Source: Rhodoferax sp. (lineage in GTDB: Bacteria > Pseudomonadota > Gammaproteobacteria > Burkholderiales > Burkholderiaceae_C). Taken from it: DNA of 64,000 nucleotides. Position numbers and translations under genes: made by a program. Each line of letters opens with the position of its first letter. The first letter of the stretch is position 1. Below, one piece after another: positions 1 through 64,000 of the stretch. The notes under the pieces are model-generated. The model had not been told where the DNA came from, ran no database searches, and saw only the letters and a list, made by a program, of their open reading frames with translations. The stretch lies in the NCBI GenBank assembly GCA_020048895.1, contig JAIFLV010000043.1:1-64000 (forward strand). The letters run 5' to 3'.

Positions 1-405
1 ACTACCCTTGCCCAGCCTATCGGCTTGCTGTTGTGAGGCTCACGTGCAATTAAGCAGCGAGTGCGAAACGTTCGTCGTTTGCAGTTAGTTTGTTTGAATC
101 TGTTTTACGAGCGCATTCAGCTCGACATGCCCTGCTGCGCGTCCGAACCCATGTCGAAACCAGTGCAGCCCCATGGACCTAATCTATCATCAAAACCGAC
201 GAATTCAAGACCCCTTGCAAGTCTGGCGCAAAATTAATACCAGGGTCGCTACTGCCAGCCTGCTTTACAGCCCCTGTGGTCCTGACTGTTTCCCGGCAAA
301 CAGCCGGGGCCGATCAGTTGAAAAATGGGTCAACGCAGCATGCGTGGCACCTTGCACATCGTGCATGATGCGAACCTAAGCCACCAAGTCCCAGCAGTAT
401 CAACA
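1..405. other. Intergenic stretch, no gene recognised
   Basis: No convincing coding region is seen in this leading stretch. The first 36 bases are open in frame 1 up to a TGA and could be the last codons of a gene lying outside the window, but eleven residues are too few to identify. A short GC-rich inverted repeat (CCCGG, seven-base loop, CCGGG) lies near 292-309 without a following T-run. The small open frame at 173-379 has no ribosome binding site and no recognisable protein character. Confidence 0.5.
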
Positions 406-1263
406 ATGACGTCCCGCTATTCAGGCCTTTTCCCGTTGACCTTCGTGCTTCTGTGGTCTACCGGCTTCATCGGGGCTCGGCTAGGCCTGCCCCATGCGCA
501 GCCGCTCACGTTTTTGCTCATTCGCTATGTGGCGGTAATCGGTTTCATGCTGGCGGTAGCAGTCGTCACCAAGGCATCCTGGCCCAGAACTGGCGCTCAA
601 TGGTTCCACATTGGCGTAGCGGGCCTGCTGCTGCATTGCATATACCTGGGTGGCGTATTCATCGCCATTTTCAGGGGACTTCCTGCTGGCGTCACAAGCC
701 TGGTGGTCGGAGTTCAACCGCTTCTGACGGCGGTGGGTGCAGGGTGGCTTTTGGGGGAAATCGTCCTGGTGCGCCAATGGGCCGGACTCGCACTCGGTCT
801 CGTTGGCGTGAGCCTCGTCGTGTTTGGAAAGACCGGTACTGCATTTGGAATTGATGCCCTCGTGCCAGCAATCTGTGCGCTGACGGGAATCACTGCGGGC
901 ACCTTGTACCAGAAGCGTTTCTGCCAACCCTTTGACTGGCGTACCGGTGCGGTGGCTCAATTTCTTCCCACTGCTTTGGTGACTTGGCTGGTGGCCCTGG
1001 CCACCGAAGACTTCCGGGTGCAGTGGACAGGCGACTTCATTTTTGCCCTTGGATGGCTGGTTCTCGTGCTGTCTATCGGAGCAGTCAGTTTGCTGAACTG
1101 GTTGATCCGGCACAGTGCCGCAGTCAATATGGCCAGCCTCTTTTATCTGGTACCGCCCTTCACGGCGCTCTTTGCGTGGATTCTGTTTGGCGACACTTTT
1201 TCAGTCGTTGGGCTTTTTGGAATGGCCATCACCGTTTTTGGCGTGTATCTCGCAAGACGATGA
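406..1263 (+). CDS. DMT-superfamily transporter with two EamA domains
   Basis: This encodes a 285-residue inner-membrane protein made almost entirely of hydrophobic segments. It fits the ten-helix EamA (drug/metabolite transporter) family, which exports amino acids or other small metabolites. The first helix contains LLWSTGFIGARL, a typical EamA opening. An upstream in-frame ATG at 325 would add 27 hydrophilic residues, so I chose the ATG at 406, directly before the first membrane segment. The substrate cannot be read from the sequence. It ends 32 bases from the convergent DHH gene and has no obvious operon partner. Confidence 0.85.
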   Translation: MTSRYSGLFPLTFVLLWSTGFIGARLGLPHAQPLTFLLIRYVAVIGFMLAVAVVTKASWPRTGAQWFHIGVAGLLLHCIYLGGVFIAIFRGLPAGVTSLVVGVQPLLTAVGAGWLLGEIVLVRQWAGLALGLVGVSLVVFGKTGTAFGIDALVPAICALTGITAGTLYQKRFCQPFDWRTGAVAQFLPTALVTWLVALATEDFRVQWTGDFIFALGWLVLVLSIGAVSLLNWLIRHSAAVNMASLFYLVPPFTALFAWILFGDTFSVVGLFGMAITVFGVYLARR

Positions 1264-1294
1264 TCTGTTGGCAGGCAAGGCCGGACCTGCTTGC

Positions 1295-2143
1295 TCAGAG
1301 TTTTCCGGCAAGCAAGTCAGGCAATTGGGAAACCGGTAGGCGGAAAGCACTGGCTTGGGGATGACCGCCGCCACCGAAAGTTCGGGCGATTTTCTCAACA
1401 TCGAACGGCGCCACCGAGCGCAGGCCCACTTTGATGGCGTCGGGCTTGTCCAGACGCCATACCAGCCCGAATGTTTCACTGCGCAAAGCCAACAGGTTGC
1501 CCACTTCACTGGTGAATTGTGGCGAAGCATTCACCATCAAACCCTGGTGGCCCTGCAGCACCACAGGAATTGCCGATTGGGCATCCGCGATTTCATCGCA
1601 CAACGCCCGGAACTGGTCGTTCATGGCACGACCCCGATCCATGAATTGCGTCAGTTCCGTGTCATTCATGTTCAGCACGTGGAACCACTTTTCAAAGTCA
1701 TAGCCTTCATAGTCCAGGGCTGCGAGGTACTCGCGCGTCCCCTGTAGTTTCCATGTCCAGAGGTCCCTGTCCTGAATATGTTCGATCAATTTGGGTGGCG
1801 TCATTCCCGGATGGAAGTGTTCCCATGCCATGCGGGCACCAGAGCGATTCAGGTCAAACGTGACCTTGCCACAACGGCAGGTGAAACCGCTGAGATTCTC
1901 CTTTGCCGTCTTGTGGTGATCGAGCAGGATCAATTCGGCAGCCTGACTCTCCAGGGTGACCATGACACTGCGCTCAAACGAGAAATCCAGTATGAATACC
2001 CGTTTGCCATGCACATCGGGCGGCGTATCTCCATAAGAACATGGCACATACTCGGCCGTGTCCTTCAAGGCCAACCATGCGGCAAAAGCGGCTCCAAATC
2101 CATCACTGCACTTCGCGTGATAAAACACCATTGTTTCGGCCAT
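1295..2143 (-). CDS. DHH/DHHA1 family phosphoesterase
   Basis: This is a 282-residue cytoplasmic protein of the DHH superfamily, metal-dependent phosphoesterases that act on nucleotides, oligonucleotides or cyclic dinucleotides. Near the N-terminus is HAKCSDGFGAA, the aspartate motif. LDHHK, the DHH signature, sits at about residue 75. Close to the C-terminus is GGGGHPQASAF, the DHHA1 substrate-binding motif. The length matches stand-alone short DHH proteins rather than RecJ or membrane-bound GdpP. The exact substrate is open: family members hydrolyse nanoRNA, pAp or c-di-AMP-type products. It is divergent from the ABC1 kinase gene, with a 124-base gap that must hold both promoters. Confidence 0.8.
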   Translation of the reverse strand: MAETMVFYHAKCSDGFGAAFAAWLALKDTAEYVPCSYGDTPPDVHGKRVFILDFSFERSVMVTLESQAAELILLDHHKTAKENLSGFTCRCGKVTFDLNRSGARMAWEHFHPGMTPPKLIEHIQDRDLWTWKLQGTREYLAALDYEGYDFEKWFHVLNMNDTELTQFMDRGRAMNDQFRALCDEIADAQSAIPVVLQGHQGLMVNASPQFTSEVGNLLALRSETFGLVWRLDKPDAIKVGLRSVAPFDVEKIARTFGGGGHPQASAFRLPVSQLPDLLAGKL

Positions 2144-2267
2144 ACAGATCCCCGCTGTGGTTAAGGCGATGGAATGATAACTTTGTGCCCTAACGAACTG
2201 TCCGAAGCTCCCAAATATTTCTACTATCCGGCTGGCGCAACCGGATCACGCCGAAAAGGAAAGCACT

Positions 2268-3632
2268 GTGCCCGCAAGCGACAAGAAAAAGACCGAAGCC
2301 CCGGCCTTGGCCGTTCCTGGCGGACGTGGAGAACGCCTGGCACGGCTGGGGTGGATGGCCACTGGCATCGCAGGCGGCATGCTGGCGGAAGGCGTTCGCC
2401 AGCTTGCCAAGGGTAATCGCCCCCAGATCAAGGACCTGTTGCTCACGCCATCCAATGCGCGCAGGATGGCAGACCAGTTGGCCAAACTGCGGGGCGCCGC
2501 GATGAAGGTGGGCCAATTGGTCTCGATGGAGTCGGGTGATCTGTTGCCACCGGCGCTCGCTGAAATCCTTTCACGCCTGCGTTCGGACGCGCGTTCCATG
2601 CCCAGAGCGCAGGTCATGGAGGTGTTGAACGCCAATTGGGGGCAGGGCTGGGAGAAGCGTTTCCGAAGTTTCTCGTTTACGCCGATGGCTGCCGCGTCGA
2701 TCGGGCAGGTGCATCGCGCACAGACCCACGATGGCCGTGACCTTGCCATCAAGGTGCAATATCCAGGGGTGCGCGACAGCATTGATAGTGACGTCGACAA
2801 CGTAGCCGGTCTGTTGCGCATGTCGGGGGTATTGCCCCGAGAGTTGGATATCGGGCAGGTGCTGCGAGATGCCAAGCAGCAGTTGCATGATGAGTCCGAC
2901 TATCTTCGCGAAGGCGGATTCCTGCAGCGCTATTGCGAGCTATTGCAAGATGCACCCGAGTATGTTTTGCCGAAGATGCACGCTGACCTCACCACACGGA
3001 CCGTTCTGGCGATGGACTACGTGGGTGGCGTTCCTGTTGAATCCCTGGTTGACGCGCCCCAGGAGGTTCGCAATCGCGTCATGACCATGCTGTTTGGATT
3101 GCTCCTGCGCGAGGTGTTTGAGTTTCGCCTGGTGCAGACCGATCCGAACTTTGCGAACTACCGCTACGACACCGAAACCCAGCAGTTGATCCTGCTGGAC
3201 TTTGGCGCGACACGACCCTACAAAGCCGCGATGGCCAATCAGTTCAAGCAATTGATCAAAGGTGCCATGCTGCAGGATCGTGCGATGATGTCTGCGGCCT
3301 GTCTGGCCATCGGCTACTTCGAGGAGTCCACCCAGGATCGCCATGTGCAGGCCGTCATAGACATTGGTGAGCAGGCGCTGGAGCCATTTCGCGACAAGAA
3401 CGGTTACGACTTCGGGGCGACTGACTTACCCGAACGAGTGCGCAATGGGGTCGTGGCGCTGGGACTGGACAAGGAGTTCTGGACTATTCCTCCAACCCAG
3501 GCCATGCTGCTGGAGCGCAAGTTCGGCGGACTCTATTTGCTCGCAATTCGCCTCAAGGCGCGCGTGGATGTGCATGGTCTTGCGGTCGAAGCCATCTTTG
3601 CACCCAGGCAGCGTAGTCGGTCCGCCAGTTGA
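2268..3632 (+). CDS. ABC1/UbiB-family atypical kinase (AarF/ADCK-like)
   Basis: This is a 454-residue ABC1/UbiB/ADCK-family protein. Motifs visible in order are the family-specific KxGQ stretch (KVGQLVSMESGDLLPP, about residues 84-99), the Ala-rich nucleotide loop AAASIGQVHRA, the lysine of LAIKVQYPGV, the catalytic-loop variant QTDPNFANY and the metal-binding DFGATRPY. There is no C-terminal transmembrane pair as in UbiB proper, so it is a soluble paralogue that probably supports quinone or lipid metabolism by ATPase or kinase activity. The start is GTG, preceded by AAGGA, since no suitable ATG exists. It is followed by tRNA-Arg. Confidence 0.8.
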   Translation: MPASDKKKTEAPALAVPGGRGERLARLGWMATGIAGGMLAEGVRQLAKGNRPQIKDLLLTPSNARRMADQLAKLRGAAMKVGQLVSMESGDLLPPALAEILSRLRSDARSMPRAQVMEVLNANWGQGWEKRFRSFSFTPMAAASIGQVHRAQTHDGRDLAIKVQYPGVRDSIDSDVDNVAGLLRMSGVLPRELDIGQVLRDAKQQLHDESDYLREGGFLQRYCELLQDAPEYVLPKMHADLTTRTVLAMDYVGGVPVESLVDAPQEVRNRVMTMLFGLLLREVFEFRLVQTDPNFANYRYDTETQQLILLDFGATRPYKAAMANQFKQLIKGAMLQDRAMMSAACLAIGYFEESTQDRHVQAVIDIGEQALEPFRDKNGYDFGATDLPERVRNGVVALGLDKEFWTIPPTQAMLLERKFGGLYLLAIRLKARVDVHGLAVEAIFAPRQRSRSAS

Positions 3633-3710
3633 GCTGTGCCAGAGTGTGCGGCGCGCGCTCCTCGGTGCGAGTTGTCGTAGAAAACCATGTGACAATACGT
3701 GCCCCGCTGT

Positions 3711-3787
<77 letters not shown>

Positions 3788-3863
3788 CTGTAATGACGCT
3801 CAATTGCTGAGCAGCGTCGTTTGCGTGGTGATCGAGCGATCAATTCGGTACTACGCTATCAAA

Positions 3864-6386
3864 ATGGAGAACCCTTCCCTGGTGCCGGGCGTCGCAAGTG
3901 CCACCGATGCGATGTTCAAGAGCCTTTTTCATCTCAGTCCTGAGGCGATTGCGTTGACGCGCGCGCAGGACGGTGTCCTCCTGGAGGTGAATCAGGAGTG
4001 GCAGAAGTTGCTGGGATATTCCCGGGAAGACGTGGTGGGCCGGACCGAGCTTGAAGTTGGAATTTGGGCCGACCAGGCTTCGCAGGAGCAGGCCTGTATT
4101 GCGCTGAAGTCGCATGGCCGCTTGAACGACGCTGAGATTACCTTGCTGACGCGCGATGGGGTCCCGCGTCTGGTACGCATGAACGCAACTTTGCTGGAGT
4201 GTGGGTCGGACCTCTGCGTGCTTGCCTATTTTCGTGACATTACGGCCGAGCGCCTGTCGCAGGAGGCGCTGAAAGCTGGAGAGTTGGTGTTGGAACGTGC
4301 CAATAGGGCTGTGCAGCAGCAACTCAACTTCATCCAGAAAATCACGAGTCGCGCCCCTGGTGTGTTGTACGAATTGCAGATATGGCCCGATGGGCGACGC
4401 TCATTTCCCTTCATCAGCGCCGCTGTCGAGCAGATGATCGGCGTTGCACCTGACCTTGTGGAACGGGACGCTTCGACGTTTTTTTCCAGAATTTTGCCGC
4501 AAGACTGGCCAGCGATGGAGAAGGCAACGGTGGAATCCCGGCGCGACTTGTCGCTGTGGCAGTGTGAGTTCCGTAGCAAGGCAGGGCAGGGTGCGGTCCG
4601 ATGGCTGTTGGGCAGTGCCATGCCCCAGATGCAGAACGACGGCTCGGTTTTGTGGTGTGGGTCGATCGTGGACATTACGTCACAAAAGGCCACGATGGCG
4701 AAGCTGCAGGAAAGTGAAGCACGGTTTCGTGGCCTCACCGAGTTGTCGTCGGACTGGTACTGGGAGCAGGACGAGCATTTTCGCTTTGTACGGGTCGACG
4801 GGAACCTGGAGTCCAGCAGTGCGGCTCCCGCGGAGTCCTATTTGGGCAAGACGCGTTGGGAGTCTGGGGTGCAGGGCGTCACTGCTGTGCAATGGGCTGA
4901 GCACCGTGCAACGCTGGAGGCACACCAGGTTTTTCACGATTTTGAGGTCCAGCGCGTGCGCACCGACGGGTCGCTCATGTGGGCGTCTATCAGTGGTACG
5001 CCGATTTTTGATGCCAGCGGCAAGTTTTGTGGCTACCGGGGCACCGGCAGCGATATCACGGCGCGCAAACGTGCGGAAGCCGACATTGAAAGATTGGCAT
5101 TTTTTGACGCTCTGACGGGTTTGCCCAACCGGCGATTGCTGATTGACCGGCTGGAGAAGGCCATTGTTTCGAGCGCCCGGCGTGGCGCCCATGGCGCGTT
5201 GCTGTTCATTGATCTTGACAATTTCAAGGTGCTCAATGACACATTGGGACACCACATGGGTGACGAACTGCTCAAGCAAGTGGCCGGAAGATTGTCCGAT
5301 TGCGTGCGCGCCATTGACACGGTGGCTCGTTTAGGGGGCGACGAGTTTGTGGTGATGCTGGAAGACCTGCACGCATCGGCTCCCGATGCGGGCGCGCAGG
5401 TGGAAGCGGTTGGGCGAAAGGTTCTGGCGTCACTGAACCGGCAGTTTGCGCTGGCAGGGCAGCTTCACCACAGCTCGCCGAGCATAGGGGTCACGCTGTT
5501 CTTCGAAAGTGAAAGCACGGTCGATGAGTTGCTCAAACGTGCGGATTTGGCGATGTACCAGGCCAAGGCCGCAGGCCGCAACACCTTGCGTTTTTTTGAC
5601 CCGGTGATGCAGGCGGCAGCCAGCATACGCGCCCAACTGGAGGCGGACCTGCGGTTGGCGTTGACACAAAACGAATTCGCATTGTTCTACCAACCCATAG
5701 TAGACGACAGTTCACGTGTTATTGGCGTCGAAGCCCTGCTGCGGTGGCGTCATGCCGAGCGTGGAATGGTGTCGCCAGCGGAGTTCATCCCCGTGGCGGA
5801 GCAGACCGGTTTGATACTCCCGATGGGGCAATGGGTACTGGAAGTGGCGTGTGCCCAATTGGTGGCCTGGAGTGCCCACTCGGCCACACAAGGCTTGACC
5901 ATGGCGGTCAACGTCAGCGCGCGCCAGTTTCGCCACCCGGAGTTTTCCAGCCAGTTGCAGACGTTGCTGCGCCACAGCGGAGCCAACCCCTACCGGCTCA
6001 AGCTGGAAATCACCGAAAGCCTGTTGCTCAGTGACATTGACGACGCGGTTGCGAAGATGGGCGAACTACGCTCGATCGGCGTCACCTTTGCGCTCGATGA
6101 TTTTGGCACCGGGTACTCTTCGCTGTCCTATTTGAAGCGCCTTCCACTCGACCAGCTCAAGATCGACCAGTCTTTTGTGCGGGATGTGCTGAAAGATCCC
6201 AACGATGCCACCATCGCGCGCACCATTGTGAACTTGGCCCAAAGTCTGGATTTGAGCGTGGTGGCCGAGGGCGTGGAGACTGCCGGACAGCGTGACTTTT
6301 TGCTGCAGGCCGGTTGCAGGGCCTTCCAGGGCTACCTGTTCGGGCGGCCCGTTCCGGTGGAGCAACTGGTATTGCCGACCGTTTAA
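3864..6386 (+). CDS. PAS-PAS-PAS-GGDEF-EAL cyclic-di-GMP enzyme
   Basis: This 840-residue predicted cytoplasmic sensor makes and/or degrades cyclic di-GMP. Three PAS-like domains occupy about residues 12-135, 150-275 and 280-405. A GGDEF domain follows (intact RLGGDEF at about 490, with the inhibitory RxxD site RAID five residues before it). An EAL domain completes it (VEALLRW at about 621, VNVSARQF, EITES, DDFGTGYSS and LKIDQSF all present). Both catalytic sets look complete, so the direction of net activity cannot be predicted. The frame is open from a TTG at 3804. I chose the ATG at 3864 because the TTG has no support, but neither has a strong ribosome binding site. Its 3' end lies 15 bases from suhB. 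Confidence 0.9.
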   Translation: MENPSLVPGVASATDAMFKSLFHLSPEAIALTRAQDGVLLEVNQEWQKLLGYSREDVVGRTELEVGIWADQASQEQACIALKSHGRLNDAEITLLTRDGVPRLVRMNATLLECGSDLCVLAYFRDITAERLSQEALKAGELVLERANRAVQQQLNFIQKITSRAPGVLYELQIWPDGRRSFPFISAAVEQMIGVAPDLVERDASTFFSRILPQDWPAMEKATVESRRDLSLWQCEFRSKAGQGAVRWLLGSAMPQMQNDGSVLWCGSIVDITSQKATMAKLQESEARFRGLTELSSDWYWEQDEHFRFVRVDGNLESSSAAPAESYLGKTRWESGVQGVTAVQWAEHRATLEAHQVFHDFEVQRVRTDGSLMWASISGTPIFDASGKFCGYRGTGSDITARKRAEADIERLAFFDALTGLPNRRLLIDRLEKAIVSSARRGAHGALLFIDLDNFKVLNDTLGHHMGDELLKQVAGRLSDCVRAIDTVARLGGDEFVVMLEDLHASAPDAGAQVEAVGRKVLASLNRQFALAGQLHHSSPSIGVTLFFESESTVDELLKRADLAMYQAKAAGRNTLRFFDPVMQAAASIRAQLEADLRLALTQNEFALFYQPIVDDSSRVIGVEALLRWRHAERGMVSPAEFIPVAEQTGLILPMGQWVLEVACAQLVAWSAHSATQGLTMAVNVSARQFRHPEFSSQLQTLLRHSGANPYRLKLEITESLLLSDIDDAVAKMGELRSIGVTFALDDFGTGYSSLSYLKRLPLDQLKIDQSFVRDVLKDPNDATIARTIVNLAQSLDLSVVAEGVETAGQRDFLLQAGCRAFQGYLFGRPVPVEQLVLPTV

Positions 6387-6401
6387 ATTCGAGTGAAACG
6401 G

Positions 6402-7295
6402 CTATGCTGCGGTGGAGTTGCCCGACTCCGTGGATTCGGTGTTGGTTGAACTGGTGCGCTGCCGCACCGTGGCTTTCTCCCCGGCACTGGCGAATTTGCT
6501 GTATTTTCCCGTCAAACCAACCATGTGCCCATAGATACGCGGAGCACCCGCCAGGCACTCGCCCTGCTCCAGGAAATCGGCCTCACCGGTAAAGTTGCCG
6601 ACCAGACCACCGGCTTCGGTGACCAGCAGAGATCCAGCTGCCACATCCCAGGGTTGCAGCCCTTTTTCAAAGAATGCATCGGTGTAGCCTGCTGCGACGT
6701 AGGCCAGGTCCAGCGCAGCGGCGCCCGGGCGGCGCAATCCGGCGGTGCGTTGCATGACTTCGCCCATCAGGCTGAGGTATTGGTTGAAGTGGTCACCCAT
6801 CCGGTAGGGAAAGCCGGTGGACACCAAGGCCTGCTGCAGGTCGGTGCGCTTGGAGACGCGAATGCGCCGATCGTTCAGGAAAGCACCCCGGCCCTTGGTG
6901 GCGGTAAACAGGTCATTGCGGGTGGGGTCGTACACCACGGCTTGTTCCACCTTGCCTTTGACGGCTAACGCAATGCTGACGCAGTAAATCGGCAGCCCAT
7001 GAATGAAGTTGGTGGTGCCATCCAGTGGATCAATGATCCAGACGAATTCGGAGTCCTTGGCACCATGTTCACGACCACTCTCCTCTGCCCAGATACCGTG
7101 GCCGGGGTAGGCTGCGAGTAGGGTTTCAATAATGGCCTGCTCGGCTGCATGGTCCACTTCGGTGACGAAGTCATTGGCTTTCTTCTGCGACACGCGGACC
7201 GACTCGATGTCCAACGCGGCCCGGTTAATGATGGATCCGGCAGCGCGGGCCGCCTTGACGGCCACGTTGATCATGGGGTGCAGATTGGGTGACAT
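6402..7295 (-). CDS. suhB: Inositol-1-monophosphatase family protein SuhB
   Basis: This 297-residue member of the Mg-dependent, Li-sensitive phosphatase family hydrolyses inositol-1-phosphate. In Proteobacteria SuhB also acts with the rRNA antitermination complex. Visible motifs are EESG (about residue 68), the metal site [13 protein letters not shown] and the C-terminal [18 protein letters not shown] longer open frame starts at 7505, but its first 70 residues are unlike the family. The ATG at 7295 gives the family's N-terminus ([17 protein letters not shown]). The last 30 residues are Ser/Thr-rich and probably disordered. It is divergent from trmJ with a 91-base gap. Confidence 0.92.
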
Positions 7296-7386
7296 GGAGT
7301 TTTTCGAAGAACTGGAGGGAACCCTGCGGCGATGCGCGAGGCGACAATAGCGTGATTTTAACGGGACACCCCAACTTGCTGCCGCC

Positions 7387-8190
7387 ATGCACACCCGATT
7401 CATCCTGATCAACACCAGCCATGCCGGCAATGTCGGGGCGGCGGCGCGCGCCATGAAGACCATGGGGTTCCATGATTTGGTGCTGGTGGCACCGCGTTGG
7501 GCCAATGTGCTGCGCAGAGAAGAAACGATTCAGCGTGCCAGCGGCGCGCTCGATGTACTGGAACAGTGCCGCATTGTGGACACGCTCGACGATGCGCTGG
7601 ATGGCATGACCCATTTGTGCGCGACCGCTATGACGCCGCGGGACTTTGGACCACCGACTTCCACCCCGCGTGAACACTTTGCTTTGCTATCAAAGCAGGA
7701 GCTGCTTGCGCAGGATGGACGGGCGCCAGAGGTCTTTTTGGCACCTGGTGGCATGGCGTTTCTTTTCGGCTCTGAGCGGTTTGGCATGCGCAACGAAGAC
7801 GTCTACCGCTGCCACGTGTGCCTGAGCATTCCGAGTAATCCACAGTTCGGTTCACTCAACATCGGTGCGGCGCTGCAGGTGATTGCCTACGAATGGCGGC
7901 TCGCATTGGGCGGTTTTGGGTCCGCGCCTGCAGCACCTGTCGAAGCAACGGCAGCGGCCGATGCACAGCAGGTGGCAGGCATGCTGGCGCACCTGGAGCA
8001 GTCTTTGGTGGCTTTGGGTTTTTTGGACCCGCTGGCGCCCAAGAAGCTGATGCCGCGCCTGAACCAGCTCTTCAACCGCGCGGATGTCACGCACGAAGAG
8101 ATCCATATTCTGCGGGGTATCGCAAAAGCCATCCTGCAGCAAGCGGCATCCAATCCCGCACCGACCACGCAACGCCGGACGAAAGGATAG
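7387..8190 (+). CDS. trmJ: tRNA (cytidine/uridine-2'-O-)-methyltransferase TrmJ
   Basis: This 267-residue SPOUT-class methyltransferase is expected to modify the 2'-OH of nucleotide 32 in tRNAs using SAM. It shows the three TrmJ/SpoU motifs: [15 protein letters not shown] at the N-terminus, [10 protein letters not shown] in the middle and [16 protein letters not shown] forming the trefoil-knot SAM pocket. The C-terminal extension typical of TrmJ is present. A 48-nt dispersed repeat (7686-7733) lies in the coding region just before motif 2 and appears to add 16 codons. cysE follows after nine bases, so the two are probably cotranscribed. Confidence 0.9.
7686..7733 (+). repeat. 48-nt dispersed repeat, in trmJ coding region
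   Basis: Starts GCTATCAAAG, contains AGCTGCTTGCGC and ends GGGCGCCAGAGGT. It is in sense orientation within trmJ and adds 16 codons. Confidence 0.7.
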
Positions 8191-8199
8191 ACTCGGACT

Positions 8200-8973
8200 A
8201 TGTTTTCCCGCTTGCGTTCCGACATTCAGTGCATTCTCGACCGCGACCCCGCTGCCCGCAGCACCTGGGAAGTGATCACCTGTTATCCAGGTCTGCACGC
8301 CATCGTGCTGCACCGCCCGGCCCACTGGTGCTGGGTGCATGGCCTGAAGTGGCTGGGGCGCTTTATCTCGCATTGCGCGCGCTGGTTGACAGGGATCGAG
8401 ATCCACCCCGGTGCTGTCATCGGGGAGAGGGTGTTCTTTGACCATGCCATGGGCGTGGTGGTGGGGGAAACGGCCGAAATTGGCGACGGCTGCACCATCT
8501 ACCAGGGCGTGACGCTGGGCGGTACTTCGCTATACAAGGGCGCCAAACGCCACCCCACGCTGGGCAAGGACGTGGTGGTGAGTGCGGGCGCCAAGGTGCT
8601 CGGAGGGTTCCTGGTGGGTGACGGAGCCAAGATCGGCAGTAACGCGGTGGTGATCAAGCCTGTGCCTGCAGGTGCCACGGCGGTCGGTATTCCGGCGCGC
8701 ATCATCCCCAGCAAATCGGGTGAGAGTGCAGACGTGACGCTGACCGATCGCAAGTTCACGGCCTATGGCATTACCCAGGAAGACGACCCGGTGAGTCAGG
8801 CACTGCACGGGCTGATCAACTCCGCAAGTTCGCAGGAGCACCAGATTGCGCTGTTGTGGCAGGCCATCGAAAAACTCGCCAGCAATCGTGCCGCGACCGA
8901 TTGCGTGCCGGGCGACGCAGCTCTGCGCGAGCATTTTGAAGCCGACAAGCTCAACGAACTGGTGGGCAAGTAA
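8200..8973 (+). CDS. cysE: Serine O-acetyltransferase CysE
   Basis: This 257-residue enzyme forms O-acetylserine from serine and acetyl-CoA, the first committed step of cysteine synthesis. The N-terminal helical SATase domain (about 1-75) is followed by a left-handed beta-helix of hexapeptide repeats containing DHAMGVVVGETAEIG and IYQGVTLGGT, with the catalytic His-Asp region of the family. The C-terminal extension is longer than in short SATases, ending LNELVGK. The ATG at 8200 is nine bases after trmJ. Downstream, a 48-nt repeat copy sits between cysE and the convergent mog. Confidence 0.94.
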   Translation: MFSRLRSDIQCILDRDPAARSTWEVITCYPGLHAIVLHRPAHWCWVHGLKWLGRFISHCARWLTGIEIHPGAVIGERVFFDHAMGVVVGETAEIGDGCTIYQGVTLGGTSLYKGAKRHPTLGKDVVVSAGAKVLGGFLVGDGAKIGSNAVVIKPVPAGATAVGIPARIIPSKSGESADVTLTDRKFTAYGITQEDDPVSQALHGLINSASSQEHQIALLWQAIEKLASNRAATDCVPGDAALREHFEADKLNELVGK

Positions 8974-8993
8974 CCACCCGGGTTGCCGGATTT

Positions 8994-9041
8994 GCTATCG
9001 AATTGGAAGCGCTTTACGCACGCCCAACGGGCGTGAAAGGC
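8994..9041 (+). repeat. 48-nt dispersed repeat, between cysE and mog
   Basis: Starts GCTATCGAATTGG, with GCGCTTTACGC and GGGCGTGAAAGGC at the end. It lies between the convergent cysE and mog genes, where its second hairpin could act as a terminator. Confidence 0.7.
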
Positions 9042-9050
9042 ACATTTCCC

Positions 9051-9656
9051 TTAAATTTTTGGTGAGCGAATAGCACTCTTGGGCCGAAACACCTTGCACA
9101 CTTCCTCGCGCGCTTCGAGGTAGGGTCCGCCAATCAGATCGATGCAGTAAGGCACCGCCGCGAATATGCCGGGCACCACGGACTTGCCATCGTCGCCCTT
9201 CAAACCCTCCAGCGTCTCCGCAATCGACTTGGGTTGCCCGGGCAGGTTGATGATCAGCGTCTGATCGCGAATCACGGCTACCTGGCGCGACAGGATGGCG
9301 GTGGGAACAAATTTCAGGCTGATTTGCCGCATCTGTTCGCCAAAGCCAGGCATTTCCTTGTGCGCAACGGCCAGAGTGGCCTCGGGCGTGACGTCGCGCA
9401 GCGCGGGCCCGGTGCCGCCGGTGGTCAACACCAGGCTGCATCCGGAATCAACCAGTTCGATCAAGGTGGAACTGATTACCTCCAATTCATCCGGTATCAG
9501 GCGTGCCTCAAAAGTGATCGGGTTGTGCAACGCACGGGTCAGCCAATCCTGCAGAGCGGGCAGTCCTTTGTCCTCATAAACGCCGCTCGAAGCACGGTCA
9601 CTGATGGACACAATGCCAATGCGTACCGGCTCCCCGGCGTTCAGGTCGCTGTTCAT
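9051..9656 (-). CDS. mog: Molybdopterin adenylyltransferase (MogA/MoaB family)
   Basis: This is a 201-residue protein of the MoCF-binding fold that adenylylates molybdopterin before molybdenum insertion. Evidence is the N-terminal RIGIVSISDRASSGVYEDKG, the phosphate-binding LTTGGTGPALRDVTPEA and the INLPGQPKSI motif near residue 140. Its ATG overlaps the TGA of darP in an ATGA arrangement, implying translational coupling. The final residues (FRPKSAIRSPKI) are basic and less conserved. Confidence 0.9.
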   Translation of the reverse strand: MNSDLNAGEPVRIGIVSISDRASSGVYEDKGLPALQDWLTRALHNPITFEARLIPDELEVISSTLIELVDSGCSLVLTTGGTGPALRDVTPEATLAVAHKEMPGFGEQMRQISLKFVPTAILSRQVAVIRDQTLIINLPGQPKSIAETLEGLKGDDGKSVVPGIFAAVPYCIDLIGGPYLEAREEVCKVFRPKSAIRSPKI

Positions 9657-10318
9657 GCGTCGGCTCCAGGGTTGGTGGGAAGCGCAGCATCGGCGGGCTC
9701 CTGTTCGGGTACATCGTCCGCGGCGAGCAGGTGTTCCCGCACCATTTGAAAAATATCGCGGTAGGCGCGCCCGTGGCGAAGCGCTTCGCCCGGCTTTTCG
9801 GGTTTGGCATCCTTGCGGGCTTGGCGCACCAGCGCACGCAGTTGCTGTGCGTCGGTGCTGGGGCTCAGATTAATCCACTGACCAACCGCATCTTCGTCGG
9901 CGATCAACCGGTCACGCCACATTTCAGCTTGGTGCAAAACCAGTGTTTCGCGCGCCGAGGGCGTGTGCTGCTCGTCCAGTGCCACGCGAATGGCTTCCAG
10001 CGTGTCGGCACTGAGCAGTCGCATCTGCTTGCCGATGAATTGCATCAGCCGTCTGCGACCTTCGAAGTTGGTGATGCGCTTGGCATCGGCCACCGCGTCC
10101 ACCAATTTGTCGGGCAAGGCGAGCCGTGTCAGCAGTTCGGCTCGCAGGGTCAACAGATCTACACCCAGTTTTTGCAGTTCAGTGCTTTCCCGTTTGAGGT
10201 CCGTGCGGCTTTTTTCGTCGGTACCCTTGAGCTCGCGTTTGAGTTCGAGGTCGAGTTCGCTGCCTTCGGCAACAAATTTGCCTTTGACGAAGTAGCCTTT
10301 TTTTAGTTTGCGTGCCAT
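9653..10318 (-). CDS. darP: Ribosome-associated protein DarP/YjgA (DUF615)
   Basis: This is a 221-residue, highly charged DUF615 protein. The E. coli homologue YjgA/DarP binds late 50S precursors and helps assemble the peptidyl-transferase region. Family features are the lysine-rich start (MARKLKKGYF), the central NFEGRRRLMQFIGKQMR and the C-terminal HGRAYRDIFQMVREHL. The start at 10318 is chosen over the open upstream frame to 10384, which has no family similarity. It overlaps mog by the ATGA motif. Its start lies only 22 bases from the likely pmbA start on the other strand. Confidence 0.88.
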   Translation of the reverse strand: MARKLKKGYFVKGKFVAEGSELDLELKRELKGTDEKSRTDLKRESTELQKLGVDLLTLRAELLTRLALPDKLVDAVADAKRITNFEGRRRLMQFIGKQMRLLSADTLEAIRVALDEQHTPSARETLVLHQAEMWRDRLIADEDAVGQWINLSPSTDAQQLRALVRQARKDAKPEKPGEALRHGRAYRDIFQMVREHLLAADDVPEQEPADAALPTNPGADA

Positions 10319-10340
10319 GGCAAGTATCATAGCCGTCGCT

Positions 10341-11753
10341 ATGCACCACCCCACTTCCTCCTCTCCCCATACAACAGCGTCCAAGAACCCAACTCCGGAC
10401 AGCGGTTTTGCTTATTCCAGAGTCTTCTTTGAGTCGCTGGCCGATACCGCGCTTGCGCATGCCAAGCGCCTTGGCGCATCCGACGCGGCCGCCGAGGTCT
10501 CCGAAGGTTGCGGCCTCAGCGTCTCAGTGCGCAATGGTGCGCTCGAGAATGTCGAGCGCAACCGCGACAAGTCGCTTGCGGTGACCGTCTACGTGGGTCA
10601 CCGCCGCGGCAATGCCAGCACATCCGACTTTTCCAAAGCGGCCATTCACCAGACGGTGCAAGCGGCGTATGACATTGCCCGTTTTACCGCGGAAGATCCG
10701 TTTGCCAGCCTGCCCGAAGCCAGCGATATCGTTGCCGTCGACCAGCGTGAGCGTGACCTCGATCTCTTTTTCCCCTGGGCCGTGACCAGCGAGCAGGCGG
10801 CCGCCCTGGCGATGGAGTGTGAAGCGGCTGCGTTGTCGACCGACCGGCGCATTACCAACAGCGAAGGCGCAGGTGTGTCGGCGCAACAGTCCCACTTCTT
10901 CAGCGCCCATACGCGGGGCTTTCGGGGTGGCTATGCAAGCTCACGCCACTCCTTGTCGGTATCGCCCATTGCCGGCAAGGGCAAAGACATGCAGCGCGAT
11001 GCCTGGTACAGCTCGATGCGCCATCCAGACGCGTTGGCATCTCCCCAGGCGATAGGGCGTTATGCCGCCCAACGTGCATTGAGCCGCCTGAAGTCACGCA
11101 AGATCGCGACCGTTGAGTGTCCGGTGTTGTTCGAGTCACCCTTGGCTGCGGGGCTCGTAGGCACCTTTGTGCAGGCGGTAAGCGGCGGAGCGTTGTACCG
11201 CAAGAGTTCTTTCCTGCTTGACTCCCTGGGTAAATCGGTGTTTCCCAAGCACATTGATTTGCTCGAAGACCCCTTTGTGCTGCGTGGCAAGGGCAGTTCG
11301 CCTTTTGACGGCGAGGGCGTGCGCGTGCAGGCCCGCAAAGTGGTGGATGCCGGCAAGGTACAGGGTTACTTCCTGAGCAGCTATTCAGCGCGCAAACTCG
11401 GCATGCAGACGACCGGCAACGCGGGCGGCTCGCACAACCTGGTCTTTTCGTCGCGACTGACCAAGCCTAGTGATGACCTCGATGCGATGTTGCACAAGCT
11501 AGGTACCGGACTGTTAGTGACCGAACTGATGGGGCAGGGCGTGAACTACGTCACAGGGGACTATTCTCGTGGTGCCAGTGGTTTCTGGGTCGAGAACGGC
11601 CGCATCGCCTATCCGGTGCACGAGATCACGATTGCCGGGAATATGAAGGCGATGCTCAAGGGGATTGTGGCCGTGGGGGCGGATACCTACAACTATGGGG
11701 CCAAAACCGTCGGGTCGATTTTGGTGAACCGGATGAAGGTTGCGGGTTCTTAG
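10341..11753 (+). CDS. pmbA: TldE/PmbA metalloprotease subunit
   Basis: This is a 470-residue TldD/PmbA-family protein. In E. coli TldD and TldE(PmbA) form a complex that processes peptides such as microcin B17 and helps degrade CcdA. The N-terminal SVRNGALENVERNRDKSLAVTVY, read in two overlapping parts, and the C-terminal glycine-rich region (GNAGGSHNL, GVNYVTGDYSRGASGFWVENG) are diagnostic. It lacks the HExxxH of the TldD partner, as expected for TldE; tldD is not in this window. The ATG at 10341 has no clear ribosome binding site. Alternatives at 10308 and 10317 would overlap the darP start. Confidence 0.88.
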   Translation: MHHPTSSSPHTTASKNPTPDSGFAYSRVFFESLADTALAHAKRLGASDAAAEVSEGCGLSVSVRNGALENVERNRDKSLAVTVYVGHRRGNASTSDFSKAAIHQTVQAAYDIARFTAEDPFASLPEASDIVAVDQRERDLDLFFPWAVTSEQAAALAMECEAAALSTDRRITNSEGAGVSAQQSHFFSAHTRGFRGGYASSRHSLSVSPIAGKGKDMQRDAWYSSMRHPDALASPQAIGRYAAQRALSRLKSRKIATVECPVLFESPLAAGLVGTFVQAVSGGALYRKSSFLLDSLGKSVFPKHIDLLEDPFVLRGKGSSPFDGEGVRVQARKVVDAGKVQGYFLSSYSARKLGMQTTGNAGGSHNLVFSSRLTKPSDDLDAMLHKLGTGLLVTELMGQGVNYVTGDYSRGASGFWVENGRIAYPVHEITIAGNMKAMLKGIVAVGADTYNYGAKTVGSILVNRMKVAGS

Positions 11754-11762
11754 CTGTTCTTT

Positions 11763-11986
11763 GACTCCCCACTCCCCCCAACCCCCTCGCCCCCGTCGGG
11801 CTAGGGGGAGCCTTAACAGCCCATTTGATTTCGTCTCGTCGGCTACGGAATTACGGCCGTGACAAATCTGAAGCCACCCCAACGCCCCGCCTGTAAGGCC
11901 CTATTCGGCGCGCAGCAGCAAAATCGGCTGTTAAGGGGCTCCCCCTCGCCCGACGGGGGCGAGGGGGCTGGGGGGAGTGGGGAGTT
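11763..11986. repeat. Long imperfect inverted repeat, arms of about 60 bases
   Basis: Left arm 11763-11822 and right arm 11926-11986 are reverse complements with only a few mismatches and a two-base indel. They are separated by a loop of about 104 bases. The arms are C-rich on one side and G-rich on the other (GAGGGGGCTGGGGGGAGTGG in the right arm). It lies between the convergent genes pmbA and yqeY. It can fold into a very long cruciform or RNA hairpin and may act as a bidirectional terminator. It resembles G/C-rich dispersed palindromes, but no second copy is in the window. Confidence 0.8.
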
Positions 11987-12007
11987 AAAGAGTGCGTCGC
12001 AATAGAG

Positions 12008-12457
12008 TTAAGTGCCGGAGAGAGCAGCCTTCACTGCCGCAGAAACCGCCGACATCTCCGCCTTCCCCGCCAACCGCGTTTTGACAACGCCCATCACCTT
12101 ACCCATATCCCCCGGCCCCGAAGCACCGATTTCCACCACGATAGCTTTCACGGCGGCCAGAACTTCTTCGGCCGACATGCGTTGCGGCAAATAGGCCTGC
12201 AGCACTGTCATCTCAGCAGTCTCTTTATCGGCCAGATCCATGCGCTGCGCCTTCGTAAACGCCTCAATGCTGTCCTTGCGCTGCTTGATCAGTTTGTCCA
12301 CGATCGCTACCACCGCGGCATCATCCAACACAATGCGCTCATCCACTTCACGCTGTTTGCAGGCCGCCAGTAACAGGCGGATGGTGCCCAGGCGCTCGGT
12401 GTCCTTGGCGCGCATGGCGGTTTTCATGTCTTCGGTGATCTGGTCTTTGAGTGACAT
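12008..12457 (-). CDS. GatB/YqeY-domain protein
   Basis: This is a 149-residue protein of the YqeY family, all-helical and related to the tRNA-binding tail of GatB. Its function is unsettled, although it is often found beside rpsU, as here. Seen are the N-terminal SLKDQITEDMKTAMRAKD and the family motif YLPQRMSAEEV, then GPGDMGKVMGVVKTRLAGKA near the C-terminus. It is transcribed in the same direction as rpsU, 139 bases downstream, with a probable terminator or attenuator between them. Confidence 0.88.
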   Translation of the reverse strand: MSLKDQITEDMKTAMRAKDTERLGTIRLLLAACKQREVDERIVLDDAAVVAIVDKLIKQRKDSIEAFTKAQRMDLADKETAEMTVLQAYLPQRMSAEEVLAAVKAIVVEIGASGPGDMGKVMGVVKTRLAGKAEMSAVSAAVKAALSGT

Positions 12458-12491
12458 AGCGGTTTCCTGAAATATGGAGGCTTGAAAAGTT

Positions 12492-12528
12492 AAAAAGCCC
12501 GCCGGAGCGTCCCCAGGCGAGCTTTTTT
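12492..12528 (-). terminator. Intrinsic terminator downstream of rpsU
   Basis: On the minus strand a roughly 12-pair stem (GCTCGCC with GGCGGGC, extended by A/T pairs) with a 12-base loop is followed by CTTTTTAACTTTT. It sits after the rpsU stop and before yqeY, so it may end rpsU messages or only partly attenuate read-through into yqeY. Confidence 0.75.
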
Positions 12529-12596
12529 GCCTTGCGAATGCACTATTCTCGAAAATCTAATCGGTCGCGGACAGAACTGACGATCTGTCCCGCAAA

Positions 12597-12809
12597 TCAA
12601 TACATTTTCTTCGGCAATTGCATGCTGCGGATACGCTTGTAGTTGCGTTTCACTGCGGCAGCCTTCTTGCGCTTGCGCTCTGCGGTGGGTTTCTCGTAAA
12701 ACTCGCGGGCACGCAAGTCGGTGAGCAAGCCCAGCTTCTCGATGGTGCGCTTGAAGCGGCGCAGAGCGACGTCAAACGGCTCGTTTTCTTTTACACGGAT
12801 CGTTGTCAT
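12597..12809 (-). CDS. rpsU: 30S ribosomal protein S21
   Basis: This is a 70-residue basic protein with the S21 signature [20 protein letters not shown] and a lysine/arginine-rich C-terminus ([17 protein letters not shown]). S21 aids base pairing between the 16S 3' end and the Shine-Dalgarno sequence. The open frame extends upstream to 12875, but the family starts at the ATG at 12809 ([10 protein letters not shown]). A terminator-like hairpin follows before yqeY. Confidence 0.97.
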
Positions 12810-12978
12810 TACGTAATGAATTTCCAAAATGTGCTGTCGCCACACAGTGGGGGAAGATCGGGCCCCCATTGGCACGTTCAGCGGTAATCCCCGTCTTAAC
12901 TAGTATTTGGCCGACGGGGGACTGCCAGAAGAGCCTTGGATTATAGCGTTTTCAGGGCCGCATGCTTCTTTTGGCACT

Positions 12979-14244
12979 TCAGGTTGGCGCAGGCGTGCTG
13001 CGATGAGACAACACTTTCGCAGCCATGCCCTGTGCGCACGCAAATGCACTCGCCCAGGCCCATTGAAAGTTGTAGCCACCCAGCCATCCCGTGACGTCGA
13101 CTACTTCGCCGATGAAATACAGCCCTGCTTGGCGCGACTCCATGGTCTGACTGGACAAACACCGTGTGTCGACACCGCCGGCCATGACTTCGGCCTTGCG
13201 GTACCCTTCCGTTCCCGTGGGTACAAGCTCCCATTGGTTGAGGCGCTGTCCCAGTGCTGTGAGCGCCCGGTCGGATGCTTCGCTTACTGGACGCATCCAA
13301 TCGTGTCCCAGTGCCGCGCCTTGAGCGATCCAGGTATCCACCAGTCGGCTGGGCAGTTCGCAAGACAACTCATTGGCAATGCGTTTGCGTGAATTGTTCT
13401 TGGCCTGCATCAGCGCGTCGGTCATATCCTTGGAGGGCGACAGGTTGATGCGGATAGGTGTGCCGCTCTGCCAGTAACTTGAAATCTGCAGTACGCCTGG
13501 CCCGCTTAACCCGCGGTGTGTGAAGAGCAGGTCTTCAAGAAATTCGATGCGGTCCTTCTTCGTACCCGTCGCAATGGCCACTGGCAGTGACAAGCCTGAG
13601 AGCTGTGCGAACGGCTGCCACGATGGTTCGTCAAAAGTGAGTGGCACCAACGCCGGGCGGGTCGATACCACACCAAGGTCAAATTGCCGCGCAATGCGCA
13701 GCCCGAAATCGGTGGCGCCAATCTTTGGAATCGACAACCCACCGGTCGCCATCACCAGGCAGTGACATCGCACGGTGCCACGGTTACTATCAATTTCGTA
13801 GCTATCCACGCTTTCTCCATGGGCGCTAGAGCCGGTTTTTCTTATGGCCTTCACGGAACAAGGTTGCCAGCGCACCACACCGCCGGCATCGCATTCGGCC
13901 AGCAGCATGCGGATGACGTCTTCGGCAGAGCGGTCGCAGAACAACTGGCCCTTGTGTTTCTCGTGGAACGCTATTCTGTGGCGTGTCACCAGATCGACAA
14001 AGTCGCGGGGGCTATAGCGCGCCAGGGCAGACCGGCAAAACCGCGGGTTGTCGCTCAGGAAGTTGGCGGCCGATGTCTGCGAATTAGTGAAATTGCAGCG
14101 CCCACCACCCGAGATGCGGATTTTTTCCGCCACCTTGTCGGCATGGTCGATGATCAGCACACGCAAGCCCAGTTGGCCTGCAACACCAGCGCAGAAGAGT
14201 CCGGCCGCGCCGGCGCCGACGATGACTGCATCAAAGGTATTCAT
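12979..14244 (-). CDS. HI0933/YhiN-family FAD-dependent oxidoreductase
   Basis: This 421-residue flavoprotein belongs to the HI0933/YhiN (RdsA/BaiN-like) family. An N-terminal dinucleotide-binding VGAGAAGLFCAG is followed by the family hallmark ISGGGRCNFTN at about residue 45. Near the end are AGGVDTRCLSSQTMESR and LYFIGEVVDVTGWLGGYNFQ, the second FAD-contacting region. The physiological substrate is not firmly known. A 48-nt dispersed repeat copy (13786-13833), antisense to this gene, encodes roughly SGAHGESVDSYEIDS-like residues at about 138-153 and looks like an in-frame insertion. Confidence 0.87.
   Translation of the reverse strand: MNTFDAVIVGAGAAGLFCAGVAGQLGLRVLIIDHADKVAEKIRISGGGRCNFTNSQTSAANFLSDNPRFCRSALARYSPRDFVDLVTRHRIAFHEKHKGQLFCDRSAEDVIRMLLAECDAGGVVRWQPCSVKAIRKTGSSAHGESVDSYEIDSNRGTVRCHCLVMATGGLSIPKIGATDFGLRIARQFDLGVVSTRPALVPLTFDEPSWQPFAQLSGLSLPVAIATGTKKDRIEFLEDLLFTHRGLSGPGVLQISSYWQSGTPIRINLSPSKDMTDALMQAKNNSRKRIANELSCELPSRLVDTWIAQGAALGHDWMRPVSEASDRALTALGQRLNQWELVPTGTEGYRKAEVMAGGVDTRCLSSQTMESRQAGLYFIGEVVDVTGWLGGYNFQWAWASAFACAQGMAAKVLSHRSTPAPT
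13786..13833 (+). repeat. 48-nt dispersed repeat, inside the HI0933-family gene
   Basis: Contains CTATCAATTTCGTAGC, CCACGCTT and ends GGGCGCTAGAGCC. It is antisense to the gene and in frame (16 codons). Confidence 0.75.
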
Positions 14245-14427
14245 ATCGTTGACAGTTTATTGACTTGCATGGGGTGTTGAGGCTTGGCAAAGACGAAGTG
14301 CATGCCGTGGGTGCTCCACGTAAAGAATGGGCGCGCAATCCTCTGGATGCGCGGGAGATGATAGTAACTTCCCGTTCGGCGCCTGCTAAGCTCTTCCTTG
14401 CTTCCTTCCTTCACTGATCGGACTTCC

Positions 14428-17241
14428 ATGCGATTCAATTTTCTGCGGCATGCATGTATTGCCGTTTTGGCAGCCGCCTCAATAGGTATCGCGCACGCAG
14501 CGTTGAACCTGGCGGACCCCGTGCCACAGTCACCTCAAGTCCACGTGGGGACATTGGACAACGGACTTACGTACTACATTCAACGCAACACGCGCCCGGA
14601 GAAGCGCCTGGAGTTGCGCCTTGTCGTCAAAGCGGGGTCTGTGCTGGAGGACGAAGATCAGCAGGGGTTGGCGCATTTCACCGAGCACATGGCCTTCAAT
14701 GGATCCACTCACTTCCAGAAACATGAGCTGATCTCGTACCTGCAGTCCATCGGACTCAAGTTCGGTCCGGACCTCAACGCCTACACCGGTTTTAACGAGA
14801 CCGTCTACATCCTGCCGTTGCCCACCGACAAGCGCGAATTCATCGAAAAAGGGTTTTTGGTGCTCGAAGATTGGGCGCACGGCATTCTCTTCAAAGATGC
14901 TGACATTGACTTGGAGCGCTCCATCGTGCTGGAGGAGCTGCGCATGGGCAAGGGGGCGCAAGACCGCATGATGCGCGCAGTCTTGCCAAAGATCCTGAGC
15001 GGTTCGGCCTACGCCAATCGCCTGCCCATTGGGACAGAAGACAGCCTGAAGAACTTCAAAGTGGATGCCGTGAAACGGTTTTATCGCGATTGGTATCGCC
15101 CCAACCTGATGGCAGTGGTCGTGGTGGGCGATATTGAAGTAGCGGACGCACAGGCCCTGGTGCAATCGCATTTTGGCAAGTTGAAGAATCCGGCGAACGC
15201 CCGCCCGCGTACCTACCCGGAATTGCCACCGCGCAGCGCTTCTGAGGCGGTTGTCGTCACGGATAAAGAAGCAACCAACGATGTGCTGCAAATTCTCTAT
15301 CCGCATACGCGCGACATCCCCGTTGCCAACTGGGGCGACTACCGTCAAAAGACGGTCGAACGCCTGTTTGGCATGATGCTGGGACAACGCGTGCAGGAAC
15401 TCACCCAGCGCGCCGAGCCCCCGTTTGTGGCGGGCGCCAGTGCTGTGGCGCCATTTGTGCATGGCTATCGGGCGTTTAGCTCCACCGCCATCATGGGGCG
15501 ACAGGGTATCGGCATCGTCAGCGATGCGCTGGTGCAGGAGAGTCTGCGTGCACGGCAGTTGGGATTTGACCCCGCAGAACTTGAACGGGCCAAGAAAGCC
15601 ATGCTGCGTCGTTACGAGCAGCAGTTTGCCGAACGGGAAAAGACCGACTCCGCCACCTATGCCGCAGAGTATTTGCGCAATTTTCTGACACGCGAGACGA
15701 TTCCTGGCATTGCCAACGAGCTGATCGCGGCGCAGGAATTCCTGCCAACCATCACCGTACAGGATGTCAACCAGTTTGCCACCAGAATCATTCCGAAGGA
15801 CGCCCCCAAGCTCGTGATCTACATGGGCAGTAGCAAGGAGGGCACGGCGCCACCGCAATCAGCACAACTGCTCGAAAGCGTGGCCTCGGCGGAACGTAAC
15901 GCGGTGATTGCCCGGGAAGAGAAATCGGTGGCTTCGACTTTCATGGAGCGTAAGCCCGAAGCCGGTAGCATCCTGACGCAGCGCACCAATGAGGCGCTGG
16001 GGCTGATCGAGTGGGACTTGTCCAATGGCATCAAGGTCATCCTCAAACCCACTGATTTCAAGAACGACGAAATCCTTCTCTCTGCCAACCGCTTTGGGGG
16101 ACAATCGCTATTTGGGCTGGCGGACAAGTTCAATGCGGGCTATGCCAGTCAGGCGGTCGCGGCGATGGGTGTGGCCGGATTTACTCCCATAGACGTGCAG
16201 AAAATGCTGTCCGGTAAAGTGGCTTCGCTGCGTGTCGGCATTGATCCTGTGACCGACGTGCTGAGCGGTTCTACAACCGGGGCCGATCTGGAGACTTTGC
16301 TTCAACTGGCGCATTTGAAGTTTCGCCCAGCGCGCCGTGACGCCGACCTGTTCAAGTCGTTTGTATCGCGCTCCCAGGACTCTGCGAAGAACGCCATTGA
16401 GCGGCCGGAGTCGGTATTTGGGGACGCAGTGCGATCGACGGTGTTTCAGGAGCACCCCCGGCTGTGGCTGACACCCCGACCGCAGGACTTCAACCAGATG
16501 GCGCTGGAGCGGGTGCTGGGCATTTACGAGGAGCGAATGGCCAGTGCCAAGGGCTTCACGTTTATTCTGGTGGGCAGCTTTGATCCGGCCAAAATCCAGC
16601 CGCTGGTGGCGACCTACCTTGCCAGTTTGCCGGTTGCAACGGTGGCGACAGACTTTGTCGACCTCGGCGTGCGTCCGGCCAAGGGTGTGGTCAAACGGGA
16701 GGTTCGCAAGGGGACCGAGCCCAAGAGCGTGGTGTCGATCACATTCGCAGGCGCTGCGCCGTACTCGATCGAGGAGAGGATGAAGGTGCGCGCGCTGACC
16801 GAGGTCATCAACATCAAGATCATCGACGAGCTGCGTGAAAAACTGACACTGATTTATGGAGGCGGCATGGGTGGCGATCTGCAGCGCGCCCCCTACCCAA
16901 GTTACCAGTTGGGACTGACATTGCCGTGTGCGCCCGACAAGGTGGAGCAGGTTGCGGCGGCGGCGCTGGGTGAAATCCGCAAGATACAAGAGCGCGGTGC
17001 GGACCCTGCCGACTTGGCCAAAGTGCAGCAAAACTGGTTGGTGGCCTACCGCAAGTCGATGCGGGAAAACCAGTTTTGGCTGGGCCAATTGCAAGCGGCG
17101 GTGTTGTATAACGATGATTTCGCCCGTCTGCTTGACTATGAAAAACGAGTGATGGCACTGACCGCGGACGACATCAAGAACGCTGCGCTGCGCTACCTGC
17201 CGATGGACAACTACGTGCAGGTGGTGCTGCTGCCTGAGTAG
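14428..17241 (+). CDS. Secreted M16-family zinc metallopeptidase (insulinase/pitrilysin-like)
   Basis: This is a 937-residue protein with a cleavable signal peptide (about residues 1-25, ending IAHA). The first half has the inverted zinc motif HFTEH at about 84, followed by the downstream glutamate region (RSIVLEELRMGKGAQDRM), so it should be catalytic. The second half repeats the M16 fold without the zinc motif, as in two-domain pitrilysins. It is probably periplasmic and degrades peptides. The ATG at 14428 begins the signal peptide; the open frame reaches a TTG at 14398 that would add ten polar residues. The gene is not in an obvious operon. Confidence 0.9.
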   Translation: MRFNFLRHACIAVLAAASIGIAHAALNLADPVPQSPQVHVGTLDNGLTYYIQRNTRPEKRLELRLVVKAGSVLEDEDQQGLAHFTEHMAFNGSTHFQKHELISYLQSIGLKFGPDLNAYTGFNETVYILPLPTDKREFIEKGFLVLEDWAHGILFKDADIDLERSIVLEELRMGKGAQDRMMRAVLPKILSGSAYANRLPIGTEDSLKNFKVDAVKRFYRDWYRPNLMAVVVVGDIEVADAQALVQSHFGKLKNPANARPRTYPELPPRSASEAVVVTDKEATNDVLQILYPHTRDIPVANWGDYRQKTVERLFGMMLGQRVQELTQRAEPPFVAGASAVAPFVHGYRAFSSTAIMGRQGIGIVSDALVQESLRARQLGFDPAELERAKKAMLRRYEQQFAEREKTDSATYAAEYLRNFLTRETIPGIANELIAAQEFLPTITVQDVNQFATRIIPKDAPKLVIYMGSSKEGTAPPQSAQLLESVASAERNAVIAREEKSVASTFMERKPEAGSILTQRTNEALGLIEWDLSNGIKVILKPTDFKNDEILLSANRFGGQSLFGLADKFNAGYASQAVAAMGVAGFTPIDVQKMLSGKVASLRVGIDPVTDVLSGSTTGADLETLLQLAHLKFRPARRDADLFKSFVSRSQDSAKNAIERPESVFGDAVRSTVFQEHPRLWLTPRPQDFNQMALERVLGIYEERMASAKGFTFILVGSFDPAKIQPLVATYLASLPVATVATDFVDLGVRPAKGVVKREVRKGTEPKSVVSITFAGAAPYSIEERMKVRALTEVINIKIIDELREKLTLIYGGGMGGDLQRAPYPSYQLGLTLPCAPDKVEQVAAAALGEIRKIQERGADPADLAKVQQNWLVAYRKSMRENQFWLGQLQAAVLYNDDFARLLDYEKRVMALTADDIKNAALRYLPMDNYVQVVLLPE

Positions 17242-17305
17242 ATCGAGAGAAGTGCGCCGCGGCGACAGGACTCAAGATTTTGGCGAACCTGCCGAAATCT
17301 TGGGT

Positions 17306-17686
17306 ATGTCCAACCTGTCCGAGCCCATCAAACACCGTACCAACAGGAATGTACCTGTGGAACAGTGGCCTGAGTCGCTGGAGATTTTGCGTTTTCTGGT
17401 GGGGCAAGTGGAGCCGAGGTCGATCAAGGAAGTGGCGCATGAAGTGCAAGCCCCTGAAATATCGACGCGTAACCGATTGGCCAAACTTGAAACCCAGGGC
17501 GCCGTTATCGCTGTGCGTGCAACAGCGAGCATTGGACCAGGCAAGCACGTGCTGTGCACGCACTACGAGATCACCCAGTATGGTCGCGATTGCGCGGTGG
17601 CACGCACGCACGACGTCATGCGATCGACACGCATCTGCGTCAACAGTGTTTTCGCGCTGGCCGGCGCCATGAATCTGAGCATTTGA
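17306..17686 (+). CDS. Hypothetical protein with winged-helix-like region
   Basis: This is a 126-residue protein I cannot assign to a named family. The central part (SLEILRFLVGQVEPRSIKEV, then ISTRNRLAKLETQGAVIAV) reads as a winged helix-turn-helix: a helix pair followed by a recognition-like helix and a beta wing. The following KHVLCTHYEITQYGRDC resembles the last strand of small transcription factors. The ATG at 17306 is preferred over one at 17252. It lies between the M16 peptidase and a convergent GNAT gene, 13 bases from the latter's end. A regulatory role is inference. Confidence 0.6.
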   Translation: MSNLSEPIKHRTNRNVPVEQWPESLEILRFLVGQVEPRSIKEVAHEVQAPEISTRNRLAKLETQGAVIAVRATASIGPGKHVLCTHYEITQYGRDCAVARTHDVMRSTRICVNSVFALAGAMNLSI

Positions 17687-17699
17687 CCATCTGGGGAAA

Positions 17700-18455
17700 T
17701 CAAGCGCGGCGCCAGTAGTGGTAACGCCATGCGGTCGTGAAACCCGCGCGCCGGTAGAGAGCCAGAGCGTCGCCATTGTCCTCCTCCACCTGTAGGAAGA
17801 GGCGCTCAGTACCTTGTCCGTGGGCGTGATTCGCCAGTCCGACAAGGATGCGAGTTGCCAGGCCTCGTCCGCGCTCCTGAACAACCGTGCGCATGCCGTG
17901 AATACCGGCCCAACCTTGGCTTAGCGACGCGGTTCCTGCTGCCAACGGGCGCGAGTCCGCGTCAGTGACGACCGCATATACGATGCATTGGCTTCGGCTC
18001 AGCGCCTGCACACGGTGTGCGCCGTCTACGGGGTCGAAACCTGGTGCGTAATACACCGATGCCCAGGCTGAAGTAGGCTCACTTGTTACCTTTGCCGGGG
18101 CGTCGCAGCGAAGGCCAATCAGGTCTCTGACTGCGCCCACCTGGACCAAAGTGGGTTGCGTGGGTACAAAACCGAGTCGGCGCAATCGGTTCTGGATGTT
18201 GGCGAGCGTTGGAACGTCCGCGATTCGAAAGGCCGCAGGCATGCCCTGCGCAGCGTAGGCGTTGACAATATCCTGCACCACACTGTCGCTCAGATCGTGG
18301 TGCCGCAAGGGAACGGCACTCTTGCCGCGACCGATCGTTGAGTGATCAAATGGCACAAGCCAGTGTGGCAGTTCGTGCAGCTGGGGCGGCGCCACTGCAT
18401 CCAGGGTTGCGCGCTCAAGGCTTTCGATATCCTGGGAATTCAGTGGAGGATGCAT
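17700..18455 (-). CDS. GNAT-family N-acetyltransferase
   Basis: This roughly 251-residue protein has a C-terminal GNAT domain. [20 protein letters not shown] supplies the beta-4 strand, [17 protein letters not shown] is the acetyl-CoA-binding R/Q-x-x-G-x-G/A loop, and the last motif is [12 protein letters not shown]. The N-terminal half is a degenerate second GNAT-like or unrelated domain. The acceptor is unknown. Start choice is uncertain. The ATG at 18455 is used here; a TTG at 18464 has a better-placed AGGA upstream. The gene is divergent from tsaD. Confidence 0.78.
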
Positions 18456-18529
18456 GTTTGGCAAGGCGTGTCCTGAGGGCCTCCATTGTGCACAGGACGG
18501 CGGCGTGCTTCCTCTACACTCGCGTCACT

Positions 18530-19636
18530 ATGGAGAAAACAAGACTGGTTCTGGGGGTTGAGTCGTCGTGCGACGAAACCGGTGTGGCGATCGTTCAGTG
18601 GCAAGGCGGGGATGTTCCGCAACTGGTCTCCCACGCCCTCTTTAGCCAGATCGAAATGCACCAGGCCTATGGTGGGGTGGTGCCAGAGTTAGCAAGCCGC
18701 GACCACATCCGACGCGTGTTGCCTTTGGCGCGCGACGTGTTGGAGGAGGCGCACCTCACGCTGCAGGATCTGGACGTGGTGGCATTTACGCGTGGACCGG
18801 GGCTGGCGGGCGCGTTGTTGGTGGGTGCGGGAGTCGCCTGTGCACTAGGCGCCGCGCTGGATGTGCCGGTGTTGGGGGTGCATCATTTGGAGGGGCACTT
18901 GCTGTCCCCGTTTCTCAGTGTGGACCCGCCCGAGTTTCCCTTTGTGGCGTTACTGGTCTCGGGCGGACACACCCAGTTGATGCGCGTGGATGGTGTCGGT
19001 CGATACACCTTGCTGGGTGAAACCATTGACGATGCGGCCGGCGAAGCGTTTGACAAGTCAGCCAAACTGATGGGCCTGGCCTATCCTGGTGGCCCGCTGC
19101 TGGCGCGCCTGGCAGAAACCGGGAACCCGACTGCTTTTGCATTGCCACGCCCATTGCTGCATAGCGGAAATCTGGATTTTTCCTTCGCTGGCTTGAAAAC
19201 TGCGGTGCTGGTCCAGGCGCAAAAGCTGGTGTTGGCGCACAGTGGCTCGGCGCAGGACGCCAGTCTGCTGGCATCGGGCACTTCCAATGTGTTTGCGTCT
19301 TTGCCGCAGCAGACACGCAGCGACCTGGCGGCTTCGACCCAGGCCGCTATTGTTGAGGTACTGTTGAAGAAATCACTTCAGGCTTTGAAAGACACAGGGT
19401 TGAAGCGACTGGTGGTGGCCGGAGGTGTTGGTGCGAATCGCCAATTGCGATGTGCACTGAATGATGCGTGTGCTGCGCGAGGCATTCGCGTGCATTACCC
19501 CGAGCTGCACTTGTGTACCGACAATGGCGCCATGATTGCGATGGCGGCTGCAATGCGCCTGCAATCCGGGCTGCAGACTGCCGATAAGCGATACGCATTC
19601 GATGTCAAGCCGCGCTGGCCGCTGGACTTTAGTTAA
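18530..19636 (+). CDS. tsaD: tRNA N6-adenosine threonylcarbamoyltransferase TsaD
   Basis: This 368-residue ASKHA-fold enzyme transfers threonylcarbamoyl to A37 of ANN-decoding tRNAs, with TsaB and TsaE. The iron-binding HHLEGH is at about 120, followed by [10 protein letters not shown], and the ATP-site region [13 protein letters not shown] lies near 295. The start [18 protein letters not shown] matches the family. The open frame to 18338 is an upstream extension with no family similarity. A 48-nt repeat copy in reverse orientation follows the stop and can form a hairpin there. Confidence 0.96.
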
Positions 19637-19640
19637 AAGA

Positions 19641-19688
19641 GCCTCCAGCGCCCGTAAATAAAGCGTGAGCAGCTCTCAAAAAGAGAGC
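19641..19688 (-). repeat. 48-nt dispersed repeat, between tsaD and hsp20
   Basis: On the minus strand: GCTCTCTTTTTGAGAGC, TGCTCACGC, ending GGGCGCTGGAGGC. The first hairpin is perfect (GCTCTC/GAGAGC). It is placed four bases after the tsaD stop. Confidence 0.75.
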
Positions 19689-19706
19689 AACTCACGGGAC
19701 AAAACC

Positions 19707-20087
19707 CTACTGGATGGCGAGCTCGGTGGTGTTGCTCACCGGGATTTTCTTGGCAAGTTTCAGCGTCAACACACCATTCTCGAGCTTTGCCTCACTCAAG
19801 CCAGAGTCAATGTCCTGAGGCAGCTCGTAGGCAGCACGGTAGCTGCGCGGCGCACCTTCTTTGCTGTTGATACGAACGATGGCGCCTTCGATGCCAATCG
19901 ACAGTTGCTCCTTGGTGATTCCCGGTACATCGAGGCTGAACGTGAACGAGGTTTCGTCCTGTTCGTAGGCGCAGGCCTTGGCGCGGGATGCACGCAGTGC
20001 ATCGTCCATGAAGCGCTCGAGCGTGGGGCCAGCGCTGGCATAGGTTTGGCGACGCAGGGCGGGGTGGGCGGTAGCAGTAAAAAACAT
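19707..20087 (-). CDS. Small heat-shock protein, Hsp20/alpha-crystallin family
   Basis: This is a 126-residue protein with an alpha-crystallin domain (about 35-120): TSFTFSLDVPGITKEQLSIG, RAAYELPQDIDSGLSEAKLE and ENGVLTLKLAKK. The last carries the conserved GxLxL motif. Small Hsps hold unfolding proteins for the DnaK/ClpB system. The start at 20087 has a strong upstream GGAG. It is shorter at the C-terminus than classical IbpA/IbpB and lacks a clear IxI tail. It is convergent with tsaD and divergent from the binding-protein gene. Confidence 0.88.
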   Translation of the reverse strand: MFFTATAHPALRRQTYASAGPTLERFMDDALRASRAKACAYEQDETSFTFSLDVPGITKEQLSIGIEGAIVRINSKEGAPRSYRAAYELPQDIDSGLSEAKLENGVLTLKLAKKIPVSNTTELAIQ

Positions 20088-20180
20088 GAAAGTACTCCTA
20101 GTACACTGCGCGGCGCTCACCGTGAGCCCCGCATGCACCCAAGCTGTGTCTGCTCTGTCTGAATTCAAGAAATATTTGCC

Positions 20181-21488
20181 ATGTTTATTCTTCTGCTTCG
20201 GGTCTTGAAAACGTGTTCGCAAGCGCTATGTGTGCTCGTTTTTTCTGCAGCGGTTTTCGCTGCGCCGACGCCCGCGATGCCCATCAAACTGGCTCTGGTG
20301 GAGGGCTTGAGCGGCCCCAACGCGAACGCCGGCGAGGCGGTCTATCGCAATCTGCTGTGGGCGGTGGAGCGGGTAAATGCCCGTGGTGGCGTGAAGTTGT
20401 CGCCCTCGCAGGGCGGCAGTCGTTTGCTGGCACTGGAGCGGTTCGACAGCAAGGGGCAAAGTGAAGAGGCTCTGTCCGCATTGCGCTCGGCGATCGATAG
20501 CGGTGCCCGAGTCGTGTTGCAGGGCAATTCGTCCGCCAACGCGTTGGCGCTCATTGATGCCATCAACAAACACAATGAACGTGATCCGGCGCGACGAGTG
20601 CTGTTCCTCAACTATTCGGCAGTCGACCCGGCGCTGACCAATGAGAAGTGCAGCTTCTGGCACTTTCGCTTCGATGCCCACGCCGATATGCGCATAGCCG
20701 CACTCATGGAGGTGCTACGCGAGGACCGTGCGGTCAAGAGCATCTACCTCATTGGACAGGATTACAGCTTTGGGCAGGCGGTACTGCGTGAGGCGCGGCG
20801 CCAATTGGGTGCGCAGCGCCCGGACCTGCAAATTGTGGGTGATGAACTCCATCCCATGGCCCGAATCAAGGACTTTCTTCCCTACGCGGCCAAGATCAAG
20901 GCCAGCGGGGCACAGGCGGTGCTGACGGGTAACTGGGGCAACGACCTGACGTTACTGGTCAAGGCGGCACGTGATGTGGGGTTTGAAGGTAAGTTCTATA
21001 CGTTCTACGGCAATGCCCTGGGTGCACCTGCTGCCATTGGTGAAGCCGGTGTTGGCAAAGTGCTGGCCGTTGCCGACTGGTTGCCCAATGTTCAAACGCC
21101 GGCCAGTGAAGCGTTTTACCGTGCATTTCGCGAGCGTTTTCCGCACAGCGCCGACGATTATGTGCATATGCGCATGCAGTTGCTGGTGGAAGCTTTGGTT
21201 AAATCGATCGAAGGTGTCGCGGGCCAAACGGGCAAGGATGCTATTGATTTAATAGCTGTTGCTGCACAACTGGAGGGCCTTAGCATTGAGTTGCATGGGC
21301 AAAGAGGAACCATGCGCGGCGCCGACCATCAGTTCCAGCAACCGCTGGTGGTCGGCCTGATGGAGCGTCAGGGTACGCCCGGAGTCAAGTTTGATGTGGA
21401 AGGGTCGGGCTACGGGTTTCGTGTTGTCAAGACCATTGCGGCCCGTTCGGCGGAAATGCCAATGTCGTGCAAGATGCAGCGGTACTGA
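20181..21488 (+). CDS. Periplasmic binding protein of the branched-chain amino-acid ABC type
   Basis: This 435-residue secreted protein has a signal peptide of about 28 residues ending VFAA. The fold-type I binding-protein pattern is clear: IKLALVEGLSGPNANAGEAV at the mature N-terminus, VVLQGNSSANALALIDAIN and VKSIYLIGQDYSFGQAVL in the linker region. No permease or ATPase genes are adjacent, so it is an orphan receptor or works with a distant transporter. A degraded 48-nt repeat (21240-21287) lies in the C-terminal coding part. rpsO follows 130 bases downstream. Confidence 0.82.
   Translation: MFILLLRVLKTCSQALCVLVFSAAVFAAPTPAMPIKLALVEGLSGPNANAGEAVYRNLLWAVERVNARGGVKLSPSQGGSRLLALERFDSKGQSEEALSALRSAIDSGARVVLQGNSSANALALIDAINKHNERDPARRVLFLNYSAVDPALTNEKCSFWHFRFDAHADMRIAALMEVLREDRAVKSIYLIGQDYSFGQAVLREARRQLGAQRPDLQIVGDELHPMARIKDFLPYAAKIKASGAQAVLTGNWGNDLTLLVKAARDVGFEGKFYTFYGNALGAPAAIGEAGVGKVLAVADWLPNVQTPASEAFYRAFRERFPHSADDYVHMRMQLLVEALVKSIEGVAGQTGKDAIDLIAVAAQLEGLSIELHGQRGTMRGADHQFQQPLVVGLMERQGTPGVKFDVEGSGYGFRVVKTIAARSAEMPMSCKMQRY
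21240..21287 (+). repeat. Degraded 48-nt dispersed repeat in binding-protein gene
   Basis: GCTATTGATTTAATAGC matches the first hairpin exactly in form. The second half (GTTGCTGCACAACTGGAGGG) has diverged. It is in sense orientation within the coding region. Confidence 0.55.
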
Positions 21489-21499
21489 CGAACTCAAGC

Positions 21500-21505
21500 T
21501 ATAAT
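21500..21505 (+). promoter_or_regulatory. Candidate -10 box for rpsO
   Basis: A perfect TATAAT lies 114 bases before the rpsO ATG, just after the stop of the preceding gene. No convincing -35 element is present at the usual distance. The leader between it and rpsO could hold the S15 autoregulatory structure, but I did not derive a fold. Confidence 0.35.
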
Positions 21506-21618
21506 TGAGCGGCTTTGCATAGGGCAGGGCGCACGCTCCGAGCAGTTCCAGCCTGGGGCGCAAGTTCAAAACCGGATTCCAGCGTTTGGCGTTGGGTCCG
21601 CAATTCAAGGAAAAAGAC

Positions 21619-21885
21619 ATGATTCTCTCCAGCATCAAAGCTGCTGTTGTCAAAGACAACGCCCGTAGCGCCGGCGACACCGGTAGCCCCGAAGTGCAAG
21701 TGGCCCTGCTCACCGCACGCATCAACGAGTTGACACCCCATTTCAAGACCCACGCCAAAGACCACCATGGTCGCCGTGGTCTGCTGCGCATGGTCAGCCG
21801 CCGCCGTAAATTGCTGGACTACCTCAAGTCCAAGGACGCTGACCGCTACACCGCGCTGATTGCAAAACTGAATCTGCGTAAGTAA
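21619..21885 (+). CDS. rpsO: 30S ribosomal protein S15
   Basis: This is an 88-residue S15 with [20 protein letters not shown], followed by the H-rich [18 protein letters not shown] that contacts 16S rRNA helix 22. The ATG at 21619 follows CAAGGAAAAAGAC, a good ribosome binding site. rpsO-pnp is the conserved order in Proteobacteria. Here a terminator separates the two genes, as in E. coli. Confidence 0.98.
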
Positions 21886-21903
21886 GCATTGATTACAACG
21901 ACG

Positions 21904-21938
21904 AACGCCTGAGTTAGGTTACTAGCTCAGGCGTTTTT
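21904..21938 (+). terminator. Intrinsic terminator after rpsO
   Basis: A perfect ten-base stem (AACGCCTGAG with CTCAGGCGTT) and 12-base loop run into a T-tract (GCGTTTTTC). It sits 19 bases after the rpsO stop and upstream of pnp, so it probably limits read-through into pnp. Confidence 0.88.
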
Positions 21939-22096
21939 CACTTCGGAGACGGCGAAAACAGAGCGAAGCTGTGTCATTCCACGGAAATTTGAACGAATTT
22001 CTCTGGAATGGCATCGTGGACTGTGATGGCGAATCCGGGCTTGGGCGAGGTGGCCTCTACCTTCCAGAAACTTCCCAAACTCAACGGAGATAGAAG

Positions 22097-24214
22097 ATGA
22101 CAATGTTCAAAAAAGTTACCAAGACTTTTCAGTGGGGCCAGCATACGGTCACCATGGAAACCGGCGAAATCGCCCGTCAGTCCACCGGCGCTGTATTGCT
22201 GGACATGGATGGCACGGTTGTGCTGGCAACGGTGGTGGCCAAGACGGAAGGCAAGGCCGGCCAGGACTTCTTCCCCCTGACAGTCGATTACCTCGAAAAA
22301 GCCTACGCTGCGGGCAAAATCCCCGGCAGCTTCTTCAAACGTGAAGGCCGCCCCAGCGAGTTTGAGACGCTGACCAGCCGCCTGATTGACCGCCCGATTC
22401 GTCCGCTGTTTCCCGAAGGCTTTTTTAACGAAGTGCATGTGGTCGTGCACACGGTGTCGTTGAACCCTGAAGTCGACGCAGACATCGCCTCCCTGATTGC
22501 CGTCAGCGCCGCTTTGTCCATTAGCGGCGTGCCGTTCAATGGTCCCATCGGTGCGGCCCGCGTGGGTTATGTCAATGGTGAATACGTGTTGAACCCTGGC
22601 CAGACCGCACGCAAGGACTCGATTCTGGATCTGGTGGTTGCAGGAACTGAGTCTGCCGTGCTGATGGTTGAATCCGAGGCCCAGCAACTGTCGGAAGAAG
22701 TCATGTTGGGTGCTGTGGTCTATGGCCACCAGCAAGGCAACATCGCCATCAATGCCATCCACGAACTCGTGCGTGATGCGGGCAAGCCGGTATGGGACTG
22801 GAAAGCTCCGGCGAAGGACGAAGCACTGATCGCCAAGATCGACGGCCTCGCCAAATCCAAGCTGGAAGCGGCCTACCAGATTCGCAACAAACAAGCCCGC
22901 ACGCAGGCTTGCCGTGCGGCTTACGCGGAAGTGATGGCTGCGCTCAAGGCAGATGGCGCTGCGTTTGATTCCGTTGCGATCGAAGGTTTGCTGTTTGAAA
23001 TCGAAGCCAAGATCGTTCGCGGCCAGATTCTGGCGGGCGAGCCCCGCATTGACGGTCGCGACACCCGCACCGTGCGTGCCATCGAGATCCGCAACGGCGT
23101 GCTGCCCCGTACCCACGGCTCCGCCTTGTTCACCCGCGGTGAAACGCAGGCTTTGGTGGTGACGACCCTGGGCACCGAGCGCGACGCGCAACGTATTGAC
23201 GCTTTGAGCGGCGACTACGAAGAGCGCTTCATGCTGCACTACAACATGCCTCCCTTCGCCACTGGCGAAACGGGTCGTGTGGGTACACCCAAGCGCCGTG
23301 AAATCGGTCACGGCCGTCTGGCCAAGCGTGCGCTGGTGGCCTGCCTTCCAAACAAGGAAGACTTCCCCTACACCATGCGTGTGGTGTCCGAAATTACCGA
23401 GTCCAATGGTTCTTCGTCCATGGCTTCCGTGTGCGGTGGCTGCCTCTCGCTGATGGATGCTGGCGTGCCGATGAAAGCGCACGTGGCCGGTATTGCCATG
23501 GGCCTGATCAAGGAAGACAACCGCTTCGCGGTGTTGACTGACATCCTGGGCGACGAAGATCATTTGGGCGACATGGACTTCAAGGTCGCCGGTACCACCA
23601 ACGGCATTACCGCGCTGCAGATGGACATCAAGATTCAGGGCATCACCAAGGAAATCATGCAGGTGGCGCTGGCGCAGGCCAAGGAGGCGCGCATGCACAT
23701 TCTGGGCAAGATGCAGGAAGCCATGGCCGAAGCCAAGACCGAAGTGTCCAACTTCGCGCCGCGCCTGTTCACGATGAAGATCAACCCCGAGAAGATCCGT
23801 GATGTGATCGGCAAGGGCGGCGCAGTTATTCGTGCGCTGACGGAAGAAACGGGGTGCCAGATCAACATCGAGGAAGATGGCACGATCACCATCGCTTCTG
23901 CTGACCCCGAGAAGGCTGAAATGGCCAAACGCCGTATCGAGCAGATCACCGCTGAAGTGGAAATCGGCAAGACCTATGAAGGCCCGGTCACCAAAATTCT
24001 CGATTTTGGTGCGCTGATCAACCTGTTGCCAGGTAAGGACGGACTGTTGCACATCAGCCAGATCGCCCATGAGCGCGTCGAGAAGGTGACGGACTACCTG
24101 TCGGAAGGTCAGATCGTCAAGGTGAAGGTGCTGGAGACCGATGAAAAAGGCCGTATCAAACTGTCCATGAAGGCCTTGCTGGAGCGTCCGCAACAGAATT
24201 CCGAGCAAGGTTGA
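22097..24214 (+). CDS. pnp: Polyribonucleotide nucleotidyltransferase (PNPase)
   Basis: This is a 705-residue 3'-5' phosphorolytic exoribonuclease and a component of the RNA degradosome. Two RNase PH domains are present (N-terminal about 10-210; C-terminal about 310-540, with [14 protein letters not shown] and the catalytic-region [15 protein letters not shown]). A KH domain ([16 protein letters not shown]) follows at about 570 and an S1 domain ([19 protein letters not shown]) at about 635. The ATG at 22097 is preceded by ACGGAG. The opposite strand has a 744-codon open frame that is a codon-bias shadow. A 48-nt repeat copy follows the stop. Confidence 0.98.
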
Positions 24215-24215
24215 T

Positions 24216-24263
24216 GCTATTTTTCGATAGCTGCTTACGCACTACTGGTAAGCGCTAACGAAT
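24216..24263 (+). repeat. 48-nt dispersed repeat, between pnp and the oxidoreductase gene
   Basis: GCTATTTTTCGATAGC, then TGCTTACGC and AAGCGCTAACG. It lies immediately after the pnp stop. Both hairpins can form. Confidence 0.75.
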
Positions 24264-24272
24264 GATTTCATT

Positions 24273-25268
24273 ATGAACGTCATTGAGATTTCATCATTCG
24301 GTTCGCCAGACGTGCTTCGACTGGCGCAGCGTCCTGCGCCGGTTGCCGGCGTGGGTGAAGTCCTGATTCGTGTGTCCGCAAGCGGTGTTAACCGCCCGGA
24401 TGTGTTGCAACGGGCTGGTGCTTATCCCCCGCCGGCGGGTGCCTCGGATATTCCGGGGCTTGAAGTCGCTGGCACGATTGTGGACGGCGACTCGGCCGCC
24501 ATGCACGATGCGGGCTTGCGTGTGGGTGACCGCGTGTGTGCTCTGGTGGCCGGTGGCGGATATGCAGAGTTGTGCGTTGCACCGGTGGGCCAATGCCTAC
24601 CGGTGCCGACTGGCCTGACAGATGTAGAAGCGGCGTCACTTCCGGAGACGTTTTTCACGGTCTGGAGTAATGTGTTTGACCGGGGTCGTTTGCAAAGCGG
24701 CGAAACCCTGTTGGTGCAGGGCGGATCCAGCGGTATTGGGGTCACAGCCATTCAGTTGGCCAAGGCCATGGGTGCGACGGTCATTGTGACCGCCGGAAAT
24801 GACGCCAAATGTGCCGCGTGCATTGGTTTGGGTGCCGATCACGCGATTAACTACCGGTCGCAGGACTTTCAGGCGGAAGTGGTGCGATTGACCGATGGCC
24901 GCGGTGCGGACGTGATTTTGGACATGGTTGCAGGCGACTATGTTGCTAAAGAGATGGGCTGCCTGGCTGAGGATGGACGTCTGGTCATCATTGCAGTACA
25001 AGGCGGTGTTCAATGTGAGGTCAATGCTGGCGTCCTGATGCGAAAGCGACTGACCATCACGGGGTCCACTTTGCGTGCGCGGCCGGTGGCCTTCAAGGCG
25101 TCTATTGCCAAGGCCTGCCTTGCGCAAGTTTGGCCATTATTGGCGTCTGGACGCATCAAGCCGGTCGTTCATAGCACGTTCGGGCCAGGGGAGGCTTCGC
25201 AGGCGCATGCCTTGATGGAGTCCAATGCGCATATTGGAAAAATTGTTTTGAACTGGAGTGCGGCATGA
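24273..25268 (+). CDS. NAD(P)H:quinone oxidoreductase, zinc-free MDR family
   Basis: This is a 331-residue medium-chain dehydrogenase/reductase of the quinone-oxidoreductase (PIG3/QOR) type. The N-terminal GroES-like domain has GVNRPDVLQRAGAYPPP, characteristic of PIG3-like members. The Rossmann domain has VQGGSSGIGVTAIQLAKAMG at about 145. Catalytic zinc ligands are absent. It probably reduces quinones or enones using NADPH. Its TGA overlaps the tpiA ATG (ATGA), so the pair is translationally coupled. Confidence 0.88.
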   Translation: MNVIEISSFGSPDVLRLAQRPAPVAGVGEVLIRVSASGVNRPDVLQRAGAYPPPAGASDIPGLEVAGTIVDGDSAAMHDAGLRVGDRVCALVAGGGYAELCVAPVGQCLPVPTGLTDVEAASLPETFFTVWSNVFDRGRLQSGETLLVQGGSSGIGVTAIQLAKAMGATVIVTAGNDAKCAACIGLGADHAINYRSQDFQAEVVRLTDGRGADVILDMVAGDYVAKEMGCLAEDGRLVIIAVQGGVQCEVNAGVLMRKRLTITGSTLRARPVAFKASIAKACLAQVWPLLASGRIKPVVHSTFGPGEASQAHALMESNAHIGKIVLNWSAA

Positions 25269-26008
25269 AGAAAAAGCTGATTGCAGGTAACTGGAAGATG
25301 AATGGCTCGCTGACGGCCAACGACGCCCTGGTTCGGGCGCTCGTGACCGGTGGTGCTGGCAAGGGCTGTCTGGTTGCGGTGTGTGTCCCGGCGCCCTATC
25401 TGGCGCAAGTACAGTCATTAACGGCCGGAACCGGAATTGACTTGGGTGCTCAGGATGTTTCCCAGCACGAAGTGGGTGCATTTACCGGTGAGGCGTCCTC
25501 GGCAATGCTGCGCGACTTTGGCGTGCGTTATTGTCTGGTAGGACATTCCGAGCGTCGCCAGTACCACGGGGAAACTGACGCCGCTGTTGCCGCCAAGGCC
25601 CAACGTGCCTTGGCAGCAGGAATCACGCCTGTTGTGTGTGTGGGTGAAACATTGGCCGAGCGTGAGGCAGGGTTGACTGAAGAGGTTGTCAAGCGGCAGC
25701 TGGCTGCAGTTATTCACACCAACGGCCATTGCATCAGTGAAATTGTGGTGGCTTACGAGCCGGTCTGGGCTATCGGCACCGGCAAAACCGCCAGCACCGA
25801 GCAGGCACAACAGGTGCATGCCGTGTTGCGTACGCAATTGCGCGCTGCAACCCCGCACGCTGACAAAATGCACATTCTCTATGGTGGAAGCATGAACGCC
25901 GCCAACGCGGCCCAGTTGCTATCACAAGCAGACATCGACGGCGGATTGGTGGGCGGTGCTGCGCTCAAGCCGGCAGATTTCCTGGCCATCATTGCCGCTG
26001 CACAGTGA
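25265..26008 (+). CDS. tpiA: Triosephosphate isomerase
   Basis: This 247-residue TIM-barrel enzyme interconverts dihydroxyacetone phosphate and glyceraldehyde 3-phosphate. All catalytic elements are visible: the lysine in AGNWKMNG, the histidine in VGHSERR (about 98), the glutamate in AYEPVWAIGTGK (about 168) and the phosphate loop GGSMNAANA. It overlaps the upstream oxidoreductase by four bases, and secG follows after 37 bases, the usual tpiA-secG linkage. Confidence 0.97.
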   Translation: MKKKLIAGNWKMNGSLTANDALVRALVTGGAGKGCLVAVCVPAPYLAQVQSLTAGTGIDLGAQDVSQHEVGAFTGEASSAMLRDFGVRYCLVGHSERRQYHGETDAAVAAKAQRALAAGITPVVCVGETLAEREAGLTEEVVKRQLAAVIHTNGHCISEIVVAYEPVWAIGTGKTASTEQAQQVHAVLRTQLRAATPHADKMHILYGGSMNAANAAQLLSQADIDGGLVGGAALKPADFLAIIAAAQ

Positions 26009-26045
26009 TGGCAGTTGAAGTAGTTACCAAATTTTGGAGTGAAGA

Positions 26046-26402
26046 ATGAATGTTGTTTTGACTATTATTTTGACGGTGCAAATGTTGTCGGCCCTGGCGA
26101 TGATCGGGCTGATTCTGGTGCAGCACGGCAAAGGTGCTGACATGGGAGCCGCTTTCGGCAGTGGCGGTTCGGGCAGCCTGTTTGGAGCCAGCGGCAGCGC
26201 AAATTTTCTCTCGCGTACAACCGCGGTTCTGGCCACCATATTTTTTGTTTGCACTTTGGCGTTGGCCTATTTCGGCAACCTGGGTCCAGCCAGTTCCGGT
26301 AGCGTATTGGAGGGGCCTGCGGCTGTGGCTCCAATGCCACTGGAAGTACCCGCAACACCTGCGGCGCCAGCTTCTGGTGCGGCGCAAATCCCTGCCAAAT
26401 AG
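26046..26402 (+). CDS. secG: Preprotein translocase subunit SecG
   Basis: This 118-residue SecYEG accessory subunit has two transmembrane helices (about 3-23 and 55-75) separated by the conserved LVQHGKGADMGAAFGSGGSG, then NFLSRTTA. The C-terminal tail is rich in Pro and Ala (about 85-118), as in other betaproteobacterial SecG proteins. The ribosome binding site GGAGTGAAG is clear. tRNA-Leu follows 130 bases downstream. Confidence 0.95.
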   Translation: MNVVLTIILTVQMLSALAMIGLILVQHGKGADMGAAFGSGGSGSLFGASGSANFLSRTTAVLATIFFVCTLALAYFGNLGPASSGSVLEGPAAVAPMPLEVPATPAAPASGAAQIPAK

Positions 26403-26532
26403 TGATTGTTCAGATCACTAGCTTTATTGCTTTGTCCCTCACGGAGAAGGGTGAAATTCAGGGTAAACTCTAGGCTTGTCTGGAAAGCAAAATTCCGATT
26501 GGAATCCTCACGCAATTCAGTCAAACACAGCA

Positions 26533-26617
26533 GCCGTCGTGGTGAAATTGGTAGACACGCTATCTTGAGGGGGTAGTGGCGAGAGCTGTGCGAGTTCGAG
26601 TCTCGCCGACGGCACCA
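26533..26617 (+). tRNA. tRNA-Leu (anticodon GAG)
   Basis: An 85-base class II tRNA with acceptor stem GCCGTCG/CGACGGC, a long variable arm and an encoded CCA. The anticodon stem CTATC/GGTAG encloses the loop TTGAGGG, giving anticodon GAG at 26567-26569 (reads CUC and CUU). It sits between secG and nuoA on the same strand, so it may be processed from a longer transcript. Confidence 0.96.
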
Positions 26618-26680
26618 AATGGTTATTTTGTACTTCTTGCATTGCTTGAGGTGCATAAACAAGGTCATGAGAATCTGACG

Positions 26681-27040
26681 ATGAGCATCGATCAATATTT
26701 GCCTGTACTCATATTCATATTGATTGGTCTCGTGACCGGGGTGGCTCCCCAAATCATTGGCTACATATTGGGTCCCAACCGGCCGTATGCGGCGAAGAAT
26801 TCCGCTTACGAATGTGGCTTCGAAGCCTTTGGTGATGCGCGCATGAAGTTTGATGTGCGCTACTACTTGATCGCCATTCTTTTCATATTGTTCGATCTTG
26901 AAACCGCGCTTTTGTTTCCCTGGGCTGCAGCGCTCAAGGATCTGGGTTTGCTCGGGTTCCTGATCGGGCTTGAAATTGTTTTCGTTTTGACGATTGGTTT
27001 CGTGTACGCGTGGATCAAGGGCGCCCTCGAGTGGGAGTGA
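26681..27040 (+). CDS. nuoA: NADH-quinone oxidoreductase subunit A
   Basis: This is a 119-residue complex I membrane subunit with three helices. [20 protein letters not shown] forms the conserved loop at the Q-site, and [12 protein letters not shown] begins helix 2. The ATG at 26681 matches the family's start; the open frame runs upstream into tRNA-Leu and is not coding there. It is the first gene of a contiguous nuoA-N operon. Confidence 0.97.
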
Positions 27041-27044
27041 TGCA

Positions 27045-27524
27045 ATGATTGAAGGTGTTCTCAAAGAGGGTTTTGTCACGACGAGTTACGACGCCGTGGT
27101 AAATTGGGCGAAGACCGGTTCGGTGTGGCCCATGACCTTCGGTCTGGCCTGCTGTGCGGTGGAGATGATGCATGCCACGGTCGCAAGATACGATCTAAGT
27201 CGGTTTGGGGCAGAAGTCTTCCGACCAAGTCCGCGACAGTCGGATCTGATCATCGTCGCCGGAACGCTAACCAACAAGATGGCTCCGGCGTTTCGAAAGG
27301 TGTATGACCAGATGGCCGAGCCTCGCTGGGTGTTAAGTATGGGCTCGTGCGCCAACGGTGGGGGCTACTACCACTACAGTTACTCTGTGGTCCGCGGTTG
27401 TGATCGCATTGTTCCTGTGGATGTCTATGTTCCTGGTTGTCCGCCCACTGCAGAAGCATTGATTTACGGAATTTTGCAGTTGCAGCAAAAGATCCGACGC
27501 ACTAACACCATTGCGCGGGTATGA
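27045..27524 (+). CDS. nuoB: NADH-quinone oxidoreductase subunit B
   Basis: This 159-residue subunit holds the terminal cluster N2 near the quinone site. Cluster ligands are seen in [11 protein letters not shown] (tandem Cys), MGSCANGGG and [10 protein letters not shown]. It starts four bases after nuoA; the longer frame from 26994 overlaps nuoA and is rejected. Confidence 0.98.
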
Positions 27525-27534
27525 GGAGCAAGCT

Positions 27535-28143
27535 ATGACGGCATTTTCTGTTCGGCCTGAGACTACCCGGGATGCGGTGGTAGCTGCTTTAGGCGAAAAA
27601 ATTCTTCGCGCTTCAATTGCATTCGGAGAAGTGACTGTGCATGTGGCTGAGGCCAACTACCATAGTGCTGCTTTGGTCTTGCGAGATGCGTTGGGATGCA
27701 AGTTCGAGCAATTGATTGACCTGTGTGGCGTGGACTACTCGGAATATCCTGATGGAACCCCCGATGGTTTCCGATTTTGTGTGGTTTGCCATTTGCTTTC
27801 GGTGAGTCTGAACCAAAGATTGCGCTTGAAGGTGTATGCCACGGATGACTTGGCGCCAATGCTTCCATCAGTGACCGATATCTGGAGTGGTGCGAATTGG
27901 TTTGAGCGGGAAGCCTTTGATTTGTTTGGCATCGTTTTCGACGGGCACAACGATTTGCGCCGCATCCTGACCGACTATGGCTTTGTGGGTCATCCGTTTC
28001 GCAAGGATTTCCCTCGTACTGGCCATGTAGAGATGCGTTATGACGCGGAACTTGGTCGGATCATCTATGAGCCAATTACGATCGAGGACAGGGAAACTGC
28101 CCCTCGCGTGATTCGCGAAGCGAACTATGGAGGCCTGCAATAA
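27535..28143 (+). CDS. nuoC: NADH-quinone oxidoreductase subunit C
   Basis: This is a 202-residue peripheral-arm subunit with the signature [20 protein letters not shown] region ([12 protein letters not shown]) and the C-terminal [18 protein letters not shown]. It is separate from NuoD, unlike the fused E. coli NuoCD. The ATG at 27535 has an excellent GAGGAGCAAGCT leader. Confidence 0.97.
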
Positions 28144-28155
28144 GCAGTTCAATGC

Positions 28156-29409
28156 ATGGCTGAGATACAAAATTACACCCTCAACTTTGGTCCTCAGCAC
28201 CCCGCGGCGCATGGAGTTCTACGACTGGTTCTGGAACTCGATGGCGAGGTCATCCAACGCGCCGATCCGCACATAGGCTTGCTGCACCGAGCGACGGAAA
28301 AATTGGCAGAGAGCAAGACCTATCTTCAGGCGCTGCCCTACATGGATCGGCTGGACTACATGTCCATGATGTGCAATGAACACGCTTACTGTCTGGCATT
28401 GGAGAAGATGCTCGGGCTGGAAGTCCCGGTACGGGCGCAGTACATACGGGTGATGTTCTCGGAAATTACCCGGTTGTTGAATCACCTGCTGTGGGTCGGT
28501 GCGTGTGCTATCGACAACGGAGCAATGACCGTGATGTTCTACGCTTTTCGTGAGCGTGAGGATCTTTTCGACATGTACGAAGCAGTCAGCGGTGCGCGCA
28601 TGCATGCTGCCTATTTTCGTCCGGGTGGCGTATATCGGGATTTGCCGGATACCATGCCGCAGCACGAGCCAAACAAGATTCGTAGCGCAAAGTCGACCGC
28701 GGAGCTCAACGGCAATCGTGGCGGCAGCTTGTTGGACTTTATCGACGACTTTACCAAGAGGTTCCCTGGCAATCTGGCCGAATACCACACCTTGCTCACG
28801 GACAACCGCATATGGAAGCAGCGTACCGTGGATATCGGTATCGTGACTCCCGAGCGTGCGCTGAATATGGGCTTTACCGGACCGATGTTGCGCGGTTCAG
28901 GTGTTGCATGGGATTTGCGTAAAACGCAGCCTTATGACGTTTACGATCGCTTGGACTTTGATGTTCCGGTGGGCAAGACGGGCGACACGTACGACCGCTA
29001 TCTGGTGCGTATGGAGGAAATGAAGCAGTCGAACTACATCATCAAACAGTGTGTGGACTGGTTGCGTGCCAACCCTGGCCCAGTGATCACCAGCAACAGC
29101 AAGGTGGCGCCGCCGGACCGCGAGTCCATGAAGTCCAACATGGAAGACTTGATTCACCACTTCAAGTTGTTCACTGAAGGCTTCTGTGTGCCAGAGGGTG
29201 AGGCATACGCAGCCATCGAGCATCCCAAGGGCGAGTTTGGAATTTACTTTGTCAGCGATGGGGCCAATAAACCTTACCGTATGAAGATTCGACCACCTGC
29301 ATTTGTCCATCTTGCTGCGCTGGATGAAATGGGCAAGGGGCACATGATTGCGGATGCAGTCGCCATTATTGGCACCATGGATATTGTGTTTGGGGAAGTG
29401 GACCGATGA
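28156..29409 (+). CDS. nuoD: NADH-quinone oxidoreductase subunit D
   Basis: This 417-residue, 49-kDa-type subunit helps form the quinone-binding cavity. Visible are [20 protein letters not shown] at the N-terminus, [14 protein letters not shown], and the C-terminal [29 protein letters not shown] region (quoted in part: [13 protein letters not shown]). The TGA overlaps the nuoE ATG. Confidence 0.98.
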
Positions 29410-29894
29410 TTTCCGATGAATCCAAAGTGCGCTTCGCCGCCGAAGTTGCCAAATACCCCGCAGATCAGAAACAATCTGCGGTGATGGCCTGCCTGGCTAT
29501 TGCCCAGCAGGAATTGGGTTATGTCAGTGAGGAAACCGAGCGCGAAGTTGCGCAGTATCTCGGTATGCCGGTGATGGCGGTGCACGAAGTCACCACGTTC
29601 TACAACATGTACAACCAGAAGCCCGTGGGCAAGTACAAGTTGAATGTCTGCACCAACTTGCCGTGCCAATTGCGTGAGGGAGTGAGCACCTTGCAATATC
29701 TCGAGAAGAAACTGGGCATTTCCATGGGGCAAACAACGCCCGATGGAATGTTCACCTTGCAGCAAAGTGAATGCCTTGGCGCGTGTGCCGATTCTCCCGT
29801 ACTGTTGGTCAACGACCGGTCCATGTGCAGTTTCATGTCACCTGAAAAGCTCGATCAGATGGTGGATGGTTTGCGTGCGGCAGGGAGCAAATGA
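29406..29894 (+). CDS. nuoE: NADH-quinone oxidoreductase subunit E
   Basis: This is a 162-residue 24-kDa-type subunit with a thioredoxin-like fold carrying cluster N1a. Cluster ligands are in [11 protein letters not shown] and [12 protein letters not shown]. Upstream, the helical [17 protein letters not shown] is typical. It overlaps both neighbours by four bases. Confidence 0.97.
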
Positions 29895-31246
29895 TGACAG
29901 CCGACCAAATTCTTTCCCAATTCCGGTCCAACGGCTTGCAGACTTGTTTTCACGGTCGGCATATCGAGCCGCAAATTCTTGCGGGGCTCGATGGGTCCAA
30001 TTGGCACCTGAAGGATTATGAGGCCCGAGGAGGGTATCAGGCTCTGCGTAAAGTGCTTGGAAAAGCCGGTGGCGAGCCGATGACACAGGATCAGGTGATC
30101 GCCACGGTGAAAGAGTCGGCGCTGCGCGGCCGCGGTGGTGCCGGGTTTCCCACAGGCCTGAAGTGGAGCTTCATGCCACGTCAGTTTCCTGGTCAAAAGT
30201 ACCTCGTTTGCAATTCGGACGAAGGTGAGCCTGGTACTTGTAAAGACCGCGAGATTCTTGAGTTCAATCCGCACATCGTGATTGAAGGAATGGCCATTGC
30301 AGCTTTCGCGATGGGTACATCGGTTGGGTACAACTATATTCACGGCGAAATTTTTGCCACATACGACCGCTTCGAGGCGGCGTTGGAAGAAGCGCGCGCT
30401 GCAGGGCTGTTGGGAGACAATATTCTGGGGAGCGGATTTAGCTTCCAGTTGCATGCTGCCCATGGTTTTGGTGCCTACATTTGCGGAGAAGAAACCGCGT
30501 TGCTGGAGTCGTTGGAGGGCAAGAAGGGGCAGCCACGGTTCAAGCCACCATTTCCGGCAAGCTTTGGTCTTTACGGCAAACCCACGACCATCAATAACAC
30601 GGAAACTTTTGCCGCTGTGCCATGGATCATTCGCAACGGGGGTCAAGCCTACGTGGAGTGTGGCAAACCCAATAATGGCGGAACCAAGATTTACTCGGTC
30701 GTCGGTGATGTGGAAATGCCGGGAAACTTCGAAGTTCCCATGGGAACACCATTTTCCAAATTGCTGGAACTTGCAGGCGGTGTGCGCACTGGGCGCAAGC
30801 TGAAAGCGGTTATTCCTGGAGGTTCGTCCTCCCCCGTGCTACCTGCCGCATTGATGATGGACTGCACAATGGATTACGACTCGATCGCCAAGGCAGGGTC
30901 GATGTTGGGTTCGGGCGCTGTGATCGTGATGGACGATAGTCGCTGCATGGTCAAGAGTTTGCAGCGTTTGAGTTACTTTTATTCACACGAATCCTGCGGG
31001 CAGTGCACGCCGTGCCGTGAAGGTACTGGCTGGTTGTGGCGTGTGGTGGACCGGATTGAGACAGGGCACGGGCGACAGGCCGATATTGATTTGCTGGACA
31101 GTGTGGCGGACGATATCCAGGGACGCACCATTTGTGCACTTGGTGATGCTGCAGCGATGCCGGTTCGCGCAATGATCAAGCATTTCCGACCTGAATTTGA
31201 GTACCACGTCGCGCACAAGACTTGCATGGTCCCCGCATACGTTTGA
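29891..31246 (+). CDS. nuoF: NADH-quinone oxidoreductase subunit F
   Basis: This is a 451-residue NADH-binding subunit with FMN and cluster N3. Motifs are [19 protein letters not shown] (NADH/FMN loop), [37 protein letters not shown] and the cluster motif [11 protein letters not shown] followed by a distant cysteine in TICALGDAA. It begins with two ATG codons, the first overlapping the nuoE stop. Confidence 0.98.
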
Positions 31247-31260
31247 GTGAGTACTACAAG

Positions 31261-33399
31261 ATGATTGAAATCGAACTCGATGGCAAGAAGGTGGATATTG
31301 CTGAAGGCAGCATGATCATGCATGCAGCAGAGAAGGCGGGCACCTACATTCCGCACTTCTGCTACCACAAGAAACTCAGCATTGCGGCAAGCTGCCGTAT
31401 GTGTCTGGTTGACGTGGAAAAAATGCCCAAGCCCATGCCGGCCTGTGCGACACCCGTGACCAAGGGTATGGTGGTGCGAACCCAGAGCGACAAGGCAGTA
31501 AGGGCGCAGAAGTCGGTCATGGAGTTTCTGCTTATCAATCACCCCTTGGATTGTCCGATTTGTGACCAGGGCGGCGAGTGCCAGTTGCAGGACTTGGCCG
31601 TGGGCTATGGTGGTACGGCATCACGCTTCGAGGAAGAGAAGCGCGTGGTCTTTCACAAGGACATTGGTCCCTTGGTGTCGATGGAAGAAATGAGCCGTTG
31701 CATCCACTGCACACGGTGCGTGCGCTTCGGGCAGGAGATCGCCGGAGTGATGGAACTCGGGATGTCGCATCGCGGGGAACATGCCGAGATTGAGACATTT
31801 GTTGGCCAGTCGGTGGACTCTGAACTTTCAGGCAACATGATTGACATTTGTCCGGTGGGCGCGCTGACCAGCAAGCCGTTTCGGTACAGTGCGCGCACAT
31901 GGGAGTTGTCTCGGCGCAAGTCCGTCAGTCCGCACGATTCCACGGGTTCCAATCTCATCATTCAGGTGAAGAACCACCGTGTGATGCGCGTGGTGCCATT
32001 TGAAAATGATGCCGTGAATGAGTGCTGGATCGCTGATCGTGATCGTTTTTCCTATGAGGCGCTCAATAGTTCGGAACGCTTGACGTCCCCCATGCTGAAG
32101 CAGGGCGGCGAGTGGAAGACTGTGGACTGGCAAACTGCACTGGAGTATGTGGCACATGGCTTGAAAAGCATAAAGGCCAATCACGGGGTATCTTCAATTG
32201 GTGCACTGGTAAGTCCGCACAGCACGCTGGAAGAGATTTATCTTGCAGGCGCACTGATGCGCGGCATCGGTAGCGGTAATATCGACTACCGTTTGCGCAA
32301 TGCCGAGTTTGAGCAGGCACAACCCGGTGCCCGTCATCTTGGAATGGCTGTTGCCGATCTGTCCAACCTTCAGCGCGTGTTGGTAGTCGGCTCCAATCTA
32401 CGCAAGGATCACCCTCTATTTGCACAACGCATTCGGCAGGCAGTGCGGTCGGGATGCGCAGTCAATGTGGTCAGCGCGACGGACGTACAGTGGGCCATGT
32501 CGATCCGCAATACCAGCAAGGCTTCGTCAGGCAACTGGGTACAGGCACTGGCTGATATTGCAAGCGCGATTGCGATGGAAAAAGGCATCACGGCTCCGCA
32601 AACTGGAGAGGCTACCGATATTGCCAAGGCGATAGCGAAATCCATGTTGACCGGTGAGCGCAAAGCGGTTTTATTGGGAAATGCTGCCGCTCACCATCCG
32701 TATGGAAGCCAATTGCTGGCATTGGCGAACTGGATTGGAGTGCATACCGGCGCTTCGATTGGGTACCTCACGGAAGCCGCCAATACGGTGGGAGCTCAAT
32801 TGGTGGGTGCGTTGCCGGACGACGGTGGACTGAACGCGGGACAGATGCTTTCGGGTGCACTTAAAGCGGCAATACTGCTTAATAACGAGCCAGAGTTTGA
32901 TTCAGCCGCAGGTGCCAAGTCGGCTGAGGGATTGAAGACCTGTGAAATGGTCGTCACGCTCAGCCCGTTCAAGGCCAATCTCGCAATCAGTGACGTTCTG
33001 TTGCCGATTGCTCCGTTTACTGAAACACCCGGCACCTTCGTCAATGCAGAGGGTCTGATTCAAAGCTTCCATGCAGTTGTGAAACCACTTGGTGAGACGC
33101 GTCCCGCCTGGAAAGTGCTGCGAGCACTGGCGAATGTTTTGAACCTTCCAGGGTTCGAGTTCAACTCGGCCCAGGAGGTCTTGGAGCACTTGCATCCGAC
33201 CAATGGCGGAGCCATTCCCCAGCAGGTTCCTGCGGGCAGGCTGAGCAATGCCGCAGCAGCAGGATCGACGGTTCAGTCTGCGCGTGCCGAACCCTGCGTG
33301 GCAGGCATTTATCAACTCGACGGCATCGTGCGTCGGGCAACAGCGTTGCAACTCACCGCCGATGCCAGAGCCACCCGTTCGCTGGAGGTGACAGCATGA
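31261..33399 (+). CDS. nuoG: NADH-quinone oxidoreductase subunit G
   Basis: This is a 712-residue 75-kDa-type subunit. A plant-type 2Fe-2S domain ([20 protein letters not shown]) is followed by the His-Cys 4Fe-4S motif ([18 protein letters not shown]) and a further cluster region ([10 protein letters not shown]). The molybdopterin-oxidoreductase-like domain occupies the rest. The C-terminal roughly 60 residues are variable. The ATG at 31261 is used; the frame from 31222 overlaps nuoF. Confidence 0.97.
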
Positions 33400-34472
33400 G
33401 CGATATCATTTTTGCTTTCGGCCAGGGGTTGCTCTCGGATGGCTGGTGGACGGTCTACGTGTGGCCCCTGATTTGGGCCACGATCAAGGTGTCCCTGGTT
33501 CTCATGTTGGTGATGGGTATTGTGACCTACGCTACGCTCTGGGAGCGAAAACTGCTCGGCTGGGTTCAGATTCGTCTGGGGCCAAACCGCGTGGGGCCTT
33601 GGGGATTGTTGCAGCCCATCGCTGATGCCTTGAAGTTGATGACGAAAGAGGTGGTGCGACCTGCTGCCGCTGACAAGTCGTTGTTCTACTTAGGACCGGT
33701 CCTCACAGTTGCTCCTGCATTGGCGGCGTGGGCTGTCGTGCCCTTTGGACCAGAGGTCGCCGCGGCCAATCTCAATGCAGGCTTGCTGTTTTTGATGGCG
33801 ATTGCGTCGTTGGAGGTGTACGGAGTCATCATTTCCGGATGGTCGTCCAATTCGAAGTATGCGTTTCTTGGTGCGTTGCGAGCATCAGCGCAAATGGTGA
33901 GTTACGAGATCGCGATGGGCTTTTGTTTCCTGGTCGTGCTGATGGTTTCTGCAAGCCTGAACATGACGGATATTGTGCTCGGTCAGGCCAAAGGACAATT
34001 CGCGGATATGGGGTTGTCGTTCCTGTCCTGGAACTGGTTACCTCTGCTGCCGATTCTGGTTATTTACTTTGTGTCCGGTTTGGCTGAAACGAATCGGACT
34101 CCTTTTGACGTTATCGAAGGCGAGTCGGAAATTGTTGCCGGCCATATGGTTGAATATTCAGGTATGTCCTGGGCGATGTTTCAGATGGCCGAGTATGCGA
34201 ACATTTGGCTTATCTCCATTCTTACAACCGTGATGTTCCTTGGTGGCTGGTTGTCTCCAGTTGCTGCTTTGGACTTCATTCCTGGCTGGATATGGTTGGG
34301 TCTTAAGACCTTTGCCGTCATGACGCTGTTCATCTGGGTTCGAGTTACCTTTCCGCGCTTTCGGTATGACCAGATCATGCGTTTGGGCTGGAAGATTTTC
34401 ATTCCCATTACCCTGGTCTGGCTGGTGGTGATTGCGGTGTGGATGCAGACCCCGTGGAACATTTGGAAGTAA
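33396..34472 (+). CDS. nuoH: NADH-quinone oxidoreductase subunit H
   Basis: This 358-residue membrane subunit connects the quinone cavity to the proton path and has about eight helices. Characteristic stretches are [52 protein letters not shown] and [18 protein letters not shown]. It overlaps the nuoG stop by four bases. Confidence 0.98.
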
Positions 34473-34484
34473 TTCGAGTTGTCT

Positions 34485-35018
34485 ATGTCTACCCCAACTT
34501 CAAATATGCTTCATAGCCCATCCACAAGTGCCTTTTCGCTGAAGGATTTTCTGAGCAGCTTTTTACTGATCGAACTCTTGAAGGGTTTGATGCTCACCGG
34601 GAAATATGCCTTTCGTAGCAAGATTACGTTGGAGTATCCCGAAGAGAAAACTCCTTTGTCACCACGTTTTCGTGGATTGCATGCATTGCGACGTTATGAA
34701 AACGGTGAGGAACGCTGCATCGCGTGCAAGCTGTGTGAGGCGGTGTGCCCGGCGCAGGCGATTACGATCGAATCCGAGGTTCGCCAAGATGGATCGCGGC
34801 GCACCACGCGTTATGACATTGACCTGAACAAGTGTATTTTTTGTGGTTTCTGCGAGGAGAGTTGTCCCGTAGATTCCATTGTGGAAACGCACATTCTCGA
34901 GTACCACGGCGAAGCGCGCAACGATCTGTATTTCACCAAGGAAATGCTGCTTGCGGTGGGTGATCGTTACGAGTCAGTGATTGCGGCCAACAAGGCGGCT
35001 GACGCCAAGTACCGTTGA
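34485..35018 (+). CDS. nuoI: NADH-quinone oxidoreductase subunit I
   Basis: This is a 177-residue ferredoxin-like subunit with clusters N6a and N6b. The two CxxCxxCxxxCP motifs are [16 protein letters not shown] and [16 protein letters not shown]. The N-terminal extension (about 20 residues, Ser/Thr-rich) is longer than in many homologues. The start is at the ATG at 34485; a TTG at 34479 would add two residues. Confidence 0.97.
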
Positions 35019-35043
35019 TCGGGCGTTATAAAGAAGAAACATC

Positions 35044-35700
35044 ATGAGTGTCACGACCGGTCTTTTCTACCTGTTCTCTGCGATTTTGCTGGTATCTGCA
35101 TTTCGTGTTATCACGGCACGCAATCCCGTCCACGCCGTACTTTTTCTGGTGCTTGCTTTTGTGCAGGCCTCGATGTTATGGATGTTGCTGAAGGCGGAGT
35201 TTCTCTCCATTGCTCTGGTACTGGTCTACGTTGGCGCAGTGATGGTATTGTTTCTTTTTGTGGTGATGATGATCGACGTGAACGTTGAGGGTTTGCGTGA
35301 AGGATTCTGGAATCACTTTCCCCTTGCCGCGGTGATCGGCGTGGTTATCGCATTGGAAATGTCGGCTGTATTGATGGGTGGGTTCAGGATGTCTGAAGAT
35401 CTGAGTGGCAAGGCGGTTAACGTCGCCGGAGCAGTGCAGATGTCCAACACCAAAGAAATTGGTTTGTTGATGTACAACCATTATGTGTATCCCCTTGAAG
35501 TTGCGACCGCGATCCTGCTTGTGGGAATGATTGCTGCTATCGCTCTGACTTTGCGGACTCGCAAAAATACCAAGTATGTGCAGCCCGGCAGTCAGGTGCG
35601 GATCAAGGCGAAAGACCGCATGACTGTGCTGAAAATGGCGCCTACACGGCCGGCAGTGGAGCCGGTTGAAGCGGCGCCCAACGGGGAGACAAAGGTATGA
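35044..35700 (+). CDS. nuoJ: NADH-quinone oxidoreductase subunit J
   Basis: This is a 218-residue membrane subunit with five helices. [20 protein letters not shown] contains the family's broken helix. The C-terminal 50 residues are hydrophilic and basic, as in other betaproteobacterial NuoJ proteins. It overlaps nuoK by four bases. Confidence 0.96.
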
Positions 35701-36005
35701 CTTTGACGCTTGGACATTTTTTATCCCTGGGTGCCATGTTGTTTGCGCTGTCGGTCGTGGGAATTTTTCTCAATCGTCGTAACCTGATTGTGTTGCTGAT
35801 GGCAATTGAGTTGATGCTGCTGGCCGTGAACACCAATTTTGTAGCGTTCTCCTACTACCTGCATGACATGCATGGTCAGATATTTGTGTTTTTCATCCTC
35901 ACGGTGGCGGCTGCAGAGTCAGCTATCGGCCTGGCCATCCTGGTTCTGCTGTTCCGCAACAAGTCCAGCATTAACGTGGATGAGCTCAACTCGCTCAAGG
36001 GTTAA
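35697..36005 (+). CDS. nuoK: NADH-quinone oxidoreductase subunit K
   Basis: This is a 102-residue Mrp-type membrane subunit with three helices. The conserved acidic residues sit in [16 protein letters not shown] and [13 protein letters not shown], both needed for proton translocation in homologues. Confidence 0.97.
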
Positions 36006-36010
36006 TAAAA

Positions 36011-38029
36011 ATGAGTCAAACCCTTTCTGCTTCTACCTTGTTGATGGTGCCAATGGCTCCCTTGGTCGGTTCAGTGCTGGCCGGTATATTTGGTACCAAA
36101 TTTGGCGGCAACCGTATTGGTCGCGTAGCGAGCCACTCATTGACTATCCTGGGTGTGCTGGTCGCTTTTGTGCTATCGGCCATGACGCTGCAGTCGGTCG
36201 TCGTCGATGGCGCGCGCTTCAATGAAACGCTGTACACCTGGATGGTTGTTGGTGACTTGAAGATGGAAATCGGCTTCCTGGTGGATGGCTTGACTGCCAT
36301 GATGATGTGCGTAGTCACCTTTGTCTCGCTGATGGTGCACCTTTACACTGTTGGGTACATGTCGGAAGACGACGGGTATAACCGCTTTTTTTCCTACATC
36401 TCTCTTTTCACCTTCTCGATGTTGATGCTTGTCATGAGCAACAACATGCTGCAGTTGTTCTTCGGTTGGGAGGCGGTCGGCCTGGTGTCGTACCTGCTGA
36501 TCGGTTTCTGGTTCAACAAGCCAACGGCCATTTTTGCCAATATGAAGGCATTCCTGGTCAATCGGGTGGGTGACTTTGGATTCATTCTGGGAATCGGATT
36601 AATTGCTGCCTACGCTGGAACACTCAATTACGCGGAAGCATTCGCAAAATCTGAACAACTCGGCGCGATGACTTTCCCTGGTACAGAGTGGATGCTTGTG
36701 ACAGTGATTTGTATTTGCCTGTTTATTGGCGCGATGGGCAAGTCCGCACAATTTCCGTTGCATGTCTGGTTGCCTGACTCGATGGAAGGTCCCACACCTA
36801 TTTCGGCGCTGATTCATGCCGCCACGATGGTGACTGCGGGCATATTTATGGTGGCGCGGATGTCTCCACTGTTCGAGTTGAGCGATACAGCGTTGAATTT
36901 TGTGATGGTGATTGGCTCCATAACCGCCTTGTTTATGGGTTTTCTGGGCATTATTCAAAATGACATCAAGCGCATCGTGGCGTATTCGACCCTGTCGCAG
37001 CTGGGGTACATGACCGTTGCTTTGGGTGCCTCTGCCTATTCGGTGGCGGTGTTCCATCTGATGACCCATGCGTTCTTCAAGGCGCTTTTGTTCCTTGCAG
37101 CGGGTTCGGTGATCATGGGCTTGCACCATAACCAGGACATACGCTGGATGGGTAACGTGCGCAAGTACATGCCCATCACCTGGATCACATCGCTGTTGGG
37201 ATCTTTGGCTTTGATCGGCACACCATTCTTTGCAGGCTTTTACTCGAAAGACAGCATCATTGAGGCTGTGGCTGAGAGCCATCTTCCCGGCGCAGGTTTC
37301 GCCCATTTTGCGGTGTTGGCGGGCGTTTTTGTGACTGCCTTCTATTCATTCCGCCTGTACTTCCTGGTCTTTCACGGCAAAGAGCGCTACGACCAAAATC
37401 CGGATGCGCACCATGGCCACGGGGATCACCACGGACATGGCCACGACAACAAGCCGCATGAGTCTCCGTGGGTTGTCACTGTGCCGTTGGTGCTGCTGGC
37501 TATTCCATCGGTGGTGATAGGTGCCATGACAATCGGCCCGATGCTGTTTGGTGATTTTTTCAAGGGCGCTATTTTTGTGGATGCCGCAAAGCATCCGGTG
37601 ATGCAAGAGTTGGGACATGCATTCCATGGTCCTGTAGCCATGGCTCTTCATTCAGTGGGAACGCTCCCGTTGTGGCTGGCGATTGCTGGCGTGGCATGTG
37701 CATATTACATGTACATGGTCAATCCAGCCCTACCTGCTGCCATCAAACAAAAATTCATGCCGGTGTTTACTGTGCTTGAAAACAAGTACTACCTTGATTG
37801 GTTCAACGAGAACGTCCTCGCCCGAGGCGCACGAGCGCTGGGCACCGGGTTATGGAAGGGCGGAGATCAGACCGTTATTGACGGGTTGCTGGTGAATGGC
37901 TCCTGGAAAGTTGTGGGAGTGATTTCGAGTGTGGTGCGCAAGGTGCAGACGGGCTACCTGTACCACTATGCGTTTGCCATGATCATGGGCGTTCTTGTGC
38001 TCATGACGTACTTTGTATGGCTCAAGTAG
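36011..38029 (+). CDS. nuoL: NADH-quinone oxidoreductase subunit L
   Basis: This 672-residue antiporter-like subunit is the most distal proton pump, with a long lateral helix. Key motifs are FFGWEAVGLVSYLLIGFW, GKSAQFPLHVWLPDSMEGPT, ISALIHAATMV and the second-half lysine region. A histidine-rich cytoplasmic loop (about residues 460-480: HHGHGDHHGHGHD) is an obvious local feature with unknown metal-binding meaning. Confidence 0.97.
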   Translation: MSQTLSASTLLMVPMAPLVGSVLAGIFGTKFGGNRIGRVASHSLTILGVLVAFVLSAMTLQSVVVDGARFNETLYTWMVVGDLKMEIGFLVDGLTAMMMCVVTFVSLMVHLYTVGYMSEDDGYNRFFSYISLFTFSMLMLVMSNNMLQLFFGWEAVGLVSYLLIGFWFNKPTAIFANMKAFLVNRVGDFGFILGIGLIAAYAGTLNYAEAFAKSEQLGAMTFPGTEWMLVTVICICLFIGAMGKSAQFPLHVWLPDSMEGPTPISALIHAATMVTAGIFMVARMSPLFELSDTALNFVMVIGSITALFMGFLGIIQNDIKRIVAYSTLSQLGYMTVALGASAYSVAVFHLMTHAFFKALLFLAAGSVIMGLHHNQDIRWMGNVRKYMPITWITSLLGSLALIGTPFFAGFYSKDSIIEAVAESHLPGAGFAHFAVLAGVFVTAFYSFRLYFLVFHGKERYDQNPDAHHGHGDHHGHGHDNKPHESPWVVTVPLVLLAIPSVVIGAMTIGPMLFGDFFKGAIFVDAAKHPVMQELGHAFHGPVAMALHSVGTLPLWLAIAGVACAYYMYMVNPALPAAIKQKFMPVFTVLENKYYLDWFNENVLARGARALGTGLWKGGDQTVIDGLLVNGSWKVVGVISSVVRKVQTGYLYHYAFAMIMGVLVLMTYFVWLK

Positions 38030-38041
38030 GAGAATAAGAAA

Positions 38042-39517
38042 ATGGAATGGTTGAGCCTTGCAATCTGGATGCCTATCGCGTTTGGGGTTGTGCTTTTGGC
38101 GTGGGGCAGTGATGAACATGCCGATGCGGTACGTTGGGTTGCTTTGGTCGGCGCTATTGCCAGTTTCGTTGTTACATTGCCGCTGTATTTGCGGTTTGAC
38201 GTATCGACAGCCGCGATGCAGTTCGTCGAAAAATCCTCGTGGATCGAGCGCTTTAACGTGAACTACCACCTTGGTGTGGATGGTATTTCAGTCTGGTTTG
38301 TGCTGTTGACCGCATTCATCAATGTGGTTGTCATCATCGCCGGGTGGGAGGTCATCAAGCGCAATGTCAATCAATATATGGCGGCGTTTCTCATTTTGAG
38401 CGGGCTGATGATCGGAGTGTTCTGTGCGCTCGATGGTCTGCTGTTTTACGTGTTTTTCGAAGCGACCCTGATCCCCATGTACCTCATCATCGGTATCTGG
38501 GGTGGGCCCAACAAGATTTACGCCGCGTTCAAGTTTTTCCTTTATACGTTACTGGGATCCTTGCTGATGCTGGTTGCGTTGATCTACCTCTACACCAAGT
38601 CAGGCGGCAGCTTTGATCTGGCTACTTGGCATACATTGCCGCTCAGTGGCTCCGCGCAGACTTTGCTCTTCTTTGCGTTTTTTGCGGCGTTTGCAGTGAA
38701 AGTGCCCATGTGGCCTGTTCATACCTGGTTGCCTGATGTACACGTGGAAGCACCAACGGGCGGTTCGGCGGTGCTGGCGGCCATCATGCTCAAACTTGGT
38801 GCCTACGGTTTTCTGCGTTTTTCGCTACCCATCGCACCGGACGCTGCCCATGAGTGGGCTGGTTTCATGATCACTTTGTCTTTGATTGCGGTCGTGTATG
38901 TGGGCCTGGTTGCCATGGTGCAGCAGGACATGAAGAAGCTGGTTGCATATTCATCGGTTGCTCACATGGGGTTTGTGACTTTGGGGTTCTTCATTTTCAG
39001 TTCGTTGGGCGTCTCAGGCGGTATTGTGCAGATGATCTCGCACGGGTTTGTGTCGGCCGCCATGTTCCTGTCGATTGGTGTTCTATACGATCGCGTTCAT
39101 TCTCGCGAGATCGCCAGTTATGGGGGGGTCGTGAACACCATGCCAAAGTTCACTGCCTTTGCGCTGTTTTTTGCAATGGCCAATTGCGGGTTGCCTGGCA
39201 CAGCAGGTTTCGTGGGCGAATGGATGGTCATCTTGGGTGCTGTCAAGTTCAACTTCTGGATCGGCTTCGCCGCAGCGAGTGCTCTGATTTTTGGTGCCGC
39301 CTACACGTTGTGGATGTTCAAGCGTGTATACCTGGGTGCTCCGGGGAACGACAAGGTCAAGGCGCTGACCGACATCAACGCGCGTGAGTTTCTGGTGATG
39401 TCCCTGTTGGCTATCGCGGTCCTGTACATGGGCATCTATCCCAAACCGTTTACGGATGTGATGGACGTTTCGGTAGCGCAGCTGCTCAAGCACGTTGCAA
39501 TATCCAAATTGAATTGA
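38042..39517 (+). CDS. nuoM: NADH-quinone oxidoreductase subunit M
   Basis: This 491-residue antiporter-like proton-pumping subunit has about 14 helices. Diagnostic stretches are the glutamate in FFEATLIPMYLIIGIWGG, the lysine in VKVPMWPVHTWLPDVHVEAP, and KKLVAYSSVAHMGF. It lies 12 bases after nuoL. Confidence 0.97.
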   Translation: MEWLSLAIWMPIAFGVVLLAWGSDEHADAVRWVALVGAIASFVVTLPLYLRFDVSTAAMQFVEKSSWIERFNVNYHLGVDGISVWFVLLTAFINVVVIIAGWEVIKRNVNQYMAAFLILSGLMIGVFCALDGLLFYVFFEATLIPMYLIIGIWGGPNKIYAAFKFFLYTLLGSLLMLVALIYLYTKSGGSFDLATWHTLPLSGSAQTLLFFAFFAAFAVKVPMWPVHTWLPDVHVEAPTGGSAVLAAIMLKLGAYGFLRFSLPIAPDAAHEWAGFMITLSLIAVVYVGLVAMVQQDMKKLVAYSSVAHMGFVTLGFFIFSSLGVSGGIVQMISHGFVSAAMFLSIGVLYDRVHSREIASYGGVVNTMPKFTAFALFFAMANCGLPGTAGFVGEWMVILGAVKFNFWIGFAAASALIFGAAYTLWMFKRVYLGAPGNDKVKALTDINAREFLVMSLLAIAVLYMGIYPKPFTDVMDVSVAQLLKHVAISKLN

Positions 39518-39541
39518 TCACACTGAATTGAGAGAAGAACG

Positions 39542-41029
39542 ATGATTGACAAACTCAGTTGGATCACGGCTTATCCGGAAGCAGTATTGCTGGTGATGGC
39601 TTGTGTCATTGCTATGGTCGACCTTGGGGTCAAGACTCCCATGCGTGGCGTCACATACGTGCTCACCATGCTGACGTTGGCGGTCGTTGCCTGGATGCAG
39701 GCTGATCTCGCCCTTGGAGGCCAGACAACTTATGGTTTTGGGAACATGGTCGTCAGCGATGCCATGGGCAACTGGCTGAAGTGCTTTGCGACGATTGCGG
39801 TGATGGTCACTATGGTGTATGGACGGCCTTACGCCGCACCACGTGGCATGCTCCACGGCGGGGAATTTTTTACCCTCAGCATTTTTGCCTTGTTGGGTAT
39901 GTTCGTAATGATCTCCGGAAATAATTTTCTGGTGATCTACATGGGTCTGGAACTGCTGACGTTGTCGAGCTATGCATTGGTAGCCTTGCGACGTGACCAT
40001 GTTGTGTCGACCGAAGCTGCCATGAAGTACTTTGTACTCGGCGCCATGGCGTCGGGCTTCCTGTTGTATGGTATGTCCATGATGTATGGTGCGACCGGAT
40101 CTTTGGATGTCAATGCCGTGTTCAAAGCTATCGCGACGGGGCAGTTCAAGCATCAGGTTCTGGTGTTTGGTTTGGTATTTATCGTGGCCGGATTGGCATT
40201 TAAGCTGGGTGCTGTGCCATTTCACATGTGGGTTCCCGATGTATACCAAGGGGCTCCTACCGCTGTGACCTTGATGGTTGGCGGTGCGCCGAAATTGGCT
40301 GCTTTTGCAGTCGTGATGCGTCTTCTGGTTGAAGGCATGCTGCCATTGGCTTTTGACTGGCAGCAGATGCTCATAGTGTTGGCGGTCGGCTCCCTGTTCG
40401 TGGGAAATCTGGCAGCAATAGCGCAAACCAATGTGAAACGCATGCTGGCGTTTTCTACTATTTCTCAGATTGGATTTGTCCTTTTGGGTATCTCCGCTGG
40501 GGTTATTAGTGGCAACACATTGTTTGGGGCCAATGCCTACAGCTCGGCAATGTTTTATATCATCACCTACGTTCTGACGACACTTGCCAGTTTCGGTGTC
40601 ATCATGATTTTGTCGCGTGAAGGATTCGAGAGCGAGGAAATTGCCGACTTCGCTGGTCTCAATTCACGTAGTCCGCTCTATGCAGGAGTGATGGCAGTCT
40701 GCCTTCTGTCCCTGGCAGGTATTCCGCCGATGGTCGGTTTTTACGCCAAACTGGCGGTTCTTCAATCCCTGGTCGCTTCGGGAGACAGTTTCTACCTCGG
40801 TTTGGCTGTGTTCGCAGTGGCCATGTCACTGATTGGCGCGTTCTATTACCTGCGTCTCATCAAAGTGATGTATTTTGATGAGCCTATCACCGCCAGCGGT
40901 GTGGTTGCGCCGCTGGACGTGCGTGTAGTGCTGTGTGCCAATGGCGCACTTGTTCTGATCCTTGGGGTTCTTCCTGGTGGCCTGATGGCGCTGTGTGGAA
41001 ACGCCATCCGACAGATGCTGGGAACCTGA
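39542..41029 (+). CDS. nuoN: NADH-quinone oxidoreductase subunit N
   Basis: This 495-residue last proton-pumping subunit closes the operon. Features are MGLELLTLSSYALVALRRD (key glutamate), FKLGAVPFHMWVPDVYQGAP (key lysine) and VKRMLAFSTISQIGF. No clear terminator follows. The Nudix gene starts 15 bases later and may share the transcript. Confidence 0.97.
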   Translation: MIDKLSWITAYPEAVLLVMACVIAMVDLGVKTPMRGVTYVLTMLTLAVVAWMQADLALGGQTTYGFGNMVVSDAMGNWLKCFATIAVMVTMVYGRPYAAPRGMLHGGEFFTLSIFALLGMFVMISGNNFLVIYMGLELLTLSSYALVALRRDHVVSTEAAMKYFVLGAMASGFLLYGMSMMYGATGSLDVNAVFKAIATGQFKHQVLVFGLVFIVAGLAFKLGAVPFHMWVPDVYQGAPTAVTLMVGGAPKLAAFAVVMRLLVEGMLPLAFDWQQMLIVLAVGSLFVGNLAAIAQTNVKRMLAFSTISQIGFVLLGISAGVISGNTLFGANAYSSAMFYIITYVLTTLASFGVIMILSREGFESEEIADFAGLNSRSPLYAGVMAVCLLSLAGIPPMVGFYAKLAVLQSLVASGDSFYLGLAVFAVAMSLIGAFYYLRLIKVMYFDEPITASGVVAPLDVRVVLCANGALVLILGVLPGGLMALCGNAIRQMLGT

Positions 41030-41044
41030 ACGGACAGGCGATCA

Positions 41045-41647
41045 ATGTCGGAGCCGCTTCTGGCGGAAGTTCAGCTTTCAAGCCAGGAACTCTTCCGGGG
41101 TCACCTACTGCATGCCTTTCGCGATACGGTGAGGCTTCCCGATGGGACGTCCGCAGTACGCGAATATGTGGTGCACCCGGGGGCTGTGATGGTAATCCCC
41201 CTGTTGCAAGATGCACAAGCCCAGTGGCAAGTTGTGATGGAGCGTCAGTTTCGCTACGCCGTGGGGCAGGTGATGGTCGAGTTTCCTGCTGGCAAACTCG
41301 ACTGTGGGGAGTCGCGTTGGCAATGCGCTGTGCGGGAGCTTCGTGAAGAAACCGGATACCAAGCCTCGGAGTGGGCACATGCGGGTGTTATTCACCCGCT
41401 GATCGCGTATTCGACGGAAGCCATTGATGTGTGGTTCGCGCGTGGTCTGGTGCCGGGGGAGCGCGCACTCGACAATGGGGAATTTCTGGAAGTCTTCAAT
41501 GCCACTCCGGTCGAACTTCTGCAATGGTGTCAGAGCGGACTGGTGACAGATGCAAAAACTCTGACCGGCGCACTATGGTTGCAAAATGTGCTCGGCGGTC
41601 AGTGGAAGCTTGACTGGCAGGCAGCATCGTTTTTGGCAAGGGAGTGA
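41045..41647 (+). CDS. Nudix hydrolase, ADP-ribose pyrophosphatase-like
   Basis: This is a 200-residue Nudix protein. The box GX5EX7REUXEEXGU is intact at about residues 83-105 (GKLDCGESRW, then RELREETGYQ). The preceding YVVHPGAVMVIPLL and RQFRYAVG place it near NudF/ADP-ribose pyrophosphatases, which hydrolyse ADP-ribose and related sugars. It follows nuoN by 15 bases, an association I believe is common in this family. Confidence 0.85.
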   Translation: MSEPLLAEVQLSSQELFRGHLLHAFRDTVRLPDGTSAVREYVVHPGAVMVIPLLQDAQAQWQVVMERQFRYAVGQVMVEFPAGKLDCGESRWQCAVRELREETGYQASEWAHAGVIHPLIAYSTEAIDVWFARGLVPGERALDNGEFLEVFNATPVELLQWCQSGLVTDAKTLTGALWLQNVLGGQWKLDWQAASFLARE

Positions 41648-41654
41648 TGCACGC

Positions 41655-42149
41655 ATGAAAGTGCTGGATCTTCGATGTGCCCACGGACATGTGTTTGAAG
41701 GGTGGTTTGCCTCCGAGGATGATTTTGTGTCCCAGAGCGGCAGTTCACTTGTCCTATGCCCGCTTTGCGGCAATCCGGATATTGTCAAGTTGCTCAGTGC
41801 GCCGCGCCTGAATCTGCTGACCCAACGCGCAGACGCGCAGACACTAACACCCTCGAAACCGGAACAGGCGGATGACGTGTCAGCAGACCTTGTTGCTGTA
41901 ACAAACACGGCAACCCAACACGAAACGCTGATGACAGCCTGGCTGGCAATAGCACGTGAAGTGGTTGCAAATACCACCGATGTGGGAGACAGGTTTGCCG
42001 AAGAGGCACGCAAAATGCACTACCAGGAAGTGCAGGCGCATCCGATTCGGGGAACCGCCTCACTGAACGAAACCCGTGCCCTGCTGGATGAGGGCATTGA
42101 CGTATTGCCGCTGATGCTGCCAGAGTCCCTCAAGGACACCTTGCAATAG
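41655..42149 (+). CDS. DUF1178 family protein
   Basis: This is a 164-residue protein of unknown function. The N-terminus MKVLDLRCAHGHVFEGWF with CPLCGNPDIVKLLSAPRLN gives a small zinc-ribbon-like motif (one Cys near the start and a CxxC). The C-terminus EEARKMHYQEVQAHPIRGTA matches the family's conserved tail. The ATG at 41655 is eight bases after the Nudix stop. The frame from 41586 overlaps the Nudix gene and is rejected. Confidence 0.85.
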   Translation: MKVLDLRCAHGHVFEGWFASEDDFVSQSGSSLVLCPLCGNPDIVKLLSAPRLNLLTQRADAQTLTPSKPEQADDVSADLVAVTNTATQHETLMTAWLAIAREVVANTTDVGDRFAEEARKMHYQEVQAHPIRGTASLNETRALLDEGIDVLPLMLPESLKDTLQ

Positions 42150-42152
42150 GAA

Positions 42153-42557
42153 TCAGGTACGCAGATTCAGGATGCGCCCGGTCGACTGACCTTGTGCGTT
42201 TACAACAGGCGCTGCATTGGGATCCAGTTTGAGGATATTTCCAGTGGTCGCGCGTTGTGCCGACGTGGCCAGATACATGTTCTCAATGAAGTTTTGCAGC
42301 TTTACCGGTGTCTCAGCTGTTGAGGGTTCCGCAGGTGAACTGTAGGTTGTTTCCGATTGTCGATTGGCTGCTGCAATCTTACGGACGTTGTCATGGCTCT
42401 GCTGTACTTCCCGTTCGGCCTGATCGGCTGCTGTGCGCAATTGCCTGGCGTTGTTCTCCGCCTGATCAGCTGCACGTTGGGCTTGATCCAGACGCGCCCT
42501 ATTCAGCAAGACCTGCGCAGAGATCGTGGTGCTGTTGGTGGCGGTAATCGCAGCCAT
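42153..42557 (-). CDS. Small coiled-coil hypothetical protein
   Basis: This is a 134-residue protein of no recognised family. Residues about 15-65 are a predicted amphipathic coiled coil (LNRARLDQAQRAADQAENNA and onward, Ala/Gln-rich). The tail contains VVNAQGQSTGRILNL, which resembles the tail of the next gene's product (VVNTQGQTIGTRLNV). No signal peptide is apparent. The two genes are 31 bases apart on the same strand and probably cotranscribed. Its stop is four bases from the convergent DUF1178 gene. The ribosome binding site is weak. Confidence 0.6.
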   Translation of the reverse strand: MAAITATNSTTISAQVLLNRARLDQAQRAADQAENNARQLRTAADQAEREVQQSHDNVRKIAAANRQSETTYSSPAEPSTAETPVKLQNFIENMYLATSAQRATTGNILKLDPNAAPVVNAQGQSTGRILNLRT

Positions 42558-42588
42558 GGCATATGCCTGGATTGAGGCGGGATATGGC

Positions 42589-42786
42589 TTAGGCCTGAAC
42601 GTTCAGGCGCGTTCCAATGGTCTGTCCTTGCGTGTTGACTACGGGTCGCGGCTTGGGTTCTTCCTGCTTCGGTGGTTCAGGCGCCTTTTGTGCCGCCTTG
42701 GGCTGCTGTTGGTCTGGAGGTGGCTCGACGCGCTTGGGAGGAGGCGCCTGCTGGACTGGGGGCTTGCTGGCTGAAGAAACTTCCAT
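42589..42786 (-). CDS. Proline-rich small hypothetical protein
   Basis: This is a 65-residue protein, almost all Pro, Gln, Lys and Glu (PPPKRVEPPPDQQQPKAAQK), and probably disordered. It ends VVNTQGQTIGTRLNVQA, sharing this tail with the downstream gene. A strong ribosome binding site (CCTAGGAGT, seven bases before the ATG) argues it is real. Function unknown; the shared tail may be a recognition or packing motif. Confidence 0.62.
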   Translation of the reverse strand: MEVSSASKPPVQQAPPPKRVEPPPDQQQPKAAQKAPEPPKQEEPKPRPVVNTQGQTIGTRLNVQA

Positions 42787-42862
42787 GACGTACTCCTAGG
42801 ATGTCTAAAGTTTATTCTAAGAGTGCCGAGCGTTAATTTCAATAGCGATAATCCGCACTCCG

Positions 42863-44632
42863 TCAGGCATTGAACTGCAAAGCGGCAAGGCCTGCATAAA
42901 TGCCTCCACGCTGCACCAGTTCGACGTGTGTCCCGGCTTCGACCAGTCTCCCGTGGTCCATGACAACGATGTTGTCTGCCTTCTGAACTGTCGCGAGTCG
43001 GTGCGCGATGACCAGGGTGGTGCGGCCCCGCATGGCGGATTCGAGAGCGGCCTGGACCATGCGCTCGCTCTCGGCGTCCAGTGCGCTTGTGGCCTCGTCT
43101 AGTAGCAGAAGCGGTGGGTTCTTCAGCATGGCGCGTGCAATGGCGATACGCTGTCGCTGTCCGCCCGAAAGACGTACGCCGCGCTCCCCGAGAAACGTGT
43201 TGTAACCCTGAGGCAGGGCCTTGAGAAAATCGTGGGCATACGCTGCGCTGGCGGCAGCCATCACCTCGGCATCGCTGGCTTCGGGTTTTCCGTAGCGTAT
43301 GTTTTCCATTGCGCTGCTGGAAAAAACAACGGCGTCCTGCGGAACAATCCCGATGCGCTGGCGAAGGGAGTGCAGAGAAAGATCGCGGGTGGCAACTCCA
43401 TCCAGCACGATGGCGCCGCTTTGTGGGTCGTAGAAACGCAGTAACAGTTGAAACACGGTACTTTTGCCCGCGCCGCTGGGACCCACCAGCGCGACCGTCT
43501 GCCCGGGACGCACTTCCAGATTGAAATCCGAGAGGGCGGGGGTCGCGGGCCGCGACGGGTAGTGGAACGTAAGTGCTTCAAATTTAATAGCGCTTCCCGC
43601 TTGTGGGGTGGGCGCTAGAGCCGGATTCAGTGGTGAGGTTATGGGCGATTGTGTGCCCAGCAACTCCATCAGTCGTTCCGTGGCACCCGCGGCACGCAGC
43701 AGATCGCCATAGACTTCACCCAGAATTGCGAACGCGCTGGCAAGGATGATCACATACACCACGGTCTGTCCCAAGTGGCCCGCACTGATGCGACCGGCCA
43801 TAACCGCCTGTGTCCCCTGAAATAGTCCCCACAGCAGTGCGCCTGAGGTGGCGATGATGATGAAGGCCACCAGAGCAGCGCGTGCTTTTGTGCGCCGTAC
43901 CGCAGTGTCAAAGGCGGCGCTGGTCGAGGCGCTGAAACGTTGGGATTCACGTTCCTCTGCCGTGTAGCTCTGCACCACGGGAATCGCGTTCAGCACTTCG
44001 GCTGCGATCGAGCTTGAATCCGCGATGCGGTCCTGGCTGGCGCGGGATAGCTTGCGCACGCGGCGCCCAAACCACAAACTTGGAATCACCACCAACGTCA
44101 GCACCACCAGTACCTGCAACATCACATAGGGGTTGGTCCATACCAACATCGCCAGAGCACCTAAACCCATCACCAAATTGCGAAGACCCATGCTCAGGGA
44201 CGACCCCACCACGGTCTGCACCAGCGTGGTGTCGGCGGTCAGTCGGGACAGCACTTCCCCGGTTTGCGTCGTCTCGAAGAACTCGGGACTTTGCTCCAGC
44301 ACATGGCCATACACCGCGTTGCGCAGGTCGGCAGTGACCCGTTCGCCAATCCAGCTGACCATATAAAACCGTGCTGCCGAGAACATTCCCAACGCTACTG
44401 CTACTGCGAACAGTGCCACAAAATGTTCACGCAAGGCCATCATCTGTGTCCCCGGGTCGCCAGGTGCCAGCCCACCGTCGATCAGGCTGCGCAATGTAAC
44501 CGGAAATGCCAGGGTTGCTGCGGCTGCCAGTACCAGGAAGGCCAGTGCCAGGCCAATCCGCAGGCGGTACGGTCGCAAGAATGGCAATAAGCCTGATAGG
44601 GATTTGGGGTTTTGAGGGGCGGTTTTTTCCAT
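42863..44632 (-). CDS. MsbA-like ABC exporter (fused permease and ATPase)
   Basis: This is a 589-residue half-transporter that would work as a homodimer in the inner membrane. Six helices span about residues 20-310. The nucleotide domain has GPSGAGKST (Walker A, about 380), the LSGGQRQR signature and LLLLDEATSALD (Walker B), followed by the H-loop VIAHRLATV. Export of lipid A or a drug/peptide is plausible. A 48-nt repeat copy (43575-43622), antisense to the gene, encodes the linker between membrane and ATPase domains (PALAPTPQAGSAIKF). The start at 44632 is used; the upstream open frame overlaps the neighbour. Confidence 0.9.
   Translation of the reverse strand: MEKTAPQNPKSLSGLLPFLRPYRLRIGLALAFLVLAAAATLAFPVTLRSLIDGGLAPGDPGTQMMALREHFVALFAVAVALGMFSAARFYMVSWIGERVTADLRNAVYGHVLEQSPEFFETTQTGEVLSRLTADTTLVQTVVGSSLSMGLRNLVMGLGALAMLVWTNPYVMLQVLVVLTLVVIPSLWFGRRVRKLSRASQDRIADSSSIAAEVLNAIPVVQSYTAEERESQRFSASTSAAFDTAVRRTKARAALVAFIIIATSGALLWGLFQGTQAVMAGRISAGHLGQTVVYVIILASAFAILGEVYGDLLRAAGATERLMELLGTQSPITSPLNPALAPTPQAGSAIKFEALTFHYPSRPATPALSDFNLEVRPGQTVALVGPSGAGKSTVFQLLLRFYDPQSGAIVLDGVATRDLSLHSLRQRIGIVPQDAVVFSSSAMENIRYGKPEASDAEVMAAASAAYAHDFLKALPQGYNTFLGERGVRLSGGQRQRIAIARAMLKNPPLLLLDEATSALDAESERMVQAALESAMRGRTTLVIAHRLATVQKADNIVVMDHGRLVEAGTHVELVQRGGIYAGLAALQFNA
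43575..43622 (+). repeat. 48-nt dispersed repeat in ABC exporter linker
   Basis: GCTTCAAATTTAATAGC, then GCTTCCCGC and GGGCGCTAGAGCC. It is antisense to the gene and encodes part of the linker between the membrane and ATPase domains. Confidence 0.7.
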
Positions 44633-44640
44633 GCTCACGG

Positions 44641-45807
44641 TCAATCCATAGTCAGGCGCAAGGGCGCAGCATAGCCGGTCATTTCGAGATAGCCGCGCCC
44701 CACCAATCTGGCATCGTGGTCCCTCAGTTCGCTCAGGCCTTCCCAATAAATGGCACCTGTGGAGCTTGAACTGTCCAGCTCCTGCGGGTCAATCACTGCG
44801 CGAACGGTGAATCGACCCACTGGCGTGCGCACCGACCACTCGACCGGATAGACCGCCGCGCTTAGCGGGCTTTGCCATGTCCGACCGGCGATAAACGCGA
44901 CTTCCCCGGGCCCAAAGGACCGGGATGATGCCCCCTTCGCACGGTATGAGCCTCCGTTCCACAGCGCAGCCCCAACCCGAGTCCGCAGCTGAAATGCCGT
45001 CAATGCGCCACCGTCGAACAGGTTGATCCCAATCCAGTCCCATCCCACTGCATTGGGGTGCAATATTTGTTGGCTCCACTCGTGGTCCAGCCAAGCGGTA
45101 CTTCCTCCCAGGATCGTGAGTTGAGTACCTTTAACGCCGATCGACCCTGTAACTTGAAGCTGTGGCTGGCTGTAGTAATAGCTGGCCTGGTCTGGTTGCG
45201 GCCCTTTGCGCGATAGCCCCTGATCACCCTGCAGAAGCAAAGGCTGAGTCGCTTGCAGGTCAAGGTGCAAATCAAAATTCTCCGCAATTGCCCGTGCTTG
45301 CAACCGGTCGCCCTGGCGCAGCAGCGACCAATCCTTCAGTACTACCGAAGTGGTCTGCGTACCGGTGGTCGCGACGTCCACCACATTCGCACCGGGAGGT
45401 AGGCCCGACGAGCGGGCAATGCGCTGGTCATGCAAGAGTTTTCCGCTGCCCACATCGGTGACGGCCGCATGTGCAAACACCAGTTGTTTGGCAGCCAGCT
45501 TCGAGCGGAGTTGTTGGGTCGACGGCACCCGGCTGCGGAAAAAAGTCACCTGGAATCCGTGCGATGCCGCGCCCGTCGCAGTATTGAGGCAGCCGGTGAG
45601 GTACCACCACTCAATGCGGAAGTCGGGATGGGCTCCATGGTCGCGCGGAAACTCCAGTGTCCTGCGCGCAAGTGCAAGGGCCAATGGACTGTGTCCCATG
45701 CAGGCGATCAGTGCGGCGCTTAGTGCGCCGCGCCGGGTCACCGGCGGTGACAGCGCGTTCAACATGGAAGTAACAGAACCTTGGTGCATCACCGGCATTA
45801 TTGCCAT
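44641..45807 (-). CDS. Secreted lipocalin-like protein, AttH/CrtC family
   Basis: This is a 388-residue protein with an N-terminal secretion signal containing twin arginines (VTRRGALSAALIAC), so Tat export is possible. The mature part carries the family mark IEWWYLTG (about residue 65) and WLDHEWSQQ with GWDWIGINLFDGG later, typical of the AttH/hydroxyneurosporene synthase-like double lipocalin. Homologues often sit beside FtsX-type ABC permeases; here the permease gene is about 2.2 kb away. A role in handling hydrophobic molecules is inferred. Three in-frame ATGs (45807, 45798, 45789) are possible starts. Confidence 0.78.
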   Translation of the reverse strand: MAIMPVMHQGSVTSMLNALSPPVTRRGALSAALIACMGHSPLALALARRTLEFPRDHGAHPDFRIEWWYLTGCLNTATGAASHGFQVTFFRSRVPSTQQLRSKLAAKQLVFAHAAVTDVGSGKLLHDQRIARSSGLPPGANVVDVATTGTQTTSVVLKDWSLLRQGDRLQARAIAENFDLHLDLQATQPLLLQGDQGLSRKGPQPDQASYYYSQPQLQVTGSIGVKGTQLTILGGSTAWLDHEWSQQILHPNAVGWDWIGINLFDGGALTAFQLRTRVGAALWNGGSYRAKGASSRSFGPGEVAFIAGRTWQSPLSAAVYPVEWSVRTPVGRFTVRAVIDPQELDSSSSTGAIYWEGLSELRDHDARLVGRGYLEMTGYAAPLRLTMD

Positions 45808-45977
45808 GGTTTTCCGCTGTCATCCGGAGTGCGGTTTATTGGCGGCAACGAACGTCCCACTGGCAAGCGCGCAATCTGGTATTCTGCGGGCGCGGACTGG
45901 TCAACCGTTGGCGCTAGAACCCCGTTGATGGGTTGTAGCGTGTCCGCGCTAACACCTATCAATTCAAGAGGAAAAAA

Positions 45978-46292
45978 ATGAAACGTACCATTTGGGCTGC
46001 TGCCGTAGTTGCCGGTTCTTTGGGCGCCACGGCACCAGCGTTCGCTGATCAGGCCTTGGCTACAGCGAAGAACTGCATGGCTTGCCATGCGATCGACAAA
46101 AAAGTCGTCGGCCCGTCGTACAAGGAGGTGGCCAAGAAATATGCAGGTGATGCCAAAGCAGCGGCCATGTTGACCACCAAAGTCATCAAGGGTGGCGCAG
46201 GCGTCTGGGGCCCGGTGCCAATGCCCGCCAACGTTCAGGTCAACGAAGCGGATTCGAAGAAGCTGGTGGCGTGGATTCTGGCCATGAAATAA
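45978..46292 (+). CDS. Class I monohaem cytochrome c
   Basis: This is a 104-residue periplasmic electron carrier. The signal peptide (1-23) ends PAFA. The haem motif CMACH is at 33-37, and the probable methionine ligand is in GPVPMPANV, 45 residues later. The size of about 80 residues after processing fits c551/c552-type donors to a terminal oxidase or peroxidase. Good ribosome binding site AGAGGAAAAAA. It ends at a strong hairpin terminator. Confidence 0.93.
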   Translation: MKRTIWAAAVVAGSLGATAPAFADQALATAKNCMACHAIDKKVVGPSYKEVAKKYAGDAKAAAMLTTKVIKGGAGVWGPVPMPANVQVNEADSKKLVAWILAMK

Positions 46293-46308
46293 GGCGTTCA
46301 GCGCCTGA

Positions 46309-46335
46309 GAAAAGCCCGCCTTTGGCGGGCTTTTC
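46309..46335. terminator. Bidirectional intrinsic terminator
   Basis: A perfect 11-12-base stem (GAAAAGCCCGCC with GGCGGGCTTTTC) with a three-base loop lies between the convergent cytochrome c and M48 genes. T-runs on both strands suit both directions. Confidence 0.9.
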
Positions 46336-46347
46336 AATTGGAAGTCA

Positions 46348-47349
46348 CTAACGTACGGCCGTGCCGCTCAGGCGTTGGGCAATGGACACCGTCGGCCGCC
46401 TGCCGGCGAATTCGTCAAGCCTCTGGCCCATCGCCAGTTCCACCTGGTCCAGACGCAGCTGGGTACTGGGGTGGGTGCTGAATGACAGCGTGAACAACGG
46501 GTTGTCCGGCGCCTCGGTTCGCAATTGCTGCAGCACGGCGACCAAACCGTAGGGATCAAACCCGGCACGTGTTGCCAGGGCCACACCATTGCGATCCGCC
46601 TCCAATTCATCTTCCTGGTCCAGTCCGCGGGCATACAGTTCGCGCCCCATGCTGAGTAGTTGCGCTGACAGCCCACCCGCGAGGTCATTGCGCAACTGGG
46701 ACGCCGCGATCTGGGTCAGCAGCCCCGAACGTGCAGACTTGCGGATGGCCTGCAAATGGTGCTTGCTGATGACGTGGGTGATTTCATGGGCCAGAATGCC
46801 GGCCAGTTCGGCTTCGTCAGCAACATGGTCCACCAAGCCCTTGGTCACAAAGATGTACCCCCCGGGTGTGGCGAAGGCGTTGTATCCCGGATCGTCCAGT
46901 ACACCAAACGTCCACGGAAGCTGGGGTCGGCTCGATTGAAGGCTGATCCAGCGGCCGAGCTGGTTGATATACCGTTGCAGCGCCGCATTGGGGTGCAGTG
47001 GCTTGGCACCGAGCAGAACGGCCGCCAACTGCCGGCCAATCTCGATTTCTTTGGCTTCGTCAATCTCCTCCACCGACTGCGACAACAAACTGACGAGATC
47101 GGCGGGGTTGGTGGCTTGGTTGGGTTTGGCAACACCAAACAGACCGCCCAGCGCGTTGGTGGCAGTGTTGGCCGTCGAGCCCTGGTTGGAGCGCACCAGA
47201 TTCTCAAACAAGCCACCCAAAGCCTTGGCCGCGTCCTGCGCTTGCGCAGGCGCACTGGCCAGTGTGGCCATGGCCACCAAGAGCAAAGCGCAGCTGCCAC
47301 GGTGCAATGCAGCAATCGTCGCAGGCGTGAAATGAATGTTCCTGGTCAT
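46348..47349 (-). CDS. M48-family zinc metallopeptidase
   Basis: This is a 333-residue exported protein with an N-terminal signal segment (ALLLVAMATLASAPAQA). The catalytic HEITH is at about residue 190 (LAHEITHVISKHH), and the third ligand region is EDELEADRNGVALA. It is probably a periplasmic quality-control peptidase of the BepA/LoiP type without the TPR domain. It overlaps the SH3 gene's transcript: six bases separate them. Confidence 0.88.
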   Translation of the reverse strand: MTRNIHFTPATIAALHRGSCALLLVAMATLASAPAQAQDAAKALGGLFENLVRSNQGSTANTATNALGGLFGVAKPNQATNPADLVSLLSQSVEEIDEAKEIEIGRQLAAVLLGAKPLHPNAALQRYINQLGRWISLQSSRPQLPWTFGVLDDPGYNAFATPGGYIFVTKGLVDHVADEAELAGILAHEITHVISKHHLQAIRKSARSGLLTQIAASQLRNDLAGGLSAQLLSMGRELYARGLDQEDELEADRNGVALATRAGFDPYGLVAVLQQLRTEAPDNPLFTLSFSTHPSTQLRLDQVELAMGQRLDEFAGRRPTVSIAQRLSGTAVR

Positions 47350-47355
47350 GGGTGC

Positions 47356-47925
47356 TTACCTCAGGGTTGGATCTTCTTGGGAACGCGATAGTGGGGGTGC
47401 CGGAGGCGGCAAAGGCTGCACCTGGCGCGCTGCCAGGTTGGCATTGGCAGCAAAGTGCTGTGCCTGGGATGCGTTCTGGCGATAACTCTCCGCCTGGGCC
47501 AGCGCAGTCAGATTGGGCTGGGCCTGCGCGATATCCTCGGCACCCAGGCCGCGAATGCCCGTAGTGGCCGTGGCAGTCGTGGTTTTTCCCACCTGATTGC
47601 CACGGGTGAAAAAGTTGGTCAAGCCGCGCAATGCACCGGTTGCAGTATTGGAAGGTGCTGTGGGTGCGTTGGGTGCGCCAATATCAAACATATGCACCCA
47701 ACCGGTGTCGCCGTTGGGTGCACGTACTTCCACCCACGCACTCTGTCGGTTGGGCAAACGCGTCAGGGCAGTATCCACCGGCAAGTTGGCCAGCACCCGC
47801 GCGGACGCACCAGGGCCGTCGCGCAACTCGGTGGCGCGCTTGGTCACCGCGGCATTGCTCTGCGCGAACGCCGCTGTCGACGCCACAACCATCAGGGGAA
47901 GTGTCCACTTTTGCCACAATCTCAT
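47356..47925 (-). CDS. Exported SH3-like domain protein
   Basis: This is a 189-residue protein with a signal peptide (about 1-21, ending AFA). A bacterial SH3 domain covers about residues 30-85: LRDGPGASARVLANLPVDTA and DTGWVHMFDIG. The C-terminal half is low-complexity (Ala/Gln) and ends with prolines. It precedes the M48 peptidase gene by six bases, suggesting the two act together in the envelope. Confidence 0.78.
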   Translation of the reverse strand: MRLWQKWTLPLMVVASTAAFAQSNAAVTKRATELRDGPGASARVLANLPVDTALTRLPNRQSAWVEVRAPNGDTGWVHMFDIGAPNAPTAPSNTATGALRGLTNFFTRGNQVGKTTTATATTGIRGLGAEDIAQAQPNLTALAQAESYRQNASQAQHFAANANLAARQVQPLPPPAPPLSRSQEDPTLR

Positions 47926-47988
47926 GGAAATTCCTTCATGACTCTTACCGCATTTTCGCCAGGCAGCATTATCGTGTGCCCGATGGGG

Positions 47989-50598
47989 TTACCAATCCTC
48001 CTTGACTGCCAGCACCGCATCTTGTCCCGCAGCGGCACGACCCGCCAGCCATGCAGTGAGCGTGCCAGCCAGGATGACTGCGCCCGCCAGTGCCGCCAGG
48101 CGCGTCACCGGGATCACCAGATCCATCGACCAGTGAAAGCTTTGCGGGTTGACCACCCGTACCAACACGAGTGCTACCGCCAGGCCCAGTGCTGTACCCG
48201 CGAGTGCCCCCAGACTGGTCCAGGCGGCACCCTCCAGCGAGACAACGCGCAGTACCTGGCGGCGGGTCAGTCCCAAGTGCACCAGCAGGCCAAACTCCTT
48301 GCGGCGTGCCAGTACCTGGGCGCTAAACGAGGCCGCGATGCCAAACAAACCGATGCCGATGGCCACCGCCTGCAGCCAGTAGGTCACCGCAAAGGAGCGG
48401 TCAAAGATACGCAGAGAGGTTGCTCGCAGTTCGCTGACTGAAGCCCATTCCAGCAGCTTCGCCGCTGCACCATCCGGGGTGTTTGAGAGTTCGTTGGCCA
48501 ACCGGCGCAAAGACTCTCCAACGGTCTCGGCGTTCACTCCACTCTCCAACCAGATCGCCAGATCATTGACGCGCTGGTCACCACTCAACCGCTCAAAAAC
48601 CGCCTGGTCCACGGCAATGGTGCCAAACTGTCGGGAATAGTCGCGCCACACACCTGCTACAAAAAACGTAGCTGCTTGCGCTTGATTGGCGGGCACCAGA
48701 GCCCTAAAGTACTCAGAAAGAGCTGGGTAGAACGTGCCTGGGTTTGCGCCATGAAGGTCGACCATGGCCTCGCTCACATAGATTCCAATGGCCCCTTCAG
48801 GCACAGCCAGCACATCGCCGACCATGGGTAGGTTACGTTCCGGCTCCGCAAGCGGACGTGCGATCAGGGTGACGGGCGGGCTACTGGGGTCTGGAATCAA
48901 CAACTGGTTGCGTTGTGTGGCCAGACGCGCCACGCCCTTCAGGCGAGCCGCACGCTGCACAAACACCGGATCAAAGTAGGCGGTTTCCAGCGCGTTGCCC
49001 GATGCAGTGGTGCGAACATAGAGGTCCGCCGGGAGAATGTTGTCCAGCCAGTCGGTAACCGACGTACGAAAACTCGCCACCATCACCGTCAGGGCAACCG
49101 CCAGGCTGAGCGCCGCAACCACCCCGCTCACTGCCACCGCAGCGCTTTCCCGCACCCGGCGCGCGCGCTCCACCGCAAGCAAGGCCAACGCGTGGCGCGC
49201 CACCAGTGGCGCAAACTGGTCCATGACCACACCCACCAACCAGGGTAGGCCAACAATGCCGCCCAGCAAAATTAGCCCGACACTGGCATACGCGGCCCAC
49301 GGGATGCCGTCCAGCGGAGGCGCTTGCGACAACAAAGCGCCCAGTGCCAGCAAGCCGGTGCCCACCCAGGCACTCACACCGTCAGGCTGCAACGCGCCCG
49401 AGCCTTTGAGCGTCTGGGCCACCGGCAACCGCTGGGCCCAGCGGGCCGGCCACCAGGCACCCACCAGCGCCGCAATCACGCCCAGACCGCCGAACACACC
49501 GGCTACACCAGCACTCCATTGGAGCGAGGGCGCGGAGCCGGAGAAGAACCCGCCTCCGAGGTCGCCACCCAGCAATCCCAAGGCCATGCTTGCCAGCACC
49601 GTACCCAGTCCGATTCCCAGGCTGCTGCCCACCAGCCCCAGCGCGGCCGACTCCAGCAACACCAATTGGAGCCTTTGCGGCCCGGTCAGACCCAGCACAC
49701 CCAGCAACGCAAATTGCTGCGAGCGACGCGCAACACTCAGCGCAATCACCGAGAACACCAGGAAGCCACCCGTAAACAGCGCCACCAGCGCGAGCACGGT
49801 GAGGTTGACCCGGTAGGCGCGCGACAGTGCATCCATGCGCTGCTGCGCGTCTCCGGGCTCGGACAGGCGTGCGCCTGCCGGCCAGTCTGTCTGCGCCTGC
49901 ACCCGGCGCATGAAGGCTTTGCGATCGACGCCCGATTTCAGCCGAATGTCGACGCGTGTCAGCAGTCCGTCCTTGCCAAAAAAGTCCTGTGCGGCGGCCA
50001 CATCCATCACGGCCAGCGGGCTGCCCGCGGCACGCACGGTGCCGGCTACGCGTGCATTGCGTAGTTGCAGGCCCACCTGGAGCTGCACCGTATCTACGGT
50101 GATCTTTTTGCGCGCGGCCGGATTCAGAAAAATGGTGTCGGGCCCGAAGATCGCGAGGCGATCCGCGCTCGATGCAGGTATGGGAAACAAATCCGGTGCC
50201 AGGCGTGCTACCTGTAGCGCGTCAACGCCGACAACCCGCAACGAAATGCGCTTTGGGTCAAGCCCGGTTGTCACTGCGGTGGTGCTGAACTCCAGCACCG
50301 GGCTTGCCAGGGCGACTTCCGGGTCGTGCGCCATGCGGGCATAAAGCGCATCGGTCACGCCCGTGATGGCACCGCTGCCAGCGCGCAATTCCAGGTCAGG
50401 TTTGCCACCCACCGAGCGTACGGCCTGGGAGAACTCATCCAGCGCCGAGGCGTTGATCAGATGCACCGAGAAAGCCAAAGCCACCCCGAGCATCACCGAG
50501 ACAACGGCTGCTGCGTTGCGCCAGGGATGCTGGCGCAACTCCTGCAGGGAAAAGCTGCGAAATAGCGCAATCAACGGGTAGTGGAGGAATCGCACCAT
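47989..50598 (-). CDS. FtsX-like ABC transporter permease, two-module type
   Basis: This is an 869-residue membrane protein with an N-terminal helix, a large periplasmic MacB-like domain, then FtsX-type helix sets at about residues 275-390 and 740-860. It fits the long LolC/YbbP-type permeases that move or extract lipids and lipoproteins. No ATPase gene is next to it, so its partner must be elsewhere. A 48-nt repeat copy (48656-48703), antisense, lies in the coding region. The start is uncertain: ATGs at 50598 and 50607 have no ribosome binding site, and upstream is a tandem GTGCCGTGT repeat. Confidence 0.8.
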   Translation of the reverse strand: MVRFLHYPLIALFRSFSLQELRQHPWRNAAAVVSVMLGVALAFSVHLINASALDEFSQAVRSVGGKPDLELRAGSGAITGVTDALYARMAHDPEVALASPVLEFSTTAVTTGLDPKRISLRVVGVDALQVARLAPDLFPIPASSADRLAIFGPDTIFLNPAARKKITVDTVQLQVGLQLRNARVAGTVRAAGSPLAVMDVAAAQDFFGKDGLLTRVDIRLKSGVDRKAFMRRVQAQTDWPAGARLSEPGDAQQRMDALSRAYRVNLTVLALVALFTGGFLVFSVIALSVARRSQQFALLGVLGLTGPQRLQLVLLESAALGLVGSSLGIGLGTVLASMALGLLGGDLGGGFFSGSAPSLQWSAGVAGVFGGLGVIAALVGAWWPARWAQRLPVAQTLKGSGALQPDGVSAWVGTGLLALGALLSQAPPLDGIPWAAYASVGLILLGGIVGLPWLVGVVMDQFAPLVARHALALLAVERARRVRESAAVAVSGVVAALSLAVALTVMVASFRTSVTDWLDNILPADLYVRTTASGNALETAYFDPVFVQRAARLKGVARLATQRNQLLIPDPSSPPVTLIARPLAEPERNLPMVGDVLAVPEGAIGIYVSEAMVDLHGANPGTFYPALSEYFRALVPANQAQAATFFVAGVWRDYSRQFGTIAVDQAVFERLSGDQRVNDLAIWLESGVNAETVGESLRRLANELSNTPDGAAAKLLEWASVSELRATSLRIFDRSFAVTYWLQAVAIGIGLFGIAASFSAQVLARRKEFGLLVHLGLTRRQVLRVVSLEGAAWTSLGALAGTALGLAVALVLVRVVNPQSFHWSMDLVIPVTRLAALAGAVILAGTLTAWLAGRAAAGQDAVLAVKEDW
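48656..48703 (+). repeat. 48-nt dispersed repeat in FtsX-like permease gene
   Basis: GCTACAAAAAACGTAGC, TGCTTGCGCTTG and GGGCACCAGAGCC. It is antisense to the gene, with both hairpins well preserved. Confidence 0.75.
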
Positions 50599-50650
50599 GG
50601 CACGCATTGTGCCGTGTGTGCCGTGTGTGCCGGCACGACGGGTTGCGCCT

Positions 50651-53600
50651 TCAGGCGCTCCCATAGACTACCGATGCGCCAGACGCCGAATACTGACCAT
50701 CAGTTCGTCGCGCAGGGCAATGAATTTGGCCAAACCCCCCTCTACTGCCACACGGTCCCCTGCAATCATGTGTTCGACCAACTCGCGCGCATGGGCATGG
50801 ACACGGTCGTGGCTTGCCATCATGGCGGCAAAGGCTTCGTGGCTTCCATAGCGGGCGCGACCCTCTGCAGTGATCCACATGCCTAGCGGGCAGTAGCGGG
50901 CAGTCTTGCACATCCAACGCTGGGCAAACTTCACTTTTTCCGGTGACATAGTTTTCTATATCGCGCAGCCAATGGCGATGTTTGATCTCGCCGACGACCA
51001 GATCGCGACGGGTATCGTCATCGCTCGGCTGGTTCCACGCGGCCCAGCTGGCATCGGCCTGCCAGGTAGAAATCCACCCCGGGACGGCATTGGGGGGCAT
51101 GGCATGGGCAATGCCATAACCCTGGCCCAATTCGCAACCCAGGGCCAGCAGTAGTTCACCATGCGCCACGGTCTCCACGCCCTCGGCCAGCACGCCCCGA
51201 CCGAACGCCCGGGCCAGCCCCAGGACGCCTTCCACGATGACAAAATCATCCGAGTCGTGAAGCATGCCGATCACAAAACTCTGGTCAATCTTCATCAGAT
51301 CGGCCGGCAAGCGCTTCAGGTACGTCAGCGACGAGTAGCCGGTGCCAAAGTCGTCCAGCGAGAAACCCAACCCCAGATCGCAGCAGGCCTGCATGATGGC
51401 CGTGACCTTGTCGATGTCGTCCAGCGCACTGGTTTCCAGCACCTCGAGATCAAGCTGAGACGCGTGAACGCCAGGGTGTTGGGCCAAGGTTTCCACCAGG
51501 CTCGGGACAAACCGGCTTTGCTGCAGGTGCAGGGCATCGATGTTGACGCTCACCGATAGTTTCAAGCCCAGAGCATTCCAGGCAGCGAGTTGGGTTACTG
51601 CGGTGCGAACCACCCATTCACCCAACTGCACGATCAGCGGGTGGCCTTTCACAGTCGGCAAAAACTGTCCTGGCAGTACCAGGCCCCGGGTGGGATGCTG
51701 CCAGCGGATCAGGGCCTCCATGCCGATGACCTGGCCCGTTTTCATATTCACTTTGGGTTGGTAGTGCAGAACGAACTCGCCACGATTCAGGGCAGACTGA
51801 AGTTCATCGATAGATTCGCGGTGCGTCTTGACGTCGGCGTCGTCCTTCACATCGAAATAGTGGTAGCGGTTCTTGCCGGCCTGCTTGGCCTGGTACATCG
51901 CGTGGTCTGCGTGGCGCAACAGGAGGTCGGGCTCACCTGCGTCGTGGGGAAAGAGCGTGACTCCAATGCTGGCCGATATCTGGATTTCGGCGCCGTTGAC
52001 GACCATCGTTTGTGCGGCCGCTTCCAGCAGCCGGGTCAGAACGAGTTCGCAGTCGCGTGGGTGGTCCAGTGCCGTCAGCACCGCGACAAACTCGTCCCCC
52101 CCGATGCGTGCCAGCGTATCGCCTTCGCGCAGGGCAGCTTTCATCCTCTGCGCCAAACCTATCAAGACCTCGTCGCCGATGGTGTGGCCGTACTGGTCAT
52201 TGACCAGCTTGAATCCGTCGAGGTCGATGAATACCACCGCCAGCTGTTTGCGCTGGCGCAGACAGTGCGCCATCTCCTGCTGCAAGCGGTCTGCCAGCAG
52301 CGCCCGATTGGGTAGCCCGGTCAGCATGTCGTAGCGGGCTATGTGTTCAAGTTCCTGTTCATGTGCCTTTTGCACGCTGATATCGGTGAACAGGGCCACG
52401 TAGTTCTGAACCTTGTTGTTCGAGTCGTACACTGCGCTGATGCTGAGCAACTCCGGGTACATATCGCCGCTCTTGCGCCGATTCCAGATCTCGCCTTCCC
52501 AATGTCCCATGGTATTGAGCGACTGCCACATACGAGCGTAGAAAGCAGCGTCTTGCGTGCCCGATTTGAGGAACGAGGGCGTTTGCCCAATGGCGTCATC
52601 CTCGGAATACCCGGTAATGCGTGAAAAGGCAACGTTGACCTGAACGATGCGGGAATTGGCGTCGGTAATCAGGATGCCTTCGCGCGCCCAGGTAAACACA
52701 TTGGCCGAGAGTTGCAGGTTGGCCTGAGCTTGCTTGCGCTGGGTAATGTCCTGGGCAATGCCCAGATAGCCGGTAATCGTATTGGTTGCATTCTTGACAG
52801 CCGTCACCACCAGTGCCACATCGATGGTTTCGCCATTCTTGCGGACGTAAGTCCATTCCCGCTGTTCCTGACCATCGCGGTCAGGGATGGCGACAAACAC
52901 GCCAAATCCGTGCGGCGACGTTCCCAGTTCGCAAGCCAACTCCTGACCACGTAACGCCACTTCGGCCTCTACGTGAAAATCCACTACGTTGAGACGTCCG
53001 ATGACTTCCGCGGCGCTGTAGCCCAGCGTGCGCTCGGCACCACGGTTAAACACCTGGATGACGCCGCTCGCATCGGTGGAGATGATGGACACTTCGGACG
53101 CCGCGTCCAGCAGCGACTTGTAGTGCTGGTTCGCAGTGAGGGCTGCTTCGGTGGCTTCACTGATGGCGGTAATGTCGACCCGGAAGCCCACCGTGTAGCC
53201 ATCTTCGGTGCGGCGCTCCAAAATGCGCAACACCCGGCCGTTGTCCGTCTTCTGCGTGATGGTGGTGTTGCCAGACCGGTGCGCTGCCATGCGCTCTGCA
53301 ATCCATGCATCAATTCGCCCATGGGCTTGCGGGTACTGCCCCCGCAGCGCTCCCGTACGCAGAATTTCTTCAAAGCTGGCACCCGGAACCAAGAGGTCGG
53401 CACTGGTGGCGTAGAGGGTTTTGTAACGCTCGTTGCAATAGACAAAGCGGTCCTGCGGATCGAACAAGACGAAGGCCTCATCAACCGATTCGATCGACGC
53501 CCGCAGAATGCGTTCGTTTTCGAGCAGGTCCGTTCGCACGCCATGCTCTTGAGTGATGTCTGTGACAAATCCATGCCATAGCACACTGCCATCGTCCAAG

Positions 53601-54820
53601 CGCGTGGGCTTGGACATGCCGCTGAGCCAGCGCAGGCCGCGCTCAGGCGTTTCCACACGGTACTCACAGGCCCAGTTCTCCAGCGAGCGGGCGGACTCGG
53701 CAATCGATGCGTACACCCGGTCTATGTCCCCGGGATGGATCACCTTGAAGACAGCGGTTGCGTCCAGGCGCACATCCTCAGGGGAAACTCCATACACCGC
53801 TTCGATGCCCTTGGAGGCATAGGGAAAGCACGATCGCCCATCCGGGAACCACTGGTACTGGTAAATAACCCCGGGCAACTGGGCTGCAAGGTTCGTGATC
53901 AACCGGTTCGCTGCGTCAGCCTTTTGCTCTGCAAGAATCCTCTCGGTAATGTCGAGAACAATCGAGTACAGCAGCGTGCGCCCATCGATTTCGATCGGAC
54001 CGCAGTGCACCTCCACCGGCACTTCCGTGCCATTGGCCAGGCGCATTGTCTGCAGGGTTTCTGAAGGGTCCGAACCACTGATGCGGGTAAATGGCATGCC
54101 CTCCAGGTCATTGTCGGCATAGCCGTAAAAGCGCTCTGCCGCTGAATTGCCACGTACCACGTTTCCGGTCTCAGGATCAATCAGCAACATGGGAACGCGT
54201 GAATCTTCGAACAGCGCCCGATGCCTGGCTTCGCTGCGCAGAACTTCCCGGTGGCTCACCGCGAGGCGGCGTTCATAAGTGCGGTCCACCAGCACCATCA
54301 AGCGCTCGTCATTGTCAATTGCGGCCGGGTCCACCGTGATGAGGTGCGCATCCACCTCCGTGGAAGGGGCGTCGCGGGGTGCCATGAGCTGCACTTCCGT
54401 TGCGCTGGATACCTCCAGGCCGTGGCCCAGCACCGAATAGAGTTTGGAGCGGCTCTCGAAGGCGAACAACTGGTAAACCGAGCGGCGCTGCAGTGCGGCT
54501 TTGGCGTGCAAACCAAAATGACTTCGGGCCGCGGCATTGGCTTCCACGATGAAACCCTGTCCGTCTACCGTCAGGGCATCCATCGGCAGGTTTTCAAAGA
54601 GGCGCCGGTAGCGGCGCATGGCCGACTCGGTCTGCATCTGCGCTGCCTTCAAATCCTGGTTCTGGATTTCCAGCTCGGTCTGGTAGACGCGCAACTCTTC
54701 CACTATACGCAGCGCGTCCATCATGTCGTCGGGCACTCCGGGCTGCCGGACAGGTGCGGAGCCCATAGCGGCAATAGCCCGCTGACGCAGCCGTTCAATT
54801 TCCATGTCCATTGTTCTCAT
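50651..54820 (-). CDS. Six-PAS GGDEF-EAL protein with frame-shifted C-terminal CZB domain
   Basis: This is a roughly 1389-residue cyclic-di-GMP sensor as read. After an N-terminal coiled coil (1-75) come about six PAS domains (80-825). A GGDEF domain follows (LARIGGDEF at about 907, with RxxD inhibitory site REGD) and an EAL domain (MEALIRW at about 1033, DDFGTGYSS, MKIDQSF). The last about 110 residues as read are Cys/Arg-rich and unlike protein. Their +1 frame gives a proper CZB domain, so the true end is probably 50668. The ATG at 54820 overlaps the upstream stop (ATGA) and has AGGGA before it. Confidence 0.88.
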   Translation of the reverse strand: MRTMDMEIERLRQRAIAAMGSAPVRQPGVPDDMMDALRIVEELRVYQTELEIQNQDLKAAQMQTESAMRRYRRLFENLPMDALTVDGQGFIVEANAAARSHFGLHAKAALQRRSVYQLFAFESRSKLYSVLGHGLEVSSATEVQLMAPRDAPSTEVDAHLITVDPAAIDNDERLMVLVDRTYERRLAVSHREVLRSEARHRALFEDSRVPMLLIDPETGNVVRGNSAAERFYGYADNDLEGMPFTRISGSDPSETLQTMRLANGTEVPVEVHCGPIEIDGRTLLYSIVLDITERILAEQKADAANRLITNLAAQLPGVIYQYQWFPDGRSCFPYASKGIEAVYGVSPEDVRLDATAVFKVIHPGDIDRVYASIAESARSLENWACEYRVETPERGLRWLSGMSKPTRLDDGSVLWHGFVTDITQEHGVRTDLLENERILRASIESVDEAFVLFDPQDRFVYCNERYKTLYATSADLLVPGASFEEILRTGALRGQYPQAHGRIDAWIAERMAAHRSGNTTITQKTDNGRVLRILERRTEDGYTVGFRVDITAISEATEAALTANQHYKSLLDAASEVSIISTDASGVIQVFNRGAERTLGYSAAEVIGRLNVVDFHVEAEVALRGQELACELGTSPHGFGVFVAIPDRDGQEQREWTYVRKNGETIDVALVVTAVKNATNTITGYLGIAQDITQRKQAQANLQLSANVFTWAREGILITDANSRIVQVNVAFSRITGYSEDDAIGQTPSFLKSGTQDAAFYARMWQSLNTMGHWEGEIWNRRKSGDMYPELLSISAVYDSNNKVQNYVALFTDISVQKAHEQELEHIARYDMLTGLPNRALLADRLQQEMAHCLRQRKQLAVVFIDLDGFKLVNDQYGHTIGDEVLIGLAQRMKAALREGDTLARIGGDEFVAVLTALDHPRDCELVLTRLLEAAAQTMVVNGAEIQISASIGVTLFPHDAGEPDLLLRHADHAMYQAKQAGKNRYHYFDVKDDADVKTHRESIDELQSALNRGEFVLHYQPKVNMKTGQVIGMEALIRWQHPTRGLVLPGQFLPTVKGHPLIVQLGEWVVRTAVTQLAAWNALGLKLSVSVNIDALHLQQSRFVPSLVETLAQHPGVHASQLDLEVLETSALDDIDKVTAIMQACCDLGLGFSLDDFGTGYSSLTYLKRLPADLMKIDQSFVIGMLHDSDDFVIVEGVLGLARAFGRGVLAEGVETVAHGELLLALGCELGQGYGIAHAMPPNAVPGWISTWQADASWAAWNQPSDDDTRRDLVVGEIKHRHWLRDIENYVTGKSEVCPALDVQDCPLLPARHVDHCRGSRPLWKPRSLCRHDGKPRPCPCPCARVGRTHDCRGPCGSRGGFGQIHCPARRTDGQYSASGASVVYGSA
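50668..50949 (-). pseudogene. Out-of-frame CZB (chemoreceptor zinc-binding) domain
   Basis: In the +1 frame relative to the EAL gene, this segment encodes a CZB-like domain: CPLGMWITAEGRARYG followed by ASHDRVHAHARELVEH. The first conserved histidine (HRHWLRDIENYV) is still in the EAL frame. The two frames join at an A5 run on the minus strand (T5 at 50935-50939 on plus). Removing one A would fuse them into one continuous protein ending at 50668. CZB domains bind zinc through three His and one Cys and sense hypochlorous acid or zinc in homologues. Confidence 0.72.
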
Positions 54821-57741
54821 ACTTGATCCCTCGTGAACCATGCGGTGACATTGATGTGACTGACGACGGCACCCAATGATGGACCGTGGATCGGTGCCAC
54901 GTTCATCACGAACCAGCGCTGTTCAGTCGGTGAATGGCACGGGTATTCGATCGAAAATCCTGGCAAAGTTCCCTCCAAGACCCCACGCAGGCCGCGCAGC
55001 GCGGCCGTCGCCGAGGTGTCGTTGAGTTGCTGGTCCATATTGCAGGCACTGAGGTAATTGGCACCAGGGCCAGAGGCCTTGAGCTCCGGGTCGCCATTGG
55101 CCATGGCAAATCGCTTCCAGGCCGCATTCACCACCCGGATCGTGCCGTCGGCCTCCAGCACCGCCACATGTTCGGGCAAGCCGTCCAGAATGGCCTGCAG
55201 GCGTTTGGCGTCGTGGTAGGCACTGACATCTACAAACGACATCACCGCACCTCGACCAATGGTCGACGGAATGGAATAGGGCAGCATGCGCACAAACAGC
55301 ATGCGGTCACTGTCCACCGATCCCACCTCACACTCGATCGCCTGGCCACTCTCCAGCGTATGGGCGAGGTCCTCCATCAATCCGGGGTAGCGCAGGCTGT
55401 GGGAAATGTCATCCAGCGGGCGACCCACGTCGGTATCCCTGAGCTTGAAGATGCCGGCCGCATCCGGGCTAAAGCGGGTAATGGTCATGCCCGCATCGAC
55501 AAACACGGTGGCAACGCCGGTGGCGCGCCCCATGCTTTCCAGGTCCGCATTGACGCGGTTGATCAACAGCATCTTCTCCTGGTACTCGGCGTTGACGGTG
55601 TTGAGCTCTTCGTTCACCGATTGCAACTCTTCATTGGAGCTTTGCAACTCTTCGTTGGAGGCCATCAATTCCTCGTTGGTGGCCTGCAATTCTTCGTTGG
55701 AGGTTTCCAGTTCCTCGATGGTTGACTGCAGGCTTTCGCGCGTGGCCGATAACTCGCGCTCCAGTCCGTCAATGCGTGTCATGGTCTCTATGCCCACGTC
55801 CACCGGCTTGAACGCCTCCTTCACGTTGACCACCTCTGCTTCAAAGCACAGCATGGTCAGGCGCTCTACACCCTCACTCTTCATGCAGTGGGCTGACAGC
55901 CTGACCGAGCGCACCTCGCCGTTGCGCAGTGTCACCTGGATCGGATCTGACAAAAGCGAGCACTGGTCCTTGATGGACTTGTAGAGCAGGGCCGAGGCGA
56001 TAGGGACCAGCGGGTCGAGCAGCAACCGGTTGACCGCCAGACTGGCTGACCCCTGTTTGGCCTGGATGAACGGGTTGACATCGCCAAACAGGTGCACCGC
56101 TTCGTGGGTTTCATTAAAGATGATGGCCGGTGGTGCATAGTGGGACAGCAAGGTGGCAACCCCGGTATCGACCGGGCTGGCGGAAGCGGCTTGTATGGGC
56201 GATTTGCGGCGTGCGTCCGCCGGTAACAGCCGGGTGCGGCTGCCGCCCTTGGTGTGGTGCTCCAGCAGGGGCAGGATGCGGTCTGCCGTGCGGCGAAACA
56301 GCTTGTGCTTGGCGCTGATCACTTGCAATGCATCGGTCATCATGGCCACCGATTCGCTGGAGCCCAGAAACAGGGTGCCGCCGCCATTGAGTGCGTAGAG
56401 CAGGGCGTGCAGCACACGCTCCTGCGCGGCCGGCTTGAAGTAGATCAGCGTGTTGCGGCACAGCACCAGGTCCATCTTGGTGAACGGTGGGTCGGACAAC
56501 AGGTTCTGCCGGGCAAACACAATGCACTGACGTAACTCTGTCTTGATGAGGTAGGAGTTGCCTTTGTTGATGAAGAAGCGCTCCAGGCGTTCTGCCGAAA
56601 TCTCGGCGGCAATGGTTTCCCGGTAGTTGCCGATACCCGCTTTCTCGATCGCCTGGTGGTCCACGTCGGTGGCAAAAATCTTCAGCGTGGGCCAGCGCTT
56701 GAGGCGGTCGAAGGTCTCCAGAAACAGCATCGCGATGGAGTAAGCCTCTTCGCCGGTGGCGGCGCCCGCGATCCAGACCCGGATGGTGTCCTGGCTGGCA
56801 GTGGCTTCCACCAGTGGGGCTATCACTTTCTCGGCCAGCACATCGAAGGCCTCGGGGTCGCGAAAGAAACTGGTCACCGAGATCAGCATTTCCTTGCGCA
56901 GGGTGAGCATTTCGTCGCGGTTGTTTTCCAGCAACTCGAGGTATTGGTGCAGCTCCGGGGTGTGGCGGGCCTGCATGCGCCGCTCCAGGCGGCGCATGAT
57001 GGTGGCAGGCTTGTAGTCGGAGAAATCGATGCCGCCAAGCTGGTACAGCAACTGCAAAATTTCGGCGAACACATCGTCATTGGTCAGCGCCGAGTGGGGT
57101 GTGACCGGCAGTACCGGGCGGTGGTCGTCGTAGGGCTCGTTCAGGATATGCGCCATCAGGCGCAGCGGCAACTCTTCGGCCGGCAGCACGTCACCCATCA
57201 CACCGGTGGCAATGGCGCTGCGCGGCATGCCATCGAACTTGCTCGACTCCGGCTCCTGCGCCATGAGAAAGCCACCCGCAGCATGGATGGCGACAGCACC
57301 CCGGGTGCCATCGGTGCCGGTGCCCGACAAAATAATGCCGACCGCTTTCTCGCGGTAGATCTCGGCCAGGGAGGATAGGAAAATATCGATCGGCAGCGTC
57401 AGCCCCTGGGTTTTCTTGGGCTTGAGGTGCAGGTGCCCGGGTGACACATGCATGATGGAGCCCGGCGGGATCAGAAACACATGATCGGCCTTCAGCGGCA
57501 TGTCTTCTTCGACCATGATCACCGGCATCTCGGTGTGGCGCGAGAGCAGGGTGTTCATCATGCTCTTGTGGTCCGGCGAGAGGTGCTGTACGACCACGAA
57601 GGCGGCGCCAGTATCGGTCGGACAGGCGTCAAAAAAACGCTCCAGCGCGTCGAGTCCCCCGGCCGATGCGCCAATGCACACCACATGCGCGTCAAACTTG
57701 GGCTTTTCGGCGACGCTGTCATCCACGGGGGTATCAGTCAT
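54817..57741 (-). CDS. CheB-CheR-coiled coil-PAS fusion protein
   Basis: This is a 974-residue fusion. A CheB methylesterase domain without receiver occupies about 18-205 (catalytic serine in CIGASAGG, histidine in VVQHLSPDHK, aspartate in SGTGTDGTRGA). A CheR methyltransferase domain covers about 220-495 (SFFRDPEAFD, SAM loop AGAATGEEAYSIAML). A coiled coil of repeated SNEELQ-type units lies at about 660-735, and two PAS-like regions follow to the end. No histidine-kinase domain is present. It overlaps the upstream regulator by eight bases and the downstream GGDEF-EAL gene by four, so all three are coupled. The methylated target is unknown. Confidence 0.92.
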   Translation of the reverse strand: MTDTPVDDSVAEKPKFDAHVVCIGASAGGLDALERFFDACPTDTGAAFVVVQHLSPDHKSMMNTLLSRHTEMPVIMVEEDMPLKADHVFLIPPGSIMHVSPGHLHLKPKKTQGLTLPIDIFLSSLAEIYREKAVGIILSGTGTDGTRGAVAIHAAGGFLMAQEPESSKFDGMPRSAIATGVMGDVLPAEELPLRLMAHILNEPYDDHRPVLPVTPHSALTNDDVFAEILQLLYQLGGIDFSDYKPATIMRRLERRMQARHTPELHQYLELLENNRDEMLTLRKEMLISVTSFFRDPEAFDVLAEKVIAPLVEATASQDTIRVWIAGAATGEEAYSIAMLFLETFDRLKRWPTLKIFATDVDHQAIEKAGIGNYRETIAAEISAERLERFFINKGNSYLIKTELRQCIVFARQNLLSDPPFTKMDLVLCRNTLIYFKPAAQERVLHALLYALNGGGTLFLGSSESVAMMTDALQVISAKHKLFRRTADRILPLLEHHTKGGSRTRLLPADARRKSPIQAASASPVDTGVATLLSHYAPPAIIFNETHEAVHLFGDVNPFIQAKQGSASLAVNRLLLDPLVPIASALLYKSIKDQCSLLSDPIQVTLRNGEVRSVRLSAHCMKSEGVERLTMLCFEAEVVNVKEAFKPVDVGIETMTRIDGLERELSATRESLQSTIEELETSNEELQATNEELMASNEELQSSNEELQSVNEELNTVNAEYQEKMLLINRVNADLESMGRATGVATVFVDAGMTITRFSPDAAGIFKLRDTDVGRPLDDISHSLRYPGLMEDLAHTLESGQAIECEVGSVDSDRMLFVRMLPYSIPSTIGRGAVMSFVDVSAYHDAKRLQAILDGLPEHVAVLEADGTIRVVNAAWKRFAMANGDPELKASGPGANYLSACNMDQQLNDTSATAALRGLRGVLEGTLPGFSIEYPCHSPTEQRWFVMNVAPIHGPSLGAVVSHINVTAWFTRDQV

Positions 57742-58660
57742 TTTTTCTATCCTTTTCAGTTCCGCGGTTCACCGCTTTGCGGCGGGCCAGCACTTTGAGC
57801 CGCTCCACGCCATCGTCCAGAGATGTGATCATTTCCACGCCGGGAAGTTGCGTTGGCAAGCGCCCTGTACCAGCGCCACCCACCCAGACGGCGACGTGCA
57901 GGGGCAACAGCGAGCGCAGGCGTAGCAGTTCGCATTGCAGCACTTTTGCCGGGCACACCGCGCTGGCCGACAAGGCCACTACATCCACTCGATAGGACAA
58001 GGCTGCAGCCGCAATTTCGTTGGCAGGCAGGCCTCCCACCAGAAACACCGAGGCAATGTCCGCATCGCTCAGCATGGCCTGAAACAACGCCAGCGCCAAA
58101 GAATGCATTTCAGGGGCTGGGGAGGCGAGCAGCACGCGCACGTCGCTGTGGCGACGGGCAGGTTTGTGGACCGGAACGTGCCGCGCCAGCAGCGACTGCA
58201 GCGCAGTAGAGAAAACATGCTCGGCATACACTGGCAGTGTGCCTTGCTGCCACCGCCTGCCCACGGCCTCAATCAAGACCATCGCAAAATCCCGGCAGAA
58301 GGCAGTAACGCCAAGGCACCGCACAGTTGCTTCCAGGCATTGATCGAGTGCGGCGAGGTTGTTTTGCTCTAGCCAATGTAGCGCCTGTGCTGCAGCGTCG
58401 GGCAGATATTCCTCAGAACTTTGGCTGCACGGGTCATCGCGGGTTTGCTCATCGAGGACTCTGGAAATGGCTTGGCTGACGCGCTCACCAGCGGCGATAC
58501 GCCTGGCGATGTGTGCCAGCGCCTCCAGGTCCCCATTCTTGAACTGCCGCTGCCCGCCCGCATCCCGGGTCGGAACCGGAAACCCGTAACGGGCCTCCCA
58601 TTTGCGCAACGTGGCAGCCGATACACCGGTTTGCCGCGCGGCGGCCCCGATCGTCGTCAT
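57734..58660 (-). CDS. MerR-type regulator with cobalamin-binding domain (CarH/LitR-like)
   Basis: This is a 308-residue protein. The MerR-type helix-turn-helix lies at 1-65 (TIGAAARQTGVSAATLRKWE). The C-terminal domain carries W137-x9-E147-H148, the signature of the helical cap over adenosylcobalamin in CarH, and E184-x-H186, matching the axial-ligand motif of the Rossmann part, with Ala replacing the usual Gly three residues on. CarH/LitR bind DNA as B12-bound tetramers in the dark and release in light. Light response here is inference. It is first in an operon with the CheB-CheR and GGDEF-EAL genes and is divergent from the riboswitch-linked gene. Confidence 0.85.
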   Translation of the reverse strand: MTTIGAAARQTGVSAATLRKWEARYGFPVPTRDAGGQRQFKNGDLEALAHIARRIAAGERVSQAISRVLDEQTRDDPCSQSSEEYLPDAAAQALHWLEQNNLAALDQCLEATVRCLGVTAFCRDFAMVLIEAVGRRWQQGTLPVYAEHVFSTALQSLLARHVPVHKPARRHSDVRVLLASPAPEMHSLALALFQAMLSDADIASVFLVGGLPANEIAAAALSYRVDVVALSASAVCPAKVLQCELLRLRSLLPLHVAVWVGGAGTGRLPTQLPGVEMITSLDDGVERLKVLARRKAVNRGTEKDRKND

Positions 58661-58717
58661 TCGTCTAGGTCACTTTCACTCTATCCAACTTCTTTAATTT
58701 CCCTGTGACGCAAAGTA

Positions 58718-58740
58718 TTGTCCAAGCCTGGGTTGGACAA
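58718..58740. promoter_or_regulatory. Perfect inverted repeat, candidate operator of the MerR/B12 regulator
   Basis: TTGTCCAA, seven-base spacer, TTGGACAA: a perfect eight-base palindrome 58 bases before the regulator's start codon. It resembles the TTGTACA-type half-sites of CarH/LitR operators, suggesting autoregulation. The match is not exact. Confidence 0.5.
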
Positions 58741-58940
58741 CTTGACCTAAATCAGTCATTGCGATGGGAGCCAACAGTCAATTTCTTACAGCGAAAAGTG
58801 GTTTTTGCGCTCACCCAGAAAGCGTGGATAGCTATTATTTGTATAGCGCATTCATGAAAGTTGGTGCAATTTCCTTCAGTTTCCTGCGTTTCCCTACATG
58901 TTCCTGCGCTCCAAGTTCAACAGCGCCTGAATCAATCCAT

Positions 58941-59015
58941 GATTACAAGTGCTTACAAGATTGTCCCATCTGTTACTTCTTCAGTGGATGTGAGCGCGCG
59001 CCGAGCACCTAACAT
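58941..59015 (+). promoter_or_regulatory. Candidate promoter of first riboswitch-linked gene
   Basis: TAACAT at 59010-59015 would place a start near the first base of the riboswitch repeat (59021-59022). No -35 hexamer is visible. Upstream, ATTACAA and TTACAAG (58942-58959) form a direct repeat that recurs before the second riboswitch, suggesting an activator site. The intervening 58741-58940 stretch holds only a GCTAT/ATAGC hairpin at 58831-58847. Confidence 0.4.
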
Positions 59016-59020
59016 ACACA

Positions 59021-59165
59021 CGCAGTTGACACTGGCACACCCGACCGAAAGGCGGGGTCGCAAAACTTCCGGTCTACCGTTTCCATTTCGGAAACCACGA
59101 TAGCGGGGCCACCAAAATGCCACTGGCTTTCATGCCAGCCGTTCTGACAGTGTTGATTCGTAAAC
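59021..59165 (+). promoter_or_regulatory. Cyclic-di-GMP-I (GEMM-I) riboswitch, copy 1
   Basis: The aptamer (about 59029-59116) matches the GEMM-I consensus: a closing helix TGGC/GCCA, the CCGAAAGG tetraloop helix, CGCAAAACTTCCGGTCTA, a second helix TTTCC/GGAAA and GATAGCGGGG. GEMM-I RNAs bind c-di-GMP and control motility, pili and secreted proteins. The region after it has a CTGGC/GCCAG hairpin (59123-59138). Its GCCAG could also pair with CTGGC at 59032-59036 in the aptamer's first strand, a possible switching element. No poly-T terminator follows, so translational control or RNA stability is likelier. Confidence 0.9.
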
Positions 59166-59191
59166 CTTGACTAACCAAAAGGAATTTTGCG

Positions 59192-62116
59192 ATGACCGTT
59201 CATACCGTTTCCAAACCGTGGCTGCGGGCTGCCTTGCTGGGGATGTTTGCCAGCGTATGCACAAGCGTGATAGCCGTCCAAACCACCCCGGCGGCCGGCA
59301 CACAACTGATCAACGGCAAGGCGTTTTTCAGCACGTCGTGCGCCGGCGAAAACAAGACCTGCAGTTTCACAGGGTCGCGTGCCGTCGCCTACGGTGCCAA
59401 TGGAAAATTCGTTACCAGGCAGCTCACGGGGCCTGTGGCATGCAACAACACCACCTTTGGCGACCCCATCAAGGGAACCTATAAATCCTGCTACATGGAT
59501 GTGGTCACCTTGGGCAACGTAGCAGCCACAGATACAGCAACCGGTGCGGCCATTGCGCCACCTGCTGCAGGTCTGGTCACGCCTCCGGCCAAGCAGGTCA
59601 AGCTTGTCACAACGGGGGCCTGGAAAGATGTGACCAAGGGCTTGCCCGAAGGCGGCCTGCCCGCCCATTTGGCGGTGATTGGGTACTCGGTGTTTGCTGG
59701 TATGAACACCAGCATGGGTAAGTACATCTACCGCTTCGATGTGACGAATCCTCTGGCCGGCTGGGTGGTTCACACCCGTTTCAATGATCCTTACAACGCG
59801 ATCGACCTCATCGCCATCGATGGTGAACTCTTTGCTGGCGGGCACAGCAGCGCGTATTGGATCAGTCAGGACAACGGTCCGGATGGCAGGGCCATTTACA
59901 GTCTGGGTGCTGCACCGGGTGGTGTCGGCAACATCGTCGCCGGACGCGGTCGCATCATTGCCCAGAACGGTGGCGATGGCTCGCCCAAGGTCTGGACCCT
60001 GAACATCCATGCCATTCGGTCAGCCAGTGCCAGCCAGAAGGCAGCCGCCATGCTGGCTCCGGTGGGCCAACGACAGATCGCCAAGTTGCAACCGCTGGGG
60101 ACGTGGATTGATACCGGGTTGAACATTGCCGTGAACAACGCCAAGCCGCATACCCAACTGTTTGAAGACGGACAACAAAACATTTGGTATGTCACTAACT
60201 ACGCAGACAACGCCACGAACAACGGCGGTGCATTCAAGTATGACGGGCACCAGTGGAGCAAGCAGTTTGGTGCCCTGAGTCAGGCCTATGGCGGTGGCCC
60301 TGGGACTGGCAATGCAACAGGCCAATTCAGCGTGATCAGGAATGGCACCATGCTGGTGAGCTTTGAGCGCGCGCCAACCACACAGGTCAGTTCCACCTTC
60401 CGCTACGACCCCACATCCGCCAGCCCGTTCAAGGAGCAAGGTGCCTTGGTGCCTGTAGCCAGCAGCCCGGGCTACGGGGTGGGTTCTTTCCAGTTTGATG
60501 CAGACAAGAACGTTGTGTTGGCATCGCGCTTCGGTCATTTCATGCTGGGTGGAAGCGGAGCCAAAGCCGGGCTCAAACGCTGGCAATTGCCCGACCCCAT
60601 GGAAGGTTACTCACTCAGCGATGAGCAGAAGCTGCGCACCACCGTTCGCAGCGCGGTGACCGCTTCGGATGGCACCATCGTCGCCTACCAGGAAGACGGA
60701 GTAGGTGCCTGGCGCATGATTGCCTACAAGCCCGATATGAGCAAACTGCCCTACTACAATGGCGCCATTGATCTGGAGAGCGGTGCGGTGTTGGCACAGA
60801 CCGATGCCGCCACCGAGGCCATGACCGTACGCTGGCTCGATGCGGGCAACCTGATCGCCGCATTCAACAGCACGGGCACCGTGTCCTTTGGGGAAACCTG
60901 CGTCAAGGCGTTTGCCAAAGCGGTGTGCGGCCAGGGTGCGCTGGCTACCTTGACTTCATTTGGCGCGGTTACGCGGACCATGCGCCTGGACAGCAGCGTG
61001 CTCGACATGGAGCAACGCACCCTGGACGGCGTGCCCCACGCTGCACTGGCATTGGCCGATGGCTTCGCAGTCATTGATCTGCGCACCAATGCTGTTGTGG
61101 GGACACAAGCCAACACCGGCGCGCGGCGCATTGACCTCAGTTCCAATGGTCGTATCGCCACCTTGGCCTACAACAGCGGTACACAGCGCTATGAGGTCAA
61201 GCTCTATGCTGGCATGACTCAGTTTGCCGCCAATGCCCCAGTCTTCACGTACCAGGCGCAGCGAAGCTATGTGGAGGATGTCGTGATTGCCGACCAGCGA
61301 CTGGCTCAGCCCGAACGCGTGGTGCTGGTTGGGTTTGACAATAAGCGCCTGCCTGGTGGCAACCCGGTGCAGGTTGCATTTGCCCAGGGGCTGGATCTGA
61401 CAGGTGCCACACAGTGGACCAAGTTCGGATTCAACGGCGCGGACCTATCGACCAACGTTGCCGACACCCGGCTGTACCGTGCACGCGTCAACGCGCAGGG
61501 CGCGCTGTATATCACAGGCGAAACGGCGGGATCGCAAAGTATCTTCCGCTACAACGGTAATGTGTTCTCGGGCAGCGAGATGCTCAGTTACACCGACTTC
61601 TACAACCAGCTGTGGAATACCGGTAGCGCTCATGAGTCCTACTACGCGCAGCTCAATCCCGCTACCGGTGTCATTGAGCAGTCGCAACTGGCGATGTCCC
61701 GCTTGTCCAGCGGCAAGTCCAATACCTTCCGCGTAAGAGACATCGCCGCAGCCAATGACCGTGTCTTCATGCCCGCTGTGGGCGCCGCATTTATCGGCAA
61801 CCGCAATGCCAACGTACTCAACGGCCGACCGGTAGGTGAGTATGCGGGTGGCGATCCGGTGCTGCTGGCCGTCGATGGCAAGAATTTTGCCAACCGGCTG
61901 GCCTGGACCACCTTCAGTCGCAGCAATAGCGCAACGGGAGACATGCGTTCGGTCGATGTGTTGGGCGACAAGGTGGCCTTGCTCGGTTTTGCCAAGGCCA
62001 CTGGCACCAGTACCGCCAGTGTCGGCTGCGGTGCGGGCGATTGCAGTGTTGACACGGTGGCTCGTCCCTACCTGGTAGTGCTCGACAGCGAGGTCAATTT
62101 CGGGCTCGGCCGCTGA
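59192..62116 (+). CDS. Secreted 974-residue protein, propeller-like, with shared Cys module
   Basis: The signal peptide (about 1-29) is followed by a roughly 60-residue module at 36-103 with four cysteines (GTQLINGKAFF, then YGANGKFVTRQLTGPVACNN and FGDPIKGTYKSCYMD). The same module occurs in the GH9 protein downstream. The remaining about 800 residues are beta-rich with repeated short strands and loops, suggesting a beta-propeller, but I recognise no enzyme motif. The AAAAGGA ribosome binding site is eight bases before the ATG. It is preceded by riboswitch copy 1. A secreted role in polysaccharide recognition is inferred from module and context. Confidence 0.8.
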   Translation: MTVHTVSKPWLRAALLGMFASVCTSVIAVQTTPAAGTQLINGKAFFSTSCAGENKTCSFTGSRAVAYGANGKFVTRQLTGPVACNNTTFGDPIKGTYKSCYMDVVTLGNVAATDTATGAAIAPPAAGLVTPPAKQVKLVTTGAWKDVTKGLPEGGLPAHLAVIGYSVFAGMNTSMGKYIYRFDVTNPLAGWVVHTRFNDPYNAIDLIAIDGELFAGGHSSAYWISQDNGPDGRAIYSLGAAPGGVGNIVAGRGRIIAQNGGDGSPKVWTLNIHAIRSASASQKAAAMLAPVGQRQIAKLQPLGTWIDTGLNIAVNNAKPHTQLFEDGQQNIWYVTNYADNATNNGGAFKYDGHQWSKQFGALSQAYGGGPGTGNATGQFSVIRNGTMLVSFERAPTTQVSSTFRYDPTSASPFKEQGALVPVASSPGYGVGSFQFDADKNVVLASRFGHFMLGGSGAKAGLKRWQLPDPMEGYSLSDEQKLRTTVRSAVTASDGTIVAYQEDGVGAWRMIAYKPDMSKLPYYNGAIDLESGAVLAQTDAATEAMTVRWLDAGNLIAAFNSTGTVSFGETCVKAFAKAVCGQGALATLTSFGAVTRTMRLDSSVLDMEQRTLDGVPHAALALADGFAVIDLRTNAVVGTQANTGARRIDLSSNGRIATLAYNSGTQRYEVKLYAGMTQFAANAPVFTYQAQRSYVEDVVIADQRLAQPERVVLVGFDNKRLPGGNPVQVAFAQGLDLTGATQWTKFGFNGADLSTNVADTRLYRARVNAQGALYITGETAGSQSIFRYNGNVFSGSEMLSYTDFYNQLWNTGSAHESYYAQLNPATGVIEQSQLAMSRLSSGKSNTFRVRDIAAANDRVFMPAVGAAFIGNRNANVLNGRPVGEYAGGDPVLLAVDGKNFANRLAWTTFSRSNSATGDMRSVDVLGDKVALLGFAKATGTSTASVGCGAGDCSVDTVARPYLVVLDSEVNFGLGR

Positions 62117-62140
62117 GAGAGTACCGGTGTCCTATACCGG

Positions 62141-62205
62141 AATCACAAATCGTTACAAGTCTGTGCAGACCAAATTCTCGGAATATGGGCAGCCGCTGGT
62201 AACAT
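62141..62205 (+). promoter_or_regulatory. Candidate promoter of second riboswitch-linked gene
   Basis: This copy has the same layout as the first: AATCACAA and TTACAAG (62141-62159), then TAACAT (62200-62205) six bases before the riboswitch repeat. The TTACAAG to repeat distance is ten bases shorter than in copy 1, about one helical turn. It lies only 24 bases past the preceding stop, with a weak CCGGT/ACCGG hairpin (62124-62140) between. Confidence 0.4.
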
Positions 62206-62210
62206 GACTG

Positions 62211-62355
62211 CGCAGTTGACACTGGCACACCCGTCCGAAAGGCGGGGTCGCAAAACCTCCGGTCTACCGTTTCCATTTCGGAAACCACGATAGCGGGGCC
62301 ACCAAAATGCCACTGGCCTTCAAGCCAGCCGTTCTGACAGTGTTGATTCGTAAAC
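62211..62355 (+). promoter_or_regulatory. Cyclic-di-GMP-I (GEMM-I) riboswitch, copy 2
   Basis: This copy is nearly identical to copy 1, with about four differences in 145 bases. Differences are in loops or preserve the fold: CCGTCCG for CCGACCG, ACCTCC for ACTTCC (closer to consensus), and two changes in the downstream hairpin loop. All GEMM-I elements noted for copy 1 are present. It leads to the GH9 gene 26 bases further on. Confidence 0.9.
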
Positions 62356-62380
62356 TTTGTTCCACTCAAGGAGTTTTGCG

Positions 62381-64000
<1,620 letters not shown>

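Follow-up and report, generated by a model that had tools for sequence, protein, structure and literature searches.

The window analysed here is a stretch of 64,000 nucleotides from a Rhodoferax sp. contig (JAIFLV010000043.1), and it contains two neighbouring genes, each preceded by its own copy of a cyclic-di-GMP-I (c-di-GMP-I) riboswitch aptamer. The aptamers, the genes and their domains are as follows.

59024–59116, forward strand: c-di-GMP-I riboswitch aptamer copy 1 (RS1; RF01051, 55.7 bits, E 3.6e-8, full-length match 1–87)
59192–62116, forward strand: gene 1, an open reading frame for a 974-aa protein with a hydrophobic N-terminus (by eye), the shared lectin-like module and a remainder without family
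59297–59530, forward strand: shared module in gene 1, a putative SUEL-type (rhamnose-binding-lectin-like) domain, from profile match and predicted structure
62214–62306, forward strand: c-di-GMP-I riboswitch aptamer copy 2 (RS2; RF01051, 58.2 bits, E 8.4e-9, full-length match 1–87)
62381–64000, forward strand: GH9 gene (open reading frame, PF00759), encoding 916 aa, cut by the window end and continuing to contig base 65131
62744–62962, forward strand: copy of the shared module in the GH9 gene, with 78% identity to its counterpart in gene 1
63080–64000, forward strand: N-terminal part of the GH9 catalytic domain, including the DAGD stretch (PF00759 from residue 234)

A first-pass annotation of the sequence read two 145-base blocks as riboswitches and named a search with Infernal and RF01051 as the check. 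That search (cmscan, Rfam RF01051, gathering threshold 35 bits) bears out the reading for both blocks, at 55.7 and 58.2 bits, and across the assembly RS1 and RS2 are the only RF01051 matches. The roughly four differences counted between the blocks are exactly four (59044/62234, 59067/62257, 59128/62318 and 59133/62323), leaving 141 of 145 bases identical. A Hydrogenophaga MAG carries the same order of gene 1, riboswitch and GH9 gene, and when the two genomes are compared 22 sites group the copies within a genome while 0 group orthologues. Duplication or conversion, among the explanations first offered for the near-identity, can therefore be narrowed to concerted evolution, and we infer gene conversion as the cause of the likeness. 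A wider shared neighbourhood was considered and rejected, as the MerR, CheB-CheR and GGDEF-EAL proteins of the window are unmatched at the Hydrogenophaga locus (8,000 of 14,142 bases and 6,057 bases compared).

Both copies resemble RF01051 c-di-GMP-I (GEMM-I) aptamers in sequence and secondary structure, including the GAAA tetraloop hairpin and the GCAA core. The annotation credited them with every hallmark of the class; the Rfam score and an intact P2 agree with this, but the first two pairs at the outer end of P3 are A·C in both copies, a departure from the usual RF01051 aptamer. Both carry CTGGCA at what should be the G20 position, where a guanine separates c-di-GMP-I aptamers from c-AMP-GMP variants. 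The ligand-contact positions (G20, A47 and C92 in Vc2 numbering) look unchanged. Scoring of 118 distinct aptamers shows the outermost P3 pair lost in 44 (the two of the window and 42 others) and the second in only two, both from the window; these 118 come from a set of 120, with the second Hydrogenophaga copy outside it. Of 103 matches counted in a listing, 92 were covered. The Hydrogenophaga aptamers score higher against RF01051 (67.0 and 65.9 bits). Judged from sequence, RS1 and RS2 could be poor binders for want of these two P3-base pairs.

The identification of the second gene as GH9, also made at first pass, holds: PF00759 matches at 251.4 bits (E 3e-74, cut-off 27.7) over positions 1–442 of 444 in the profile, and a cellulase is predicted. 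The protein also matches beta/gamma-crystallin PF08964 (1.3e-6), and residues 744–916 match the 176-residue chain of 2xfg (2.6e-7). Its GH9 domain and the sequence downstream of it align with Thermobifida fusca E4 (1js4), up to E4 residue 550; what E4 lacks are the beta/gamma-crystallin and lectin-like modules at the N-terminus and the PT-rich linker. The coding regions had been described as unrelated apart from one module, and the longest coding repeat is indeed 237 nt at 72% (59267–59503 and 62723–62959). A profile of the module finds rhamnose-binding lectins with a whole-sequence E of 1.6e-9 spread over repeats, the strongest single stretch reaching 0.042, and its structural model (pLDDT 89.2) leads Foldseek to rank 5h4s at probability 0.98 and E 0.4, with none at E 0.001; the module is called lectin-like here, and putatively of SUEL type. 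For gene 1, the shared module included, Pfam (E 0.001) and NCBIfam families gave no match at the cut-offs used, the remainder outside the module found nothing in the PDB at E 1, and Pfam at E 1 returned two unrelated families, both weak (0.18 and 0.26), for the N-terminal part; nothing is inferred from a structure prediction on a two-row alignment (mean pLDDT 27.3). Both proteins are probably secreted, judging by eye from their hydrophobic N-termini.

A point of comparison for the paired aptamers is Bc3-5 of Bacillus thuringiensis. Bc3-5 is a triple-tandem c-di-GMP riboswitch; the window resembles it in placing more than one c-di-GMP-I aptamer of similar kind close together, but its genes each have a single aptamer of their own, whereas Bc3-5 is a tandem in one 5' UTR (PMC4759541). 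Among secreted polysaccharide-related targets, Vibrio cholerae Vc1 is a c-di-GMP-I switch ahead of gbpA, which encodes a chitin-binding protein and is reported to be regulated positively by c-di-GMP; its authors describe no apparent terminator or anti-Shine-Dalgarno in between and leave the mechanism open (PMC4744006). The window shares the position of such a switch ahead of a secreted polysaccharide-related protein, but has an anti-Shine-Dalgarno candidate inside the aptamer and a predicted hydrolase as its target. In Aeromonas, putative chitinase genes are given as c-di-GMP riboswitch targets, so that a glycoside hydrolase is the predicted target in both cases, a chitinase there and a GH9 enzyme here (PMC6366702). 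The view that c-di-GMP riboswitch control of a GH9 gene is not a standard case agrees with the titles and abstract openings searched, which hold no precedent and leave most subscription papers outside. Forty-eight other GH9 loci were examined and all lack an RF01051 match nearby; the flanks covered reached 1.5 kb at most, shorter where a contig ended, so the leader of a protein with a long N-terminal part may escape the scan. In one set, 19 of 44 further GH9 places were examined (those with loci). RF01051 does occur near a GH5 cellulase in a relative. Separately, an attC-like motif around a defence-associated riboswitch subfamily was dropped as a candidate, with no consistent motif at 28 loci.

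A possible expression platform, absent from the first-pass annotation, emerges from the leader sequences: the aptamer core may pair with the Shine-Dalgarno (SD) region. The elements concerned are these.

59023–59034, forward strand: RS1 long closing stem P1, proposed 5' strand, pairing with 59148–59160
59058–59070, forward strand: segment TCGCAAAACTTCC of the RS1 core, the anti-SD strand proposed to lie within the aptamer, 12 canonical pairs with 59181–59192
59123–59138, forward strand: RS1 hairpin predicted between the aptamer and the P1 3' strand (CTGGC-loop-GCCAG)
59148–59160, forward strand: RS1 long P1, proposed 3' strand, pairing with 59023–59034
59181–59192, forward strand: SD of gene 1 and spacer to the start-codon A (GGAATTTTGCGA), complementary to 59058–59070
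62213–62224, forward strand: RS2 long P1, proposed 5' strand, pairing with 62338–62350
62248–62260, forward strand: segment TCGCAAAACCTCC of the RS2 core, the anti-SD strand proposed for this copy, 12 canonical pairs with 62370–62381
62313–62328, forward strand: RS2 hairpin predicted between the aptamer and the P1 3' strand
62338–62350, forward strand: RS2 long P1, proposed 3' strand, pairing with 62213–62224
62370–62381, forward strand: SD of the GH9 gene and spacer to the start-codon A (GGAGTTTTGCGA), complementary to 62248–62260

The SD region through the start-codon A (GGA[A/G]TTTTGCGA) is complementary to the aptamer core (TCGCAAAAC[T/C]TCC) over 12 pairs with one bulge, a feature that sets these leaders apart from the usual RF01051 riboswitch. 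Four leaders were found, two in the window and two in the Hydrogenophaga MAG; all 12 pairs of this SD helix are canonical in every one of them, and one pair varies as C-G, U-A or U-G across the four, a difference that is compensatory between the window copies. The core is the top partner of the SD in all four leaders (-15.9 versus -7.6 kcal/mol for the next in RS1; -18.2 versus -8.9 in RS2). Among 20,000 dinucleotide-shuffled versions of each leader, the observed energy was matched by 91 for RS1, 38 for RS2, and 17 and 7 for Hydrogenophaga RS1 and RS2; these counts are uncorrected for choice, the complementarity having been spotted by eye beforehand, and the four leaders are mutually related. 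When the window copies are compared, the linker ahead of the SD agrees at 7 of 14 positions and the SD-to-start stretch at 14 of 15; the latter is identical at all 15 between RS2 and each Hydrogenophaga leader.

In a first set of c-di-GMP-I leaders, with 89 pairs scored of 93 items, the lowest z-scores (-3.75, -3.88 and -4.32) belong to the three members of this family; a second set contributed 27 of 29, two being skipped. Controls centre near zero (86 with a mean z of 0.02 and 27 with a mean of -0.32; 0 of 113 below -3.5), with start codons that were chosen by rule and may be wrong, and core-SD pairing as a general c-di-GMP-I mechanism is rejected on that account. Some controls match or exceed the SD helix in raw duplex energy (L011 -18.5, L111 -20.0 and L105 -18.4), so only the z-scores set the family apart.

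The base that breaks P3 gives an A-U pair in the SD helix of the window, where Hydrogenophaga has G-U, and could reflect tuning. The change might also be taken as damage: the two lost P3 pairs would have weakened binding in the window genome, leaving the leaders constitutive or permanently blocked. Such decay, which is compatible with the other readings, would account for a P3 pair broken in two of 118 distinct aptamers, both from the window, and for scores (58.2 and 55.7 bits) below those of Hydrogenophaga (67.0 and 65.9). We consider it unlikely, as the core positions G20, A47 and C92 (Vc2 numbering) look unchanged, 141 of 145 bases are kept between the copies, and the A-U pair itself could be tuning.

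The long P1 has 12 of 12 pairs and one bulge in all four leaders, and its proposed 3' strand begins about 30 nt past the aptamer, beyond an extra hairpin, which again differs from the usual RF01051 arrangement. The SD helix takes core and P3 bases and crosses P1, so on paper it and the aptamer fold are mutually exclusive. In the longest versions of RS2 and Hydrogenophaga RS2, the free minimum-energy fold is SD-blocked. Pairs of the SD helix form with an average probability of 0.89 in RS2, 0.69 and 0.68 in the two Hydrogenophaga leaders, and 0.02 in RS1, where the helix is disfavoured against P1 (-54.5 versus -57.2 kcal/mol); RS1 may therefore not be blocked without ligand. In the Hydrogenophaga leaders the exact SD helix, when enforced, reaches -66.0 and -78.8 kcal/mol against ensembles of -72.6 and -85.8, and the P1 state (-70.5 and -82.0) is stronger. 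When the aptamer was forced, the mean unpaired chance of the SD rose in only one of 12 foldings and was equal or lower in 11, because other pairings replace the SD helix; the foldings thus do not show its release.

That the SD stays mostly paired in the forced aptamer (unpaired chance 0.19 to 0.49) would fit an OFF switch, in which the ligand-bound fold makes another segment mask the SD. This is improbable in our judgement, since no other partner of the SD comes within 7 kcal/mol of the aptamer core, which bound ligand would occupy. Control might instead be transcriptional, by Rho-dependent or intrinsic termination near the hairpin at 59123–59138 and 62313–62328, with the SD complementarity a by-product. 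A hairpin is predicted at the matching place in all four leaders though its stem sequence differs between genomes, that of Hydrogenophaga being different and stronger; it is followed by GTTC in the window and by GTTCGTTTC in Hydrogenophaga. However, a scan for terminator-like sites was empty in both window leader regions (a weak result, with 0.6 and 0.3 expected by chance), the hairpin is present in the P1 and SD-blocked folds alike and so need not switch, and termination leaves the conserved TTTTGCG before the start codon unexplained. Transcriptional control thus also appears a minority prospect, about as unpromising as decay.

The reading we favour, by a little over an even chance that the count of one folding in 12 has reduced, is a translational ON switch in which high c-di-GMP most likely turns on translation of both genes; the aptamer family and pairing potential are computed, and ligand binding, the direction of switching and its translational level we infer. 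Without ligand, the strand that holds the adenine of the binding pocket together with the 5' half of P3 (TCGCAAAACYTCC) would pair with GGARTTTTGCGA, which runs from the Shine-Dalgarno across the spacer to the A of AUG, and this pairing would block ribosomes. Once c-di-GMP is bound, the core strand would be locked inside the aptamer and the long P1 would close, so that the SD helix could not form and ribosomes could translate both gene 1 and the GH9 gene. Each gene would have one riboswitch copy, with conversion keeping the copies alike. A bolder version of the ON switch, which we hold tentatively and at somewhat less than an even chance, is that the strand binding the ligand doubles as the anti-SD, so that one set of 13 bases is contested by pocket and SD and the leader needs no expression platform of its own. 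The P3-base changes in the window would have weakened the aptamer, strengthened the SD helix and raised the c-di-GMP level needed for the GH9 cellulase, and conversion would have given both genes one threshold.

The computed grouping of copies within each genome makes this locus a clear example of adjacent genes whose regulatory RNA has stayed uniform, and the four natural leaders, with their compensatory difference, would make a mutational test of the SD helix direct. If the ON switch is true, it would offer a concrete answer to how a c-di-GMP-I riboswitch can switch with neither a terminator nor a separate anti-SD, a question left open for Vc1 by its authors (PMC4744006). RNA alone would then couple production of the predicted cellulase directly to c-di-GMP, which is the messenger of the attached state, and its purpose would presumably be secreted attack on polysaccharide in that state.

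The first-pass annotation had read two near-identical blocks of 145 bases (59021-59165 and 62211-62355), differing at about four positions, as cyclic-di-GMP-I riboswitches. Both score above the Rfam cut-off, exactly four differing positions were counted, and both aptamers belong to an established class; RS1 precedes gene 1 and RS2 precedes the GH9 gene:

59024-59116: RS1, c-di-GMP-I aptamer (Rfam RF01051, 55.7 bits, cut-off 35)
59192-62116: gene 1, with an N-terminal module of about 70 residues
62214-62306: RS2, c-di-GMP-I aptamer (Rfam RF01051, 58.2 bits, cut-off 35)
From ATG 62381: GH9 gene, 916 aa including the part past the window; beta/gamma-crystallin, the module, PT-rich linker, GH9

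RF01051 occurs at these two sites only in the assembly, which is 91.4% complete and comprises 4.6 Mb in 188 contigs. Counting the window's own genome, 101 genomes were searched and 59 have the family. Riboswitches of this class are therefore common here; the pair and its targets are what stands out. The locus is flanked by two PAS-GGDEF-EAL-type genes on the opposite strand, one at 50651-54841 (called by Pfam) and one past the window at L003:9309-11959 (called by eye), the latter reading as two overlapping ORFs in different frames, so that this gene may be broken or misassembled.

The second lead gene was expected to encode a GH9 enzyme and carries the domain of that family (PF00759, 3e-74); the C-terminal stretch of its protein matches the 176-residue chain of 2xfg. 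ATG 62381 is preferred to the mechanically called start, TTG 62357, because it has a Shine-Dalgarno (SD) sequence. The two coding regions share one module, as had been noticed, and outside it no family match was found for gene 1. A profile of 14 aligned copies of the module matches rhamnose-binding lectins at 1.6e-9 (best single stretch 0.042), and by Foldseek its confident structure model (pLDDT 89.2) also matches one of them, 5h4s (probability 0.98, E 0.4), with no match at E 0.001; we call the module lectin-like only, with no closer assignment. It is also fused to DUF1800 in the window's genome: L139:3805-7865 carries it twice with a crystallin-type domain, adjoining a DUF1501 protein, and L140:2-1339 resembles, by eye, a second copy of this fusion ended by the contig end. 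An Rfam scan of these two stretches gave no match.

With flanks of up to 1.5 kb, RF01051 was found near none of 29 other GH9 loci in a family draw (299 genomes, 22 with GH9) and none of the 19 examined of 44 in a phylum draw (398 genomes, 28 with GH9). A GH5 cellulase gene from a different genome within the order (L039:211-1499; PF00150, 1.8e-40) lies 173 nt behind a c-di-GMP-I riboswitch and is, from its sequence, a second predicted cellulase target. Targets in print include V. cholerae gbpA (PMC4744006) and putative chitinase genes of Aeromonas (PMC6366702). Titles and opening lines of abstracts in the literature searched, which left most subscription papers outside, showed no case of a GH9 or other cellulase under a c-di-GMP riboswitch; this agrees with the earlier view that such control is not standard, and as far as searched the GH9 target is new.

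One scan of named genomes returned a sole relative of the GH9 protein, in the Hydrogenophaga sp. MAG Bin_4_4 (89% identity, best segment). It is preceded by RF01051 (MAG RS2, 67.0 bits), itself preceded by a gene 1 homologue (84% identical). A second MAG leader (MAG RS1, 65.9 bits) lies at the end of a different contig; we infer that it belongs to MAG gene 1, because the contig with that gene starts within a matching leader. The Hydrogenophaga contig bearing the first leader also carries an SAH riboswitch (RF01057, 48.6 bits, L137:4019-4129). In a search of 399 genomes of the family, sampled evenly from a larger group, only the window genome and the MAG match over most of the leader, while shorter parts are matched in 65 further genomes. 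Full-length gene 1 occurs in the window's genome only among 103 genomes of the genus; 12 further matches, five of them in the window's own genome, hit the module region in all but one case. The genes neighbouring the locus have no match in the MAG stretches compared, which suggests that gene 1 and GH9 may have moved as a unit.

In a four-way alignment, the copies are identical at 141/145 positions within the window and 151/155 within the MAG; between genomes, 118 to 121 of 145 positions agree and there are 10 gap columns. From block to start codon, 22 ungapped sites group the copies within genomes and none group the orthologues, a pattern of concerted evolution in keeping with the proposal that near-identity arose through duplication or conversion. 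Separate duplications are a possible source of this likeness; conversion following an older duplication appears the simplest reading, because gene 1 precedes GH9 in both genomes.

The bases from the SD to the start codon, GGARTTTTGCGA, are complementary to TCGCAAAACYTCC of the aptamer core. This proposed SD helix keeps 12 pairs in all four leaders (two window, two MAG); one pair varies (U-A in RS1, C-G in RS2, U-G in both MAG leaders), and the next is A-U in the window and G-U in the MAG. Shuffled leaders matched the observed duplex energy 91 (RS1), 38 (RS2), 17 (MAG RS1) and 7 (MAG RS2) times in 20,000 trials each. The core is the best SD partner in every leader, by at least 7 kcal/mol. The three lowest z-scores among 89 scored riboswitch-gene pairs belong to this leader family, and no control (0/113) falls below -3.5; in raw duplex energy, three control pairs (L011, L105 and L111) equal or pass the family. 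At the base of P3, one pair (position 50, our numbering) is missing from RS1 and RS2 and from no other of the 118 distinct aptamers scored. In the SD helix the window's base there forms A-U, better than the MAG's G-U; the change may reflect threshold tuning or aptamer decay.

The proposed long closing stem P1 has 12/12 pairs in the four leaders and is crossed by the SD helix, making the two folds mutually exclusive on paper. Ensemble energies, which leave out tertiary contacts and ligand, are -54.5 (SD-blocked) versus -57.2 (P1) for RS1 and -60.9 versus -59.2 for RS2, and SD-helix probabilities are 0.02 (RS1), 0.89 (RS2), 0.69 (MAG RS2) and 0.68 (MAG RS1). The predicted ensembles fit a switch poised between two folds, with opposite sign in RS1 and RS2; forcing the aptamer freed the SD further in just 1 of 12 foldings. 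On balance, we favour a switch with the core as anti-SD, a candidate unusual variant.

In further families of the order, the first genes that follow c-di-GMP-I switches at L004, L019, L021, L023, L028, L034 and L061 have, by eye, a common N-terminal LLNECRDMA-type pattern. Many genomes of the window's genus carry a near-identical c-di-GMP-I leader before differing genes, at most four per genome; by eye it spans some 250 nt, with an upstream hairpin, aptamer, downstream hairpins and RBS (28 loci: L033, L043, L050, L059, L062, L070, L072, L073 and 20 others). PADLOC matched 8 of 20 first genes to defence models, 7/10 in a first batch chosen partly for a defence-like look and 1/10 in the next: RT_UG14 (2e-195), PD-T4-2_A (3e-135), PDC-S19 (2e-119), PDC-S20 (9e-59), PDC-S31 twice, NsnB/AAA (3e-33) and MTase_II (7.5e-68). 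For several of these genes the distance from aptamer to start exceeds 250 nt, and a short gene may therefore intervene. In the part of the literature consulted, no c-di-GMP riboswitch leader common to anti-phage genes came up, and such a shared leader may merit separate study.
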